Origin: Achromobacter insuavis
Lineage (GTDB): Bacteria; Pseudomonadota; Gammaproteobacteria; Burkholderiales; Burkholderiaceae_B
Direction: 5' to 3'
Length of the DNA stretch: 64,000 nt
Assembly (NCBI RefSeq): GCF_902859645.1
Contig: NZ_CADIJR010000001.1
Span: forward strand, 124,001-188,000
A program made the translations under genes and the position numbers. The notes under the pieces were generated by a model. That model saw nothing but the letters and a program-made list of their open reading frames with translations, was not told where the DNA came from and ran no database searches. Below, one piece after another: positions 1 to 64,000 of the stretch; position 1 is the stretch's first letter, and the number at the start of each line of letters is the position of its first letter.

Positions 1-217
1 GCAGTTTCTTGCGCAGGGTGTTGCGCGTGATGCCCAGCATTTCGGATGCCCGCGACTGGTTGCCGCCAGACCGTTCCAACGCCACTTCGAGGACCGGGCG
101 CTCCACGCAGCGCATCACCATGTCCCACATGTCGTGGGGCTCGGATTCGCCCAAGTCTTCGAAATAGCGCTCCAGGCTGGCGCGCACGCATTCTTCCAGG
201 ACATCTTTCTTGCTCAT
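1..217 (-). CDS. fis: DNA-binding protein Fis, 3' end cut by the window edge
   Basis: Reading the minus strand from the ATG at 217 gives a protein starting MSKKDVLEECVRASLERYF. It ends in a helix-turn-helix typical of Fis: SGGNQSRASEMLGITRNTLR, about residues 50-69. Fis is a nucleoid-associated protein that bends DNA and activates rRNA and other growth-related promoters. About 72 codons are visible and the last few lie outside the window. It sits 36 bp downstream of dusB on the same strand, the classic dusB-fis operon order, which supports both calls. No strong Shine-Dalgarno precedes this ATG, so coupling to dusB translation is plausible. Confidence 0.93.
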   Translation of the reverse strand, partial: MSKKDVLEECVRASLERYFEDLGESEPHDMWDMVMRCVERPVLEVALERSGGNQSRASEMLGITRNTLRKKL

Positions 218-253
218 CGGAGTACAGATATTTTTATGTTGGTGTTGAGGCGG

Positions 254-1285
254 TTATGCCGCCAGCAGGGCTTTCGCGACAGGCGCCGGGTTGGGGTTGC
301 CGTCACGGGAAAGATTGAGGAACCATTCCGACACCGCCCGCCACTGGTCGCGGGTGTTGTCGATGAGGTTCATGCGGTCGCGGAACGAGTCCGCATCCGG
401 CAGGCCGTCCAGATACCACCCTATGTGCTTGCGCGCCGTGCGTACGCCGGTGTGTTCGCCATAGAAGCGGTAGTGGTCGTCGAGATGTTCGAGCAGCAGT
501 TCGCGCATTTCCCCATAGCTGGGAGGGGCCAGTGTTTCGCCCGTGCGCAGGTATTGGTCGACTTCGCGGAAGATCCAGGGACGGCCCTGTGCCGCCCGGC
601 CGATCATGACCGCGTCGGCGCCAGTGTAATCCAGGACGCGCCTGGCCTTTTCAGGCGAGTCGATATCGCCATTGGCGATCAGCGGGATTTTCAGCTCGGC
701 GCGGACGGCGCGGATAGTGTCATATTCCGCCTCGCCCGTATAGAGGTCGGCGCGGGTGCGTCCATGCAGTGTCAGGGCGGCGATGCCGGCGTCCTGGGCC
801 AGCCTGGCCACGCGCAGGGCGTTGCGGCTGTCGCGGTCCCAGCCGGTGCGGGTCTTGAGGGTGACCGGCACCCCCAGCGGCGCGCAGGCCTCGACCACGG
901 CGTCCAGGATGCGGACGATCAGGTCCTCGTGGCGCAGCAGGGCGGACCCCGACGCCACATTGCAGACCTTCTTCACGGGGCAGCCCATGTTGATGTCGAT
1001 GATGCGCGCGCCCTTGTTGGCGTTGAACACGGCGGCCTCGGCCATCATGGCCGGGTCGGCGCCGGCGATCTGCACCGAAATGGGGGCGATCTCGCCGTCG
1101 TGGTTCAGGCGGCGCGAGGTCTTGACGCTGTCCCACAGCTTGGGGTTGCTGGCGGCCATCTCCGAGACGGCGTAACCGGCCCCCAATTTCTTGCAAAGCT
1201 GTCGGAAAGGACGATCCGTCACGCCCGCCATGGGCGCGACCAGGACATTGTTGGGAAGGGTCCACGGGCCTATGCGCATGGTCAC
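254..1285 (-). CDS. dusB: tRNA-dihydrouridine synthase B
   Basis: DusB reduces specific uridines in the tRNA D-loop to dihydrouridine using FMN and NADPH. The N-terminus carries the family signature NVLVAPMAGVTDRPFR (about 13-28), and the catalytic cysteine lies in NMGCPVKKV (Cys102). The TIM barrel continues with TLKTRTGW and the FMN-phosphate-binding end IANGDIDSPEKA...MIGRAAQGRPWIF. The length, 343 aa, is normal. The longest frame begins at a GTG (1285); an ATG two codons later (1279) gives MRIGPWTLPNN and is an equally likely start. It is followed by fis in the same operon. Confidence 0.96.
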   Translation of the reverse strand: MTMRIGPWTLPNNVLVAPMAGVTDRPFRQLCKKLGAGYAVSEMAASNPKLWDSVKTSRRLNHDGEIAPISVQIAGADPAMMAEAAVFNANKGARIIDINMGCPVKKVCNVASGSALLRHEDLIVRILDAVVEACAPLGVPVTLKTRTGWDRDSRNALRVARLAQDAGIAALTLHGRTRADLYTGEAEYDTIRAVRAELKIPLIANGDIDSPEKARRVLDYTGADAVMIGRAAQGRPWIFREVDQYLRTGETLAPPSYGEMRELLLEHLDDHYRFYGEHTGVRTARKHIGWYLDGLPDADSFRDRMNLIDNTRDQWRAVSEWFLNLSRDGNPNPAPVAKALLAA

Positions 1286-1307
1286 ATTTTAACCGGCTCG
1301 ATCGAAC

Positions 1308-1357
1308 CCTCTTTTTTCGGCCGCAACAGCTTGGTAACAGGCGGACGAAAAAAGGGG
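1308..1357 (-). repeat. Imperfect 17-bp inverted repeat after the FAD hydroxylase gene
   Basis: Arms 1308-1324 and 1341-1357 are complementary, with 15 Watson-Crick pairs, one G-U and one mismatch around a 16-nt loop. The stem contains a run of six T against six A. It starts 4 nt downstream of the hydroxylase stop codon and ends before dusB. There is no U-tract beyond the stem, so it is not a canonical intrinsic terminator. It could stabilise the upstream mRNA 3' end or act as an attenuator or processing site before dusB-fis. Confidence 0.6.
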
Positions 1358-1361
1358 AGGA

Positions 1362-2531
1362 TCAGGCCCGGAAACCCTGCAGCAGGTGGCGGGCCAGCGG
1401 GGCCCGCAGGGGCGCCGCCAGGTCCAGGCCCAGCAGGGCCAGGCCGCAGGCATGCTCGACCGGCGCCAGGCCGGTGGCGAAGATGCGCGGCATCAGGTCG
1501 GTGAGGCCGGCGGTGACGATCCGGTCGACCTGGCGCGCGCGGCCGAAGTCGGCCAGCGCCGCGGCCGGGTTGGTATCCGGGGCGGGCAGCCACGCGCCCA
1601 GGGTCTGGGCCAGCCGGCCGGCATCGCGCAGCCCCAGGTTCAGGCCCTGGCCAGCCACCGGATGCAGCGTCTGCGCCGCGTTGCCGATCGCCGCCACGCG
1701 GCCCTGCACCAGGGCGCGCCGGGCGCTCAGCGCCAGCGGGAAGACGTGGCGCGGCGCCTGGCACGACAGGCGTCCCAGGCGGTCGCCGAAGGCCGCCGAC
1801 AGCGCCCGCGAGAAGGCGCCGTTGTCCAGCGCCGCCAATTCGGCCGCGCGATCCGGCGCGCTGCACCAGACCACCGAATAGGCGTCCGGCGTCTGCGGGT
1901 GCGGCAGCAGCGCCAGCGGCCCCTCGGGGGTGAAGCGTTCCCAGGCCCAGCCGCGGCGCGGCAGGGTGGCGTGGGCGGTGGTCAGCAGGGCGTGCTGGCC
2001 GTAGTCGCGGCGCACGTCGCTGGCGCCGGCGCCGTCCGACTGCACGGCGACCCGGCAGGTCACGGCGGCGTCGCCCAGGCGGATGCGCACGCCGTCGGCG
2101 TCCTGGCCGTCGATCGTGGCCGGCGGCCCCGACAGCAGGGTCACGCCGCTGGCGGCCACGCATTCCTCCAGCTTGGCGTGCAGCGCCGAATAGGCGACCA
2201 CGCAGCCCAGCTGCGGCACGTCGAAATCGGTGTTGCGGATCACGCTGCGGCCCAGCCGGCCGCGCTGCGAAACGTGGATGTTGAGGATGTCCGCCGCCTT
2301 GGCGGGCCAGGCGTGCAGCGATTCGAGCAGCACCCGGCTGCCGTGGTTCATGGCCAGCACGCGCGGATCGGCCGCGGGGATGGCGGCGGCGGGCGTCACG
2401 GGCGCCGGGCTGGCGCCTTGCAGCAGGGCGATGCGGGCCGGATCCGGCGCCACGCGCGCCAGCATCAACGCCAGGACACGCCCCACGGGGCCGGCGCCGA
2501 GAATCGCAATGTCGAAGGCGGAGATAGTCAT
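1362..2531 (-). CDS. UbiH/UbiF/Coq6-family FAD-dependent hydroxylase
   Basis: This class A flavoprotein monooxygenase probably hydroxylates the ring of a ubiquinone precursor. The Rossmann dinucleotide motif is GAGPVG (12-17). The Ubi-family segment DPRVLAMNHGSRVLL follows (55-69), and the second FAD motif is GNAAQTLHPVAGQGLN (283-298). At 389 aa it matches UbiH/UbiF/UbiI length. Which ring carbon is hydroxylated cannot be told from sequence, so no symbol is given. It lies upstream of dusB on the same strand, separated by 76 bp with an inverted repeat, and is divergent from the TM2 gene. Confidence 0.88.
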   Translation of the reverse strand: MTISAFDIAILGAGPVGRVLALMLARVAPDPARIALLQGASPAPVTPAAAIPAADPRVLAMNHGSRVLLESLHAWPAKAADILNIHVSQRGRLGRSVIRNTDFDVPQLGCVVAYSALHAKLEECVAASGVTLLSGPPATIDGQDADGVRIRLGDAAVTCRVAVQSDGAGASDVRRDYGQHALLTTAHATLPRRGWAWERFTPEGPLALLPHPQTPDAYSVVWCSAPDRAAELAALDNGAFSRALSAAFGDRLGRLSCQAPRHVFPLALSARRALVQGRVAAIGNAAQTLHPVAGQGLNLGLRDAGRLAQTLGAWLPAPDTNPAAALADFGRARQVDRIVTAGLTDLMPRIFATGLAPVEHACGLALLGLDLAAPLRAPLARHLLQGFRA

Positions 2532-2610
2532 GCCGCGATTTTACCTGTCCACTACAATCCGGGTCTGCCGGCGCGGCTTGGCGCCCGGGACCCTTTACCG
2601 GTTGATTGAT

Positions 2611-3075
2611 ATGACGCAGCTCGAGGCTTCTTCTTCGCTGTCCGCCGCAATCCCGCGCCGCCCCCGCGGCAAGGTCGCCGTCGGCCTGCTGGCCTGTCTG
2701 TTCGGCTGGCTCGGCGCGCACTGGTGGTACCTGGGCCGGCGCCATGCCTGGCTGGTGACGGCGCTGGCGCTGCTCAGCCTGTTCTGCGCGTTCCGCTACT
2801 ACCCGGTCTGGTACGACAACCCGGCCTTCTTCCTGCTGTTCATCCCGATGATCGACGGCTTCATCGAGAGCGCGGTGTTCTCACTGATGCCGGACGAGAA
2901 GTTCGACCGCCTCTACAACCCCGGGCTGCCGCCGTCCCCGAAGACAGGATGGGGGCCGGTGCTGGTGGCCATCATGGCCTGCCTGGTGGGCGCCACCGTG
3001 TCGATGTTCGCGATCGCGATGGTGGTGGTCTACGTGTGGGTGGCGATGGGCTGGCTGGACGGCCTGACGCTGTAG
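2611..3075 (+). CDS. TM2-domain integral membrane protein
   Basis: A 154-aa protein with a basic N-terminal tail (PRRPRGK) followed by hydrophobic segments. Residues about 20-60 fit the TM2 domain pattern, two helices joined by a short turn with GWLGAHWWYLGRR. A further long hydrophobic stretch lies near the C-terminus (VLVAIMACLVGATVSMFAIAM). TM2 proteins are widespread but functionally unassigned in bacteria. The ATG at 2611 starts just before the predicted domain; no clear Shine-Dalgarno is visible. It is divergent from the FAD hydroxylase and convergent with pepP. Confidence 0.72.
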   Translation: MTQLEASSSLSAAIPRRPRGKVAVGLLACLFGWLGAHWWYLGRRHAWLVTALALLSLFCAFRYYPVWYDNPAFFLLFIPMIDGFIESAVFSLMPDEKFDRLYNPGLPPSPKTGWGPVLVAIMACLVGATVSMFAIAMVVVYVWVAMGWLDGLTL

Positions 3076-3133
3076 GCCGGGGCCGCCATCACGGGCGCGG
3101 CCGGCGCCATGCCGGCCCGCGCGCGCCGCCCGC

Positions 3134-4477
3134 TCATTCGCGCATCAGCGCCTCGATCTCGCCGGCCTGCACCGGCACGCCGCGGGTGATCAGCTCGCAG
3201 CCCTCGTCCGTCACCAGAGCGTCGTCCTCGGTGCGGATGCCGATGTTCCAGTAGGCCTCGGGCACGTCGTCGGCCGGACGCACATAGATGCCCGGCTCGA
3301 TCGTCAGCATCATGCCGCTCTCCAGCTTGCGCCACGGACGTTCCGCGCCGGGCGTGCCGCCCGGCTGGCGATAGTCGCCCACGTCGTGCACGTCCAGGCC
3401 CAGCCAGTGGCCGGTGCGGTGCATGTAGAAGCGGCTGTAGTCGCCCGACTCGATCACGCCATCCAGCGACCCCTTCAGCAGTTTCAGGTCCAGCATGCCC
3501 TGCGCCAGCACCCGCACCGCGGCCTCGTGGCCGTCGTTCCAGCCGCGTCCGGGCGCGGTCGCCTGGGCCGCGGCCTCCTGCGCCGCCACCGTCAGGTCGT
3601 ACAGCGCGCGCTGCGGACCGCTGTAGCGGCCGTTGACCGGGAAAGTGCGGGTGATGTCGCTGGCGTAGCTGTCGACTTCGCAGCCCGCGTCGATCAGCAC
3701 CAGGTCGCCGTCGCGCAGCACCGCCTCGCCGGCCGGGTAGTGCAGCACGCAGGCATTGGCGCCGGCCGCGACGATGCTGTTGTAGGCCACCGCCTGCGCG
3801 CCATGGCGACGGAATTCATACAGCAGTTCCGCTTCCAGTTCGTATTCGCGCATGCCGGCGCGCGCCGCCCGCATGGCGCGCGCATGGGCGCCGGCGGAGA
3901 TCTTGGCCGCGCGCCGCATCGCGGCGATCTCGCTGGCGTCCTTGATCAAGCGCATCTCGGCCAGGATCGGCCGGATGTCCTGTTGCCGCATGGGCGGCTG
4001 ATGGCCGCCGCGGCTGGCCTCGCGCGCCGCCGCCAGCCAGCGGTGCAGGCGGCCGTCGGTGCGCTTGTCGCCGGCCAGCGGCGCGTACAGGGTCGGCTGG
4101 TCCAGCAGCAGCTGGGGCGCCAGTTCATCGAGCGCGTCCAGCGCATGCGCGTCGTCGAAGCCGAAATGCTCGGCCGCGGCTTCCGGGCCGAAGCGGCGGC
4201 CCTCCCAGATCTCGTGCTCGATATGGCGCGGGCGGCAGAACAGCAGCGCGCGGTCGGTGGCGCCTGCGATCAGCACCAGCCAGGCGCCGGGCTCGGTGAA
4301 GCCGGTCAGGTAGAAGAAGTCGCTGTCGTGCCGGTAGGGATATTCGGCGTCGCGGTTGCGGATGGCCTCGGGCGCGGTGGCCAGGATGGCGATGCCGCCC
4401 CCGTCGGCGCGCATCCGCTCCATCAGGCGCTGGCGCCGGGCGGCGAAGGGGGCGATATCGACGGGAGGCAGGCTCAT
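3134..4477 (-). CDS. pepP: Xaa-Pro aminopeptidase (aminopeptidase P)
   Basis: PepP removes the N-terminal residue from peptides with proline in position 2, in the cytoplasm. The creatinase N-terminal domain holds RNRDAEYPYRHDSDFFYLTG (41-60). The pita-bread catalytic domain supplies all five dinuclear-metal ligands: Asp263 and Asp274 (LIDAGCEVDSYASD), His357 (HRTGHW), Glu394 (TIEPGIY) and Glu417 (IRTEDD). These are spaced as in E. coli PepP. The start at 4477 (MSLPPVD) gives 447 aa, close to the usual length; the frame stays open 29 codons further upstream but that extension has no family character. Confidence 0.96.
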   Translation of the reverse strand: MSLPPVDIAPFAARRQRLMERMRADGGGIAILATAPEAIRNRDAEYPYRHDSDFFYLTGFTEPGAWLVLIAGATDRALLFCRPRHIEHEIWEGRRFGPEAAAEHFGFDDAHALDALDELAPQLLLDQPTLYAPLAGDKRTDGRLHRWLAAAREASRGGHQPPMRQQDIRPILAEMRLIKDASEIAAMRRAAKISAGAHARAMRAARAGMREYELEAELLYEFRRHGAQAVAYNSIVAAGANACVLHYPAGEAVLRDGDLVLIDAGCEVDSYASDITRTFPVNGRYSGPQRALYDLTVAAQEAAAQATAPGRGWNDGHEAAVRVLAQGMLDLKLLKGSLDGVIESGDYSRFYMHRTGHWLGLDVHDVGDYRQPGGTPGAERPWRKLESGMMLTIEPGIYVRPADDVPEAYWNIGIRTEDDALVTDEGCELITRGVPVQAGEIEALMRE

Positions 4478-4588
4478 GAGGGGCAGGGGGCGCGCGGCCC
4501 GGCGGGAAGCTGAGATGCCGTTTACTTTACTCGCCGTGCCGCGGATGCGACAGTCCGCGCCCATTTCCCCGCCGCGGGCGCGGATTCA

Positions 4589-4617
4589 TTGGACTGTCAT
4601 GGACGCGCTGCTACAAT
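4589..4617 (+). promoter_or_regulatory. Sigma70-type promoter for the riboswitch and exchanger
   Basis: The -35 hexamer TTGGAC (4589-4594) and -10 hexamer TACAAT (4612-4617) are separated by 17 bp, each matching the consensus at 5 of 6 positions. A start near 4624 would place the riboswitch at the very 5' end of the transcript. Confidence 0.75.
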
Positions 4618-4630
4618 CGCCGCACTGTCA

Positions 4631-4782
4631 TTGGGGAGTAGCCATCCTTTGTCCCCAAAGGAGTTAGCGTCAACAGACTTGGTGGTTCGGTACCGCGTAG
4701 CGGTCGCCAGAACTCCATGGCGCTAACGGTCTCCATGTCGCGGCCCGCCCGCGCATGGATCAGCCAGGCGAGACCTTTGGCC
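4631..4782 (+). promoter_or_regulatory. yybP-ykoY-type (Mn2+) riboswitch
   Basis: The element opens with TTGGGGAGTAGCC and closes with GAGACCTTTGGCC, both hallmark conserved blocks of the yybP-ykoY class. Between them lies a visible helix, GTTAGCG (4663-4669) with CGCTAAC (4721-4727). This RNA class senses Mn2+ and activates genes for Mn2+ export or related cation handling. The aptamer ends about 70 nt before the exchanger start codon, where no obvious Shine-Dalgarno is exposed, so control of translation is possible. The assignment is by eye from conserved blocks; a covariance-model match would settle it. Confidence 0.88.
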
Positions 4783-4854
4783 GCGTTGCGTTCACCCTAG
4801 CCGGGCGAGCCGCAGCGTCGCGCCAATTGGTTTCTGCTCGTCCGGCTCGTCTAT

Positions 4855-5859
4855 ATGTTGCTCACCCTGTTTCTGTTTTTCCTGTCCGCGGCAGTGATCT
4901 ATCTCGCCTGCGAATTCTTCGTCAATGGCGTCGAATGGGTCGGACATCGCTTCCAGCTTGGCGCCACCGCGACCGGCACCGTGCTGGCCGCGTTCGGCAC
5001 CGCCTTGCCGGAGAGCGCCGTGACCTTCATGGCCGTGGTGTTCGGCGAAACCCCCGAGCAGAAGGACATCGGCGTCGGCGCCGCCATGGGCGGCCCGCTG
5101 GTGCTGGCGACGCTGGCCTACGCCGTGGTCGGCCTGGCCCTGTGGCGCGCGCGCCGCGGCCAACCCGCGCAGGCCAACTGTATCAACGCGGACCAGCGCC
5201 GGCTGGCCCGCGACCAGGCCTGGTTCATGGGCATCTTCATTTTCAAGGTGGGGCTGGGCCTGCTGGCCTTCGCCTGGAAGCCCTGGCTCGGCATCCTGTT
5301 CCTGGCCACCTATGGCCTGTATATCAAGCGCGAACTGAGCAACGACGAGGAATGCATCGATTGCGAAGACCTCGAACCGCTCAAGCTGCGGCCGCGCGAT
5401 GACAATCCGTCGATGTTCTGGGCCGCGACCCAGACGCTGCTGGCCCTGGCCGTGATCGCCGGCGCCTCGCACGTCTTCGTCAACCAGATCGAAGTGCTGG
5501 GCATCGCCATGGGCGCTTCGCCGCACGTGGCCGCGCTGCTGCTGGCGCCCGTCGCCACCGAACTGCCCGAGATCATGAACGCCCTGATCTGGGTGCGCCA
5601 GGGCAAGGAGCGCCTGGCGCTGGCCAACATTTCCGGCGCCATGATGATCCAGGCCACCATCCCCAGCGCGCTCGGCATCTTCCTGACGCCCTGGCTGCTC
5701 GACGGTCCGCTGCTGGCCGCCGGCCTGTTCACCATGCTGTCGATCGGCCTGCTGTGGCTGCGCTTCCGCCGCGCCGGCATGAGCGTGCCGGCGCTGTCCG
5801 CGGTGGGCGGTTTCTATGCCTTGTTCGCGGCCTACCTGGGCTGGCATTTCTACGCCTGA
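4855..5859 (+). CDS. CaCA-family cation exchanger (sodium/calcium exchanger type), probably Mn2+-responsive
   Basis: An inner-membrane antiporter of the Ca2+/cation antiporter superfamily. It has the two-fold alpha repeat: GTALPES (48-54) in the first half and ATELPE (234-239) in the second, each in a hydrophobic stretch. A cytoplasmic acidic loop (SNDEECIDCEDLEP) separates the halves. Family members move Ca2+ or other divalent cations against Na+ or H+. The yybP-ykoY riboswitch upstream implies that expression rises with Mn2+, so Mn2+ efflux is the inferred role. At 334 aa it is normal for bacterial exchangers. No Shine-Dalgarno is visible before ATG 4855, so the start is less certain than the frame. 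Confidence 0.83.
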   Translation: MLLTLFLFFLSAAVIYLACEFFVNGVEWVGHRFQLGATATGTVLAAFGTALPESAVTFMAVVFGETPEQKDIGVGAAMGGPLVLATLAYAVVGLALWRARRGQPAQANCINADQRRLARDQAWFMGIFIFKVGLGLLAFAWKPWLGILFLATYGLYIKRELSNDEECIDCEDLEPLKLRPRDDNPSMFWAATQTLLALAVIAGASHVFVNQIEVLGIAMGASPHVAALLLAPVATELPEIMNALIWVRQGKERLALANISGAMMIQATIPSALGIFLTPWLLDGPLLAAGLFTMLSIGLLWLRFRRAGMSVPALSAVGGFYALFAAYLGWHFYA

Positions 5860-5880
5860 CGGACGCGGCTTGGGTTGGAA

Positions 5881-5912
5881 GGCGCGGGGTGGAACGGCCC
5901 CGCGCCTTTTTT
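5881..5912 (+). terminator. Rho-independent terminator after the cation exchanger
   Basis: A 9-bp GC stem, GGCGCGGGG (5881-5889) with CCCCGCGCC (5898-5906), has an 8-nt loop and is followed at once by six T. It lies 21 bp after the exchanger stop codon and insulates it from the mgtA leader promoter. Confidence 0.93.
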
Positions 5913-5943
5913 GCACAAAAGCGGCCTTTTCTGCCCATAAACC

Positions 5944-5972
5944 TTGTCCATCAGTGGAAACCCGCGTAAAAT
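5944..5972 (+). promoter_or_regulatory. Sigma70-type promoter of the mgtA leader operon
   Basis: TTGTCC (5944-5949) and TAAAAT (5967-5972) are spaced by 17 bp. The -10 matches at 5 of 6 positions and the -35 at 4 of 6. It lies directly after the exchanger terminator. Initiation near 5979 would leave about 26 nt before the first leader ORF and a 5' region of about 1.1 kb before mgtA. Confidence 0.65.
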
Positions 5973-6004
5973 TCCGCCCGTTATCCATCCCAGGAGCAGT
6001 CTTC

Positions 6005-6058
6005 GTGAATACCGATTCCGGCGAAAGTAGTCGATCTTGCATCGACGTCGCTGTTTGA
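6005..6058 (+). CDS. Candidate 17-codon leader ORF upstream of the mgtA operon
   Basis: The ORF begins with GTG, reads MNTDSGESSRSCIDVAV and stops at TGA 6056-6058. A strong Shine-Dalgarno (AGGAG, 5992-5996) lies 8 nt before the GTG, and the ORF follows the predicted promoter directly. Codons such as AGT, AGT, CGA and TCT are unusual for this GC-rich genome, which fits a regulatory leader rather than a normal gene. An 11-bp hairpin (6083-6107) lies just after its stop. Function is inferred from position only; it resembles no peptide I recognise. Confidence 0.45.
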   Translation: MNTDSGESSRSCIDVAV

Positions 6059-6082
6059 CAGGACCACGCAGAACTCCGTCTG

Positions 6083-6107
6083 CCGCAGCCTGTTGAACAG
6101 GTTGCGG
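6083..6107 (+). promoter_or_regulatory. Hairpin in the mgtA-operon 5' leader
   Basis: CCGCAGCCTGT (6083-6093) and ACAGGTTGCGG (6097-6107) form an 11-bp stem with one G-U pair and a TGA triloop. It starts 25 nt after the stop codon of the 17-codon leader ORF. There is no U-tract, so it is more likely a switch or anti-switch element than a terminator. The rest of 6108-6314 contains other GC-rich hairpin potential but no gene that I can support. Confidence 0.5.
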
Positions 6108-6314
6108 TTGTATCCCAAGCCCCGGGCTTCTTTCCGGGCAGCAGTGCAGGCCCACGGCTTGCCGGGATTCTCCCCAACGTAAACCGCCAGAACCGCCGCT
6201 AGTCGCAGCGCCCGCGTTCGTGCACGCCTTTTTCGTGCCCGCCCGCCATGCGCCGAGTGCCTGCGTGCGCGCGTATGCGCGAAAGCCGCTCCCCATTACG
6301 CAATGGAGGCCGCT

Positions 6315-6647
6315 ATGCGTTTCTTCGACTTGTTCCTGCGCCGCGCCGGCGTGGACCGCGCCACCGCCATGGGCCGCCGCCGCGGCACCTCGCGCCTGAC
6401 GGTCATCTGCCCGCGCGACGAACTGGGCGCCCTGCGCAAGCAGATCTGCCTGGACTTCAGCGCGGCCGGACTCGACGTGTCGCAAGTGCAGATCGACCAG
6501 GGCCGCGACCCCAACATGGCGTCGGCCTGCATCACCGTGAACTGCCCGCCCGAGCTGCGCGGCGAACTGATGTCGCAAGCCCGCCGGCTGAGCGCCAACC
6601 CCGCTGTGCGCCACGTGCATTTCGGCGCGCAACCGCTGGCGGCCTGA
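6315..6647 (+). CDS. Small ACT-like protein resembling the MgtC C-terminal domain, upstream of mgtA
   Basis: A 110-aa cytoplasmic protein with no membrane segment. After a basic N-terminus it shows a beta-alpha-beta-beta-alpha-beta pattern: RLTVICPRDELGALRKQICL, then ITVNCPPELRGELMSQARRL, then VRHVHFG. This resembles the ACT-like cytoplasmic tail of MgtC, here without MgtC's membrane domain. GGAGG 6 nt before the ATG fixes the start. It sits between the leader promoter and mgtA, so a role in Mg2+ uptake or its regulation is inferred from context. The family assignment is by fold pattern, not a search, and could be wrong. Confidence 0.6.
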   Translation: MRFFDLFLRRAGVDRATAMGRRRGTSRLTVICPRDELGALRKQICLDFSAAGLDVSQVQIDQGRDPNMASACITVNCPPELRGELMSQARRLSANPAVRHVHFGAQPLAA

Positions 6648-6676
6648 CGCCGCCGCCCGCCACCCCAGGAGAGACC

Positions 6677-6742
6677 ATGCCCAGTGCCTTAGACCCCGAG
6701 CCTCGATTGCGCCTTGTGCGCGGCGCCGGCCTGCCTGTCTGA
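6677..6742 (+). CDS. MgtL-like 21-codon leader peptide upstream of mgtA
   Basis: The ORF begins ATG 6677 and stops TGA 6740-6742. A near-ideal Shine-Dalgarno (AGGAGA, 6668-6673) precedes it by 3 nt, and it lies 29 nt after the ACT-like gene. The peptide core LDPEPRLRLVR closely resembles the Salmonella/E. coli MgtL leader [17 protein letters not shown]: acidic-proline alternation followed by a basic/leucine run. In enterobacteria such codons slow or destabilise ribosomes at low Mg2+ and let transcription reach mgtA. The codons TTA, CCT, CGA and CTT are rare in this genome, again fitting a sensor. A 325-nt structured gap follows before mgtA. Confidence 0.68.
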   Translation: MPSALDPEPRLRLVRGAGLPV

Positions 6743-7067
6743 CCCGTCCTCTCCCTTGCGAGCCGACTGGCCGGATAGTCACCCGGTCCGTACGGAATCC
6801 GCAGCCCTGAACCCCCGGCCAGGCCCGCTCGACGCGCGCCGGTTCCGCCGGCCCCGGTTCTTCCGCTAGTTTCCCGTTCCGCCTTCCGCACCCGGCGCGC
6901 CTCGACGCGATCCGGACACCGGCAACATCGCCCCGGTGCCTGCGCACGCCTGTACGTGGCGGAAACGGCCTGCCCTGAGCAGGCCGCGGCCCCGTGCTGC
7001 CCGCGCAAAGGCATGGCGGCGGCCAGCCCGTGTCTTCCAGAACAACACCAATAACGGGAACACTCCG
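6743..7067 (+). promoter_or_regulatory. Long GC-rich leader between the MgtL-like ORF and mgtA
   Basis: This 325-nt segment has no supported gene. It contains several hairpin-forming stretches, the clearest being GGCCTGC (6967-6973) with GCAGGCC (6979-6985). No U-tract terminator is visible, so if it controls read-through a Rho-dependent mechanism, as in Salmonella mgtA, is more likely than an intrinsic one. That is inference from layout. Confidence 0.45.
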
Positions 7068-9875
7068 ATGTTCAAATTCCTGAAGACCTTCTTTTCCTCC
7101 GCGGCCGGGCTGCGGCGATCGGGGCGCCACTTCCGGCGTTCCCCCATGCTGGAGCAGGGCGGCGGGCAGCTTGCCGCTTCCGCCGACTCCTCCGATGCCG
7201 CGCGCCGCGCCAACCGCCGCATGCTCGATGTGGCGCGCATGGATTTCGACGCGCTGTTCTCGATGTTCCGCAGCGGCCGCGGCGGCCTGTCCGAAGCCCA
7301 GGCCGATGAGGCCCGCGCCCGCTACGGCGCCAACGAGGTCGATCACGAAAAGCCGCTGACCTGGTACGCCCACCTCTGGCAGTCGTTCCGCAATCCCTTC
7401 AACCTGCTGCTGACCGGCCTGGCCTCGCTGTCGTGGGTGACGGACGTGTACATGGCCGAGCCCGACGACCAGTCCTGGAAGGGCGTCATCATCATCGGCT
7501 CGATGGTGGTGATTTCGACGCTGCTGCGCTTCGTGCAGGAGCGGCGTTCCAATCGCGCCGCCGAGGCCCTGAAGGCCATGGTGCAGAACACCGCCACGGT
7601 GCTGCGCAGCGACGCCGCCGGCATGGCCGAGGGCGACGCGCGGCGCTTCTTCGGCGCCACGCTGCACGCCTCGGGCTCGCGTCAGATCGAGGTGCCGCTG
7701 GCCGAACTGGTGCCGGGCGACGTGGTGCTGCTGTCCGCGGGCGACATGATCCCCGCCGACTGCCGCATCCTGGGCGCCAAGGACCTGTTCGTGGCCCAGG
7801 CGGCCCTGACCGGCGAATCGCTGCCGGTCGAGAAATACGCCATGCAGCGCGTCGAGACCGCCAACGCGCTGGAACTCGAGAACATGGCCTTCATGGGCAC
7901 CAACGTGGTCAGCGGCTCCGGCACCGCCCTGGTGGTGGCGACCGGCTCCGGCACCTACTTCGGCCAGCTGGCCGGGCGCGTGACCCAGACCTCGCGCATG
8001 CCGACGCAGTTCCAGCAGGGCATCAACCGGGTCAGCTGGGTGCTGATCCGCTTCATGCTGGTGATGGCGCCCATCGTGCTGCTGATCAACGGCTTCACCA
8101 AGGGCGACTGGCTCGAGGCGCTGCTGTTCGCGCTGGCGATCGCCGTCGGCCTGACGCCGGAAATGCTGCCGATGATCGTCACGGCCACGCTGGCCAAGGG
8201 CGCGGTGCGGATGTCGCGCCGCAAGGTGGTGGTCAAGCGGCTGGACGCGATCCAGAACCTGGGCGCCATGAACGTGCTGTGCACCGACAAGACCGGCACG
8301 CTGACCCAGGACCGCATCGTGCTCGAGCGTCATACCGACGTGTACGGCGCCACCAGCGACGACGTGCTGGCCTATGCCTACCTCAACAGTTACTACCAGA
8401 CAGGCCTGAAGAATCTGCTCGACGTGGCCGTGCTGCGCCATGCCGAAGTGGAGCGCAAGCTGGACCTGGCCGCGCGCTACCGCAAGATCGACGAGATCCC
8501 GTTCGACTTCTCGCGCCGCCGCATGTCGGTGGTGGTCAGCGAAACCGAGAACGGCCGCGAGCATCATGAACTGATCTGCAAGGGCGCGCTGGAGGAAATG
8601 CTCTCCGTGTGCACCCGCCTGCGGGTCGGCAAGGACGTGCATCCGCTGACGGACGCGCGCCGCGCCGACATCCGCCGCGTGACCGCTGACCTGAATCGTG
8701 ACGGGCTGCGCGTGATCGCCGTGGGCGTGCGCGAACTGCCGCCCACCCAGCAGGCCTATGGCGTGGCCGACGAGGCCGAGCTGGTGCTGGTCGGTTACAT
8801 CGCCTTCCTCGATCCTCCCAAGGAGTCCACCGGCCCGGCGCTGGCCGCGCTGCGCGGTTCCGGCATCGAGGTCAAGGTGCTGACCGGCGACGTCGAACTG
8901 GTGACGCAGAAGGTCTGCCGCGAAGTCGGCTTCGAGGTGCGCAAGGTCTACCTGGGCGCCGACATCGAGGCCATGGACGACGGCGGGCTGGCCGTGGCGG
9001 TGCGCGAGGCCAATGTGTTCGCGCGCCTGACGCCGGCGCACAAGGAGCGCATCGTCCGCATGCTGCGGGCCCAGGGCAACACCGTGGGCTTCATGGGGGA
9101 CGGCATCAACGACGCGCCGGCCCTGCGCGCCGCCGACGTCGGCATTTCGGTGGACTCGGCGGTGGATATCTCGAAGGAAGCCGCCGACATCATCCTGCTG
9201 GAAAAGAGCCTGATGGTGCTGGAGGACGGCGTGATCGAAGGCCGCAAGACCTTCTGCAACATGCTCAAGTACCTGAAGATGACCGCCAGCTCCAATTTCG
9301 GTAACGTCTTCTCGGTGCTGGTGGCCAGCGCGTTCCTGCCGTTCCTGCCGATGCTGCCGATCCACCTGCTGCTGCAGAACTTGATGTACGACATCTCGCA
9401 GACCGCCATTCCCTTCGACAATGTCGACGAGGAACTGCTGAAAAAACCGCAGCAATGGGACCCCGCAGGACTAGGTCGATTCATGGTGTTCTTCGGCCCG
9501 ATCAGCTCCATCTTCGACATCACCACCTACGCGCTCATGTGGTACGTATTCCAGGCCAATGCGCCCGAGCACCAGACGTTGTTCCAATCCGGCTGGTTCG
9601 TCGAAGGGCTGTTGTCGCAGACGCTCATCGTGCATATGATCCGCACACGCAAGATCCCGTTCCTGCAAAGCCGCGCCGCGTGGCCGTTGATGCTGATGAC
9701 GGTCATGGTGGTCGGACTGGGGTTGTTCCTGCCGTTCTCGCCGCTGGCCGAGTACTTCCAGCTGCAGGCGCTGCCGTGGAGCTATTTCCCCTGGCTGGTC
9801 GGCATCCTGCTGAGCTACTGCGTGCTGACCCAATTGCTCAAGGGCATCTGGGTGCGTCGCTATGGCTGGCAATAG
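7068..9875 (+). CDS. mgtA: Magnesium-importing P-type ATPase
   Basis: An inner-membrane P-type ATPase of the Mg2+-transporting (IIIB) subgroup. Visible landmarks in order are the actuator motif ALTGES (246-251), the TM4 segment AIAVGLTPEMLPMIV (357-371) typical of MgtA/MgtB, the phosphorylation site CTDKTGTLT (Asp407), and the hinge GDGINDAPAL (about 678-687). The C-terminal membrane region follows. At 935 aa it is slightly longer than E. coli MgtA because of a basic N-terminal extension. ATG 7068 is chosen because MFKFLKTFF follows a weak GGGAA and upstream residues look non-coding. The leader suggests Mg2+-dependent expression. Confidence 0.95.
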   Translation: MFKFLKTFFSSAAGLRRSGRHFRRSPMLEQGGGQLAASADSSDAARRANRRMLDVARMDFDALFSMFRSGRGGLSEAQADEARARYGANEVDHEKPLTWYAHLWQSFRNPFNLLLTGLASLSWVTDVYMAEPDDQSWKGVIIIGSMVVISTLLRFVQERRSNRAAEALKAMVQNTATVLRSDAAGMAEGDARRFFGATLHASGSRQIEVPLAELVPGDVVLLSAGDMIPADCRILGAKDLFVAQAALTGESLPVEKYAMQRVETANALELENMAFMGTNVVSGSGTALVVATGSGTYFGQLAGRVTQTSRMPTQFQQGINRVSWVLIRFMLVMAPIVLLINGFTKGDWLEALLFALAIAVGLTPEMLPMIVTATLAKGAVRMSRRKVVVKRLDAIQNLGAMNVLCTDKTGTLTQDRIVLERHTDVYGATSDDVLAYAYLNSYYQTGLKNLLDVAVLRHAEVERKLDLAARYRKIDEIPFDFSRRRMSVVVSETENGREHHELICKGALEEMLSVCTRLRVGKDVHPLTDARRADIRRVTADLNRDGLRVIAVGVRELPPTQQAYGVADEAELVLVGYIAFLDPPKESTGPALAALRGSGIEVKVLTGDVELVTQKVCREVGFEVRKVYLGADIEAMDDGGLAVAVREANVFARLTPAHKERIVRMLRAQGNTVGFMGDGINDAPALRAADVGISVDSAVDISKEAADIILLEKSLMVLEDGVIEGRKTFCNMLKYLKMTASSNFGNVFSVLVASAFLPFLPMLPIHLLLQNLMYDISQTAIPFDNVDEELLKKPQQWDPAGLGRFMVFFGPISSIFDITTYALMWYVFQANAPEHQTLFQSGWFVEGLLSQTLIVHMIRTRKIPFLQSRAAWPLMLMTVMVVGLGLFLPFSPLAEYFQLQALPWSYFPWLVGILLSYCVLTQLLKGIWVRRYGWQ

Positions 9876-9893
9876 TCACTATTGATACACCTG

Positions 9894-9915
9894 GCGGCGG
9901 GCAGGCGCCCGCCGC
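9894..9915 (+). repeat. GC-rich hairpin between mgtA and the porin gene
   Basis: GCGGCGGGC (9894-9902) and GCCCGCCGC (9907-9915) form a 9-bp stem with a 4-nt loop, 19 bp after the mgtA stop. There is no following T-run, so it may only attenuate or stabilise the message and the porin could be partly co-transcribed with mgtA. Confidence 0.55.
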
Positions 9916-9967
9916 GGATTCAATACCTCCGGTGGTGGCGGCGCCACCCCGGATTCTGGAGAGAAGC

Positions 9968-11074
9968 ATGAAAATCTCGACTGTTGCCACGACGCTCATG
10001 GCGGGCGCCGCCTGGCTTCCGCTGGCGGCCAATGCGGCCGGTGATGGCCCGGGCATCCAACTCTACGGCGTGGTCGATGCGGGCATCGCCACCACCCATA
10101 CCTCCGGGCAGGGCACCCACAATGGCGTCCTCAACGGCGGCTTGACCGACTCCCTGTGGGGCCTGCGTGGTTCCGAGGACCTGGGCGACGGCTGGAGCAC
10201 CCGCTTCCAGCTCGAAAGCGGCTTCGACCCGTCCACCGGCAAGCGCGCCGACGACGACCGCATGTTCAACTACGGCGCCTGGGTCGGACTGGCCCATGAC
10301 AGCTACGGCGACCTGCGCCTGGGGCGCCAGTACACCGTCGGCAAGACCTACGGCAACGCGCTGGAGCTGGCCTCCTGGAAGGAAATGGGCATGGGCGCCA
10401 CCTTCAAGGCCTCGGACAACTACCAGTTCAGCAACCTGGTCAACTACTACACGCCCACCTGGCAGGGTTTCCAGGCGGGCATCGGCTATTCGTTCGACGC
10501 CGACGACAGCAACCGCTTCAAGACCGCGGCCAACAACCGCGCCCTCAGCCTGGGCCTGAAATACGAGGAAGGCCCCTTGCTGGCGGTCGCCACCTGGGAC
10601 CAGCTGCGCCTGGCCGAGCCGATCCAGGGCAGCAGCGGCCGGCCGCAGGCGGTGCAACTGGGCGCTTCCTATGACTTCGAGCTGTTCAAGGTGTCGGCGG
10701 GATGGTCGCGCCAGCGCAACGGCTACGTTGGCCTGGACGGCGGCGATCCGGACAACCTGGGCCGGAACCTGGGGCCGGCGGCCTTCGCGCGCGGCGGCAC
10801 CGTCGACGCCTGGCTGCTGGGCGCCAGCGTGCCGGTCGGCCACGGCGCCGTGGTGGTGCAGTGGTCGCTGGCGCGTCCCGACTGGAAATGGGAGGACGGT
10901 TCGAGCGCGCGCAATGCGCAATTGGTGACATTGGGGTATACGTATGACCTGTCGCCGCGCACCACGCTCTATGCGTTCGCCGGCTACACGTCCAATTACA
11001 CCCTGGACAACCAGTTCGACCCTGGCCATTCCCACACGTCGCGCTTCGGTACGGGTATTTCGCACCGGTTCTGA
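9968..11074 (+). CDS. Gram-negative general porin (Neisseria/Burkholderia type)
   Basis: An outer-membrane trimeric porin. A Sec signal peptide ends at AANA (cleavage near residue 22), and the mature protein opens with IQLYGVVDAGI, the standard first strand. It continues with SLWGLRGSEDLGDGWSTRFQLESGF and the LRLGRQ loop region, and ends with a terminal phenylalanine (FGTGISHRF) as the BAM complex requires. It has 368 aa. The Shine-Dalgarno GGAGAG precedes ATG 9968. It lies 92 bp after mgtA on the same strand, so it may supply outer-membrane permeability for the same cation; that is inference. Confidence 0.9.
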   Translation: MKISTVATTLMAGAAWLPLAANAAGDGPGIQLYGVVDAGIATTHTSGQGTHNGVLNGGLTDSLWGLRGSEDLGDGWSTRFQLESGFDPSTGKRADDDRMFNYGAWVGLAHDSYGDLRLGRQYTVGKTYGNALELASWKEMGMGATFKASDNYQFSNLVNYYTPTWQGFQAGIGYSFDADDSNRFKTAANNRALSLGLKYEEGPLLAVATWDQLRLAEPIQGSSGRPQAVQLGASYDFELFKVSAGWSRQRNGYVGLDGGDPDNLGRNLGPAAFARGGTVDAWLLGASVPVGHGAVVVQWSLARPDWKWEDGSSARNAQLVTLGYTYDLSPRTTLYAFAGYTSNYTLDNQFDPGHSHTSRFGTGISHRF

Positions 11075-11172
11075 GCCGTACAGGGGGCGGCCGGGTCTAC
11101 TACAATCGACCCGGCTGCGTGTTCCGGCCCGTCCAGGCCCGGGCCCGCCACGCCCCCGTCGGCATTTTCCGG

Positions 11173-12045
11173 ATGACCCGCATGGACAGTCTCGAATGGC
11201 TCATACCCTGGGAGTTCTCTCCCACGCTGGTGGCCTCCTTCCTGGTGGCCATCGTGCTGTTCGTGCGCGGCCAGCGCGTGCATCACGTGACGGGCGCGCG
11301 CCGCGCGCTGTTCTGGCTGGGCATGGTGCTGCTGTACCTGTCCATGCACACGCGCCTGGACTACTACGCCGAGCGCATGTTCTTCATCCACCGCATCCAG
11401 CACCTGGTGCTGCATCACCTTGGCCCGCTGCTGGTGATGGCGGCCTTTCCCGGGCAGGTCATGCGCGGCGGGTTGCCGATGTCGTGGCGCATCCGGTTGC
11501 GTGATTTCCTGCGCACCGGCGCCGGCCGCGCCACCGTGGCGGTGCTGACCAACAAGATCTTCGTGCCGACCCTGTTCGTGTTCCTGGTGCTGGTCTGGCT
11601 GATTCCGTCGGTGCAGTTCTATTCCATGCTCGACTGGCGGCTGTACCGCGTGATGAACTGGTCGGTGGTGATCAGCGGCTTCATGTACTGGAACCTGATC
11701 CTGGACCGCCGGCCCGCGCCGCCGGCCGCGATGACGCCGGGCGGCCGGGTGATCTCGCCGATCCTGACCATGCTGCCGCAGATGGTGGCGGGGGCGGTCA
11801 TCGCTTTCACCGAAAGCGACATCTATCCCCTGTTCGAACTGTGCGGCCGCGCCATCGCCATGTCCGCGCAGACCGACCAGACCATCGGCGGCCTGACCAT
11901 GTGGATCCCGGCCGCGCTGGTCGAGGTGATCGGCCTGATGGTGGCCCTGGGCACGTTGATGCGGCTGTCCGCCAAGGGGCGCCTGCGCAAGGCCGACCGC
12001 GATGCCATGGCGCGGGCCCGCGGCCGCCGCGCGGCCTCCGCCTAG
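11173..12045 (+). CDS. CtaG-like (caa3-type) cytochrome c oxidase assembly membrane protein
   Basis: A polytopic inner-membrane protein of about 290 aa. It has the histidine-rich second region typical of the Caa3_CtaG family: YLSMHTRLDYYAERMFFIHR and IQHLVLHHLGPLLV. Further hydrophobic helices follow, ending in a basic tail (GRLRKADRDAMARARGRR). The family is linked to copper-dependent oxidase maturation. Candidate starts are 11173 (MTRMDS) and 11182 (MDSLEW); neither has a good Shine-Dalgarno, so the start is uncertain. The gene stands alone between the porin and galU, so there is no operon context. Confidence 0.75.
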   Translation: MTRMDSLEWLIPWEFSPTLVASFLVAIVLFVRGQRVHHVTGARRALFWLGMVLLYLSMHTRLDYYAERMFFIHRIQHLVLHHLGPLLVMAAFPGQVMRGGLPMSWRIRLRDFLRTGAGRATVAVLTNKIFVPTLFVFLVLVWLIPSVQFYSMLDWRLYRVMNWSVVISGFMYWNLILDRRPAPPAAMTPGGRVISPILTMLPQMVAGAVIAFTESDIYPLFELCGRAIAMSAQTDQTIGGLTMWIPAALVEVIGLMVALGTLMRLSAKGRLRKADRDAMARARGRRAASA

Positions 12046-12119
12046 ACGCCCGCCCAAAAGTCCGCGAGCGCCACAGGGGCGCTTGCTTCCGATGCTGCGG
12101 GAGGGGGGCGCCAGCCGCC

Positions 12120-12971
12120 TTATTGCGGCAGCAGGCCGTGGTACTTCCGGCCCAGCGCCACCGTCGCCTCGAACATCCCGGCCTTGTTGCCGCAGTCGTA
12201 GCGCGTGCCTTCGTAGCGGTGGGCGTACACCGCGCGCTCGCGCATCAGCGAGGCGATGCCGTCGGTCAGCTGGATTTCGTTGCCCGCGCCGCGCTTGGTC
12301 GAGCGCAGGTGGTCGAAGATCGCCGCTTCGAGCACGTAGCGTCCGACCACCGCCAGCGTCGAGGGCGCGTCCGCCGGATCGGGTTTTTCCACGATATGGG
12401 TCACGCGCTCGGTGCGGCCGTCGGCGTGGCTGTCGTCCGCCTGGGCGGCGACGATGCCGTACTTGCGCGTGTCTTCGCGCGGCACGTCCTGCACGCCCAG
12501 CACGCTGGCGCTGCGGGCCACGGCCACGTCCACCAGCTGCTTGATGGACGGCGTGTCGGCGTCGATCAGGTCGTCGGCCAGCAGCACGGCGAAGGGTTCA
12601 TCGCCCACGGCCGGGGCGGCCGACAGCACGGCATGGCCCAGGCCCAGCGGGGCCGACTGGCGGATATAGAGGCAATTGACGTGGGCAGGTAGAATGCCCC
12701 GCACCATTGCCAGAAGCTCATGCTTGCCCTTGCTTTCGAGATCGGATTCGAGCTCGGGAGCGGAATCGAAATGGTCTTCGATGGCGCGCTTGTTGCGGCC
12801 GGTAACGAAAATCAGGTCGGTGATGCCGGCGGCGACGGCTTCTTCAACGGCGTACTGGATCAGCGGTTTGTCGACGACGGGCAGCATTTCCTTGGGCATC
12901 GCCTTGGTGGCGGGCAGGAAGCGCGTACCCATGCCCGCGACAGGAAAAACGGCTTTACGGACGGGGCGCAT
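12120..12971 (-). CDS. galU: UTP-glucose-1-phosphate uridylyltransferase
   Basis: GalU makes UDP-glucose from UTP and glucose-1-phosphate for envelope polysaccharides. The N-terminal nucleotidyltransferase signature [20 protein letters not shown] (8-27) and [16 protein letters not shown] are intact, as are [10 protein letters not shown] and the late segments [12 protein letters not shown] and [12 protein letters not shown]. At 283 aa it is of family length. GAGG lies 6 nt before the ATG. It is divergent from the BepA-like protease gene, with 58 bp between the starts. Confidence 0.97.
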
Positions 12972-13029
12972 TGAAACCTCATAAGGGGCAATCGGTGAAA
13001 CATTTTAAGCGCATCGCTATCATAGGTTC

Positions 13030-14553
13030 ATGAATCGCAGAAAAATGCCATCCATTTGCTCGATTGCGCAGCGGGGCGTGATCGTCGGACTCTGTGTCGC
13101 GCTGGTCGCGCCGGCCCTGCCGGTCACGGCCTGGGCCCAACCCGTGGGGCTGCCGTCGATGGGCGCCGCTTCCTCGGCGGAGCTCTCGCCCATGCTGGAG
13201 CGCAGCCTGGGCGAGGCGATCATGTCGCAGGGCCGCCGCGACCCCACCTATGTCGATGATCCCGAACTCAGCCAGTACCTCACCACCATGGGGCGCAAGC
13301 TGGCGGCCTTCGCGCCCGGCGCGGTGCCCGAGGTCGAGATGTTCGGCGTGCGCGATCCCGAGATCAACGCCTTTGCCATGCCGGGCGGTTTCATCGGCGT
13401 CAATACCGGGCTGATCGTCTCCTCCGGCAGCGAGTCGGAACTGGCGGCGGTGCTGGCGCACGAAATCGGCCACGTGGTCCAGCGCCACATCGCGCGCGGC
13501 ATGACGCAGCAGAGCCAGAACAGCATGGTCATGCTGGCGAGCCTGGCGGGCGCGCTGCTGGCGGCGCTGGCCGGCGGCGGCGGCAACCTGGCGATGGGCG
13601 TGGCCGCGTTCGGCCAGGCCGCCGCCATCAACCGCCAACTGGGCTTCTCGCGCGATGCCGAACGCGAGGCCGACCGGGCCGGCTTCACCATGCTGACCAA
13701 GGCCGGCTACGACGCCCAGGGCATGGCGCAGATGTTCTCGCGCCTGATGAACGCCTCGCGCCTGAACGAAGGGGCGGGCGGCGGCTCCTGGGCCAGCACC
13801 CACCCGCTGTCGATCGAACGCATGTCCGACGTGCAGAACCGCGTGCGCTCGCTGCCGCCGTCGCGCCACGTCGACAGCGACGACTTCTGGTACGTGCGCG
13901 CCAAGATGCGCGTGGTGCAGGGCCGTGACGCGGTCAGCCTGCGTTCGGCCACGCAGCAGCTGCAGGACGAGGCCCAGGCCCTGTCCGGCGTGCGCCGCTC
14001 CGCCGCCTATTACGGGTTGGCGTTGCAGGCGTTCCAGCGCAACAACCTGGACGAGGCCGAACGGCAATTGGGCCAGGCCGCCGCCGACGGGCGCGATTCG
14101 GCGCAGATGGCCAAGCTGGCCGTCGACATCGCCCTGGCGCGCAAGGACAACCGGCGCGCGCTGGACCTGGCGCAGGCCGCCACCAAGCGCTGGCCGGAGC
14201 AGCGGGCGCTGGGCATCGCCTACGCCGCTGCCTTGCAGAGCAACGGCCGCCACGCCGAGGCGCAGGACTACCTGCGGGGCAGGATCAAGCAATGGGGCAG
14301 CGACGAGCCCAGCCTCTACCAGATGCTGGCGCACAGCGAAGAACGCACCGGCAAGCCGGTGCAGGCGCGCCGCGACCTGGCGCGCTATTACGTCCTGACC
14401 GGCGCCTTCGCGGCGGCGGAATCGCAGTTGCAGCAGGCGCGCGGCATGTCGAGCGATTTCTACGAGCAATCGCAGATCGACGTGCAGATCAAGGAAGTCA
14501 AGGACAAGCTGGCCGAGGAACGCCAGCTGCTGGAACGCTTCAAGTCGGGCTGA
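13030..14553 (+). CDS. bepA: Periplasmic M48 metalloprotease with TPR repeats (BepA type)
   Basis: A likely periplasmic protease/chaperone that monitors outer-membrane protein assembly. A signal peptide (to AWAQ, about residue 36) is followed by the M48 domain with zinc site HEIGH (144-148) and the third ligand in the downstream READRAG. After about residue 290 come helical TPR-like repeats (YYGLALQAFQRNNLDEAERQLGQA, LGIAYAAALQSNGRHAEAQDYL). The domain order and 507 aa match BepA/YfgC. A TATCAT box (13018-13023) sits only 7 bp upstream of the ATG, so the message could be nearly leaderless; only a weak AGG precedes the start. Confidence 0.9.
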   Translation: MNRRKMPSICSIAQRGVIVGLCVALVAPALPVTAWAQPVGLPSMGAASSAELSPMLERSLGEAIMSQGRRDPTYVDDPELSQYLTTMGRKLAAFAPGAVPEVEMFGVRDPEINAFAMPGGFIGVNTGLIVSSGSESELAAVLAHEIGHVVQRHIARGMTQQSQNSMVMLASLAGALLAALAGGGGNLAMGVAAFGQAAAINRQLGFSRDAEREADRAGFTMLTKAGYDAQGMAQMFSRLMNASRLNEGAGGGSWASTHPLSIERMSDVQNRVRSLPPSRHVDSDDFWYVRAKMRVVQGRDAVSLRSATQQLQDEAQALSGVRRSAAYYGLALQAFQRNNLDEAERQLGQAAADGRDSAQMAKLAVDIALARKDNRRALDLAQAATKRWPEQRALGIAYAAALQSNGRHAEAQDYLRGRIKQWGSDEPSLYQMLAHSEERTGKPVQARRDLARYYVLTGAFAAAESQLQQARGMSSDFYEQSQIDVQIKEVKDKLAEERQLLERFKSG

Positions 14554-14586
14554 CGCCGCGGGCGGGCCGCGGGCGCCGCCCGGCGC

Positions 14587-15687
14587 CTACAGCCCGGTCT
14601 CGAAGAAGCGGCCCAGCCGTTGCGGCAGCCAGCCCAGGTGGGCCGGAAAGGCGCCGGTCGGAAAGCCCGCATGGCCGCCATCGGTGGGCTGGTGCAGCAG
14701 GATGGTGGGCGAGCACTCGTCCGGCTTGGGCAGCGCGCTGGCCGGGATGAACGGATCGTTCAGCGCGTTCAGCACCAGCGTCGGCACCGAGATGCGCGGC
14801 AGCCACGGCTTGCTGGACGCCCGCGTCCAGTAGTCGAGCGCATTGCGGAATCCATGCATCGGCGCGGTGTAGGCGTCGTCGAAGTCGCGCAGATCGCGCG
14901 CGTGGGCGATGCGCATCACGTCGATGGCGCCGGGGTAGCGGTGGGCCTTCTCCAGCACCTTGTGCTTGAGGGTCTTGAGGAAGTGGCCCGTGTACACCTT
15001 GCGGTTGAAGAACCCGGTGGACAGCGTCTTGCCGCAGGCCACCAGGTCCAGCGGCACCGAGACGCCCGCGCAGGCCGTCAGCCAGCCGGTGTCTTCCTGG
15101 TGCTCGCCCAGGTATTTCAGCAGTGCATTGCCACCCAGCGACACGCCCACGGCGTGCCAGCGCGCGTGTGGAATGCGGTTGCGCACCGTGTTGAGCAGGA
15201 ATCCGACCTCGGCCGAATCGCCCGAGTAATAGGCCCGCGCCAGGCGGTTGGGCACGCCGGAGCAGCCGCGGAAGTGCGCGATGACCACGATCCAGCCGCG
15301 CGCCCGGAAATGATGCGCGATGGATTGCGCGTAGCGGCTGGTGCTGCCGCCCTCCAGGCCGTGGAACAGCAGCAGCGCCGGCGTGTCGGCGGTCTGCGGC
15401 AGCGACTTCCAGTCGGCGTCGGTCATCCAGCGCGCGGCGGCGGTCTTGCCGTTGGCCACGGGCTGCTGGCCGCTCACGGGCGCGCCGTCGGCCGCCTTGT
15501 GCGGGAACAGCCCCGGCCCGGTCCAGTCGAAATCGACGAAATCGGTATCGGGCGTCTCGACCCGGTCGCGCACGAAGGCGATGCGGTGGTACTGCGCGAA
15601 CAGCGCGGCGTACACCGTCTGGGCATCGCCTCCGGGCAGCCAGGAGGGAACAGGGCAGGGCGTTGTGTCGAAACGTGCAGCAGCCAA
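14587..15687 (-). CDS. YheT-type alpha/beta hydrolase
   Basis: A cytoplasmic alpha/beta-fold hydrolase of the YheT/EMB8 family; substrates are unknown. It shows the oxyanion-region motif LLFHGLEGGSTSRYA (107-121), the nucleophile elbow GVSLGGNALLKYL (Ser183), and candidate acid and base residues Asp311 (NALNDPF) and His339 (DGGHAGF). It has 366 aa. It starts 12 bp after the stop of the NTF2-like gene, so the two genes are probably co-transcribed. Confidence 0.88.
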   Translation of the reverse strand: MAAARFDTTPCPVPSWLPGGDAQTVYAALFAQYHRIAFVRDRVETPDTDFVDFDWTGPGLFPHKAADGAPVSGQQPVANGKTAAARWMTDADWKSLPQTADTPALLLFHGLEGGSTSRYAQSIAHHFRARGWIVVIAHFRGCSGVPNRLARAYYSGDSAEVGFLLNTVRNRIPHARWHAVGVSLGGNALLKYLGEHQEDTGWLTACAGVSVPLDLVACGKTLSTGFFNRKVYTGHFLKTLKHKVLEKAHRYPGAIDVMRIAHARDLRDFDDAYTAPMHGFRNALDYWTRASSKPWLPRISVPTLVLNALNDPFIPASALPKPDECSPTILLHQPTDGGHAGFPTGAFPAHLGWLPQRLGRFFETGL

Positions 15688-15699
15688 AGTCGACCCGGA

Positions 15700-16122
15700 T
15701 CAGTGCAGCATGTCGGGCACGTCGTGCAAGTCGAGCACCCCGGCTTCGGTGGGCGCCGACGAAGCGTGGTGCATGACCATGCGCCAGCCCGTGGGACCCT
15801 TGTGATAGATGTTGGTGGCGTAGCAGTTGGCGAACTGCGTGCCTTCCCGCGTGCGCACCGCGACCTGCTCGACCAGCACGTGCACCGCGCACATCATGCT
15901 CAGCATGACCAGCGGGCGCAATGGCCGGATGTGCAGCGGCCCGTTCGCCAGCACGTGCTGCCAGGACTCGTGCACGGCCGAGTGGCCGACGATGCGCAGG
16001 CCTCCCGGGTGGATGCAGACGACTTCCTCGTCGTCCGCCCACACTTGCATCAGGCGGACGGTGTCCCCCTGCTCAAGGGCTTCGTAGAACGCGTGTTCTG
16101 CTTCTTCGGGCGTGGCGAACAT
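15700..16122 (-). CDS. NTF2/SnoaL-like small protein
   Basis: A 140-aa protein with the cone-shaped NTF2-like fold pattern: an N-terminal helix pair (ATPEEAEHAFYEALEQGD), MQVWADDEEVVCIHPGG, and C-terminal strands ending GWRMVMHHAS. The family covers enzymes and ligand-binding proteins, so no activity can be given. It immediately precedes the YheT hydrolase (12-bp gap) and the two may form a unit. Confidence 0.8.
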   Translation of the reverse strand: MFATPEEAEHAFYEALEQGDTVRLMQVWADDEEVVCIHPGGLRIVGHSAVHESWQHVLANGPLHIRPLRPLVMLSMMCAVHVLVEQVAVRTREGTQFANCYATNIYHKGPTGWRMVMHHASSAPTEAGVLDLHDVPDMLH

Positions 16123-16156
16123 GATGGCGGGACGGATGGCTGTTGGGCGGCGGGTC

Positions 16157-16369
16157 TCAGTGGTGACCGTGCAGCACGGTGCCGGGCTTGAGCTTGTACT
16201 CGGCGCCGCAGTAGGCGCAGCGCGCCGAGCCGTTGCGGGCGACGTCCAGGAAGACGCGCGGGTGCATGCTCCACAGCGGGGCCTTGGGACCCGGACAGAA
16301 CACGGGCAGGTCTTCGGCGCCGACTTCGATGACTTCGTGGGGGGCGGCGGCCGGGGCAGCGGCGGTCAT
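16157..16369 (-). CDS. Zinc-finger protein of the CHCC (NDUFS6-like) family
   Basis: A 70-aa protein with the CHCC zinc site: Cys25 (LPVFCPGP), His36 (SMHPRVFLDV), Cys51 and Cys54 (CAYCG). The sequence LWSMHPRVFLDV is the family core, and the alanine-rich N-terminus is variable. Relatives include the mitochondrial complex I subunit NDUFS6; the bacterial role is unassigned. It sits downstream of ilvE and upstream of the NTF2-like gene on the same strand. Confidence 0.88.
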   Translation of the reverse strand: MTAAAPAAAPHEVIEVGAEDLPVFCPGPKAPLWSMHPRVFLDVARNGSARCAYCGAEYKLKPGTVLHGHH

Positions 16370-16420
16370 GGAATTTCCTGAATAAAAAATACCGGTAAAT
16401 CGGTAGGTTGGGGCAGTAAT

Positions 16421-16443
16421 GCCGCCCTGCCGGGCAGGGCGGC
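16421..16443 (-). repeat. Perfect inverted repeat after ilvE
   Basis: An 11-bp arm, GCCGCCCTGCC (16421-16431), repeats inverted at 16433-16443 with a single central base. It lies 6 bp past the ilvE stop codon. No T-run follows on the minus strand, so termination would be weak and the CHCC gene may be reached by read-through. Confidence 0.6.
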
Positions 16444-16448
16444 GTGGA

Positions 16449-17369
16449 TCAGACTTTGCTCAGCCAGTGATGGTACTTCGGGTTGCGGCCATTCACCATG
16501 TCAAAAAACGCTTTCTGCAGCTTCTCGGTGATGGGGCCGCGGCGGCCCGAGCCGATCTGGCGGTTGTCGACCTCGCGGATCGGCGTGACTTCGGCGGCGG
16601 TGCCGGTGAAGAAGGCCTCGTCGGCGATGTAGACGTCGTCGCGGGTCAGCCGCTTGGTCACCACGCGCAGGCCGAAATCGGCCGCCAGGGCGTGGATGGT
16701 CGAGCGGGTGATGCCGGTCAGGGCGGAGGCGATCTCGGGTTCGCACAGCACGCCGTCCTTGACCAGGAACAGGTTCTCGCCGGAGCCTTCGGCCACGAAC
16801 CCCTCGGTGTCCAGCAGCAGGGCCTCGTCGTAGCCGTCCTGCAGGGCCTCGGTGTTGGCCAGGATCGAGTTGGCGTAGGTGGTGGCGACCTTGGCGCGCG
16901 GCATGGTCACGTTGACGTGCTGGCGGGCGAACGACGACACCTTGACCCGGATGCCCTGCGACAAGGCTTCTTCGCCCAAATAGGCGCCCCAGGGCCAGGC
17001 GGCGATCGCCACGTGCACCTTGGCGCCCTTGGGCGACACGCCCATCTTTTCGGGGCCGTAGAACACCAGCGGGCGCAGGTAGCCGGATTCGAGCTGGTTC
17101 TCGCGCACCACCATCCGCTGGGCTTCGTTGATCGTGTCGCGATCGAACGGCATGGGGATCTGGTAGATGTGCGCCGAATTGAACAGGCGGTTGGTGTGGT
17201 CTTCGAGGCGGAAGATGGCGGTGCCGATCTCGGAGCGATAGGCGCGCACGCCCTCGAATACCGACAGGCCATAGTGCAGGGAGTGCGTCAGCACGTGCGT
17301 GGTCGCGTCGCGCCAGGGCACGAGCTTGCCGTCATACCAGATGAAGCCATCGCGGTCAGCCATCGACAT
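16449..17369 (-). CDS. ilvE: Branched-chain amino acid aminotransferase
   Basis: A PLP-dependent fold-type IV transaminase that interconverts Val/Leu/Ile with their keto acids, the last step of synthesis or first of catabolism. The PLP lysine is Lys160 in MPRAKVATTYANS, and the substrate-site region LHYGLSVFEGVRAY (31-44) and GTAAEVTPI are present. From ATG 17369 (MSMADRDG) it has 306 aa, matching the family. GGGAGCAAACC precedes this ATG, so an upstream in-frame extension is rejected. It is divergent from azlCD, a branched-chain amino acid exporter. Confidence 0.96.
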   Translation of the reverse strand: MSMADRDGFIWYDGKLVPWRDATTHVLTHSLHYGLSVFEGVRAYRSEIGTAIFRLEDHTNRLFNSAHIYQIPMPFDRDTINEAQRMVVRENQLESGYLRPLVFYGPEKMGVSPKGAKVHVAIAAWPWGAYLGEEALSQGIRVKVSSFARQHVNVTMPRAKVATTYANSILANTEALQDGYDEALLLDTEGFVAEGSGENLFLVKDGVLCEPEIASALTGITRSTIHALAADFGLRVVTKRLTRDDVYIADEAFFTGTAAEVTPIREVDNRQIGSGRRGPITEKLQKAFFDMVNGRNPKYHHWLSKV

Positions 17370-17555
17370 GGTTTGCTCCCTCACTAAACCTGAGGGCCGT
17401 ATTGTATCAAGCGACGAGGTTACAATAGCGCTCCATTCGTGCACCGGCGCGGTGCCTGCTGGCGTCCGCGGGCCCGGCGGGCTAGCAGCTTGTCGTGCGG
17501 TTCCTTCCCCACAGAGTGTCCATGTCGTTCTGTCTGAATCCCCAGGGGCTCGCCG

Positions 17556-18305
17556 TTGTCCTCTGAGTCAGCGTTTCCCGAAACCGAAGACCCCCGGGAG
17601 GTCCGCCAGGAGCGCGTCGCCGCCTTCCGCGCCGGCGTGCATGCCATCGTGCCGGCCCTGATCGCCACCGCGACCTGGGGGCTGGTGACCGGCGTGGCCA
17701 TGGTCAAGTCGGGCCTGACCGAATCCATGGCGCTGGCCATGACCCTGCTGCTGTACGCCGGATCGGCCCAGCTCACGTCCCTGCCGCTGATCGCCACCGG
17801 CGCGCCGCTGTGGTTGATCTTCGCCGCCGGCTGCGTGGTCAACCTGCGCTTCCTGATCTTCGGCGCGGCGTTGCAACCCTATTTCCGCCACCTGTCCTGG
17901 CCCAAGCGCCTGGGCCTGGGCTACTTCACCACCGACATGGGCTTCGTGCTGTTCATGCCGCGTTTCGGCGACGCGGCCGAGCGCGGCACCCGCGAGCAGC
18001 TCTGGTACTTCATCGGCACCATCGCCCCGGGCTGGTTCGTCTGGCAGGCGTCGTCGATCGTGGGGATCTACCTGGGCACCATGGTGCCGGCCGCCTGGTC
18101 GCTGGATTTCGCGGCGGTGCTGGCGCTGTTGGCGATCACGGTGCCGCTGGCCAATTCCAAGCCCATGCTGGTCTCGATGCTGGCCGCCGGCGTGGTCGCC
18201 TGGACCGGCCAGGTGCTGCCGCTGCGGCTGGGCCTGGCGGCGGCGGTCATCGCCGGCGTGGTGGCCGGCATGTGGGCCGAACGCTTCTTCAAGGCGCGCG
18301 CATGA
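17556..18305 (+). CDS. azlC: AzlC-family branched-chain amino acid exporter, large subunit
   Basis: A polytopic inner-membrane protein; with AzlD it forms an exporter of branched-chain amino acids (YgaZH type in E. coli). Conserved AzlC segments are AGVHAIVPALIATATWGLVTG near the N-terminus, LLLYAGSAQLTSL and CVVNLRFLIFGAAL. It has 249 aa. The start is a TTG (17556) with AGGGG about 8 nt upstream; no ATG is available near the N-terminal family boundary. The stop overlaps azlD by 4 bp (ATGA), implying translational coupling. It is divergent from ilvE. Confidence 0.9.
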   Translation: MSSESAFPETEDPREVRQERVAAFRAGVHAIVPALIATATWGLVTGVAMVKSGLTESMALAMTLLLYAGSAQLTSLPLIATGAPLWLIFAAGCVVNLRFLIFGAALQPYFRHLSWPKRLGLGYFTTDMGFVLFMPRFGDAAERGTREQLWYFIGTIAPGWFVWQASSIVGIYLGTMVPAAWSLDFAAVLALLAITVPLANSKPMLVSMLAAGVVAWTGQVLPLRLGLAAAVIAGVVAGMWAERFFKARA

Positions 18306-18637
18306 CCCTCTGGCCCTCCGAGATCTACGTCTATTCCGCCATCCTGCTGCTGGCGCTGTGCAGCGTGCTGACGCGCGCCGGCTTCATGCTATTTGGCGAC
18401 TACATTCCGCTGCCCGACGGCGTGCGGCGCGCCCTGCGCTACGCGCCGGCCGCCGCGCTCACCGCCATCGTGGTGCCCGACCTGCTGCCCTGGAAGGCGG
18501 GGCTGGGCCCCATCTTCGACTACAAGCTGGTGGCCGGCATCGTCGCCATCCTGGTCTTCCTGCGCACCCGCAGCGCGGTGCTGGTCATCGTGGTCGGCAT
18601 GCTGATGCTGTGGGGCCTGCGCTGGCTGGCGGGTTGA
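18302..18637 (+). CDS. azlD: AzlD-family branched-chain amino acid exporter, small subunit
   Basis: A 111-aa membrane protein with about four hydrophobic segments: YSAILLLALCSVLTRAGFM, AAALTAIVVPDLL, KLVAGIVAILVFL and a C-terminal one. It carries the YIPLPDGVRRALRYAPAA loop typical of AzlD. Its ATG overlaps the azlC stop (ATGA at 18302-18305), so the two subunits are made together. Confidence 0.9.
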   Translation: MTLWPSEIYVYSAILLLALCSVLTRAGFMLFGDYIPLPDGVRRALRYAPAAALTAIVVPDLLPWKAGLGPIFDYKLVAGIVAILVFLRTRSAVLVIVVGMLMLWGLRWLAG

Positions 18638-18643
18638 GGCCGG

Positions 18644-19810
18644 TCAGCCCAGCGCGGCGGCGGCTTCCATTTCGGACTTCAGCCCACTGAGGAAATAGCG
18701 CTTCAGGATCAGCCTGGGCAGCAGCCGCAAGGCTGTGTTGCGCAAGCCGAAGGCGAATGCCGATTCCGGGACATAGACGGGCGCCAGCTTGCGGCTGCGC
18801 TGCTGCAGGCTGTCGATCACCGGCCGCAACCGCCGCTCGTGGGCCGCCAACGCCTGTTCTAGCGGCAGCCTGCCCAGTTCCTGGGCCAGCACGTAGGCGC
18901 CAGCCAATGCCATCCCCGCGCCCTGCCCAGAAATAAGGGACAGGCTATGTGCGGCGTCGCCCGCCAGCAGGATGCGGCCCCGATGCCAACAGGGCAGTTC
19001 GACCAGCGCCAGGTCGTCCATGACGATGGGGGTGTCCTGCGCCAGCATGGCCAGCTGCCGGCCGACTTCCGCGTGCGTGTCGCGGGACAGTTCGCGCAGC
19101 AGGCCAAGCCGTTGCGGCGCCTCGACCCAGCCGTGCTCATGGCTGCGCCACACATGCAGGGCCGCCTTGCGGCCGCCGCCGAGCCCGTGGTATTCCACCT
19201 GGTGGCCGGGTGCCGCGTAGGACACGAAGTCCCGCGCCATGCCGGTGTCGTCCTCGGTGTCGTAGGCGGCGTAGCGATAGCCCAGCGCGGACAGCGGGGG
19301 ATCGTCGGCGCCGAACACCTGGGCGCGCAATGCCGAGCGCACGCCGTCCGCCCCGATCAGGAGGTCGGCCCGCAACTGGCTGCCGTCCGACAGCGTGATG
19401 TCCACGCCATCCGGGTCCTGGGCGCAGTGGGCGACCGTGGTCGCCAGCCGGATCTCGGCGTGGTCGCGCACCGCGCCATGCAGGACCTGCACCAGGTCCG
19501 TGCGGCGCAAGGTGATCCAGTCCAGTTCCTTCAGCAGTTCGCGATAGCGGATCCGCATGACTTCGCGGCCCCGGCGGTCTCGGTAGATGTTTTCGCCGAT
19601 CTCGCGTTCCACGGCGCGCAGCGCCGGTACCAGGTCCATGCGGCGCGCGGTCAGCAGGCCCGGGCCGGACAGGCCCATCATGTAGCCGCCATCGCGCAGG
19701 TGCGCGGCGCGTTCCGCGATGACGGCGCGCCAGCCGTGCCGCGTCAGCCACCAGGCGCAGGCCAGCCCGGCAACGCCGGCGCCGGCGATGACCACGGTGC
19801 GTTCAGACAT
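18644..19810 (-). CDS. FAD-dependent monooxygenase in the siderophore-uptake operon
   Basis: A class A flavin monooxygenase of about 388 aa. The N-terminal dinucleotide motif is GAGVAGLACAWWL, the middle motif LLIGADGVRSALR, and the second FAD motif GRILLAGDAAHSLSLISGQG. The closest recognisable relatives hydroxylate aromatic or polyketide substrates. Its ATG (19810) lies inside the last codons of the MFS permease gene (8-bp overlap), with GGAGA 6 nt upstream within that gene, so the two are translationally coupled. Acting on a siderophore or its breakdown product is inferred from this coupling. Confidence 0.88.
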   Translation of the reverse strand: MSERTVVIAGAGVAGLACAWWLTRHGWRAVIAERAAHLRDGGYMMGLSGPGLLTARRMDLVPALRAVEREIGENIYRDRRGREVMRIRYRELLKELDWITLRRTDLVQVLHGAVRDHAEIRLATTVAHCAQDPDGVDITLSDGSQLRADLLIGADGVRSALRAQVFGADDPPLSALGYRYAAYDTEDDTGMARDFVSYAAPGHQVEYHGLGGGRKAALHVWRSHEHGWVEAPQRLGLLRELSRDTHAEVGRQLAMLAQDTPIVMDDLALVELPCWHRGRILLAGDAAHSLSLISGQGAGMALAGAYVLAQELGRLPLEQALAAHERRLRPVIDSLQQRSRKLAPVYVPESAFAFGLRNTALRLLPRLILKRYFLSGLKSEMEAAAALG

Positions 19811-21059
19811 GTTCATTCTCCGGGGGAAAGGGCGGCGCCAGGTGCCGCATCAGGATAGGAAGGGCGAGCAACCCGGCAGCGCCGAAGGCCGCCGCGGCGC
19901 CGAAGCAGACGTCATAGCCCCAGTGCTGCGCCAGCCAGCCGGCGGCCACGCCGCCGATCGTGGCGATCATGGCGTCGGCGCACTGGAACAGGGTGAAGTC
20001 GACGCCGGCCTGCGCTGGCGAGGCCCGGCCCATGAGGAAGGCGTACAAGGCCACGAAGCCGGTGGCCGCCGTCGCCGCTTTCAGCAACGCCAGCGCCACC
20101 AGCCAATGCGGGCCGGCGTGCGGCAGCCAGGATGACGCCAACACGGCGGCCAGGAAGAGGACCAGCGCCATGGTCTGCAGGGCCAAGGCCACGACCACCG
20201 CCCGCGCCGCCGCGAGGCGCTGCAGGATCAAGGCGCCGAGCAGGGTGCCGGCCAGGCCCGCCACGACCGCGCCGGCGCCATTGATCCAGCCCACCGACGC
20301 CAGCGGCACACCGCGATCTAGCAGCAGCAGGGGCGTCATGCCATAGGCCAGCCGGGAGCCGGCCTGGAACACGATCGTGATGACCAGGCCCAGGCGCACG
20401 TCGGGGCGGCCCAGCGCATGCGCCAGGCTGGGGCGGTGCGCGGACGGTTGGGCCGCGCGCGCCGGCTCGCGCACCAGGGCGAATGGCAGCGTCAACAGCA
20501 GGACCAGTCCTCCCATGGTGGCCGCCGCCACGCGCCAGCCGTAGCTGCCTGCCAGGATGACGAACAATCCGGCGCCCAGGAACATGCCCAGATAGCTGGA
20601 GCCGACCTGGGTGGCGTTGCCCCAGCCGCGTCGGTTCTCCGCCAGCTGTTCGACGGCGAACGCGTCGCCGGCGATGTCCACCGTGGCCGCGGTCAACGAG
20701 ATCAGGCCCAGGATGGCCAACAGCATGGGCATGGAAGGCTGGCCCAGGCCCGCCAGCAGGAACAGCAGCGCGGCCAGCAACCATTGCCCGGGCAGCACGA
20801 TGCGGCGGGTGCGCCGCTCGGCATGGCCCGCCGGCAGCCGGTAGCGTTCGATCCAGGGCGCCCACAGGAACTTGAGCGCCCAGGGCAGGAACGCCAGGTA
20901 GGCCAGGCCGATCTGGTCCAGCGGCGCGCCGCTGTCGCGCAGCAAGGCGGGCACGCCCTGGAAGGCGATGCCGCTCACCAGGCTTTGGGCCATGCAGATG
21001 CCGCCGATGGCGGCGATCACCTGCGCCGTGGGCAGGCGCGCGGGCACATCTGGGCGCAT
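19803..21059 (-). CDS. MFS permease, RhtX/FptX siderophore-uptake type
   Basis: A 418-aa, roughly 12-helix inner-membrane permease resembling RhtX/FptX, single-protein importers of siderophores such as rhizobactin and pyochelin. Typical parts are AFLPWALKFLWAPWIERYR after the second helix, DIAGDAFAVEQL in helix 4-5 and GGVAAGWLAQHWGYDVCFGAAA near the end. Its ATG follows the TonB receptor stop by 10 bp with AGGAT overlapping that stop. The Fur-box-linked receptor and PchR-like regulator support siderophore transport; the actual substrate is unknown. Confidence 0.83.
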   Translation of the reverse strand: MRPDVPARLPTAQVIAAIGGICMAQSLVSGIAFQGVPALLRDSGAPLDQIGLAYLAFLPWALKFLWAPWIERYRLPAGHAERRTRRIVLPGQWLLAALLFLLAGLGQPSMPMLLAILGLISLTAATVDIAGDAFAVEQLAENRRGWGNATQVGSSYLGMFLGAGLFVILAGSYGWRVAAATMGGLVLLLTLPFALVREPARAAQPSAHRPSLAHALGRPDVRLGLVITIVFQAGSRLAYGMTPLLLLDRGVPLASVGWINGAGAVVAGLAGTLLGALILQRLAAARAVVVALALQTMALVLFLAAVLASSWLPHAGPHWLVALALLKAATAATGFVALYAFLMGRASPAQAGVDFTLFQCADAMIATIGGVAAGWLAQHWGYDVCFGAAAAFGAAGLLALPILMRHLAPPFPPENEHV

Positions 21060-21069
21060 GAAGCCGATC

Positions 21070-23145
21070 CTAGTATTCGAAGGCGACGTTCAGGCCGACC
21101 GTCCGGCCCGGATCGACCTGGGCGAAGTTGCCCATCGGTCCGCCAGTGAAGGCGAAGGTGCGGTAGCGCTTGTCGGTGAGGTTGTTGGCATACAGCGTGG
21201 CCTCGACCTGCGGCCGGATGCGCCAGGCCAGGCTGAGGTCTACCAGCGTGTAGGCGTCCTGGCGCAGCGTGTTGGCGATGTCGAAGAACTGCGCGCCGAT
21301 GCGCCGCACGGCCAAGGTCGGCGACAGCCGCCCGATGCCGGTGTCGAAGTGGCCGCGGGCGCTGGCGGTCAAGCCATAGCCCGGCGAGAACGGCACTCGG
21401 TTGCCGTCGCAGCCCTGGCAGGCGGAGGCGTCGCCGAAGCTGCGGAACGTGGTGTGGTTGACGAAGCCGTCCAGGCCCAACGTCCACTGCGCGGAGACGT
21501 CCCAGCCCAGGTCGAACTCGACGCCCGTGGCGCGGGTGTTGCCGACGTTCTGCAGGTGTTGCTGCCCCAGCCCGCCGACATAGAGCTGCGCGTCGCGGAT
21601 GTCGGTGCGGTAGACGGCGGCGCCCAGGCGCAGCGTGTCGCCGTCATAGCGCGTGCCGACCTCGTAGCTCATGCCTTTTTCCTTGCCGTAGGGGCGGGCG
21701 TCGCTGGGATTGGACGGCGCCAGGTTGTAGCCGCCCGGCTTGTAGCCCTGCGCGGCGTTGGCATACACGCGCCACTCGGGCGACAGCCGGTAGCCGGCCG
21801 ACAGTTTGCCCAGCACGCTGTTGCCCGCGCTGGAGCCCGAACCGCCGAACGGCGCCTGGCCGAAGGTGGCGAAATCCAGCGTCTGGCCGTCATAGCGCGT
21901 GGCCGCCTTGTCGCGGGAATAGCGCAGGCCGGCCGACAGATCGAGCGCGTCGGTGGCATGCCAGGTGGCGTCGGCATAGGCGGCGAGCGATTCGCTGGTG
22001 TTGCGCGAGTCGACCTGGAGCGTGTCCAGCGGCATCGGGCCCTGCATCTGGTTGAACACCGCCCGCGATTGGGTGACGCGCTGGCGATACAGACCCAGCA
22101 CGCCGTCGACGGCGCGCTGGCCGGTGGTGGACAGGCGCAGTTCCTGCACTTGCTGGCGCCAGCGCTCGGGCTGGCTGGTGTAGCTGGGGCCGATGGGGTA
22201 GTGGCGGTCATAGTGCAGGGCCTGCCAGGCCGCCACCGCGTTCAGGCGCCAGCCGTCGAAATCGTAGCGGCCGGTCAGCGCCTGGCTGTTGCCGCAGCGC
22301 TTCTGGTAGAAATCCGCCAGCGACGCCGGCATGCCCGGCGCGGTGTACGCGTGGCTGGCTTGGAGATCGTCGAACGGGACGTAGGCGTCCTGGCTGGCGC
22401 GGGTGCATTCGCCGCTGATGGCCAGGCCCAGTTCCCAGGGGCTGCCGGCGGGCGCCAGGCGCAGGCGCGCGGCGCCCGCATTGGCCGAGGCGCCGCCGAC
22501 GCGGCTGGCGCCGGTGGCGGGGTTGTCCAGCCGGCCGGGCGCGTCGTTCGTCACGGCGGTGACCGAGCCGTACAGCAGGTTGTCGACCAGCGGCCCGCCG
22601 CCGCTGGCCTTGAACAGGTAGCCGTCGCGGCTGGCGACGCCGGCGCTGGCGCGGAAGTAGGGATCGTCGCCCGGCTGCCGCGACACGATGTTGAGGACGC
22701 CGCCCATGGCGCTCTTGCCGTAGAGCGTGCCCTGCGGGCCTTTCAGCAGCTCGACGCGGTCGACGTCGGTCAGCAGCTGCGAGGTGAAGGTCGGCAATTG
22801 CGGCACGCCGTCAACGTAGACCGTCAGGGCGGGGTTGTAGAAGTCCTGCGCGGACGTGATGCCGCGCACCGAGATGATGGGATACAGGAGCGAGCCGCTG
22901 CTGGACATCTGCACGCCGGGCAGCACGCGTGACAACTGCATGGTGTTGTCGACCTGGGCGGCCTGCAGGGCCTCGGCCGGCACGACGATCGCGGCGCCGT
23001 TGAGATCGCGCAGCGACTGTTCCTGCTTGCTGGCGGTGACCGTGATGGGGGCCAGCTCGCTGACGGACTGTGCCGCGGCGGGCGCCGCGAAGGCGCACAG
23101 GGCGGCCGCCAGGGCGGTGTGTCGGAAAGGGAACGCTGTCGTCAT
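21070..23145 (-). CDS. TonB-dependent outer-membrane siderophore receptor
   Basis: A 691-aa TonB-dependent receptor. After a signal peptide ending APAAAQ comes the TonB-box region (LAPITVTASKQEQ) and the plug domain with VSVRGI-like IISVRGITSAQDFYNP, VYVDGVPQ and VELLKGPQGTLYGKSAMGGVLNIVS. The beta-barrel ends in VGLNVAFEY with the required terminal aromatic. ATG 23145 (MTTAFPFRHTA) is chosen because it begins the signal peptide; the frame is open to 23175, but that would overlap the Fur box. It is first in an operon with the FptX-type permease and the monooxygenase. Confidence 0.94.
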   Translation of the reverse strand: MTTAFPFRHTALAAALCAFAAPAAAQSVSELAPITVTASKQEQSLRDLNGAAIVVPAEALQAAQVDNTMQLSRVLPGVQMSSSGSLLYPIISVRGITSAQDFYNPALTVYVDGVPQLPTFTSQLLTDVDRVELLKGPQGTLYGKSAMGGVLNIVSRQPGDDPYFRASAGVASRDGYLFKASGGGPLVDNLLYGSVTAVTNDAPGRLDNPATGASRVGGASANAGAARLRLAPAGSPWELGLAISGECTRASQDAYVPFDDLQASHAYTAPGMPASLADFYQKRCGNSQALTGRYDFDGWRLNAVAAWQALHYDRHYPIGPSYTSQPERWRQQVQELRLSTTGQRAVDGVLGLYRQRVTQSRAVFNQMQGPMPLDTLQVDSRNTSESLAAYADATWHATDALDLSAGLRYSRDKAATRYDGQTLDFATFGQAPFGGSGSSAGNSVLGKLSAGYRLSPEWRVYANAAQGYKPGGYNLAPSNPSDARPYGKEKGMSYEVGTRYDGDTLRLGAAVYRTDIRDAQLYVGGLGQQHLQNVGNTRATGVEFDLGWDVSAQWTLGLDGFVNHTTFRSFGDASACQGCDGNRVPFSPGYGLTASARGHFDTGIGRLSPTLAVRRIGAQFFDIANTLRQDAYTLVDLSLAWRIRPQVEATLYANNLTDKRYRTFAFTGGPMGNFAQVDPGRTVGLNVAFEY

Positions 23146-23173
23146 GTTGTCGGCCCGGGCTTTCGGTAGAATC

Positions 23174-23192
23174 ATTAATGAGAATTATTGTT
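23174..23192 (-). promoter_or_regulatory. Fur box upstream of the TonB receptor
   Basis: ATTAATGAGAATTATTGTT matches the 19-bp Fur consensus GATAATGATAATCATTATC at 13 of 19 positions, with the central AATGAGAATTATT at 11 of 13. It lies 29 bp before the receptor ATG and 82-100 bp before the divergent AraC gene, so iron repression of the operon, and perhaps of the regulator, is expected. Confidence 0.8.
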
Positions 23193-23273
23193 GTTTGATG
23201 GGCGCCGCGCTGACGTTTTCAGTGCTGCCGTTGTTCAAATCGGGGCCTAAATTTGGATTCCGCCATTGCCGCC

Positions 23274-24227
23274 ATGACGCGTACCTCCGCCGGATCGTCC
23301 GTCCGTTCCGGCCACCCGCTGTTGCCCGCGGTATCGATACCGAGCGAATGGATCGCCCTGTCGCGCCAGGAAGCGTTCGACGAGGACCTGACCCTGACCG
23401 CCTGGAACGGCGCCCCCGCCGTCGGGCTCGACGTCGATGCCGAGGGTCCGCCGATGTTCTGCATCGCCGTTTTCCTGGACGGCCATGCCCGCATGTCGAT
23501 CGAGGGCGGGGCACCCTTGGCGGTCGGACCCGGCATGGCCGTGGTGCAGACCGGCGAACGCGGCGCGCGGGGCCGTTTCCAGATGGCGGGCGGGCAGAAT
23601 GTCCGCCTGGTGGACATCCGTTATTCACCCGCCGGGCTGTTGCGCGCCGGCGGCAGGCCGTTGGCCGCGTTGCGCGGCGCCTTCGTGCTGGATCACAGCG
23701 TGCCGGCCATGGGGTCGCTCATGGCCGGCTTTCCCGCGCCGCCCGGCCTGCTGCGGCTGGCCGGCGACGTGCTGGATTGCCTCCATGAGGACAACACCGC
23801 GCGCCGCCTGTACATGCGCGCCAAGGCGCTCGAAGCCCTGGCCATCGTGCTGGAAACCATGAGCGACGCGGCTGGCGAGCCCCCGGTGGCGCCGCGCGAA
23901 CGGCGCCAGCTGGGGCAGGCGCGGCGCCTGATAGAGGTCCGCTACGGCGAGGAATGGACGGTATCGCGGCTGGCGCGCGAGGTCGGCCTGAGCGAAAAGA
24001 AGCTCAAGGCGGGCTTTCGCCAGGTGGCCGGCCGTTCGGTCCATGCCTATCTGAAGTCCGTCCGGCTGGAGGCCGCGGCGTCCATGCTGGAGGCCGGTTA
24101 CAGCGTCACGGACGCCGCGCTGGCCGCCGGATTCGCCAACCTGAGCCATTTCAGCAAGAGCTTCCGCCAGGCCAAAGGAGTCGCCCCCAGGCACTGGCTT
24201 GACCGCCCCGGCGTCCGGCTGCGCTAA
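23274..24227 (+). CDS. AraC-family regulator, PchR/AlcR-like
   Basis: A 317-aa transcription factor with an N-terminal sensor domain and a C-terminal double helix-turn-helix. The latter carries WTVSRLAREVGLSEKKLKAGFRQVAG and SVTDAALAAGFANLSHFSKSFRQAKG. The 'LSEKKLKAGF' variant is typical of AraC regulators of siderophore systems such as PchR, which respond to the ferric siderophore. It is divergent from the receptor operon across a Fur box. ATG 23274 is used; an in-frame TTG at 23253 is an alternative. It probably activates the adjacent uptake operon. Confidence 0.88.
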   Translation: MTRTSAGSSVRSGHPLLPAVSIPSEWIALSRQEAFDEDLTLTAWNGAPAVGLDVDAEGPPMFCIAVFLDGHARMSIEGGAPLAVGPGMAVVQTGERGARGRFQMAGGQNVRLVDIRYSPAGLLRAGGRPLAALRGAFVLDHSVPAMGSLMAGFPAPPGLLRLAGDVLDCLHEDNTARRLYMRAKALEALAIVLETMSDAAGEPPVAPRERRQLGQARRLIEVRYGEEWTVSRLAREVGLSEKKLKAGFRQVAGRSVHAYLKSVRLEAAASMLEAGYSVTDAALAAGFANLSHFSKSFRQAKGVAPRHWLDRPGVRLR

Positions 24228-24470
24228 AATTAAGTTATCCACAGCAATCCGGGCCTGGTACTGCCCTCATAAGTATCGAAACCAGAATGCGCCACCTGGC
24301 CTGCAAGGCAGGGTGCTGATTGCCCGCGACGCGCTTGTGCCTCGGGGTGGTTTGCACGTGGCCGCGCGAGCGTGGCGCGCGTTCCGGTTGTCCCGATGCA
24401 TATGTCGTGCAGTGCTCGCAGCACTCTCGTTTTGTTCTTTTCCACTGGTCCCGGTATCTGCCAAACCCTG
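24228..24470 (+). promoter_or_regulatory. Intergenic/leader region of rhlE
   Basis: These 243 bases lie between the AraC gene and rhlE. I see no supported ORF. The rhlE frame stays open back to 24372, but the extension (MARVPVVPMHMSCSARS) has no DEAD-box homology. The segment just before the ATG is relatively pyrimidine-rich (24424-24445). A long untranslated leader is plausible, as for other RNA-helicase genes; no promoter is confident. Confidence 0.35.
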
Positions 24471-25931
<1,461 letters not shown>

Positions 25932-25977
25932 CGGCAGCGCTGCGCGCCCGCATCGCCGATGCGGCCCGCGCCAAAGG

Positions 25978-26005
25978 AAAAGCGTCCTTGATGGACGCTT
26001 TTTTT
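25978..26005 (+). terminator. Terminator after rhlE
   Basis: AAAAGCGTCC (25978-25987) and GGACGCTTTT (25993-26002) form a 10-bp stem with a 5-nt loop, and the T-run extends to 26005. The A-run on the other side means it can also serve the convergent MFS operon. Confidence 0.93.
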
Positions 26006-26031
26006 GTTTCAAGACAACGGTGATGCGGCGT

Positions 26032-27252
26032 TCATGGGGCGCTCGTTGTCGTTGTGGGGATCGGATCCGGGCGTCGCACGCCGGCCGCGATCGAGAACAA
26101 TGCCGCGAGGATCGCGCAGCCCGTTACCTGGAGAATGCCGGCCTGAGTCCAACCCAGCGTCAATTTCAATTGGCCCAGCAGATACCCGGCGAAGGCCGCG
26201 GGCACATACAGGCTGGCCACGAACAGGCCCGAGGCCTGCGCCGCCTTGGCCCGGCTGACGGATTTGATGATGCCAGCCGACAGGTTGGCATACACCATGC
26301 CGCTGATGGCGGCGCCGAAGATGAACGACATGGCGGCGTGCGCGCTCAGCGATTTCTCCAGGTCGGTGAACAGCAGTCCTCCGGCCAACGCCGACAACAG
26401 CAGCGACCCGAACAACAGTTTGCGGTAGTCGTAGCGGTCTCCGAGCCAGCCTCCCAGCAACGATAGCAGGGCGCCCAGGCCGTAGAAGCTGACTGCGCCC
26501 GCCGCCTGTTTGGGGCTGAAACCGAGGGCTTCGCGCAGGTAGGTGGGATACAAGCCCAGATAGCCATAGATCGACAGACCGGCGAACGCGGTCGCGATGG
26601 CCAGCATGACCGGCGTGCGCGCCCACAGGCTTGTCCCGGCCGCCGGGCTGGCGGTGTCTTCGGCCTGCGTCGGCAGCGCCTGTGCTTCGCTGAACCAGGG
26701 TTTGACCAGCGGCACGATCAGGATGATGGCGATGATGCCCGACAGCCCGAAAACGATGAAGGGCATCTGCCAGTGGCTTGCGGCCAGGATCGCGGCGCCG
26801 AGGTTGGGGCCGATGATGGCGCCGATGCCGAATGTGAAATTCAGCGAGCTCGCGGCGACCGCCCGGTGCTGCAGGAAGTAGCTCGTGCCAATGGCGAGCA
26901 GCGCCGTCAGCTGCATGGCTTCGCCCAGGCCGGAAATGAACCGGTAGGCCAGCAGGTCCGGCAGTCCTTTCGCATAGGCGGTGAGGAAGGTGGCCACGGA
27001 AAAGATGACCAGCCCGATCAGCGTGACGGACTTGCGCGACACCTTGCCCAGCAGATAGCCGGTGGGTATGCCGGCCAGGCCCATGCCCAGCGTGAAGACC
27101 GTCGAAGCCAGGCCGACCTGCGGCAAGGTCAGGCCCAGGGCGTTGCGTACATCCGTGGCAAGGACTGAAAACAGCTGCCGGTCGATGGCGTTGATGACAT
27201 ATGAGAAAAGCAGTACGGCGAACATCCCGAGCGCGTAGCGGCGCGTTTGCAT
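26032..27252 (-). CDS. MFS transporter in the IclR-linked amide-catabolism operon
   Basis: A 406-aa, roughly 12-helix major facilitator, probably an anion:cation-symporter-type importer. The first helix contains FSYVINAIDRQLFSVL and the loop 2-3 motif is GIPTGYLLGKVSRK. It is last in the operon deacetylase-asparaginase-MFS, with a perfect AAGGAG 7 nt upstream of its ATG and only 28 bp after the asparaginase stop. It is inferred to import the compound that the two enzymes degrade; the substrate is unknown. Confidence 0.87.
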   Translation of the reverse strand: MQTRRYALGMFAVLLFSYVINAIDRQLFSVLATDVRNALGLTLPQVGLASTVFTLGMGLAGIPTGYLLGKVSRKSVTLIGLVIFSVATFLTAYAKGLPDLLAYRFISGLGEAMQLTALLAIGTSYFLQHRAVAASSLNFTFGIGAIIGPNLGAAILAASHWQMPFIVFGLSGIIAIILIVPLVKPWFSEAQALPTQAEDTASPAAGTSLWARTPVMLAIATAFAGLSIYGYLGLYPTYLREALGFSPKQAAGAVSFYGLGALLSLLGGWLGDRYDYRKLLFGSLLLSALAGGLLFTDLEKSLSAHAAMSFIFGAAISGMVYANLSAGIIKSVSRAKAAQASGLFVASLYVPAAFAGYLLGQLKLTLGWTQAGILQVTGCAILAALFSIAAGVRRPDPIPTTTTSAP

Positions 27253-27280
27253 GGCAGTCTCCTTTGAATGTCGATGGGCC

Positions 27281-28279
27281 CTAGGCGAGCGCGTCGCAGC
27301 GTCGGGCGAATTCGGCGGGCAGCGCCTCCGGGGAAGCGCCTGTGGCGAGCAGCAGGCGCAGCAGCAGGCGCGCCTTCAGGCCACCCAGCGCGCCGCCATG
27401 GATCAGCCCGCGGGACAGCAGATCCTTTTCCGATCCGGGGAAGGCATAGGCGGCGCGCAGCACCGGACCGGCGGCCACCCGGGTGCTGAGCACGACGGGC
27501 ATCCGCGCCGCCAGGTCGCCCAGCAGCGGGGCCAGGTGGCCCGGCACATGGCCGGCCCCCATCGCCTCGATGACCGCGCCGCGAAAGCCCAGGTCAGGTA
27601 GCGCGGGCAGCAACCTGCCGTCGTCGTCCAGGCCGATGCGCAGCAACGCGATGGGCGCTTCCTGCAATGGGCGCGGAGACCGCAGCGCGGGCAGCGGCGT
27701 CAGCCGGGCGTGCAGATGCAGGCGCCCCTCGCACAGCGTGCCCAGCGGTCCCCGGCCGGGCGAATGGAAGGCCGACGGCAGCGTGGTATGCGCTTTCTGC
27801 ACATGGCGGGCGGCATGCACCTGGTCGCCAAGCACCACCAGCGCGCCCATGCCGGCCGCCGCGGGGGCGGCAGCCACGGTGACCGCCGCCAGCAGATTGG
27901 CGGGGCCGTCGGCGCCCGGCGCCGCCGCGCCGCGCATCGCTCCGGTCACGACGATGGGCAGCGGGCGGCGCGCCAGCAATTCCAAGGCGAAGGCAGTCTC
28001 GTCGATGGTGTCGGTGCCCTGGACCACCACCGCGCCCTGGCAGCCGCGGGCGAATCCTTCCTCGATCAACGCCGCCAGCTGCGCGAGATCTTGCTGCGTC
28101 AGGGACGCCCCGGGTTTGTTGGAGAAAGCGATGACCTCCAGGCTGGCCACCGCGGCCAGGTCCGGAACGGCGGCGACCAGGGCATGGGCGTCCAATGCGG
28201 GCGCGATGCCGCCATCGGCGCCGGGCGTCATGGCGATGGTGCCGCCAGTGGCCAGCAGGAGAACGCGGGGAAGGTCCAT
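27281..28279 (-). CDS. L-asparaginase-family amidohydrolase
   Basis: An asparaginase/glutaminase-type amidohydrolase of 332 aa. The nucleophile motif LLATGGTIAM carries Thr14, and the second catalytic motif QGTDTIDETA carries Thr89 and Asp90, the same positions as in E. coli AnsB. GAMRGAAAPGADGPANLL supplies the third region. No signal peptide is seen, so it is cytoplasmic. ATG 28279 (MDLPRVLLL) is chosen, as a longer open frame has no homology. It begins 13 bp after the deacetylase stop. Its partners suggest an amide other than, or besides, asparagine. Confidence 0.88.
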   Translation of the reverse strand: MDLPRVLLLATGGTIAMTPGADGGIAPALDAHALVAAVPDLAAVASLEVIAFSNKPGASLTQQDLAQLAALIEEGFARGCQGAVVVQGTDTIDETAFALELLARRPLPIVVTGAMRGAAAPGADGPANLLAAVTVAAAPAAAGMGALVVLGDQVHAARHVQKAHTTLPSAFHSPGRGPLGTLCEGRLHLHARLTPLPALRSPRPLQEAPIALLRIGLDDDGRLLPALPDLGFRGAVIEAMGAGHVPGHLAPLLGDLAARMPVVLSTRVAAGPVLRAAYAFPGSEKDLLSRGLIHGGALGGLKARLLLRLLLATGASPEALPAEFARRCDALA

Positions 28280-28292
28280 GTTCGGCTCCGGG

Positions 28293-29198
28293 CTAGGCCT
28301 GCTCGGGTTGGTCGGCTTGATTCCGATAGATATCGAGAATGTCGCCGCCGGTGCACAGACACACATCCGGGTGCGACAGGATGTGGTCGTACAGCTCGGC
28401 CAGGTAGCGGATGCGATGTGGCGCGCCCGTCAGATAAGGGTGGATCGAGATCGCCATGACCCGCGGGATGCTCGCCCCTTCCCGGTAGAGCTGGTCGAAC
28501 TGGTCGCGGCCTCGGATCAGCAATTCCTCGGACCGGTGCTGCTGCACGGCGGAGATGACGACATCGTTGAGTTCGACGGTGTAGGGCACCGACAGCATGC
28601 TTCCCGTGCGTGTCCTGATGGGCACCGGCTGGTCGTCCAGCACCCAGTCGGCCACGTATTCGATGCCGGCGGCGGCCAGCAGGTCGATCGTGTCATCCGT
28701 CTCGGTCAGGCCGGGGCTTTCCCAGCCTCGCGGCGCCCGGCCGGTGACATCGCGGATGGCCGCGATCGTGTCGCGGATCGCCGCGGCCTGGTCCGCCACC
28801 CGGTGCATCGGTTGCTGCACATGGCCGTGGCCCATGAATTCCCAGCCGGCCGCCAGCGCCGCCTGGCAAGCCTGGGCGTATTCGCGGCAGGCGGTGCCAT
28901 TGACCGCCAGCGTGGCCTTCAGCCCGCGCGCGCCCAAGGTCTCGAGGAAGCGCCAGAAGCCGACGCGCATGCCGTACTCGTGCCAGCACCAATTCGGAAT
29001 GTCCGGCAGCAACGGCTGTCCCATCGGCGGAGGCAGGACGGCGCGCGGCATCGCGTGTTGCGGCAGCCAGTTTTCCACGTTGACGATGGTCCAGACGGCA
29101 ACGCGCGCGCCGTCGGGCAGCACGAATGGGCGACGTTGGGTAATCGGCTCGTAGGCGACGCGATCGCGAGCGGACCAGACGGGCGAGGGGTGATTCAT
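28293..29198 (-). CDS. Polysaccharide-deacetylase-fold amidohydrolase (PuuE-like)
   Basis: A 301-aa protein of the NodB/PuuE carbohydrate-esterase-4 fold. It has the PuuE-like opening VWTIVNVENWLP, NWCWHEYGMRVGFWRFLETL, EFMGHGHVQQPM with candidate metal histidines, and GWESPGLTETDDT. The end SIHPYLTGAPHRIRYL is typical of the group. PuuE-type members cleave cyclic or linear amides such as allantoin rather than polysaccharide. It is first in the operon and divergent from the IclR regulator. Its Shine-Dalgarno GGAG lies somewhat far from the ATG. Confidence 0.85.
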   Translation of the reverse strand: MNHPSPVWSARDRVAYEPITQRRPFVLPDGARVAVWTIVNVENWLPQHAMPRAVLPPPMGQPLLPDIPNWCWHEYGMRVGFWRFLETLGARGLKATLAVNGTACREYAQACQAALAAGWEFMGHGHVQQPMHRVADQAAAIRDTIAAIRDVTGRAPRGWESPGLTETDDTIDLLAAAGIEYVADWVLDDQPVPIRTRTGSMLSVPYTVELNDVVISAVQQHRSEELLIRGRDQFDQLYREGASIPRVMAISIHPYLTGAPHRIRYLAELYDHILSHPDVCLCTGGDILDIYRNQADQPEQA

Positions 29199-29243
29199 CG
29201 GCAGGCTCCATGTGGGGAAACACGCGGGAGCAATTCACGTTTG

Positions 29244-29260
29244 ATTCCATTATTTGGAAT
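29244..29260. promoter_or_regulatory. Candidate IclR operator 1 (ATTCCA-N5-TGGAAT)
   Basis: A perfect 6-5-6 palindrome, 46 bp upstream of the deacetylase operon start. An identical-arm copy lies 109 bp away in front of the IclR gene. Paired identical palindromes in a divergent IclR-catabolic intergenic region suggest operators for that regulator. Confidence 0.7.
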
Positions 29261-29352
29261 TAAATGGAGACCAATGATTCAGTGAAATACTCCTGCTACT
29301 GGCGATAAATGCTAGCGTTGCGATAAATTCGCTCGCAACACAACCGAAAATA

Positions 29353-29369
29353 ATTCCACTAATTGGAAT
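29353..29369. promoter_or_regulatory. Candidate IclR operator 2 (ATTCCA-N5-TGGAAT)
   Basis: The second copy of the palindrome, ending 3 bp before the IclR start codon, where binding would block transcription or initiation of iclR and so give autoregulation. The arms are identical to operator 1; the spacer is CTAAT rather than TTATT. Confidence 0.7.
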
Positions 29370-29372
29370 GGC

Positions 29373-30149
29373 ATGAATGATTCCCTTGCGCGGGTCGATG
29401 GCGCCCAAGGCATTACCCGGGCGGTGCTGGTGCTCAAGCTGTTGGCGCGCCAGGCCGATGTCGGCCTGCGGCTGGTCGATCTGGCGCAGGCCGCGCAATT
29501 GACGCGGCCCACCATGCATCGGCTGCTGAAGGCGCTCGTCGCGCAAGGGATGGCGGTGCAGGATGCCGCGACCCGTCGTTACCGGCTGGGTCCCCTGGTG
29601 TTCGAGCTGGGCCTGGCGGCGGCGCATCGTTTCAATCTGCGCGACCTGAGCACGGCCACCCTGGCGGACCTTGCCCGCGTGACGGGCGATACGACGTTCC
29701 TGTTTGTGCGCAGCGGCGACGACGCCGTCTGCATCAATCGCATCCAGGGGACCTATCCCGTGCAGACGCCGGCACTGCCGCTGGGCAGCCGCCAACCCCT
29801 GGGGGTCAGCGCGGGCGGCCTGGCGCTGCTGGCGGCGTTACCGGCCGCGGAACAGAAACGCATCATCGAGGCCGTTGCGCCGCGGCTCGGGGCATATGGG
29901 GAATTGGATGCCGACGATGTCCGCGCGCATTGCGCGCTGGTGGCAAAGGTTGGCTACGCGCACATCGCCAATCGCGCGGTGCCCGGCATCAGCGCGCTGG
30001 GTGTCCCCGTGTATGGCGAGAGTGGCCTGTTGCTGGCCGCTGTCACGGTCGCCGCGACCCACAACCGCATGACGGACGCCCGGGTGCGTGAGATCGTGCC
30101 GCTGCTGCGCGGGGCGGCGCAAGCCATCGGCGCCTTGTTGCAGCAATAA
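29373..30149 (+). CDS. IclR-family regulator of the adjacent amide-catabolism operon
   Basis: A 258-aa regulator. The N-terminal winged helix carries GITRAVLVLKLLARQ, then LRLVDLAQAAQLTRPTMHRLLKALVAQGM and RRYRLGPLVFELG. The C-terminal effector domain holds the family core LPLGSRQPLGVSAGGLALLAALP and HIANRAVPGISALGVPV. It is transcribed divergently from the deacetylase-asparaginase-MFS operon with 174 bp between the starts, containing two matching palindromes, so it very likely controls that operon in response to its substrate. Confidence 0.92.
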   Translation: MNDSLARVDGAQGITRAVLVLKLLARQADVGLRLVDLAQAAQLTRPTMHRLLKALVAQGMAVQDAATRRYRLGPLVFELGLAAAHRFNLRDLSTATLADLARVTGDTTFLFVRSGDDAVCINRIQGTYPVQTPALPLGSRQPLGVSAGGLALLAALPAAEQKRIIEAVAPRLGAYGELDADDVRAHCALVAKVGYAHIANRAVPGISALGVPVYGESGLLLAAVTVAATHNRMTDARVREIVPLLRGAAQAIGALLQQ

Positions 30150-30206
30150 CGGCGAATTGGGCCGAGCCTCCCCCGGGGGGCGTGGATCTCCGGCCCGGCG
30201 TGGCCG

Positions 30207-30590
30207 TCAGGCGGCGAGCAGGCGGGGCAAATCGGGTAGCGCCGAGGTGACCGCCGCGCTGCGTTCGTCCAGGCTTTCCAGCAGACGTTCCAGATGGCCG
30301 ATGTGCGGCAGCATCGGGCCGTAGAACACCACGCGGCCGCCGATCTGGATCAGCAGCGTGGGGAAGTTCTCGACGTCGACCTCGCCCAGCAATTCGGCGT
30401 GGTCTTCGATGTCGATCCAGGCGAAGACATGCCGCGGCAGGGCGCTGGACAGGGCGCGCAGCTTGGGTTTGTATTCTTCGCAGGTGTCGCACCAGGCGGC
30501 GCAGAAACAGGCGACCAGCCAGGCGTCGGGCGAGGCCGCCAATTGGGCGCGCAAGGCGGTGAGGTCGGAGCCGGGTACAAGTAATGTCAT
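30207..30590 (-). CDS. Thioredoxin-like protein
   Basis: A 127-aa cytoplasmic thioredoxin-fold protein with active site AAWCDTCEEYKP (Cys34, Cys37) in place of the canonical WCGPC, then WIDIEDHAELLGEVDVENFPTLLI with the cis-proline and VVFYGPMLPH. The variant CDTC suggests a specialised partner. It stands alone and is convergent with the IclR gene and divergent from the EI24 gene. Confidence 0.85.
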   Translation of the reverse strand: MTLLVPGSDLTALRAQLAASPDAWLVACFCAAWCDTCEEYKPKLRALSSALPRHVFAWIDIEDHAELLGEVDVENFPTLLIQIGGRVVFYGPMLPHIGHLERLLESLDERSAAVTSALPDLPRLLAA

Positions 30591-30653
30591 ACGAGCGCAG
30601 GGGGGCGTGTTTGACTATCATACCCGGGATGATCACCTTCCTTTCGTCCTACG

Positions 30654-31457
30654 ATGACCGCTTTGCGCACTGATTCCCCGCCGCCCGAAACCGGCCGCTT
30701 CGCCCGTGCCGCGAGCGGCGTCGGGTTGGCGTTCAAGCGCGCCCTGGTGTCGCAATGCCATCCGACGATGCTGTTCGCGGTGCTGCTGCCATTCCTGATC
30801 GCGCTGGTCGGCGTGGTGCTGCTGTTCTGGTTGTTCTGGACGCCCCTGACCGACTGGCTCGCCGCCCAGGCTTCACACTGGGACTTCATCAACCGCACCG
30901 AGGAATGGCTGCTGGCGATGGGGCTGTTCTCGCTCAAGATCTACCTGGTGCCGGTGATCGCGGTGTCGATCCTGTTGCCGCTGTCGGGCGTGCTGGGCCT
31001 GGCGATCGCGGCCGTGTTCGTCATGCCGCTGGTGCTGCGCCACGTCGGCCACCGCGAGTACGCCGGCCTCGGCCGGCAGGGCAAGCTGGCCACTTCCGTC
31101 AGCGTCTGGAACGCGATCTGGGTGTCGGGCGCGTTCGTGCTCGGCTGGCTGTTCACCATGCCGCTGTGGCTGGTGCCGCCGATGGCCCTGGTGTTGCCGA
31201 TCTTCTGGTGGACCTTCGCCTTTTCGCGCATGATGCGGGTCGACGCCATCGTCGAGCACGCCAGCCCGGCCGAGCGCAAGCTCATCCTGGAGCGCCACAA
31301 CGGCGGCTTCTGGATCATCGGCCTGATCTGCTCGCTGCTGAACCTGCTGCCGCCCGCCTGGATTATCCTGCCCGTGTTCTCGGCGCTGGTCTACGCGCAC
31401 TACGGCCTGGACGCGCTCCAGCGGCTGCGCCAGGAACGCACCATCGACGTCGCCTGA
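30654..31457 (+). CDS. EI24/CysZ-like membrane protein
   Basis: A 267-aa inner-membrane protein with several hydrophobic segments (LFAVLLPFLIALVGVVLLFWLF, YLVPVIAVSILLPLSGVLGL, AIWVSGAFVLGWLF, WIIGLICSLLNLLPPAWIILP). The late LNLLPPAWIILPVFSALVYAHYGLDAL segment fits the EI24 (CysZ) domain. E. coli CysZ supports sulfate uptake; whether this protein does is unknown. It is followed 46 bp later by the CinA-like gene on the same strand. Confidence 0.8.
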   Translation: MTALRTDSPPPETGRFARAASGVGLAFKRALVSQCHPTMLFAVLLPFLIALVGVVLLFWLFWTPLTDWLAAQASHWDFINRTEEWLLAMGLFSLKIYLVPVIAVSILLPLSGVLGLAIAAVFVMPLVLRHVGHREYAGLGRQGKLATSVSVWNAIWVSGAFVLGWLFTMPLWLVPPMALVLPIFWWTFAFSRMMRVDAIVEHASPAERKLILERHNGGFWIIGLICSLLNLLPPAWIILPVFSALVYAHYGLDALQRLRQERTIDVA

Positions 31458-31503
31458 CGCGGCGCCTTCGCCTTCATTCAACCGCCAAATTCTGGAACCG
31501 GAC

Positions 31504-32316
31504 ATGGCAGCAGAATCCGCCTCCCGCCGCATCGGCCTCATCATCGTCGGCGACGAAATCCTGTCGGGCCGCCGCCAGGACAAGCATTTTTCCAAGGTCG
31601 TCGAGCTGCTCGGCGCGCGCGGCATGCAACTGGCCTGGGCGGAGTTCCTGCCGGATGACCGCGAGGTGCTGGTGGCCGCCTACCGGCGCAGCTTCGCCAC
31701 CGGCGACGTGGTGTTTTCCTGCGGCGGCATCGGCGGCACGCCGGACGACCATACCCGCCAGGCCGCGGCGGCGGCCCTGGACCTGCCGCTGGCCCTGCAT
31801 CCCGAGGCGGAGCAGGCGATCGCGCTGCGCACCGCCGAGATGGCGGCCAAGGGGCAGGGCACGGCCGACATGAGCGCGCCCGAGAACCAGCAACGGCTGC
31901 AGATGGGCGTGTTCCCCGAGGGCTGCGAGATCGTGCCCAATCCGTACAACCGCATCCCGGGCTTCTTCATCCGCGACCATACCTTCGTGCCGGGCTTTCC
32001 CGTGATGGCCTGGCCGATGCTCGAATGGACCCTGGATACGCGCTATCGTGCGTTGCAGCATACGCGCCGCCACGCGGAGCATTCGTTCCTGGTGTTCAGC
32101 ATGCCGGAATCGCGCATCACGCCGGCCATGCAGACCGTCGAAAGCCGCTGGCCGGGCGTGCGCGCCTTCAGCCTGCCGAGCGTCGGCGAAGCCGGCGGCA
32201 CGCCGCATATCGACCTGGGCGTGAAGGGCGAACCCGAGGCGGCGGCCGAGGCATTGGCCTTCCTGCGGGCCGAGGTGCTGCGCCTGGGCGGCAAGCTGGC
32301 GCCGCCCGCGGCCTGA
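31504..32316 (+). CDS. Molybdopterin-binding / CinA N-terminal-domain protein
   Basis: A 270-aa protein with the MoCF/CinA-N fold: RRIGLIIVGDEILSGRRQDKH at the N-terminus and DVVFSCGGIGGTPDDHTRQA, the molybdopterin/nucleotide-binding glycine region. Then come AVANPYNRIPGF-like VPNPYNRIPGFFIRDHTFV and VPGFPVMAWPMLEW. It lacks the C-terminal nicotinamide-amidase domain of full CinA. In this family the role is uncertain (possible nucleotide pyrophosphatase). It stands between the EI24 and IclR genes. Confidence 0.85.
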   Translation: MAAESASRRIGLIIVGDEILSGRRQDKHFSKVVELLGARGMQLAWAEFLPDDREVLVAAYRRSFATGDVVFSCGGIGGTPDDHTRQAAAAALDLPLALHPEAEQAIALRTAEMAAKGQGTADMSAPENQQRLQMGVFPEGCEIVPNPYNRIPGFFIRDHTFVPGFPVMAWPMLEWTLDTRYRALQHTRRHAEHSFLVFSMPESRITPAMQTVESRWPGVRAFSLPSVGEAGGTPHIDLGVKGEPEAAAEALAFLRAEVLRLGGKLAPPAA

Positions 32317-32371
32317 GCCGGCGGCGGCAAGGGAAACGGGGCGCGTCCCCCGTTTGCGAGCCAAAAAACGG

Positions 32372-32400
32372 TTGCCAAATAGCCCGGTAAATTTCACAAT
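32372..32400 (+). promoter_or_regulatory. Putative promoter of the second IclR gene
   Basis: TTGCCA (32372-32377, 5 of 6) and CACAAT (32395-32400, 4 of 6) are spaced by 17 bp, upstream of the IclR gene at 32475. An 8-bp hairpin (32334-32355) without a T-run sits just before it, after the CinA-like gene. Confidence 0.5.
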
Positions 32401-32474
32401 ACGGGAAAGAACTGTTTGCTGCGCTGCCGCAAGTCTGGTCTCTTTCGGTGGCGCCGCGCTAGCCCTTCCTTCCT

Positions 32475-33338
32475 ATGTCCCGTCCTTCTTCCACCCGCAA
32501 CGCCCTGGACGCCGAGGCCGATGGCGCTTCGGGCAGTCCCATTGCCATCCAGGTCATCGAGCGCGCCATGCGCCTGCTCGATGCGCTGGCCGCGCAGCCC
32601 GATCCCGTCACGCTCAAGGAATTGTCCGCGACCACCGGCCTGCATGCCTCCACCGCGCACCGCATCCTGAACGACCTGGTCGTGGGCCGCTATGTCGAGC
32701 GCGTCGACAACGGCCTGTACCAGCTGGGCATGCGCCTGCTGGAGCTGGGCTCGCTGGTCAAGGGACGGCTGAACGTGCGCGAGGCGGCCATTTCGGCGAT
32801 GCGGTCGCTGCACAAGCTCACGGGCCAGACCATCAACCTGTCGGTGCAGCAGGGCGACGAAATCGTCTACATCGACCGCGCCTGGAGCGAGCGCTCGGGC
32901 ATGCAGGTGGTGCGCGCCATCGGCGGCCGCGCGCCGCTGCACCTGACCTCCACCGGCAAGCTGTTCCTGTCGACCGGCGACGCCCGCCAGGTGCGCGCCT
33001 ACGCCTTGCGCACCGGCCTGGCCGGCCACACCCGCAACAGCCTGACCGACCTCGACCGCCTCGAGCGCGAGCTGGCGCTGGTGCGCCGCCACGGCTACGC
33101 GCGCGACAACGAGGAACTGGAACTGGGCGTGCGCTGCATCGCCGCGGGCATTTTCGACGACACCGGCAAGCTGGTCGCCGGCCTGTCGATCTCGGCGCCC
33201 GCCGAGCGCCTGCAGGACGACTGGATCAAGGCCCTGGTGGACACGGCCGCCAGCATTTCCGAGGCGCTGGGCTACGAGCCCTCGGTGTCCAGCGGCTTCA
33301 ACGGCCTGGGCATGGCGGCCGAAGCGATGCGCACCTGA
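32475..33338 (+). CDS. IclR-family transcriptional regulator
   Basis: A 287-aa regulator with a polar N-terminal tail, winged helix AIQVIERAMRLLDALAAQ and TLKELSATTGLHASTAHRILNDLV, and an effector-binding domain with GGRAPLHLTSTGKLFLS and VRCIAAGIFDDTGKLVAGLSIS. Ligand and targets are unknown. The convergent neighbour is a Bug-type binding protein; regulators of this family often sit beside aromatic-acid or Bug genes, but regulation of it is not shown by the sequence. Confidence 0.92.
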   Translation: MSRPSSTRNALDAEADGASGSPIAIQVIERAMRLLDALAAQPDPVTLKELSATTGLHASTAHRILNDLVVGRYVERVDNGLYQLGMRLLELGSLVKGRLNVREAAISAMRSLHKLTGQTINLSVQQGDEIVYIDRAWSERSGMQVVRAIGGRAPLHLTSTGKLFLSTGDARQVRAYALRTGLAGHTRNSLTDLDRLERELALVRRHGYARDNEELELGVRCIAAGIFDDTGKLVAGLSISAPAERLQDDWIKALVDTAASISEALGYEPSVSSGFNGLGMAAEAMRT

Positions 33339-33349
33339 TCGACTGCGTT

Positions 33350-33410
33350 GCCACGGCCATGAAAAAGCCCCCCGGTTTCAGCAACCGAGGGGCTTTTTCA
33401 TGGCCGTGGC
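33350..33410. terminator. Long bidirectional terminator between IclR and Bug genes
   Basis: Arms 33350-33371 and 33389-33410 are 22 bp of perfect complement. They extend inward by five more pairs after one mismatch to a 5-nt loop. The stem contains AAAAAGCCCC on one side and GGGGCTTTTT on the other, so either strand reads hairpin plus T-run. It ends 61 bp before the Bug stop codon and serves both convergent genes. Confidence 0.9.
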
Positions 33411-33470
33411 GAAACTATCCGTCAGGCGCGATGCGCAGCGCAGGCCCCGTCTGGCGGGGCCCGCCCTGAA

Positions 33471-34448
33471 TTACTGCTGTTCGACGCCGGCCTTCTTGAA
33501 CAGCTCGGCCCACTGCGGGACCTGCTGCTTGACCTTGGCGTCCAGGGCCTGCGGATTGGCGTCGGCGGTCAGCACCGTGGCGCCCAGCTGCTTCATGCGT
33601 TCCTGGAACTTCGGATCCGCCAGGCCGGCCTGCAGGCTCTTGACCAGCTTGTCGACCACCGGCTTGGGCGTGCCCTTCGGCACCCACATACCGTGCCAGA
33701 TACCGACTTCGAAGCCCTTGAAGCCGGACTCGTCCATGGTCGGCAGCTTGGGCAGCGTGGGCACGCGCTGCAGGCTGGTGACGGCGTAGGCCTTGACCTT
33801 GCCGCTGTCGATCTGCTGCGTGGTGTTGGTGGTCTGGTCGCACAGCAGGTCGACCTGCTTGCCCAACAGGTCGTTCATGGCCGGCGCGGTGCCCTTGTAG
33901 GGGATCGTCAGCAACTGCACGCCCAGCGCCTCGACCAGCATGGTGCCGCACAGGTGGCTGGCGGCGCCGATGCCGGCGTTGGCCAGCGAGACCTTGTCCT
34001 TGTTCTTTTTGACGTAGTCGGCCAGTTCCTGGATGTTGTTGGGCGGGAAGTCCGAGCGCGCGATGATGGTCATCGGCACGTCGACCACCAGGCCGATCGG
34101 CTCGAAGCTCTTGTAGGGGTCGTACCCCGGATTCTTGTAGAGCGACGGCGCGGTCGAGAAGCCGGCGTGCATCAGCAGCACGGAATAGCCGTCCGGCTGC
34201 GCGCGGGCCACTTGGGTGGTGCCGATGGTGCCGCCCGCACCGCCCTTGTTTTCGACCACGACGGTCTGGCCCAGCGAATGCCGCATGGCTTCAGCCAGCG
34301 AACGCGCGACGTTGTCCGTCGGACCGCCGGCGGCGAAAGGCACCACCATGTTGATGGGGCGTTCCGGGAATTCCGCGTGGGCGGCGCCGGCCGCGAGCAT
34401 GGCGCTGGCCGCGAGCAGGGCCGAAAGCGTGCGGGGGATGAGGGTCAT
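33471..34448 (-). CDS. Bug-family tripartite tricarboxylate transporter binding protein
   Basis: A periplasmic solute-binding protein of 325 aa. The signal peptide ends AAHA before EFPERPINMVVPFAAGG, the signature of the Bug (TctC-like) family. DGYSVLLMHAGF and VPKGTPKPVVDKL follow. No TctA/TctB membrane subunits are nearby, so it may serve a distant transporter or act as a sensor, as many orphan Bug proteins in this family of bacteria do. ATG 34448 with GGAGACTTC is chosen over a longer frame. The ligand is unknown. Confidence 0.93.
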   Translation of the reverse strand: MTLIPRTLSALLAASAMLAAGAAHAEFPERPINMVVPFAAGGPTDNVARSLAEAMRHSLGQTVVVENKGGAGGTIGTTQVARAQPDGYSVLLMHAGFSTAPSLYKNPGYDPYKSFEPIGLVVDVPMTIIARSDFPPNNIQELADYVKKNKDKVSLANAGIGAASHLCGTMLVEALGVQLLTIPYKGTAPAMNDLLGKQVDLLCDQTTNTTQQIDSGKVKAYAVTSLQRVPTLPKLPTMDESGFKGFEVGIWHGMWVPKGTPKPVVDKLVKSLQAGLADPKFQERMKQLGATVLTADANPQALDAKVKQQVPQWAELFKKAGVEQQ

Positions 34449-34624
34449 GAAGTCTCCAATTGCAGGGTTTTGCTTGCTGCGATGTGTTTTTGACCGCTGA
34501 CTTATCGTTTGTGTTTGTCTGTCATCAGCGTGCAAGCAGTGTAGAAAAGAATTGATACGCCGTCATGTCCGGTATTTCCCGAATCATGGGAAATCCTTGT
34601 GCTGGATCAACCCCGCACCGGCGC

Positions 34625-34643
34625 TTGCACTGTTAATGTGCAA
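34625..34643. promoter_or_regulatory. TGCA-type palindrome upstream of the phasin promoter
   Basis: TTGCAC-N7-GTGCAA, with further TTGCAC and GTGCAGTGCA words at 34653-34658 and 34707-34716. PhaR repressors bind TGC/GCA-rich sites at phaP promoters, so these are candidate PhaR sites flanking the promoter. The assignment is by motif style only. Confidence 0.45.
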
Positions 34644-34670
34644 ATAGTTGTTGCGTTGCACCAATATTGC

Positions 34671-34698
34671 TTGACAAGGTTTTTTAGGCCCGTAGAAT
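34671..34698 (+). promoter_or_regulatory. Strong sigma70 promoter of the phasin gene
   Basis: A perfect -35 TTGACA (34671-34676), a 16-bp spacer and -10 TAGAAT (34693-34698, 5 of 6). It leaves a leader of about 127 nt containing hairpin GCCGGAG/CTCCGGC (34793-34809) just before an AAAAGGAG ribosome-binding site. The 383-bp gap between Bug and phasin genes holds no ORF that I can support. Confidence 0.85.
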
Positions 34699-34831
34699 AT
34701 CAATTGTGCAGTGCATCAAACGGGCCGGCGGTAGCTTGTAGTACCAGTTTCCGCGCACGTTCCTTATTTCGTCGCAGACACCATCCTTACTTGCCGGAGA
34801 GCCTCCGGCTACCCCTAAAAGGAGCAATTCT

Positions 34832-35410
34832 ATGAGCGCTATCCCGCAACAAGTCCTGGACCGTCAAAAAGCCAGCATCAACACCTTCGTGGCCGCCCAA
34901 TCGGCCGTGTTCGCCGGCTTCGAAAAGCTGGTCGAACTGAACCTGAAGGTCGTGCGCGCCACCCTGGACGAAGTCGCCCAGAAGTCGCAGCAAGCCGCCG
35001 AAGTCAAGGACCCGCAGGAAGCCGCGGCGTTCGCCTCGGGCCTGCTGCAGCCGGGCGCCGAAAAGGCCCTGGCCTACACCAAGCACGTGTACGACATCGT
35101 CGCCGGCGTGCAGGGCAACCTGGTCAAGCTGACCGAAGAACAAATCGCCGAAGGCCAACAGCAACTGAGCGACGCCGTCGAGCAGTTCTCCAAGAACGCC
35201 CCCACGGGTTCGGAAAGCGCCGTCGCCCTGATCAAGTCGTCGCTGGCCACCGCCAACAGCGCCTATGATTCGCTGACCAAGGCCGCCAAGCAGGCCGCCG
35301 AAGTCGCCGAGTCCAACCTGAATGCCGCCGCCAACGCGACCTTCAAGGCCGCGACGGATGCCGCCGACGCCGCCACCAAGGTCGCCAGCCGCAGCCGTCG
35401 CAGCGCCTAA
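34832..35410 (+). CDS. phaP: Phasin (PHA granule-associated protein)
   Basis: A 192-aa amphipathic, alanine-rich helical protein with no signal peptide. The phasin family core is QKASINTFVAAQSAVFAGFEKLVELNLKVVRATLDE, followed by long heptad-like helices and a basic C-terminus (KVASRSRRSA). Phasins coat polyhydroxyalkanoate granules. A strong promoter, good Shine-Dalgarno and strong terminator indicate high expression. There are no PHA synthase genes in the window. Confidence 0.93.
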   Translation: MSAIPQQVLDRQKASINTFVAAQSAVFAGFEKLVELNLKVVRATLDEVAQKSQQAAEVKDPQEAAAFASGLLQPGAEKALAYTKHVYDIVAGVQGNLVKLTEEQIAEGQQQLSDAVEQFSKNAPTGSESAVALIKSSLATANSAYDSLTKAAKQAAEVAESNLNAAANATFKAATDAADAATKVASRSRRSA

Positions 35411-35483
35411 GTATTTGGCGCGCGATGCTGCGCAAATCGCAGTAATGTAGTACTGTTGAGTGACAGAGCAGAGCTGGAATTAG

Positions 35484-35511
35484 GGCCACCCTTCGGGTGG
35501 CCTCTTTTTTT
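35484..35511 (+). terminator. Terminator after the phasin gene
   Basis: GGCCACCC (35484-35491) and GGGTGGCC (35495-35502) close around a UUCG-type loop, followed by TCTTTTTTT. It ends the monocistronic phasin message. Confidence 0.93.
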
Positions 35512-35616
35512 GCCCATTTTCCCCGCGGGATGACGGGCGCGCGCGGGCGCCGCCCGGGCAGCATGGCCGCCCGCGAGGTTCGTCCTGGAAAGCCCCGGCG
35601 TGGCCGGGGCGCGGGA

Positions 35617-36663
35617 TCAGGCCCGGCGGGCCACCGCCCGCACGCACTCGCCCACCAGGGCGGGGCCGCGGTAGATCAGGCCTGTGTACAACTGCACCGC
35701 GTCGGCGCCGGCCTCGATCTTTTCGCGGGCCTGCTGGCCCGACAGCACGCCGCCCACGCCGATGATCGCCAGGCTGTCGCCCAGCTGCTGCTTGAGCCGG
35801 CGGATCACCGCTAGCGACAGCTCATGCACCGGCGCGCCGGACAGGCCGCCCGCTTCCTCGGCGTGCGCCATGCCGGTGACGGCATCGCGCGACAGGGTGG
35901 TGTTGGTGGCGATGACGCCGTCGATGCCATGGCGCGGCAGGGCGTCGGCGATGGCGTCGATCTGTTCCGTGGTCAGGTCGGGAGCGATCTTGACGGCCAT
36001 CGGCACGCGGCGCTGGTGCTGGTCTTCCAGCGCGCGGCGCTTGTCCGCCAGTTGCGCCAGCAGCGCCGACAGTTCGTCACCGCCTTGCAGGGCCCGCAGA
36101 TTCTTGGTGTTGGGCGACGAGATGTTCACCGTGACGTAGTCGGCGTGCGGGTACACGCCGGCCAGGCCGATCAGGTAGTCGTCGGCCGCGCGCTCGATCG
36201 GGGTGTCGGCGTTCTTGCCGATGTTCAGGCCGAGGATGCCGCCCTGCTTGCGCCACTGGCTGCGCTGTACGTTGGCCAGGAACGCGTCCAGCCCCTGGTT
36301 GTTGAAGCCCAGGCGGTTGATCAGCGCGTTGGCGCGCGGCAGGCGGAACATGCGCGGCTTGGGGTTGCCCGGCTGTGCCCGCGGCGTCACCGTGCCGACC
36401 TCGACGAAACCGAAACCCAGATTGCCGAGCGCGTCGATATAGGCGCCGTTCTTGTCCAGTCCCGCCGCCAATCCGATGGGGTTGGCCAGCTGCATGCCCA
36501 TCAGGGTGCAGGGCGCCTTGGGCTGCGCGTGCAGCAGCTTGCGCGTGGCGCCGCATTCGTAGGCCCGCTGCAGCCCCGACAGGGTGACTTCGTGGGCGGT
36601 TTCCGCGTCCATGGCGAACAGCGCCGGGCGGGCCAGGGGATAGGCGTGGAAGAGGATCGACAT
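35617..36663 (-). CDS. pyrD: Dihydroorotate dehydrogenase (quinone), class 2
   Basis: A membrane-associated flavoenzyme oxidising dihydroorotate to orotate with ubiquinone in pyrimidine synthesis. The N-terminal helix region [25 protein letters not shown] is the class-2 membrane/quinone anchor. [13 protein letters not shown] (61-73) and the catalytic-serine loop [14 protein letters not shown] (177-190) are intact; the FMN end is IGVGGVLSG and [13 protein letters not shown]. It has 348 aa. It lies 58 bp after the bpt gene on the same strand. Confidence 0.97.
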
Positions 36664-36721
36664 GGAGCGGGATTGTAAAGCGTCTTTGGCCGCCCTTGCG
36701 GGCCGCCGCCGCCGGGGCGGA

Positions 36722-37471
36722 TCAGGCGGCCGGGCCGGGCGTGGCGGGCGCGGGCGGTTCGCCCCAGGCGCCGTCGATCAGGTACTGGGCGGGATGGAAG
36801 CTGGCCTTGTACGACATTTTCTGGCTGTCGGCGATCCAGTAGCCCAGGTAGAGCCAGGGCAGGTTGAGCGTGCGGCACTGCTCGATCTGCCAGAGGATGC
36901 TGTAGGTGCCCAGGCTGCCCGGCACGTCGGGATCGTAGAAGGTGTAGACGGACGACAGGCCGTCGTCCAGCACGTCGATGATCGAGACCATCATCAGCAC
37001 GCCCGCGGGATCGCGGAATTCGACCAGGCGGGTGTTGACGCGGCTGGTGAGCAGGAATTGCGCGTACTGCGTGCGGCTGTCCTCATCCATGCCGCCGCCG
37101 GGATGGCGGCCCTGCTGGTAGCGGGTATAGAGCCGGTAATGCTCGGGCGACCACGCCAGCTCGGCCACGAACGACTGCAGGTTGCGGTGGTCGCGCCAGG
37201 CGCGGCGCTGGCTGCGGTTGGGCGCGAAGCCGGCGGTGTCGACCCGCACCGGCACACAGGCGTGGCAACTGTCGCAGTGCGGGCGGTAGGTGAACAGGCC
37301 GCTGCGGCGAAAACCCTGCTCGACCAGTTGCGAGTAGGTGCCGGCGTTGATCAGGTGGCCGGGCGCGGCAACCTGCGACCGTGCCTGGCGTCCCGGCAGG
37401 TAGCTGCAAGGGTAGGGAGCGGTCGCGTAGAACTGCAGCGTGGAGAAAGGTAATTCTTTGAGCTGGCTCAT
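36722..37471 (-). CDS. bpt: Leucyl/arginyl-protein transferase (Bpt/ATE family)
   Basis: An aminoacyl-tRNA-dependent transferase that adds a primary destabilising residue to protein N-termini for ClpS/ClpAP degradation (N-degron pathway). It has 249 aa. The ATE N-domain shows [16 protein letters not shown] and the cysteine pair [17 protein letters not shown]; the C-domain has [25 protein letters not shown] and [20 protein letters not shown]. It is adjacent to aat, the other transferase of the pathway, on the same strand. Confidence 0.95.
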
Positions 37472-37584
37472 GTGGGATCCCGGTGTCCGGCGCCAAGTCC
37501 GTGACGGGGACGACTACATATTAACGCCTAACCCGGCTCGCGATGTGGGGGGACGGAGCGCGGCGCCAGGCGCCGGGGCGGCCG

Positions 37585-38334
37585 TCAGGCGGCCGCCAGG
37601 GGCAGCAGCCGCCCCGTGCTGTCCAGCCGTCCGCGCGACCAGGCCAGCGGCGGCTGCACGGTGGCGGCGCGCACGTGTTGCAGGAAGCGCGAGCGTGGCA
37701 CCGGCCGCGCGCCCAGGCTGGCCAGATGGCGGGTCTGCTGCTGGCAGTCGATCCACTGCACGCCCTGCGCGCTGACGTAGCGCACCAGGTAGGCCAGCGC
37801 GATCTTGGAGGCGTTGGGCGCGCGCGTGAACATCGATTCGCCGAAGAACATGCGGCCCAGGTTGATGCCGTACAGGCCGCCGGCCAGTTCGCCGTCGATC
37901 CAGGTTTCGATGCTGTGGACGTAGCCGGCCTCGTGCCAGGCGAGGTAGGCCTGCCGCATGGCGGCGGTGATCCAGGTGCCCGGCTGGCCATCGCGCGGCG
38001 CGGCGCAGTGCGCCATCACCGTGGCGAAGGCCGTGTCGACCCGCACCTCGATGCGCGGCGCGGCCTCGTGTTCGTGGCTGGCGATCTGGCGCAGCAGCTT
38101 GCGCAGCGAGTGCGAGGGCGCGAAGTCGCGACAGGCCAGCACCATGCGCGGATCCGGGCTCCACCACAGGATCGGCTCGCCCTCGGAATACCAGGGGAAG
38201 ATGCCGTTCGAGTAGGCCTGGATCAGGCGCGGCGTGGACAGGTCGGCGCCGGCCGCCAGCAGGCCGTCCGGATCCGTCAGGGCGAATTCCGCCGGCGGAA
38301 AGGGCGTGTCGGCGGCGAGCCAGGGCAGCTTCAA
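37585..38334 (-). CDS. aat: Leucyl/phenylalanyl-tRNA-protein transferase
   Basis: Aat adds Leu or Phe from aminoacyl-tRNA to proteins with N-terminal Arg or Lys, making N-degrons. Core motifs are [40 protein letters not shown] and [17 protein letters not shown]. The open frame runs far upstream, but homology begins at [16 protein letters not shown] at 38334 overlaps the Nudix stop codon (TTGA, 38334-38331) and gives 249 aa, the family length, so I take it as the start. Coupling to the Nudix gene is implied. It is followed by bpt. Confidence 0.93.
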
Positions 38335-38912
38335 CGGTGCGATTCTAGGGTGTAGTGGTGAGGGCCGAACGTGCCGCGCTTGCGGTCCTCGAAATAGCGT
38401 TGCAGCGTGGTCGCCACGGTGCGGAACGCCAGGTCGTCCCAGGGAATCTCGGCCTCGTCGTAGAAGCGGGCTTCCAGGCTTTCCGGGCCGGGATCCAGCT
38501 CGGGGCCCAGCACTTCGGCCAGGTAGAAGACGTGCACCTGCTCGATCTGCGGCACGTCGATGATGGTGTAGATCTCGCCCAGCCGGATGCGCGCGCCGGA
38601 TTCCTCCAGCGTTTCGCGGCCGGCGCCCTGCGCGGTGCTCTCGCCCAGCTCCATGAAACCGGCCGGCAGCGTCCAGGTGTTGTAGCGCGGCTCGATCGCG
38701 CGCCGGCACAGCAGCACGCGGTTGTCCAGCACCGGCACCGTGCCCACCACCAGGCGCGGGTTCTGGTAGTGGATCGCGCCGCAGTGATCGCAGATGTCGC
38801 GTTCGCGGTTGTCGCCCTCGGGCACCCGGCGGTTCACGGGCGAGCCGCATTGGCTGCAGAAGTTCGCACGGCGCGGCGCGGGGAAGTATTCGAGGGGCGA
38901 TTTGGCGGTCAT
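38331..38912 (-). CDS. Nudix hydrolase with N-terminal zinc ribbon
   Basis: A 193-aa protein with a four-cysteine zinc ribbon (FCSQCGSP ... [15 protein letters not shown]) and a Nudix box, [23 protein letters not shown], that fits GX5EX7REUXEEXGU. The zinc ribbon resembles that of NudC-type and related hydrolases, but the protein is shorter than NudC, so the substrate (a nucleoside-diphosphate derivative) is unspecified. It lies 10 bp after LysR and is coupled to aat by a 4-bp overlap. Confidence 0.9.
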
Positions 38913-38922
38913 GGCTACGATT

Positions 38923-39855
38923 CTAACGGCTGCGGCGACGGCTGGCGCGTCGCGCGGGCGCCATCGGCGCGCGGCTGCCGAAGCGTTCTTCCAGGTGTTC
39001 GACGAAGGAACGCACCTTGGGCGAGAGGAAGCGCCGGTGCGGATAGGCGGCGTACATGGAAATCGGCGTGTGGGCGTAGTCCTGCAGCAGGGCGGTCAGG
39101 CGGCCGGCGCGCACGTCCTCGCCCACCAGGAATTCCGGCTGCAGGATCACGCCGTGTCCGGCCAGCGCGGCGGTGCGCAGCACGTCGCCATTGTTGGCGC
39201 GCAGGGCGGCGTTGACCCGCACCAGGTGGGTGACGCCGTCCTTCTCGAAATGCCATTCGTTGCCGGTGCTGGCGTAGGCGTAATGCAGGCAGCGGTGCTG
39301 CTTCAGGTCGTCGGGCGTTTGCGGCACGCCATGGCGCGCCAGGTAGGCGGGCGCGGCGCACACCAGCAACTGCTGCGGCGCCAGCGGCCGCGCCACCAGC
39401 GACGAGTCCTGCAGCGGGCCGATGCGCACCGCGACGTCGTAGCCGTCCTCGACCAGGTCGACCACGCGGTCGTTCAGGTCCAGGTCGATGATGACGTCGG
39501 GATAGCGCAGCAGGTATTCGGCGATGGCCGGCCCCAGGTGCAGGATGCCGAACGACACCGGCGCACTGACGCGCAGGCGTCCGCTGGGCGCCTGGCCCTC
39601 GGCCTGCAGCGACAGTTCCAGGTCGGCCACTTCGGCCAGGATCGGCCGCACCCGCTCGTAGAAGGCGCGGCCGGCGTCGGTCATGCTGAGCTTGCGGGTC
39701 GTGCGGTTCAGCAGCCGCACGCCGTACTTCTCTTCCAGGTGCGCGATCTGGCGCGTGACCACGGAACGGGCCTGGCCCATCTTGTCCGCGGCAGCCGCGA
39801 ACGAGCCCAGTTCGACCACCCGGGCATAGGTCTGCATGGCGGTATGGGTGTCCAT
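38923..39855 (-). CDS. LysR-family regulator
   Basis: A 310-aa LysR-type regulator. The N-terminal HTH is FAAAADKMGQARSVVTRQIAHLEEKYGVRLLNRTTRK, and the C-terminal periplasmic-binding-like co-inducer domain begins SGRLRVSAPVSFG. It has a basic tail. It is divergent from the DoxX gene, with an operator-like inverted repeat right at its start codon, so DoxX is a likely target and autoregulation is likely. Confidence 0.92.
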   Translation of the reverse strand: MDTHTAMQTYARVVELGSFAAAADKMGQARSVVTRQIAHLEEKYGVRLLNRTTRKLSMTDAGRAFYERVRPILAEVADLELSLQAEGQAPSGRLRVSAPVSFGILHLGPAIAEYLLRYPDVIIDLDLNDRVVDLVEDGYDVAVRIGPLQDSSLVARPLAPQQLLVCAAPAYLARHGVPQTPDDLKQHRCLHYAYASTGNEWHFEKDGVTHLVRVNAALRANNGDVLRTAALAGHGVILQPEFLVGEDVRAGRLTALLQDYAHTPISMYAAYPHRRFLSPKVRSFVEHLEERFGSRAPMAPARRASRRRSR

Positions 39856-39856
39856 G

Positions 39857-39879
39857 ATTGTTACCTAACGGGGAACAAT
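39857..39879. promoter_or_regulatory. LysR-type operator between lysR and doxX
   Basis: ATTGTTACC-N5-GGGAACAAT is a near-perfect inverted repeat (8 of 9 arm positions) starting 2 bp upstream of the LysR start codon. This is the expected place for an autoregulatory LysR box. Confidence 0.6.
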
Positions 39880-39978
39880 AAGTTGCGATTTTGCATGTTT
39901 ATCTTTGTTTTTGGAATCGCAAGAATAGCGGCCATGAAGAATCTTCCCGTCCTGGGCGATTCGCTCACGGAGAATGCA

Positions 39979-40380
39979 ATGATCGATACCCGTACCGCGC
40001 CCTATGCCGCGCTCCTGCTTCGCATCGCGCTGGGCGTGATGTTCCTGGCCCATGGCCTGACCAAGCTGCTGGTGTTCACCCTGCCGGGCACCGCGCAGTT
40101 CTTCGCCAAGATCGGCTTTGCCGGCTGGCTGGCGTATCCGGTGACCTTCTTCGAGATCGGCGCCGGCGTGCTGCTGATCCTGGGCGTGTGGCCGCGCTGG
40201 ATCGCCGTGATCGCCGCGGTGCAGCTGTTCGTTGCCTCCACCGTGCACTTCGGCAACGGCTGGGGCTTCAGCAACCCCAACGGCGGCTGGGAGTATCCGG
40301 TGTTCCTGTCGGTGGCCGCCGCGGTCCTGGCGCTGCTGGGCGACGGCAAGTTCGCGCTGCTCAAGAGCGGCCGCGGCTGA
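39979..40380 (+). CDS. DoxX-family membrane protein
   Basis: A 133-aa protein with about four transmembrane helices and the DoxX signature LLLRIALGVMFLAHGLTKL at the first helix, plus FEIGAGVLLILGVWPRWIA. DoxX-family proteins are linked to redox or sulfur metabolism and stress, but most are unassigned. GGAGA 7 nt before ATG 39979 fixes the start over upstream in-frame options such as ATG 39934. It is divergent from the LysR gene. Confidence 0.88.
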   Translation: MIDTRTAPYAALLLRIALGVMFLAHGLTKLLVFTLPGTAQFFAKIGFAGWLAYPVTFFEIGAGVLLILGVWPRWIAVIAAVQLFVASTVHFGNGWGFSNPNGGWEYPVFLSVAAAVLALLGDGKFALLKSGRG

Positions 40381-40424
40381 TCGGCTCGCGCATCAAACTG
40401 TCTACTGGATTGGGCATCGCCCGC

Positions 40425-40466
40425 AAGGCGGCCGGCACCTAGAATGGGCCGGCCGCCTTGGCTTTT
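40425..40466 (+). terminator. Terminator after the DoxX gene
   Basis: AAGGCGGCCGGC (40425-40436) and GCCGGCCGCCTT (40448-40459) form a 12-bp stem with an 11-nt loop, then GGCTTTT. The short U-tract overlaps the leader of the next gene. Confidence 0.7.
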
Positions 40467-40477
40467 CTGGAGATTCC

Positions 40478-40930
40478 ATGTCGTTCATCACGCGTGTCCT
40501 CGGCGCAGTCCTGTTTGCCGTCGCCCTGTCGCCCGCCGTCCAGGCCTCGACCGAACAAGAGGCCGCCAATAAGGCGGCCGTGCTGGCCTTCTATGAAAAG
40601 GGCCTGAACCAGAAAGACGCGGACGCCGCCGTGAAGTACCTGGGCGACCGCTACATCCAGCACAATCCAAACGCGGCTGATGGACCCGAGGGATTCCGCA
40701 AGTTCGTCGCCTTCCTGCGCGACAAATACCCGCAGTCGAAAAGCGAGATCAAGCGCGTCTTCACCGATGGCGATTATGTGATCCTGCATGTGCACGCGGT
40801 GCGCGAACCGGGGTCGCGCGGCAACGCCATCATCGACATCTTCCGGCTGGAGCAGGGCAAGATCGTCGAGCACTGGGACGCGGTGCAGCCGATTCCCGAG
40901 CAATCCGCCAACAGCAACGGCATGTTCTGA
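40478..40930 (+). CDS. Secreted SnoaL-like protein
   Basis: A 150-aa protein with a signal peptide (MSFITRVLGAVLFAVALSPAVQAS) and a SnoaL/NTF2-like domain: AVLAFYEKGLNQKDADAAVKYLGDRYIQHNP, then DYVILHVHAVREPGSRGNAIIDIFRLEQGKIVEHWDAVQPIP. The HNP and 'IVEHWDAVQ' motifs are typical of SnoaL-like predicted polyketide-cyclase-fold proteins. Periplasmic location is inferred. GGAG lies 5 nt before the ATG. Confidence 0.87.
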   Translation: MSFITRVLGAVLFAVALSPAVQASTEQEAANKAAVLAFYEKGLNQKDADAAVKYLGDRYIQHNPNAADGPEGFRKFVAFLRDKYPQSKSEIKRVFTDGDYVILHVHAVREPGSRGNAIIDIFRLEQGKIVEHWDAVQPIPEQSANSNGMF

Positions 40931-40977
40931 AGCGGGCGGCTTGCCGCCGGCGCGCCGTCTTGCGCGAACGCGCCGGA

Positions 40978-41568
40978 TCAGGCGGTGGGGTTGGCCTGGA
41001 AACCCAGGCTGTCCGGCACCTGGGCGCGGTCGATCAGGCGCAGCGGCGCCGCGTCGTAGACGCCCGGCAGCGCGATGCGCAGCGATTGCGAGGGCGCCAG
41101 GCGATCGATGACGTCCAGCAGGGCGGCGCCGTCGTCCGTGACGAGCCGTTCCATCAGGGGCGGCAGGTCGCGATCCAGCACCACGCCGGGGCCCTGCGAT
41201 GCCATGGCGTACAACTGTCCGGCGTCATCCAGCCACCAGCCGCTGACCGCGCCCACCGGTTGGCCGGTGTGCGTGAGCAGGGCGCGGCCGGCGTCATCGA
41301 GACGCAGCACGTACGGCGCGGCATCGAGCCGCAGGAAGACGCGCTGCGGCCCGTTCTGGAAGAACCAGCGACCGGCCTCGTCGTGTTCGTAATTGCGGTC
41401 GATGAAGCCCTGGATCTGGGGATTGGTGATGGACTCGCCCGGCCCGCCCGCGGCGGCCTGTCCTTGCGGATGCAGGCGCCAGCGGCCGCGCGGATCCAGC
41501 GACAGCCAGCCGAACACCGCGGGCACGTCGGGCCAGCGGGCGATGGCGTCTTTCACCGAGGGATCCAT
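40978..41568 (-). CDS. Conserved beta-proteobacterial protein of unknown function (DUF2944/2946-type)
   Basis: A 196-aa cytoplasmic protein without signal or membrane segments. The recognisable conserved stretches are ARWPDVPAVFGWLSLDPRGRW, IQGFIDRNYEHDEAGRWFFQNGPQRVFLRLDAAPYVLRL and HTGQPVGAVSGWWLDDAGQLY. I recognise this as an uncharacterised family but am unsure of its DUF number. ATG 41568 lies 2 bp after the stop of the His-rich secreted protein gene, so the two are co-translated. Confidence 0.7.
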   Translation of the reverse strand: MDPSVKDAIARWPDVPAVFGWLSLDPRGRWRLHPQGQAAAGGPGESITNPQIQGFIDRNYEHDEAGRWFFQNGPQRVFLRLDAAPYVLRLDDAGRALLTHTGQPVGAVSGWWLDDAGQLYAMASQGPGVVLDRDLPPLMERLVTDDGAALLDVIDRLAPSQSLRIALPGVYDAAPLRLIDRAQVPDSLGFQANPTA

Positions 41569-41570
41569 GG

Positions 41571-41909
41571 TCAGGGGCGGATGATGATGGGGGGCGGGTT
41601 GATGATGATGGCGGGCGCGGGCATGGCCGGCACCAGCACGGGCTGGGGCGCGTAACCGTAGCGGTAGTCGTCGCGGCACTTGCGCTTTTCGCGGTAGTCG
41701 CCGTTGCGTTTCCACTTGCGCTCGACTTCACAGGCGCCGTCCCAGTACTTCTCTTTATACTCGCCGCGGCCATGACCATGGCCATGGCCATGGCGGTGAT
41801 GGCGGTCGGAATCGGCCTCGGCGGCCAGCGGCGCCAGCGTCATCAGCGTGGCGGCGGACAAGGCCAGCAGGGTGGGGCGGGCGCGTCGCGATTTTTGATT
41901 GCTGTGCAT
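41571..41909 (-). CDS. Small secreted His-rich, proline-tailed protein
   Basis: A 112-aa protein with a signal peptide (RPTLLALSAATLMTLAPLAAEA) followed by a histidine cluster HHRHGHGHGHGRG, a basic/cysteine segment (CEVERKWKRNGDYREKRKCRDD) and a Pro/Ile-rich C-terminus (APAIIINPPPIIIRP). Metal binding by the histidines is plausible but unproven. It resembles small periplasmic YXWGXW-like or unannotated proteins; no function is known. It is upstream of and adjacent to the DUF gene. Confidence 0.65.
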   Translation of the reverse strand: MHSNQKSRRARPTLLALSAATLMTLAPLAAEADSDRHHRHGHGHGHGRGEYKEKYWDGACEVERKWKRNGDYREKRKCRDDYRYGYAPQPVLVPAMPAPAIIINPPPIIIRP

Positions 41910-42001
41910 GGGATCGTCGTCAAATGAAAACGGCGTCACCTTAGCAATCAAACGATTGACTGGGCGTAGGGATGGGTAACGAGATGCAGGGGGAGAAATA
42001 C

Positions 42002-42075
42002 TGGAGGCGCAAGCCGGAATCGAACCGACGTACACGGATTTGCAATCCGCTGCATAACCACTCTGCCATTGCGCC
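42002..42075 (-). tRNA. tRNA-Cys (GCA)
   Basis: The minus-strand sequence starts GGCGCAATGGCAGAGTGG, has anticodon GCA within GCGGATTGCAAATCCG, T-arm GGTTCGATTCC, discriminator U and an encoded CCA (74 nt with CCA). All four arms are complementary. Confidence 0.97.
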
Positions 42076-42086
42076 AGTACTGCAAG

Positions 42087-42124
42087 AAAAAAGGAAGCTC
42101 GGTATAGGCCGGTGCTTCCTTTTT
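42087..42124 (-). terminator. Hairpin between tRNA-Gly and tRNA-Cys genes
   Basis: AAAAAGGAAGC (42088-42098) pairs with GCTTCCTTTTT (42114-42124) around a 15-nt loop, giving T-runs on either strand. On the minus strand it follows tRNA-Gly, so it may terminate that transcript or be a processing hairpin within a Gly-Cys transcript. Confidence 0.75.
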
Positions 42125-42129
42125 GTATT

Positions 42130-42205
42130 TGGAGCGGGAGACGAGTCTCGAACTCGCGACCTCAACCTTGGCAAGGTTGCGCTCTACCAACTGAGCTACT
42201 CCCGC
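42130..42205 (-). tRNA. tRNA-Gly (GCC), copy 1
   Basis: A 76-nt gene beginning GCGGGAGTAGCTCAGTTGG, with anticodon GCC at positions 34-36, T-arm GAGTTCGAGACTC and encoded CCA. It is identical to the copies at 42587 and 46523. A perfect TATAAT (minus strand, 42282-42277) lies about 70 bp upstream as a candidate -10. Confidence 0.98.
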
Positions 42206-42586
42206 GGGGGCACTGCGTTTGATGAACCTGTTTTGTCGGCTGCTTTTGAAAGAGGCCGTGTCCACCAAAGACAGCGATTATACACAGTTTTTAGGACTTG
42301 TGCGGGCTCGCCGGGCGTCCGGCAAAAAAAGTTGCCGGATGATGTCGCGCGCCCGCGGCGCCTCGTGAGCGGCGCCGCAACGTTGCGCAGGCGTGCGGAA
42401 CGCGGGATGGCTGAGCGCTGACGATGCGGAATCGACGCGAACAACAAGGCAATACGGGGGGAGGGGGGAGCGACAGGAATCCGTCGAGGGGGAAAGCGGT
42501 GCCGATGAAGCCTGGCGATCCGATTCAATCAGCAAATCCGGCGGCTGTTCCACCAATGCGGCGACGTTCATGAAACGGCGCATCTG
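42206..42586. other. Gene-free spacer between tRNA-Gly copies 1 and 2
   Basis: These 381 bases hold no ORF that I can support. Visible elements are a minus-strand TATAAT at 42282-42277 for tRNA-Gly copy 1, an 8-bp TCCGGCAA/TTGCCGGA hairpin near 42315-42340, and a G-rich stretch around 42455-42470. Confidence 0.5.
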
Positions 42587-42662
42587 CTGGAGCGGGAGAC
42601 GAGTCTCGAACTCGCGACCTCAACCTTGGCAAGGTTGCGCTCTACCAACTGAGCTACTCCCG
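42587..42662 (-). tRNA. tRNA-Gly (GCC), copy 2
   Basis: Same 76-nt sequence as copy 1, including encoded CCA. It has its own promoter (42693-42720) rather than lying in the copy-1 transcript. Confidence 0.98.
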
Positions 42663-42692
42663 CGCGGATACTGCTGTACTGCGAAGAGGCGA

Positions 42693-42720
42693 GAGTATAC
42701 CGTAATTTTCGGCCGGGGCA
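42693..42720 (-). promoter_or_regulatory. Promoter of tRNA-Gly copy 2
   Basis: On the minus strand, TTGCCC (42720-42715), a 16-bp spacer and TATACT (42698-42693, 5 of 6) precede the tRNA by about 30 bp. Confidence 0.65.
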
Positions 42721-42730
42721 AGCGGACGTG

Positions 42731-42800
42731 CCCAGGCCGCATGGCCCAGACCGCATGGCCCAAGCAGCATGGCCCAAGCAGCATGGCCCAGGCCAAATGG
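42731..42800. repeat. Tandem 14-bp repeat, five copies
   Basis: Five consecutive units of 14 bp (42731-42744, 42745-42758, 42759-42772, 42773-42786, 42787-42800) follow the pattern CCCAAGCAGCATGG with 0-5 changes; units 3 and 4 are identical. It lies just upstream of tRNA-Gly copy 2's promoter and 95 bp before the AhpD-like start codon. The period is not a multiple of 3, so it is unlikely to encode a protein repeat. Confidence 0.9.
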
Positions 42801-42894
42801 TGATTCTTGGCGCTTTTTCGCCGCGGCCGCTGGCGGCACTATGTGGGCATGCGGCGATGTCGTCCGCAATCGCTCCCACAAAGGTATCCGTGAC

Positions 42895-43374
42895 ATGACC
42901 CAGCGTTTGAATTACTTCCAGGTTTCCGCCGAACTGTCCAAGCACTACCTCGACTTCAGCACCGCGCTGAAAAAGACGGCCGTGATCCGGGAATTCAATG
43001 ACCTCGTGACTATCCGCGCCTCGCAGATCAATGGCTGCGGCTTCTGCCTGGACATGCACATCAAGCAGGCCAAGATCGGCGGCGAGCGCGAGCTGCGGCT
43101 GCACCACATCGCCATCTGGCGTGAGTCCACCCTGTTCAGCCCGCGCGAGCGCGCCGCGCTGGAATGGACCGAGGCGTTGACCACGCTGCACCCGCATGGC
43201 GTGTCCGACGCGGTGTACGAACAGGTCCGCGGCCAGTTGTCCGAAGCCGAAATCTCGGACCTCACCTTCCTGGTGGTGGGCATCAACGGCTGGAACCGCC
43301 TGAACGTCGCCTTCCGCACCGAGCCGGGCTCCGCCGACGCCGCGTTCGGCCTGGACAAGGCCGGGTTGAAGTAA
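42895..43374 (+). CDS. Carboxymuconolactone decarboxylase / AhpD-like protein
   Basis: A 159-aa CMD-family protein with the redox CxxC site in RASQINGCGFCLDMHIKQAK and the following HHIAIWRESTLFSPRERAALEWTEALT. AhpD-like proteins act as alkylhydroperoxidases or related antioxidant enzymes. ATG 42895 (MTQRLNYF) begins the domain and AAAGG lies about 10 nt upstream; the frame extends further up into the repeat region, but without homology. It is convergent with the MocR gene. Confidence 0.9.
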   Translation: MTQRLNYFQVSAELSKHYLDFSTALKKTAVIREFNDLVTIRASQINGCGFCLDMHIKQAKIGGERELRLHHIAIWRESTLFSPRERAALEWTEALTTLHPHGVSDAVYEQVRGQLSEAEISDLTFLVVGINGWNRLNVAFRTEPGSADAAFGLDKAGLK

Positions 43375-43428
43375 GCGGGATTGAGGCGGACGGCGGCGTC
43401 GTCTTGCCCATGGGCAAGACGCGGGTCG

Positions 43429-44844
43429 CTACATAAGTTCCAGGATGCGGCGCCCGAGCTGCTCGGCGCGCTCCTGGGACTCGATGTTGGTGAAGCTCAT
43501 CAAGAGTCCGGCGCCGCATGGGGCGGCGGTCGTCCAGCGCGACAGGGCGTGCGCATAGATGCCGTGCTCGACCATGCGTTGCGCCAGCGGGCGGTCCGTC
43601 TGGTGGCCCTGCATCCGCACCAGCAGATGCATGCCGCCCGGTTGCGGATTGATCGGCATGGCGGGGCCGAACACCTTGGCCAGTCCCGCGGCCGTGGCGT
43701 TGCGGCGCTCCGAATAGAGCCGCCGCATGCGCTGGATGTGGCGGGCGAAGTGGCCCTCCAGCATGAAGGCGCTGACCAGCGCCTGGGTCAGGCCCGGAAT
43801 GCCGTTGCCCAGCACCCGGTTCACATCCTCGAAGCGCCGCACCTGGGCCTCGGGCACCACCAGGTAGGCCAGGCGGATGCCGGGAAACATGACCTTGCTG
43901 AAGGTGCCCGCATAGAGCACGCGGCCCTGGCGGTCCAGGCTCTTCAGGGCCGGCAGCGGCCGGCTGACGTAGCGGTACTCGCCGTCGTAGTCGTCTTCCA
44001 CGATCCAGCGCTGATTGCGCTCGGCCCACTCCAGCAGCGCCTGACGGCGCGTCAGCGACAGCGTCACGCTCAGCGGGCTTTGGTGCGCGGGCGTGACGAC
44101 CGCGGCGCTCGCCTGCGGCGCCTGCGCGATGCCCTGCGCCACCATGATGCCTTCGGCATCGACTTCCACCGGCGCGAGCGTCAGGCCCGAGTGCTTCAAC
44201 AGCTCACGCGTCGGCGGGTAGCCGGGGTCTTCCACCCAGACCTCGTCGCCGGGCTGCAGCAGCGCCTGGATCACCAGGTTCAGGCTCTCGCGATAGCCGG
44301 ACGTGATGAACACTTGCGCCGGCGAGCAGTGGATGCCGCGCGCGACCTGCAGGTGCGCGGCGATCGCGGTGCGCAGCGCGGGCAGGCCGTCGGCGGGCGG
44401 GTAGGACAGGTCGGCCGCCTGCGTGGCGCGCAGGTGGCGGGCGCCGAGCCGCGCCCAGATCTTGCGCGGAAAGGCGTCCAGCGCCGGCAGGCCCATCTGG
44501 AACGGCAGCAGCGTCGGCGGCTGGCGCCAGATGTCGGGGTCCGCCTTGGCGGGCGGCGGCAGCGGCCGGGGCGCGGCCTGCGCCTGCAGGCCGGGGGTGA
44601 CCACGGTGCCGGCCTGGCCGCGCGGCTGCACATAGCCTTCGGCGTGCAGCAGCGAATAGGCCATCTCGATGGTGCCGCGCGCCACGCCCAGGTCCTTGGC
44701 CAGCGCGCGCGCCGACGGGATGCGGTCGCCCGGCTTGAGCGTGCCCTGGGCGATCGCGCCGCGGAAGCGCTCGTAGACCTGCCGGTACAGCGGTTCGTCG
44801 CCGGAAGCGGCGGGCGGCAGGCTGGCAAGGGAAGAGGGCGTCAT
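43429..44844 (-). CDS. MocR/PdxR-type GntR-aminotransferase regulator
   Basis: A 471-aa fusion. The N-terminal GntR winged helix is EPLYRQVYERFRGAIAQGTLKPGDRIPSARALAKDLGVARGTI; the C-terminal fold-type I aminotransferase-like domain carries VEDPGYPP, VTPAHQSPLSVTLS, IVEDDYDGEYRY and the PLP-lysine region YAGTFSKVMFPGIRLAYLV. It is divergent from the GNAT-azoreductase pair, with direct repeats between, so it probably regulates them in response to PLP or an amino compound. Confidence 0.92.
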   Translation of the reverse strand: MTPSSLASLPPAASGDEPLYRQVYERFRGAIAQGTLKPGDRIPSARALAKDLGVARGTIEMAYSLLHAEGYVQPRGQAGTVVTPGLQAQAAPRPLPPPAKADPDIWRQPPTLLPFQMGLPALDAFPRKIWARLGARHLRATQAADLSYPPADGLPALRTAIAAHLQVARGIHCSPAQVFITSGYRESLNLVIQALLQPGDEVWVEDPGYPPTRELLKHSGLTLAPVEVDAEGIMVAQGIAQAPQASAAVVTPAHQSPLSVTLSLTRRQALLEWAERNQRWIVEDDYDGEYRYVSRPLPALKSLDRQGRVLYAGTFSKVMFPGIRLAYLVVPEAQVRRFEDVNRVLGNGIPGLTQALVSAFMLEGHFARHIQRMRRLYSERRNATAAGLAKVFGPAMPINPQPGGMHLLVRMQGHQTDRPLAQRMVEHGIYAHALSRWTTAAPCGAGLLMSFTNIESQERAEQLGRRILELM

Positions 44845-44861
44845 GGCCTAGTCGAAAGGTC

Positions 44862-44885
44862 AATTTATGGTTCTTCAAATTATGG
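44862..44885. promoter_or_regulatory. Direct repeats, candidate MocR operator
   Basis: AATTTATGG (44862-44870) and AAATTATGG (44877-44885) are direct repeats with 15-bp periodicity in the MocR-GNAT intergenic region. MocR-type regulators generally bind direct repeats. The repeats are short, so this is tentative. Confidence 0.4.
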
Positions 44886-44954
44886 CATGGCTTCCTTAGC
44901 ATCATGGTTGTGCCCGCCCTGGCGGCGGGTGGTTTCTTTCAAGACAGGATCCTC

Positions 44955-45401
44955 ATGAGTCAACAGGACATCCGCCCTATCGAATCCGCCGAGGCGCTGC
45001 GCGCCTGCTTTCCGGTCATGCGCGAGTTGCGCCCGCACCTGGCCGACGAGCGCGATTTCGCCGACCGCGTCGCGCGCATGCGCGACGAGCATTACGCCCT
45101 GCTGGCGGTGTGGGAGGACGACGCGCCCGTCGCGCTGGCCGGCTACCGCTTCCAGGAAAACCTGATCTATGGCCGCTTCCTCTATGTCGACGACCTGGTC
45201 GTCACCGAGCGCAGCCGTGGCGCGCGTCATGGCGCCGCCCTGCTGCAGGCGCTCGAACGCATGGCGCGCGAGGCCGGCTGCGCCAAGCTGGTGCTGGACA
45301 CCGGGCTGGCCAATGCGCTGGCGCAGCGCTTCTACTTCCGTCAGGGATTGCTAACCGGGGCGATGCGTTTCAGCAAGGTGCTGGGGGAGCAAGCGGCATG
45401 A
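44955..45401 (+). CDS. GNAT acetyltransferase
   Basis: A 148-aa GNAT-fold acetyltransferase. The acetyl-CoA-binding region is VDDLVVTERSRGARHGAALLQALERMAREAGCAKLVLDTG, followed by RFYFRQGLL. The substrate is unknown. It overlaps the next gene's ATG (ATGA at 45398-45401), implying coupling to the flavodoxin-fold oxidoreductase. ATG 44955 follows AGGA. Confidence 0.9.
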   Translation: MSQQDIRPIESAEALRACFPVMRELRPHLADERDFADRVARMRDEHYALLAVWEDDAPVALAGYRFQENLIYGRFLYVDDLVVTERSRGARHGAALLQALERMAREAGCAKLVLDTGLANALAQRFYFRQGLLTGAMRFSKVLGEQAA

Positions 45402-46078
45402 GCGTCCTGCGTTTGACTTGCAGCCCGCGCGGCGCGGAATCGGAAAGCCACCGGCTGTCGCAGTTCGTCGTCGATGGCCTGGCGCGGGCGGATGCCGCGC
45501 GTGGCCGCGACCTCGTCGAGATCGACGCCAACCGGCTGCCGCATGTGGATGCCGAATACGCGTGGGCGCTGGGATCGCCCTCCGATCCGGACGGCGATCC
45601 CGCCGGATCGTTGCATCAGTCCGACCGCTTGATCCAATCGCTGGCCGACGCCGATTACGTCGTCATCGCCACGCCGATGCACAACTACACCGTGCCTTCG
45701 GCCTTGAAGGTGTGGATCGATCACGTGGTGCGGGTGCGCAGCACGTTCACCGTGACGCGCGAAGGCAAGATCGGGGTGCTGGCCGACAAGCCGGTGTTCG
45801 TGGCGGTGTCGTCGGGCGGCCTGTTCTCCGGGGGCGAGGCGCGCCAGCCGGATTTCCTGACGCCCTATCTGAAAGTGGCGCTGGCCACCATCGGCCTGAA
45901 GCGCCTGACGTTCTTTTCGGTGGAAGGCACCGCGATGGGGGGACAGGCGCTGGAGGCGGCACGGCTGCGGACTCAGGCGGAAATCGCGGCGTACTTCGCG
46001 GATGCGGCCGACACCCTGGCCGAGGTTGCCGTTCAGGCGCCGCGCGGGGGCTCCCTTTTCAGCACAGATAGGCCCTAG
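45398..46078 (+). CDS. FMN-dependent azoreductase / NAD(P)H oxidoreductase
   Basis: A 226-aa flavodoxin-fold protein of the AzoR group. The FMN phosphate-binding N-terminus is LRLTCSPRGAESESHRLSQ, and the core is ADYVVIATPMHNYTVPSALKVWIDHVVRVRSTFTVT, with VFVAVSSGGLFSGG. Such enzymes reduce quinones or azo compounds with NAD(P)H. It is coupled to the GNAT gene upstream. Its stop codon overlaps the stop of the convergent Imm33-like gene in the tetranucleotide CTAG. Confidence 0.9.
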   Translation: MSVLRLTCSPRGAESESHRLSQFVVDGLARADAARGRDLVEIDANRLPHVDAEYAWALGSPSDPDGDPAGSLHQSDRLIQSLADADYVVIATPMHNYTVPSALKVWIDHVVRVRSTFTVTREGKIGVLADKPVFVAVSSGGLFSGGEARQPDFLTPYLKVALATIGLKRLTFFSVEGTAMGGQALEAARLRTQAEIAAYFADAADTLAEVAVQAPRGGSLFSTDRP

Positions 46079-46407
46079 GCGTCCATCCACACGTCTTCGT
46101 AGCCCTGGTCGTCGATGATGAACTTCGCGCCTGGCGGCAGGCGCAGGTAATCGACGACCCGCGGCAGCAGCGTCGCCAGATGCGCGGTGTGAAGGGGCTG
46201 GTAGAAGTCGTCGGCGTCCGAGTATTCGCCGCCGTGGATGAACCAGCTGACGGTGCCGTCGCGCGGCAACGCGATGCGCGTGCCGTAAATCGGCGTGGCG
46301 CCAAGGGTATGCAGGGCGACCGCGACCATCTCTTCCGGCGCCATGCCCTGCATGCCGTATCGGGCGCAGATCTCGTCCTGTGCAGCCGTTCGCGGGGGTG
46401 TCGTCAT
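46075..46407 (-). CDS. Imm33-like / uncharacterised small protein
   Basis: A 110-aa cytoplasmic protein ending in GTVSWFIHGGEYSDADDFYQPLH...YLRLPPGAKFIIDDQGYEDVWMD. The pattern W-x-GEYS-D-DFxxPLH plus LPPGxxFxxDxGYEDVWxD resembles proteins annotated as Imm33-like. I cannot confirm an immunity role and no toxin gene is adjacent. Start 46407 (MTTPPRT) is chosen because the longer frame would run across a tRNA terminator; 46416 is an alternative. It is convergent with the azoreductase, sharing stop-codon bases. Confidence 0.6.
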   Translation of the reverse strand: MTTPPRTAAQDEICARYGMQGMAPEEMVAVALHTLGATPIYGTRIALPRDGTVSWFIHGGEYSDADDFYQPLHTAHLATLLPRVVDYLRLPPGAKFIIDDQGYEDVWMDA

Positions 46408-46459
46408 GCAGGCCATTTCCGGTTGTTGTCGCGAATGTGTGATTGTCGCCGCGGAAATG

Positions 46460-46482
46460 AAAAAAGGGCCCGCAGGCCCTTT
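46460..46482 (-). terminator. Terminator of tRNA-Gly copy 3
   Basis: On the minus strand AAAGGGCC-TGCG-GGCCC is followed by a run of six T (complement of 46460-46465). It lies about 40 bp downstream of tRNA-Gly copy 3 and before the Imm33-like start. Confidence 0.85.
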
Positions 46483-46522
46483 CTTGCAACATGCGCAGTG
46501 TGAAGACACTGCCCATAAAATC

Positions 46523-46598
46523 TGGAGCGGGAGACGAGTCTCGAACTCGCGACCTCAACCTTGGCAAGGTTGCGCTCTACCAACTGAGCTACTCCCGC
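46523..46598 (-). tRNA. tRNA-Gly (GCC), copy 3
   Basis: Identical 76-nt gene to the two copies near 42.1-42.7 kb. Upstream on the minus strand, TAGAAT followed by GCGCGCC (46722-46710) is a candidate -10 plus GC-rich stringent discriminator. Confidence 0.98.
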
Positions 46599-46882
46599 AT
46601 GGGTCCGCAATTTCTGGCTTGGTGAAAACTCCACGCAGTGCCAGTGCAAACCATTTCTTATTGCCAACCACTTTCGCGGTTGCCTGATCAACTTGGTTAT
46701 CGATCAGAAGGCGCGCATTCTACATGATTTTTTTCAATCGTGCTTGCCGCTGGCAGATTGCCGGGGCAGGCGGATCGCGCTGAACTTCGCGTGGCCAAGG
46801 TTGCACTGAGTGCCGCCTGGCTGCCAAGCTCAATCAAGTAATATGAGCGAAGACAGAAAATATAGCACACCCGGTAGTATCC

Positions 46883-47917
46883 ATGTCAAATTCCTCTGCC
46901 ACCGCGCCTGTCCTGACCCCCGAGGCGCGGGACCTTTCCGCCTTGAACACCCTGGGCCTGGCGTCCACGGCCCAGGCCTGCGTCACGCTCGACGATGTGG
47001 CCCAACTGCCGGCGCTGTCGGCCCTGGCCGCGCGGCACGACCGGCTGCTGGTGCTGGGCGGCGGCAGCAATGTGGTGCTGCCCGAGACCGTGCCGGGCCT
47101 GGTGGCGCGCGTGGCGCTGCGCGGCGTGCGCCTGTTGCGGGCCGAGGCCGATGCGTGGCTGGTCGAAGCGGCCGCCGGCGAGACCTGGCATGGCTTCGTC
47201 GCCGAATGCGTGAAGCAGGGCTGGGACGGCCTGGAAAACCTGGCGTTGATCCCGGGCACGGTCGGCGCGGCGCCGGTGCAGAACATCGGCGCCTACGGCG
47301 TCGAGCTGGCCGATCGCTTCGACAGCCTGACCGCCTGGGACGTGCTGGCCGGCAGGTATGTCGAGATGAGCGCGGCCGATTGCCGCTTTGCTTATCGCGA
47401 CAGCGTCTTCAAGCATCAGCCGCCCGGCCGCTGGGTGATCGTGGCGGTGCGCTTGCGCTTGCCGCGGCCGTGGCGGCCGGTGCTGTCGTATCCGGATCTG
47501 CAGCGTCATCCCGGGCTGGCGGGCGAGCCGTCGGCGCGCGCCATCTTCGAGGCGGTCTGCGAGATCCGGCGCGCCAAGCTGCCGGACCCGGCGGTCACCG
47601 GCAACGCCGGCAGCTTTTTCAAGAACCCCATCGTATCGGCCGCGCAGCGCGAAGCGCTTGCCGCCCGTTATCCCGGCCTGGTGTCGTATCCACAGCCGGA
47701 CGGCGGCTACAAGCTGGCGGCTGGCTGGCTGATCGACCAGTGCGGCTGGAAGGGGCGCGCCCTCGGGGCGGCCGGGGTGCATGACCGGCAGGCGCTGGTG
47801 CTGGTGAACCGCGGCGGCGCCACCGCCGCCGACATCCTGGCGCTGGCGCGCGCGATCCAGGGCGCGGTCGCCGAACGCTACGGCGTGGCGCTGGAGCCGG
47901 AACCCGTGGTGGTGTGA
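46883..47917 (+). CDS. murB: UDP-N-acetylenolpyruvoylglucosamine reductase
   Basis: An FAD enzyme that reduces UDP-GlcNAc-enolpyruvate to UDP-MurNAc in peptidoglycan synthesis. It shows [14 protein letters not shown] (FAD pyrophosphate), [27 protein letters not shown], the catalytic-serine loop [11 protein letters not shown] and the C-terminal Glu region (ALEPEPVVV). It has 344 aa and is of the longer type I architecture, retaining the [10 protein letters not shown] segment. The 283-bp gap upstream holds the tRNA-Gly promoter but no further gene. Confidence 0.96.
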
Positions 47918-47931
47918 GCGGACGCGCCACG

Positions 47932-47961
47932 AAAAAAAGGACCCTCGCGGGTCCTTTTTTT
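47932..47961. terminator. Bidirectional terminator between murB and dapB
   Basis: GGACCC (47939-47944), loop TCGC and GGGTCC (47949-47954), flanked by A7 on the left and T7 on the right, so it works for both convergent genes. Confidence 0.95.
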
Positions 47962-47976
47962 GTTGGCGCGGCGGGA

Positions 47977-48768
47977 TCAGAGACCCAGCACCGCCTGCAT
48001 GTCGTACAGGCCGTTGCGCTTGCCTTCCAGGAAGCGCGCGGCGCGCAATGCGCCTTCGGCATAGGTGGCGCGGCTGGCCGAGCGGTGGGTGATCTCGATG
48101 CGTTCGCCGATGCCGCAGAACGACACGGTGTGATCGCCGACGATATCGCCGCCGCGCAGTACCGAGAAGCCGATGGTGCCGGGCTTGCGCACGCCGGTGT
48201 CGCCGTGGCGGCTCCAGGTGGCCACGTCGGGCAGCGCGACGTCCCAGGCCGAGGCGATGGTCTCGCCCATCTTGAGCGCGGTGCCCGAGGGCGCGTCGAC
48301 CTTGTTGCGGTGATGCGCTTCGAACACTTCGACGTCATAGCCCGAATTCAGGATGCGGGCGGCCATGTCCAGCAGCTTGAGCGTGGCGTTCACGCCCACG
48401 CTCATGTTGGGCGCGAACACGATGGCGGTTTTCTGCGCGGCCACTTCGATGGCGGCGCGGCCGTTGTCGTCAAAGCCGGTGGTGCCGATGACGGCCTTCA
48501 CGCCCAGCTTGGCGCAGGCCTGCAGGTGTTCCAGCGTGCCTTCGGGGCGGGTGAAATCGATCAGGCAGTCGGCGTTGGCCAGCGCGGCCAGGTCGTCGGT
48601 GATGGCGACGCCGGTCTGCTGGCCCAGCGGCGCGCCCGCGTCCTGGCCCAGCGAGGGCGAACCCTGGCGGTCGAGCGCGACCGCCAGTTGCAGGCCGTCG
48701 GCCTTCAGGACGGCGTCGATCAGCATCTGGCCCATACGGCCGCTGGCGCCGGCGATAGCAATACGCAT
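47977..48768 (-). CDS. dapB: 4-hydroxy-tetrahydrodipicolinate reductase
   Basis: DapB reduces the DapA product using NAD(P)H on the route to lysine and meso-diaminopimelate. N-terminal dinucleotide motif [32 protein letters not shown]; catalytic [15 protein letters not shown] with the histidine pair; and C-terminal [13 protein letters not shown]. 263 aa. AAGGA lies upstream. It follows bamE by 16 bp and is probably co-transcribed. Confidence 0.97.
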
Positions 48769-48784
48769 GAAGAAAATCCTTGGG

Positions 48785-49327
48785 TTAGCGCAGCGGCTCG
48801 GGCGCGTTGCCGGGCTGGCCAGGGTACTGGGTGATGGGGTTGGCGGGCGCGGCGGCGTCGCGCTTCTTCTGCTCTTCTTCCTGCTTGATCCGGGCCTCGT
48901 CCTCGCTCAGGCGCTTGTCGGCCTTTTCGTCGGCGGTGGCGCTGGGGGTGTTCAGCTGGTAGGGCTGCAGGTCGGGCTGCTTGTCGCCTTCCCAGCGGGT
49001 CAGCCGGTCGTTCTCGAACCAGACCGTGAACTTGCGTTCCTGGGCGTCGCCGTAGCCGGGCTTGTAGTAGTAGGGGTAATCCCAGCGGTTGGCGTGCAGC
49101 ACGCTGGTCAGGGTGGGGCTGCCGAGGGCGAAGCGCACCTGTTCGCGCGTCATGCCCGGTTGCAGCAGCGCGACCTGCTCCTGGGTGATCCAGTTGCCTT
49201 GCTGGACGCCGGCCTTATAGGGGAAGCCCCACTTGTCCCCCGTGCAGCCGGCAAGGGCGACGGCCAGGGCGGCGATGGCCAATCCGGTCTTGAGCGAGCG
49301 GGAAGGAATTCGTGCAATCATGGACAC
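48785..49327 (-). CDS. bamE: Outer-membrane protein assembly lipoprotein BamE
   Basis: A lipoprotein of the BAM complex (SmpA/OmlA family). Lipobox LAGC ends the signal peptide, then [40 protein letters not shown], the BamE core, and [10 protein letters not shown]. The C-terminal tail ([20 protein letters not shown]) is longer and charged compared with E. coli BamE. AGGGG 6 nt upstream favours the GTG at 49327; ATG 49321 is the alternative. It is divergent from fur, with dapB downstream. Confidence 0.93.
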
Positions 49328-49477
49328 TACGCGCCCCTATTATTTGGAAGCAGACAAAACCGTTATCATAAAGGTTTCATAAGGATAGTTCTGCGGGGCG
49401 GCAGGAATTCTGGGAAGCCGGCTCGCGGTTACCCGGTATCCTTGCCCATGCCAACGCGGACGGAGAGCGATTACACC

Positions 49478-49897
49478 ATGAGCGACCAAAGCGAACTGAA
49501 AAACATGGGTTTGAAGGCGACTTTCCCGCGCCTGAAAATTCTTGATATCTTCCGTAAGTCTGACCAGCGCCACCTCAGCGCCGAAGACGTCTACCGGGCC
49601 CTGATCGGCGAAAACGTCGAAATCGGCCTGGCCACCGTCTATCGCGTGCTGACCCAGTTCGAACAGGCCGGCATCCTTGCCCGCAGCCAGTTCGACAGCG
49701 GCAAGGCCGTGTTCGAGCTCAATGACGGCGATCACCACGATCACCTGATCTGCACGAACTGCGGCAAAGTGGTCGAATTCTCGGACCCGGACATCGAAAA
49801 GCGCCAGCAGAAGATCGCCAAGGACAACGGCTTCGCGCTGGAAAGCCACGCCATGGTGCTGTACGGCATCTGCGGCAGCTGCCTGAAAGGCCGCTGA
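49478..49897 (+). CDS. fur: Ferric uptake regulator
   Basis: A 139-aa Fe2+-responsive repressor. Winged-helix segment [14 protein letters not shown] and [34 protein letters not shown]; metal sites HHDH (86-89), CTNCGK (Cys92, Cys95) and CGSC (Cys132, Cys135). It would act on the Fur box at 23174-23192. GGAGAG lies 10 nt before ATG 49478. It is divergent from bamE, a common beta-proteobacterial arrangement. A strong terminator follows. Confidence 0.98.
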
Positions 49898-49952
49898 GCT
49901 TTTCCGCGTTCGACCCTGACCACGGCCGCGCTCGCCGTGGTTCAGTGAAAGC

Positions 49953-49984
49953 AAAAGCCCCTTCTTCAAGAAGGGGCTTTTTTT
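49953..49984 (+). terminator. Terminator after fur
   Basis: AAAAGCCCCTTCTT (49953-49966) and its perfect complement (49968-49981) form a 14-bp palindrome with a single central base, followed by T to 49984. The A-rich left side also serves the convergent recN transcript. Confidence 0.95.
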
Positions 49985-50119
49985 ATTCCCGGACTGAATC
50001 GGGGCGACAGGCTGGCGGGATATGGGCTGCCGGCGCGGGGGCAGCCCCTGGATTCGGACGACCGAAAACCGGCCTGCGGGCGGCGAGGCTGCGGGGCTGA
50101 GGCCTGGACGGCAACCGGC

Positions 50120-51781
50120 TCAGGCCGGCGCGCGGCCGATGCCGGCCAGCATTTCGCGGGCGTGTTCGCGGGTGGTGGCGGTGAGCTTGATGCCGCCCAG
50201 CATGCGGGCGATTTCCTCGACCCGGGCGCCGTCGTCCAGTTCCTCGATGCGCGAGCGGGTGGTGCCGCGCGATTCGGTCTTGCTGACCAGGAATTGGTTG
50301 TTGCCGCAGGCCGCGACCTGCGGCAGGTGGGTGACACACAGCACCTGGTGACGTTCGCCCAGTTCGCGCAGCAGCTTGCCGACCGCTTCGGCCACCGCGC
50401 CGCCGACGCCGCTGTCGACTTCGTCGAAGATCAGCGTGGGCACGCGCGCGGCGCGGCTGGCGATGACCGACAGCGCCAGCGAGATGCGCGACAGTTCGCC
50501 GCCGGAAGCGATCTTGGCCAGCGGCCGCGGCGTGGTGCCGGCGTGGCCGGCCACCAGGAATTCGACCTGCTCGTTACCATGCGCCGACGGCGCGGCCGCA
50601 GCCAGCGTGGGTTCGAACTTGCCGCCCTGCATGGCCAGCGTCTGCATCGCCTGGGTGACCTGCTTGCCGAGGTCCTTGGCGATCTTGCGGCGCGCCGTGG
50701 TGAGCTTGGCGGCGGCGGCGTCGTACTGCGCCTGCGCCGCCTGCGCCTGGGCCCGCAGCGCGTCGATGTCGGCGGCGGCCTGCAATGCGGAGAGTTCGGC
50801 GTGCAGGCTGTCGCGCAGCGCGCACAGCCCGTCGGGTTCGGTGCGGAACTTGCGCGCAGTCTCGAACACGGCGCTCAGGCGAGCTTCGAGGTCGGCCAGG
50901 CGGCGTGGATCGAGATCGACGCGGCTGACGTAGTTGTTCAGGTCGGACACGGCTTCGCTAATGGCGATGCGGGCCGACTCGAGTTCGTCGTAGATGCCCT
51001 GCAGGCCGGTGTCGTGCCGCAGCATCTGCTGGATGCGGTGATTGGCCGAGGTCAGCCGATGGTGGGCCGAATCGCCCTCGCCGTCGAGCGCATCGAGGAT
51101 CTGCGTGGCGCCGTCCAGCAGCGATTGCGAGTGCGACAGGCGCGTGTGTTCGGCCTGCAGCGATTCCCATTCGTCCGGCGCCAGGCCCAGGCGGTCGAGT
51201 TCGTCGACCTGCCATTGCAGCCGTTCGCGTTCGGTGGCCAGGCCGGCGGCATCCTTTTCGGCGGATTCGAGCTGGCGCGCCAGCGCGCGCCATTGCTTCC
51301 AGGCCTGGCCGACGGCCTGGCGCAGGTCGCCGTGGCCGCCGTGCGCATCCAGCAGGTCGCGCTGGGCCTCGGGCCGCATCAGGCTCTGGTGCGCGTGCTG
51401 GCCGTGGATGTCGACCAGGCTGTCGCCCAGTTCGCGCAGTTGCGCGACCGTGGCGGGCGTGCCGTTGATGTAGGCGCGGCTGCGGCCCTGCGCGTCGATC
51501 ACGCGGCGCAGCGACAGTTCCTCGTCGGCGTCGATCTCGCGTTCGGCCAGCCAGGCGTTCAGCGCCGGCGGCGTGTCGAAGACGGCGGTGATGTCGGCGC
51601 GCGCGGCGCCTTCGCGCAGGACGCTGACGTCGCCGCGTTCGCCCAGCGCCAGCGCCAGCGCGTCGATGAGAATGGATTTGCCCGCGCCGGTCTCGCCGGA
51701 GAAGACGGTGAAGCCGGGACCGAAATGGATCTCGGTCTGCTCGACGATGACGAAGTCGCGGATGTGCAGGGTGCGCAGCAT
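50120..51781 (-). CDS. recN: DNA repair protein RecN
   Basis: An SMC-like ATPase for double-strand-break repair. Walker A GETGAGKS (29-36), a long central coiled coil (QWRALARQLESAEKDAAGLATERERLQ and onward), C-terminal signature KIASGGELSRISLALSVI and Walker B PTLIFDEVDSGVGG. At 553 aa it matches RecN. It begins 13 bp after the nadK stop, a conserved nadK-recN pair. Confidence 0.97.
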   Translation of the reverse strand: MLRTLHIRDFVIVEQTEIHFGPGFTVFSGETGAGKSILIDALALALGERGDVSVLREGAARADITAVFDTPPALNAWLAEREIDADEELSLRRVIDAQGRSRAYINGTPATVAQLRELGDSLVDIHGQHAHQSLMRPEAQRDLLDAHGGHGDLRQAVGQAWKQWRALARQLESAEKDAAGLATERERLQWQVDELDRLGLAPDEWESLQAEHTRLSHSQSLLDGATQILDALDGEGDSAHHRLTSANHRIQQMLRHDTGLQGIYDELESARIAISEAVSDLNNYVSRVDLDPRRLADLEARLSAVFETARKFRTEPDGLCALRDSLHAELSALQAAADIDALRAQAQAAQAQYDAAAAKLTTARRKIAKDLGKQVTQAMQTLAMQGGKFEPTLAAAAPSAHGNEQVEFLVAGHAGTTPRPLAKIASGGELSRISLALSVIASRAARVPTLIFDEVDSGVGGAVAEAVGKLLRELGERHQVLCVTHLPQVAACGNNQFLVSKTESRGTTRSRIEELDDGARVEEIARMLGGIKLTATTREHAREMLAGIGRAPA

Positions 51782-51794
51782 GTCGGGGCGCTTA

Positions 51795-52694
51795 CTACTC
51801 TACGTTGTCGGTGGCTTGCGGCATCAGGTTCCAGTGCAGCTTGCGGCGCAGGGTGGAAAAGAAGCTGTAGCCTTCCGGATGCACGAAACGGATGGTGTAG
51901 GGCGCGCGCTGCACGACGATGCGGTCGCCGGGCTGCAGGTCGGACCAGGTCTGCATGTCGAAGTGCACGCTGGCGCCGACCTCGACCCGGCCCATGGCGG
52001 TGAGCGTCATGTTGAGCACGCCGCTGTCGGGGATCACGATGGGGCGGTTCGACAAAGTCTGCGGCGCCACCGGCACCAGCACCATGGCGTTCATGCCGGG
52101 GTGCAGGATGGGGCCGTTGGCCGACAGCGCATAGGCGGTCGAGCCGGTGGGCGTGGCGATGATCAGGCCGTCGGCGCGCTGCGTGTACATGAAGGCGCCG
52201 TCGAGCTCGACGCGCACTTCGATCATGCCGCCGCGCCCGGCGCGGTTCAGCACCACGTCGTTGAGCGCCGAGGCCGCGTACATCTGCTGGTCGCCGCGCC
52301 AGACGCTGCCTTCCAGCAGCATGCGTTCCTCGATCTGGAAGTTGCCTTCGAGCACGCGCGCCAGCGCGTCGTGCGCGTCCTGCACCGGGATGTCGGTGAT
52401 GAAGCCGAGATGGCCGTGGTTGATGCCGACCAGCGGCACGCCGAACGGCGCCAGATGGCGCGCCGCGCCCAGCACCGTGCCGTCGCCGCCCATGACCACC
52501 GCCAGCGACGCGTCCTGGCCGATCTGCTCGTAGGTGGCGACCGGGTATTCCGTGAGCCCGGTATTGCGGGCCGTGTCGGCGTCGACGAGCACCTGCCGCC
52601 CGGCCTGCGTGAGCGCGTGCGCGAGCGCCCTTAGCGGAGTGGCCAGGCCGGCGTCCTGGTATCTGCCGATCAGCGCGACGGTAGGAAAGTGCAT
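51795..52694 (-). CDS. nadK: NAD kinase
   Basis: Phosphorylates NAD to NADP. Motifs: [14 protein letters not shown] (GGDGT 69-73), [21 protein letters not shown], and [22 protein letters not shown]. 299 aa. It is divergent from hrcA with 130 bp between starts, and followed by recN. Confidence 0.97.
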
Positions 52695-52824
52695 GGTGGC
52701 GAGGCGAATCAGAAAAAGCGAAATGGGTCCGGAATCGGGCCCGTTAGCCGATTATATGGGGCCGCATATTGGCTTGCGGGACAAAAATCGCCTTAATTGG
52801 AAAAGATTCCCTAAAATACCCGCT

Positions 52825-53829
52825 ATGGATGACCGCGCACGCGCATTACTGAAAGCGTTGATCGAACGCTACATCGCCGATGGGCAACCAGTCGGCTCGC
52901 GGACGCTATCGAAGGTCTTCGACCTGTCGCCCGCCACCATCCGCAACGTCATGGCGGACCTGGAAGAGCTGGGCCTGATCCACAGTCCGCACACCTCCGC
53001 GGGGCGCATTCCGACGCCGCGCGGCTACCGCATGTTCGTCGATTCGCTGCTGGCGGTGCAGTCCTACCAGCTCGAGCCCCACAACATGGGCGACATGCTG
53101 GCGGCGGCCGAACCCACCCGCGCGGTCAATGCCGCGGCGGCGCTGCTGTCGAACCTGACGCAGTTCGCCGGCGTGGTGCTGACGCCCAAGCGCGCCCAGG
53201 TGTTCCGCCAGATCGAATTCATCCGCCTGTCCGACAAGCGCGTGCTGCTGATCATCGTCACCCCCGACGGCGACGTGCAGAACCGCATCCTGTTCGTGCA
53301 GCGCGACTACGCCGAGGCCGAGCTGCTGGAGGCCGGCAACTTCTTCAACATCCATTTCGCCGGCAAGTCCTTCGACGCGGTGCGGCGCACGCTGTCCACC
53401 GAGCTGGCCCAGTTGCGCGAAGACATCTCGCGGCTGATGCAGGCGGCGGTCGAGGCCAGCGCCGAAGCGGCCGAGGACGGCGACGCCGTGGTCATCTCGG
53501 GCGAGCGCAAGCTGCTCGACGTCACTGACATCGCGTCCGACATGGATCGCCTGCGCAAGATGTTCTCGCTGTTCGAGAAGAAGACCGACCTGCTGCAGCT
53601 GCTCGATGTGTCGAGCCGCGCGCAAGGCGTGCAGATCTACATCGGCGGCGATTCGCAGCTGGTGCCGATGGAAGAAGTCTCGGTGATCACCGCGCCCTAT
53701 GGCGTGGATGGCAAGGTGGTCGGCACGCTCGGCGTGATCGGTCCGACCCGCATGGCCTACGAACGCGTGATTCCCATCGTGGACATCACGGCGCGTCTGC
53801 TGTCCAACGCCCTCAGCCACAACCAGTAG
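52825..53829 (+). CDS. hrcA: Heat-inducible transcription repressor HrcA
   Basis: Represses CIRCE-controlled chaperone genes such as groESL. N-terminal winged helix [25 protein letters not shown] and [31 protein letters not shown], then the GAF-like domain ending [22 protein letters not shown]. 334 aa from ATG 52825; a longer open frame lacks homology. No CIRCE element (TTAGCACTC-N9-GAGTGCTAA) is visible nearby, so its targets are elsewhere. It is followed by hemH. Confidence 0.96.
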
Positions 53830-53874
53830 TTCCATTCGAACCGACATCCTCCTTGCGGAGGAAGGGGAGTTTTT

Positions 53875-54966
53875 GTGTTTCTTCGCCTGTTCAAGTATCT
53901 CTGGCCTGAACGCTACCTGCCCGAAACGGAGCAGGACGACCCTTTCAATGAAGACCCGCCGCCGCGCGCGCCGGGCAAGGTCGGCGTGCTGCTGGTGAAC
54001 CTGGGCACGCCCGACACCCCGGGCAAGAAGGACATCCGCAAGTACCTGGGCGAATTCCTGTCGGACCCGCGCGTGATCGAGATTCCGCGCTATCTGTGGA
54101 AGCCGATCCTGCACGGCCTGGTGCTGACGATGCGGCCCAAGAAGCTGGAGCCGCGCTACGCCGGCGTCTGGCTCAAGGACGGCTCGCCGCTGATGGTCTA
54201 CAGCCGCCGCCAGGCCGAAGGCGTGCAGGCCGCGTTGACCGCGGCCGGCGTCGAGGCGGTGGTGGAACTGGGCATGCGCTACGGCAACCCGTCGATTCCC
54301 GACGCCATCTCGCGGCTGCGGGCGCAGGGCTGCGAACGCATCCTGACCGTGCCGCTGTATCCGCAATATGCCGCCAGCACCTCGGCCACCGTGGTCGACG
54401 CCGTCACGCGCCACGCCGGCCGGCTGCGCGACCAGCCGGAAATGCGCTTCATCAAGCGGTTCCATGAGGATCCCATCTATCTCGATCCGCTGGCCGCCCG
54501 CATCGAGGCGTACTGGCGCGAGCATGGCAAGCCGCAGAAGCTGGTCATGAGCTTCCACGGCCTGCCGCGCTATTCCATCGAGCTGGGCGATCCGTACTAC
54601 CGCGACTGCATGGAAACCGCGCGGTTGCTGTCGCAGCGCCTGTCGCTGCCGCGCGAGCAGATCGAGGTGACCTTCCAGAGCCGCTTCGGCACCGCCCGCT
54701 GGCTCGAGCCCTACACTGAACCGACCCTCAAGGCGCTGGCCGCCTCGGGTGTCACCGAGGTGGATGTGGTGTGTCCGGGATTTGTGGCAGACTGTCTGGA
54801 AACCCTGGAAGAGATCAGCCTGGAGTGCCGCGACGCCTTTCTCGGCGCCGGCGGCAAGCAGTTCCGTTACATCCCGGCGCTCAATGACGATCCGGCCTGG
54901 ATCGCGGGGTTGGCCACCCTGACGGAACGGCACTTGCAGGGATGGCCCACACATTCACGGACTTGA
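53875..54966 (+). CDS. hemH: Ferrochelatase
   Basis: Inserts Fe2+ into protoporphyrin IX, the last step of heme synthesis. GVLLVNLGTPDTP near the N-terminus, VELGMRYGNPSIP, PLYPQYAASTSAT, the catalytic MSFHGLPRYSIELGDPYYRDC with the invariant His, and VVCPGFVADCLETLEEI with the catalytic Glu. 363 aa. The start is GTG 53875, preceded by GGGGAG at 5 nt. It lies 45 bp after hrcA. Confidence 0.96.
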   Translation: MFLRLFKYLWPERYLPETEQDDPFNEDPPPRAPGKVGVLLVNLGTPDTPGKKDIRKYLGEFLSDPRVIEIPRYLWKPILHGLVLTMRPKKLEPRYAGVWLKDGSPLMVYSRRQAEGVQAALTAAGVEAVVELGMRYGNPSIPDAISRLRAQGCERILTVPLYPQYAASTSATVVDAVTRHAGRLRDQPEMRFIKRFHEDPIYLDPLAARIEAYWREHGKPQKLVMSFHGLPRYSIELGDPYYRDCMETARLLSQRLSLPREQIEVTFQSRFGTARWLEPYTEPTLKALAASGVTEVDVVCPGFVADCLETLEEISLECRDAFLGAGGKQFRYIPALNDDPAWIAGLATLTERHLQGWPTHSRT

Positions 54967-55212
<246 letters not shown>

Positions 55213-55367
55213 TCGGTTCCTGATGGCGCCGGCTGCGTCGGAAATCCGGATTCTGGGCGGTTTTTTGCCGCTGATGCTGAGTTTTCAGTGGGTTTTGCCG
55301 GATTTTTCAGTATTGCCGCCCATTGCCGCGGCAGCGGTGCGCGGCGGGGAATATTTGCTTTCCCGGG

Positions 55368-55396
55368 CTTGAAATAGGGGTATTGGCCCCCATTCA
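55368..55396 (+). promoter_or_regulatory. Sigma32 (heat-shock) promoter of grpE
   Basis: CTTGAAA (55368-55374), a 13-bp spacer and CCCCATTCA (55388-55396) fit the RpoH consensus CTTGAAA-N13-15-CCCCATNT. It is 36 bp upstream of the grpE ATG. Confidence 0.88.
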
Positions 55397-55431
55397 TGTC
55401 TGCGAAAGCCATTCTTTTTGGAGGATTCCCC

Positions 55432-55989
55432 ATGACGGCACCCAACGAGCCTGTAGATCAGACGCCCGGATTCGGCAATGATGCCGATGCGGCCCCCGCC
55501 GCCCAGGACGCCGCGCAGGCCGAGCTGAACGAGTTGCGCGCCCAGCTGGACGCGGCCCAGGCTACCGTCAATGAGCAGCATGACCAGCTTCTGCGCATTC
55601 GCGCCGAGGCCGAGAACGTGCGCCGCCGTGCCCAGGAAGAAGTGTCCAAGGCACGCAAGTTCGGCATCGAGTCGTTCGCGGAGAGCCTGGTGCCGGTCAA
55701 GGACAGCCTCGAGGCCGCGCTGGCCCAGGCCGACCAGACCGTGGACACGCTGCGCGAAGGCGTCGAAGTCACGCTCAAGCAGCTGGCGGCCGCCTTCGAG
55801 CGCAACATGCTCAAGGAAATCGCGCCGGTCCAGGGCGACAAGTTCGATCCGCACCAGCATCAGGCGATTTCGTCGATCCCGACCGACCAGCCCGCCAACA
55901 CGGTGGTGCAGGTGCTGCAGAAAGGTTACGCCATCGCCGACCGCACCCTGCGTCCGGCCCTGGTGGTGGTGTCCGCCGGCCAAGGCTGA
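55432..55989 (+). CDS. grpE: Nucleotide exchange factor GrpE
   Basis: Co-chaperone that drives ADP release from DnaK. Long N-terminal coiled coil ([39 protein letters not shown]), then the dimer/beta domain with [45 protein letters not shown]. 185 aa. GGAGG is 8 nt before ATG 55432; an in-frame ATG at 55396 coincides with the sigma32 -10 box and is rejected. Confidence 0.97.
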
Positions 55990-56003
55990 ACGGACCGCGC
56001 GCC

Positions 56004-56408
56004 ATGACCGATCCCAGGTTCGACCCGGCCCAGGTCTTCGCGGTGTTCGGCATGCGTCATGTCGATACCGCGGGATTCGACGCCGCCGTGGTCCAGGCGC
56101 CGGGATCGGACCTGCGCTGCGTGTTCCTGTGGGGCCAGGATTGCTATAACTGCAATCTCTTCAAGCAGGCGGCGCTGCTGCACCAGGAAACCCTGCTGGG
56201 CCTGGGGCTGAGCTGGTTCGAGGCGGATGTGTATGCCGACGAGCCGCTGGGCCGCCGCTTTTCCCTGCATGGTGTCCCCACTTTTGTGCTTTACCGGGCC
56301 GGAAAACGGCTCGGCCGCATTACCGGTTGGCCCGGATTGCCCCAGTTCACGGCGGCGATCCGGCGCCTGCAGGAAACGCCGGCGGAAAATTCCAGCCAGG
56401 CGTCTTGA
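56004..56408 (+). CDS. Thioredoxin-like protein encoded between grpE and dnaK
   Basis: A 134-aa cytoplasmic thioredoxin-fold protein with a CxxC site in VFLWGQDCYNCNLFKQAAL (Cys47, Cys50) and the cis-Pro segment LHGVPTFVLYRAGKRLGRITGW. CYNC differs from canonical CGPC. It starts 14 bp after grpE and its stop overlaps the sigma32 -35 of dnaK, so it is inside the heat-shock operon. A redox role linked to DnaK/GrpE is inferred from position. Confidence 0.88.
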   Translation: MTDPRFDPAQVFAVFGMRHVDTAGFDAAVVQAPGSDLRCVFLWGQDCYNCNLFKQAALLHQETLLGLGLSWFEADVYADEPLGRRFSLHGVPTFVLYRAGKRLGRITGWPGLPQFTAAIRRLQETPAENSSQAS

Positions 56409-56433
56409 AAAACCCTGCGGGCAGCCCCAGTTA
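56404..56433 (+). promoter_or_regulatory. Second sigma32 promoter, directly upstream of dnaK
   Basis: CTTGAAA (56404-56410), a 14-bp spacer and CCCCAGTTA (56425-56433, one mismatch to CCCCATNTA). The -35 overlaps the stop codon of the thioredoxin-like gene. dnaK-dnaJ can thus be induced apart from grpE. Confidence 0.75.
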
Positions 56434-56489
56434 TGTGGGGACAGGAAATTTCTCTCCAATTTCACAGATTTATCCAAGGTAACCCGACC

Positions 56490-58415
<1,926 letters not shown>

Positions 58416-58440
58416 TGGCCGGGCGCTGACCTGCCTCTGC

Positions 58441-58474
58441 CGCCCGGTAGCCGGAGAAATCCGCCTACCGGGCG
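58441..58474 (+). repeat. Hairpin between dnaK and dnaJ
   Basis: CGCCCGGTAG (58441-58450) and CTACCGGGCG (58465-58474) form a 10-bp stem with a 14-nt loop. There is no T-run. It probably acts as a partial attenuator or mRNA-stabilising element setting the DnaK:DnaJ ratio. Confidence 0.65.
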
Positions 58475-58524
58475 AACTCATTCTGTAGCACTGAAAAGAA
58501 GGCTCTCCCCCGAGCCCACCGATC

Positions 58525-59655
58525 ATGGCAAAACGCGACTATTACGAAGTCCTGGGCGTGGCGAAAAACGCCTCGGACGACGAACTCAAGAAGGCCTATC
58601 GAAAGCTGGCCATGAAGTACCATCCGGACCGCAATCCGGACAGCAAGGAAGCCGAAGAGAAGTTCAAGGAAGCCAAGGAAGCCTACGAGGTCCTGGGCGA
58701 TGAACAGAAGCGCGCCGCGTACGACCGCTACGGCCATGCGGGCGTTGACCCCAACGCCGCCGGCATGGGCGGTGGCGGCATGGGCGGCGGGTTCGCCGAC
58801 GCCTTTGGCGACATCTTCGGCGAGATCTTCGGCGGTGGCGGCGGTGGCCGCCGCGGCGGCGGTCCGCAGGTCTATCGCGGCGCCGACTTGAAGTACGCGC
58901 TGGAGATCACGCTGGAGCAGGCCGCGGCCGGCTTCGACACCGAGATCCGCGTGCCCAGCTGGGAAAACTGCGACACCTGCCACGGTTCCGGCGCCAAGCC
59001 CGGCACCTCGCCCAAGACCTGCCGCACCTGCGGCGGCTCCGGCGCGGTGCGCATGCAGCAGGGTTTCTTCAGCGTGCAGCAGACCTGCCCGACCTGCCAT
59101 GGCAACGGCAAGGAGATCACCGATCCGTGCACGGCCTGCGATGGCGTCGGCCGCATCCGCCGCAACAAGACCCTGCAGGTCAAGATTCCGGCCGGCATCG
59201 ACGACGGCATGCGCATCCGCTCCAGCGGCAATGGCGAGCCCGGCATCAATGGCGGCCCGCCGGGCGACCTGTATGTGGAAATCCACATCAAGCAGCACAA
59301 GATCTTCCAGCGCGACGGCGACGACCTGCACTGCGAACTGACCATCCCGTTCACCACGGCGGCGCTGGGCGGCGAACTGCAGGTGCCGACGCTGGGCGGC
59401 AAGGCCGAGATCTCGATTCCCGAAGGCACGCAGTCCGGCAAGACCTTCCGCCTGCGCGGCAAGGGTATCCGCGGCGTGCGCGGCAGCTATCCGGGCGACC
59501 TGTACTGCCACGTGGTGGTCGAGACGCCGGTGCGTCTGAGCGACGACCAGAAGAACATCCTGCGCCAGTTCGAGGCCTCGCTGAACGACGGGGGCGACCG
59601 CCACTCGCCGCAAAGCAAGTCCTGGACCGATCGCGTCAAGGAGTTCTTCAGCTGA
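58525..59655 (+). CDS. dnaJ: Chaperone DnaJ (Hsp40)
   Basis: Stimulates DnaK ATPase and delivers substrates. J domain (1-70) with HPD in KYHPDRNPD; Gly/Phe-rich linker ([18 protein letters not shown]); four zinc-finger repeats [32 protein letters not shown]; and the C-terminal substrate domains. 376 aa, standard class A DnaJ. Confidence 0.99.
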
Positions 59656-59690
59656 ATCGGCTGAGCTGAATCCCGCCGTACCGGCGGTTC

Positions 59691-59731
59691 TCGGCCCAGG
59701 CTCCGGAAGCGTCCGGAGCCTGGGCCGATTT
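59691..59731 (+). terminator. Terminator of the dnaK-dnaJ operon
   Basis: A perfect 17-bp stem (59691-59707 with 59712-59728) closes on loop AGCG and is followed by TTT. The stem is very stable although the T-run is short. Confidence 0.85.
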
Positions 59732-59770
59732 CATTGGTCGGGCAATGGCCGAATAATGGTCAGGGCAAAA

Positions 59771-59796
59771 AAAACCGCGGCTTGCGCCGCGGTTTT
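59771..59796. terminator. Second hairpin terminator downstream of dnaJ
   Basis: AAAACCGCGGC (59771-59781), loop TTGC, GCCGCGGTTTT (59786-59796), with an A-run extending left to 59767. It may back up the dnaJ terminator or stop minus-strand transcripts. Confidence 0.8.
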
Positions 59797-59801
59797 ACTG
59801 C

Positions 59802-59915
59802 AGGTACTGCAACTTCTTGCTTCAGACTTCGTACTGCTAACTACAGGTGCTGCATCTTCCAAAACAGACTTCTTACTGCAACTACAGGTACTGCTACTTC
59901 GCACTGCTACTGCTC
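59802..59915. repeat. Three imperfect ~42-nt direct repeats downstream of dnaJ
   Basis: Units start at 59802, 59845 and 59886, each opening AGGTNCTGC. Units 1 and 2 share the CAGACTTC...TACTGC...AACTAC layout and the third is truncated. The composition is less GC-rich than the neighbouring genes. No convincing ORF or RNA structure is seen, and it lies between the dnaJ terminators and the DUF4148 gene. Confidence 0.7.
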
Positions 59916-59988
59916 CGCCGCTGTGGCCTGAAAAAACCGACCCCGAACCATGATGCCGCCCGGGGCCGGCCGGGCTACAGCAAGCAGC

Positions 59989-60375
59989 TCACCGGGTGAT
60001 CGGCGGATATTCGAGTTCGCCGAACGTGTATTGGCCGCTGGCCTTGGCCTGGGCGAGTTCCTGCTGGACTTCGGCGCGCGTCTTGACGCTGGCCGCCGCC
60101 TTGACGGGCGGGTATTGCAGTTCACCGAAGGTGTACTCGCCGCTGGTCTTGGCTTGTTGCAGCTGGGCCTGCACTTCCTGCGCGCTCAGGCTGGCGGCCT
60201 GGGGCAGGGCGGGCGGGTAGTCCAGCTCGCCAAAGGTGTATTGGCCGCTGATCTTGGCTTGTTGCAGTTCGGTCGCCACCTGGGCGCTCGACTTGGCTTG
60301 CTCGACGCCGGCGGCCTGGGCGCCAGCGCCCACCAGGGCTAGGGAAATCAGCAGGGTAGTTGTCAGGGTTTTCAT
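59989..60375 (-). CDS. Secreted DUF4148 protein with three 35-residue repeats
   Basis: A 128-aa protein with a signal peptide (MKTLTTTLLISLALVGAGAQAA). It then has three repeats of exactly 35-residue period starting near residues 33, 68 and 103, each of the form (E/Q)V..(E/Q)L.QAK.SG(Q/E)YTFGEL.YPP. The YTFGELxYPP core marks DUF4148, usually present once. The function is unknown and periplasmic location is inferred. GGAGG lies 5 nt before ATG 60375. Confidence 0.85.
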   Translation of the reverse strand: MKTLTTTLLISLALVGAGAQAAGVEQAKSSAQVATELQQAKISGQYTFGELDYPPALPQAASLSAQEVQAQLQQAKTSGEYTFGELQYPPVKAAASVKTRAEVQQELAQAKASGQYTFGELEYPPITR

Positions 60376-60466
60376 AATGACCTCCAATTCGTTTTAAACG
60401 GGGCCGAATCCGGCGGCCCTCCGTCGTGGTTCGTTGTTTGTTCCCGATGACTGAATTGTGCGCGGC

Positions 60467-60480
60467 ATCCCACTTGGGAT
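60467..60480. promoter_or_regulatory. Short palindrome upstream of the DUF4148 gene
   Basis: ATCCCA-CT-TGGGAT, about 92 bp upstream of the DUF4148 start, is a possible regulator site. Little else is visible in 60376-60612; the region is AT-richer than its surroundings, as expected for a promoter. Confidence 0.3.
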
Positions 60481-60612
60481 AAACCCTGATATCTTGAAAA
60501 CATCTTTCCAAATAACCGTGTAATAAATGCCGTATAGGGATATCTCCCCGCGTATGGCATGGTCTTTCCTGTCCGACTGCGGAAGCGACCCGGGGGAGCG
60601 GAACGCACGGGC

Positions 60613-60641
60613 AAAAAAAAGCCCCTGCCGGGGCAGGGGCT
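60613..60641 (-). terminator. Terminator of the M16 protease gene
   Basis: On the minus strand AGCCCCTGCC-CC-GGCAGGGGCT is followed by a run of T (complement of the A-run 60613-60620). It lies 24 bp after the protease stop codon. Confidence 0.93.
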
Positions 60642-60665
60642 GGGGACGCCGGGAGGGCGTGGCGC

Positions 60666-63419
<2,754 letters not shown>

Positions 63420-63530
63420 GGCGGACTATTCCTTTGGCATGGCAGAATCCGTTGGAGTGTATACGGTGTGAATGGTTCAGGGGCGCGGCCCCTGGCGCGC
63501 CGGTCCGTCGTTCTGTCTGGAAAACCGCGC

Positions 63531-64000
63531 ATGTCGCTATCCCTTGAAATCGAGACTCCCCGCCTGGTGCTGCGGCAGTGGCTGGCGGCCGACCGCAAGC
63601 CGTTCGCCGACATGAACACCGATGCGCGCGTGACCCGCTATCTGCTGCCGATGACCGCCCAGGAAAGCGATGCGCTGGCCGATCGCCTGGCCGCGGGCAT
63701 CGATGAATACGGGTGGGGTTTCTGGGCGGTGGAAGCGCCCGGCGTGGCGCCGTTCATCGGATTCGTCGGCATCAAGGCGCTGGCGCCGACGCTGCCCTTC
63801 GCGCCGGGCGTGGAAATCGGCTGGCGCCTGGCGGCGCCCTATTGGGGCAGGGGCTATGCCAGCGAGGCGGCGCAGGCCGCGCTGCGGGTGGGGTTCGAAC
63901 AGGTCGGCGCGCCCGAGATCGTGGCGTTCACGGTGCCGGAAAACGCGCCGTCGCGCGCGGTGATGCGGCGCCTGGGCATGCGTGAGGATACGCAGCGCTT
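63531..64000 (+). CDS. RimJ/RimL-type GNAT acetyltransferase, 3' end beyond the window
   Basis: About 156 codons are visible. N-terminal LEIETPRLVLRQWLAADRKPFADMNTD is the RimJ/RimL-like opening, then FIGFVGI, VEIGWRLAAPYWGRGYASEAAQAAL (acetyl-CoA loop) and VPENAPSRAVMRRLGM. The family acetylates N-termini or small molecules; the substrate is unknown. The gene runs off the window end. Confidence 0.9.
   Translation, partial: MSLSLEIETPRLVLRQWLAADRKPFADMNTDARVTRYLLPMTAQESDALADRLAAGIDEYGWGFWAVEAPGVAPFIGFVGIKALAPTLPFAPGVEIGWRLAAPYWGRGYASEAAQAALRVGFEQVGAPEIVAFTVPENAPSRAVMRRLGMREDTQR

Follow-up and report, generated by a model that had tools for sequence, protein, structure and literature searches.

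A conserved DPEP-type leader ORF between an MgtC-C-like gene and mgtA in Achromobacter, and a structured leader at the head of the same locus

The leader peptides closest to those considered here, MgtL and MgtQ, have been described from enterobacteria (PMC11282234, PMC8092293). According to PMC11282234, the EPDP sequence of MgtL destabilises ribosomes and EttA counters this effect; acidic residues are important when they fall among the first 30, and the targets of EttA are characterised by a DxE motif. The mgtQ ORF lies between mgtC and mgtB of Salmonella, its Asp2 and Glu5 are required for mgtB translation, and stem-loops 1:2 and 3:4 versus 2:3 control the mgtB ribosome-binding site (RBS); its authors note that ribosome destabilisation itself was not directly demonstrated there (PMC8092293). 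Further upstream in that system, mgtM and mgtP are tandem attenuators 5′ of mgtC, as described in PMC3641672. Among the open-licence literature matches listed, judged from titles and the starts of abstracts, none reports a leader ORF of mgtA from beta-proteobacteria.

The window analysed here is a 64,000-nt stretch of Achromobacter insuavis (contig NZ_CADIJR010000001.1, positions 124,001 to 188,000), and all of its features described below lie on the forward strand. Its mgtA gene (7068..9875) encodes a P-type Mg2+ ATPase of 935 aa that matches TIGR01524 with 1367.6 bits (cut-off 610.75); mgtA-type proteins were matched in 93 of the 268 family genomes. A consensus scan of 5850-7080 found one sigma-70-like site, the probable operon promoter TTGTCC-N17-TAAAAT at 5944..5972, where 0.1 were expected. 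With small changes, the site is recognisable within the 60 nt 5′ of leader ORF 1 in all 30 Achromobacter loci that were read. The simple consensus scan of the same interval gave no intrinsic-terminator-like site (0.9 expected); both an intrinsic terminator 5′ of mgtA and a separate mgtA promoter within the leader were rejected on these scans. Because the sole sigma-70-like site precedes everything and no intrinsic-terminator-like site follows it, the promoter, leader ORF 1, a gene for a 110-aa protein, leader ORF 2 and mgtA apparently stand in this order in a single operon.

The 110-aa gene (6315..6647) likely encodes a stand-alone domain resembling the C-terminal domain of MgtC/SapB proteins, an identity that rests on Pfam and genome context. 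Twelve of twelve aligned members matched PF21770 (MgtC_SapB_C) at E ≤1, with a best E of 0.0041, and the window's own protein matched at E 0.045 with 14.7 bits, below the cut-off of 27. Relatives of the 110-aa protein were found at E 1e-5 in 135/268 family genomes. In the window's own genome, another gene of this type lies on contig C115 (L264), just 5′ of a full-length MgtC gene.

Leader ORF 2 (6677..6742) has 21 codons, runs from an ATG at 6677 to a TGA at 6740-6742 and encodes MPSALDPEPRLRLVRGAGLPV. It is led by its own Shine-Dalgarno (SD) sequence, AGGAGAG at 6667..6673, which is largely conserved, and 325 nt separate its stop from the mgtA start at 7068, as the original prediction had stated. 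The prediction that it is an MgtL-like leader ORF of mgtA is supported, with two amendments: another leader ORF precedes it in the operon, and its positional analogue is mgtQ more than mgtL. Neither this upstream leader ORF nor the neighbouring 110-aa gene figured in the original prediction. When 6648-7067 was shuffled 5000 times, an SD-led ORF of 10-40 codons arose in 12% of the shuffles, and one carrying an acid-x-acid-Pro motif in 3.

Leader ORF 2 is confirmed as real and conserved. A DNA query with 6300-7300 matched 43/43 Achromobacter-group genomes, and in the alignment of all 43 leaders the ATG and frame are kept in every one, with exactly 21 codons in 42; the exception, L031, has 22 codons through an in-frame insertion of 3 nt. 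A search with the core pattern allowing ≤3 mismatches returned 43/268 family genomes, precisely the 43 Achromobacter. In the sister genus Bordetella, whose genomes here include B. trematum, B. ansorpii and genomospecies 12 and 13, a diverged homologue sits at the same place, as judged by synteny, in 8/8 mgtA loci examined; these represent 8 of the 9 genomes of the genus with any match (the ninth, G090, with a 44% match, was left out). The Bordetella homologues begin MPATADPEPRWR, MPATSDPEPRWR, MPNSDEPEPRLR, MPGAIDSEPRLR or MPGIDSEPRLR. The motif acid-x-acid, mostly DPEP, is present in 51/51 leaders (43 Achromobacter and 8 Bordetella), and acid-x-acid-Pro in 50/51. Loss of the ORF or of its DPEP core with the flanks retained, the outcome that would have spoken against the original prediction, was looked for and did not appear in either genus.

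The conservation is uneven along the ORF. In the 43 Achromobacter leaders, residues 1-4, 6, 7, 10, 12 and 16 are invariant, position 8 is occupied by E in 34 leaders and D in 9, position 11 by L in 35 and S in 8, and the remaining changes are concentrated at codons 13-15, 17 and 19-21, so that the N-terminal half is strongly conserved while the C-terminal part drifts. A product that functions in trans as a protein of 21 aa would account for the strongly conserved N-terminal half; the drifting C-terminal part and the range of 20 to 36 aa among the Bordetella homologues speak against such a protein, and of all the readings considered here we give this one the least credence, regarding it as extremely improbable.

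A different reading takes the conserved block to be an RNA structure or a protein or DNA site, with the ORF incidental. It is in keeping with the synonymous positions of codons 5, 6, 9, 10 and 12, which are nearly unvarying in Achromobacter, but it does not sit well with the coding pattern. Start, frame and stop are kept in 51/51 leaders, and the length changes are in-frame (+3 in L031; −3 in L090 relative to its close relatives). Third positions vary at codons 2, 3, 7 and 8, synonymously at the first three and with swaps confined to E/D at codon 8, and there is no promoter-like site at the block. We consider an incidental ORF very unlikely. Since GAC, CGA, CGC, TTA and CCT are kept while other third positions vary, the peptide is constrained, together with the nucleotides at some codons; with several synonymous positions (GAC, CCT, CGA, TTA) conserved too, some of this constraint may act at the RNA or codon level instead of on the peptide.

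Codon usage bears on this point. In the window, the shares among synonyms are 0.5% for TTA, 1.3% for AGT, 2.2% for CGA, 2.8% for CTT and 3.3% for CCT (16,135 codons from 41 ORFs picked by length and third-position GC), so the original prediction was right that TTA, CCT, CGA and CTT are rare. Their conservation differs: the core codons GAC CCC GAG CCT CGA (D-P-E-P-R, 6692..6706) include the CGA that follows the acidic core in 51/51 leaders (8/8 Bordetella) and the CCT kept in 49/51 (42/43 Achromobacter, 7/8 Bordetella), while TTA is kept in 42/43 Achromobacter and 0/8 Bordetella at the corresponding place, and CTT in just 3/43 Achromobacter. Three codons never change in Achromobacter: GAC, CGA and, at codon 12, CGC. 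Retention of the rare CCT and CGA is what a classical attenuator would show. There, a shortage of charged or properly modified tRNA halts the ribosome at Pro, Arg or rare codons, and this stall determines how the RNA folds, as in mgtP, which responds to proline limitation (PMC3641672). Leader ORF 2, however, has no run of Pro codons, and the acid-x-acid motif is present in 51/51 leaders whereas its prolines are replaced, the first by Ser in 3/8 Bordetella and the second by Ser in L031. A tRNA-dependent stall is thus unlikely.

The best reading of leader ORF 2 is, by analogy, a ribosome-destabilisation leader of the MgtL/MgtQ type, for which a response to Mg2+ is predicted. The likeness to MgtL was claimed in the original prediction, and we examined it with a scan of 61 loci from named organisms (L183-L243) for SD-led ORFs of 8-32 codons within 900 nt 5′ of the ATPase, retaining those with an acidic residue or a SSS/CSS-type motif near the start; 20 of the 61 had no ORF passing this filter. 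Of 17 Enterobacterales loci, 12 gave ORFs starting MDPDP, MEPDP or MDPEP and 5, from Yersinia, VDPVP. The ORF found for Salmonella diarizonae was MDPEPTPLPRWRIFLFR; this locus adjoins a treR-looking gene, judged by eye. Because a like scan of their loci gives D/E-P-D/E-P starts, the DPEP core is the same as that of the enterobacterial leaders. Leader ORF 2 further resembles MgtL in having its own SD, in lying ahead of mgtA and in carrying an acid-Pro-acid-Pro core in the window and most relatives, and DPEPRLR or DPEPRWR may be set beside DPEP....PRWR of MgtL, both with an Arg/Leu/Trp-rich tail. The placement of the core did not hold up as MgtL-like: it is at residues 2-5 in MgtL and at 6-9 in leader ORF 2 (5-8 in L090). 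Moreover, leader ORF 2 is internal to its operon, unlike MgtL, and the likeness rests on few residues. The shared core may reflect descent or convergence. Because it lies away from the N-terminus, and with a common origin no more than possible, we have not filed leader ORF 2 as a member of MgtL.

By position, the closest analogue of leader ORF 2 is mgtQ rather than mgtL. As MgtQ does in mgtCBRU, it sits between a gene likely to be of mgtC type and the gene of a P-type Mg2+ ATPase, contains acidic residues, and is followed by an inverted repeat in which the RBS of the transporter gene might be hidden. This repeat covers the mgtA RBS next to the ATG (7055..7067) and is conserved, with 4 pairs in 38/51 leaders, 3 pairs in 12 and 2 pairs in 1. 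The two differ in that MgtQ has 8 codons with Asp2 and Glu5, whereas leader ORF 2 has 21 codons with DPEP at 6-9 and belongs to beta-proteobacteria, and in that the gene 5′ of mgtQ is mgtC, that 5′ of leader ORF 2 an MgtC C-terminal-like domain only.

Downstream of the core, folding predicts a hairpin at 6707..6804, whose 5′ arm runs from codon 11 through the stop codon and whose 3′ arm extends to GTACGGAATCCGCAG. In foldings of the 51 leaders the effect was modest, with a mean z of −1.8 and z < −2 in 16, and the bases of the stop codon paired downstream with a mean probability of 0.67 (>0.8 in 12). The alignment gave no covariation support for this hairpin, the one two-sided cell being equal to the shuffle maximum. 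RNAalifold of the whole leader returned a long-range fold, which we did not trust.

With the analogy to MgtL and MgtQ, we regard leader ORF 2 as a probable translation-based regulator that acts in cis on mgtA, with destabilisation of the ribosome at DPEP as the sensor step. In such a scheme, a ribosome initiating at 6677 would make MPSAL and then D-P-E-P, and the alternating acidic and proline residues near the N-terminus would destabilise it, more so at low Mg2+. CGA is a slow codon. This codon and the hairpin, met ~12-15 nt ahead, may lengthen the destabilised state. At high Mg2+ the surviving ribosome would unfold the hairpin ahead of it, stop codon included, and at low Mg2+ the ribosome would drop off and the hairpin would stay. 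The two RNA states would decide either transcription into mgtA, by Rho, which we propose because no intrinsic terminator was seen, or the freedom of the mgtA RBS; we infer the drop-off, its dependence on Mg2+ and which of the two states is ON. Simple translational coupling would instead have ribosomes from the 110-aa gene re-initiate at leader ORF 2 and so hold the message open towards mgtA, and the ORF indeed starts 29 nt 3′ of the 110-aa stop (6647) with its own SD. With 325 nt still left before mgtA, and with a conserved DPEPR core for which coupling has no need, this role is very improbable. On the preferred reading of ribosome destabilisation, a DPEP leader conserved across Achromobacter and Bordetella would make destabilisation by acidic and proline-containing nascent chains a more general Mg2+ readout, and the natural variants DPEP, DSEP and EPEP would serve to test which residues matter.

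Leader ORF 1 (6005..6058) starts with GTG, encodes VNTDSGESSRSCIDVAV and is preceded by the SD AGGAG at 5992-5996. It was found in 30/30 Achromobacter loci long enough to read, of 43. ORFs of this type precede mgtA in many genera (for example VDSSSSRSCIGHTRAR and VGTCSSDSSRPV), Pandoraea among them, so that relatives of leader 1 are present 5′ of mgtA in many, not all, of the Burkholderiales examined and in some Pseudomonas. Four of the five Pseudomonas mgtA leaders (L195, L197, L201 and L202) contain an ORF of the VGTCSSDSSRPV type, which resembles leader 1 of distant Burkholderiales, and three of them were also matched by the covariance model described below; in the fifth, L218, the scan found no leader-1-type ORF. 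The association extends to the 110-aa gene: where mgtA is elsewhere or was not found, four of five genomes have a leader-1-type ORF 5′ of this gene without an adjacent mgtA (VNTDSGDSSRSCIDVAA, VNTDSGDSSRSFIDVAA, VNSDSGDGNSRLC and VNPDPGDSASRS), and the fifth, L268, has none there.

To describe the RNA, a covariance model was built from 9 sequences and searched against 81 sources at E ≤0.5. It gave 42 sense matches, a count that includes the 9 building sequences: 27/40 family leaders, 14/40 order leaders and the window itself, weakly (E 0.15). Five further matches, antisense to true ones, were dropped; 26/40 order leaders and 13/40 family leaders had no match at this threshold. The model contains hairpin P1 within the ORF (GTCGAT-CTTGC-ATCGAC, 6030..6046; pairing in the window by inspection) and helix 1:2 (6058..6093), in which 6058-6072 pairs with 6079-6093. 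In 41 sequences excluding the window, P1 is paired in 97.4% of cells and shows two-sided changes in 5/6 pairs. For P1 and helix 1:2 together, 18/20 pairs have two-sided changes, and 101 two-sided cells were counted versus 27.2 in shuffles, 0/500 of which were as high, although the alignment had been fitted to the tested structure, which favours it. Helix 2:3 (6083..6107; 6083-6092 with 6098-6107, in the window by inspection) is exclusive with 1:2, sharing strand 2, and lies outside the model. Its cells are 83.1% paired, with 30 two-sided cells versus 13.2 shuffled (0/500), but when pairs showing two-sided changes are counted it does not exceed the shuffles (6 vs 5.5). The covariation is thus strong for the in-ORF hairpin and the helix overlapping the stop, and weaker for the alternative helix. 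Strand 1 overlaps the leader-1 stop codon in 34/41 rows; of the other 7, 3 have no SD-led ORF and 4 were scored on a different ORF. Mean fold z over 36 leaders, with one window row offset by one base, was −2.4 for 1:2 and −3.1 for 2:3.

Leader 1 as an attenuator is well supported by this RNA evidence. In a selected set of its peptides, 35/36 carry an acidic residue somewhere in positions 2-9, which is suggestive only as a clue to the signal; three leaders whose ORFs have strongly diverged (L106, L109 and L143) were left out of this set and of that used for folding. The frame-register test, in which the pattern failed on 2/36, is biased because the ORFs had been chosen by peptide pattern, and matches of model R1 are a fairer test. 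In 300 order genomes, R1 matched 19 places in at least 16 genomes, a lower bound under strict filters, and 14/19 places lie within ~1.6 kb 5′ of an mgtA match on the same strand. As for the other five, L163 and L164 are 5′ of an apparent duplicated ABC permease, L171 is by eye 5′ of a porin-like gene, L170 is by eye an inverted copy behind mgtA, and L165 is the remaining one. Model R2 had no match in 369 class genomes and likewise missed the window's own genome, and is therefore uninformative.

Known Mg2+ riboswitches were considered as well. For the M-box (ykoK) or another Rfam Mg2+ riboswitch, positions 5500-11000 of the window gave one chance match at E 5, and the candidate was rejected. 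The six Rfam matches in 16 relatives included none to a Mg2+ riboswitch and none at the gathering score over either leader. Leader 1 would be a new regulatory RNA family, with covariation, no Rfam match and direct access to assay, and is arguably more novel than leader ORF 2.

With both leaders in place, the locus looks like an arrangement of tandem attenuators as in Salmonella mgtCBR, made from different parts, and leader 1 would be the upstream, first attenuator of the whole operon. As with mgtM and mgtP, the leader ORFs belong to an operon that combines an mgtC-type gene with one for a Mg2+ ATPase, and one of them ends in the left arm of a stem-loop. Unlike those, leader 1 has no Pro run, and it has a GTG start, an Asp/Ser/Cys-rich N-terminus and an in-ORF hairpin, with no Rfam match. 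Tentatively, and with somewhat less than even confidence, we suggest that beta-proteobacteria and some Pseudomonas evolved a translation-coupled Mg2+ attenuation of their own, apart from the enterobacterial one. At its base would be the structured RNA of leader 1, in which an Asp/Ser-rich peptide started at GTG, together with the hairpin inside its ORF, would decide whether ribosomes get as far as the stop codon, located in strand 1 of the 1:2/2:3 switch; this RNA would control mgtA, the gene for the stand-alone MgtC-C domain and perhaps also a porin. In Achromobacter and Bordetella the DPEP-type leader would have been added, so that ribosome destabilisation as a gauge of Mg2+ would have arisen at least twice.

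Two further ORFs were seen along the way. The leader L143 (G397:C4:122580-123660) contains a short ORF, MDPDPSRSCPDPSD, in which a DPDP start is joined to the SRSC core known from leader 1; it may be an intermediate form linking the two types of leader. The window's own genome also has a second mgtA-type gene, 57% identical, at G000:C1:310451-313159, which is preceded (leader L109) by an acidic SD-led ORF, VEDDGSTRTHGARRV; similar ORFs are present in two further Achromobacter copies that were fetched (L110 and L111).
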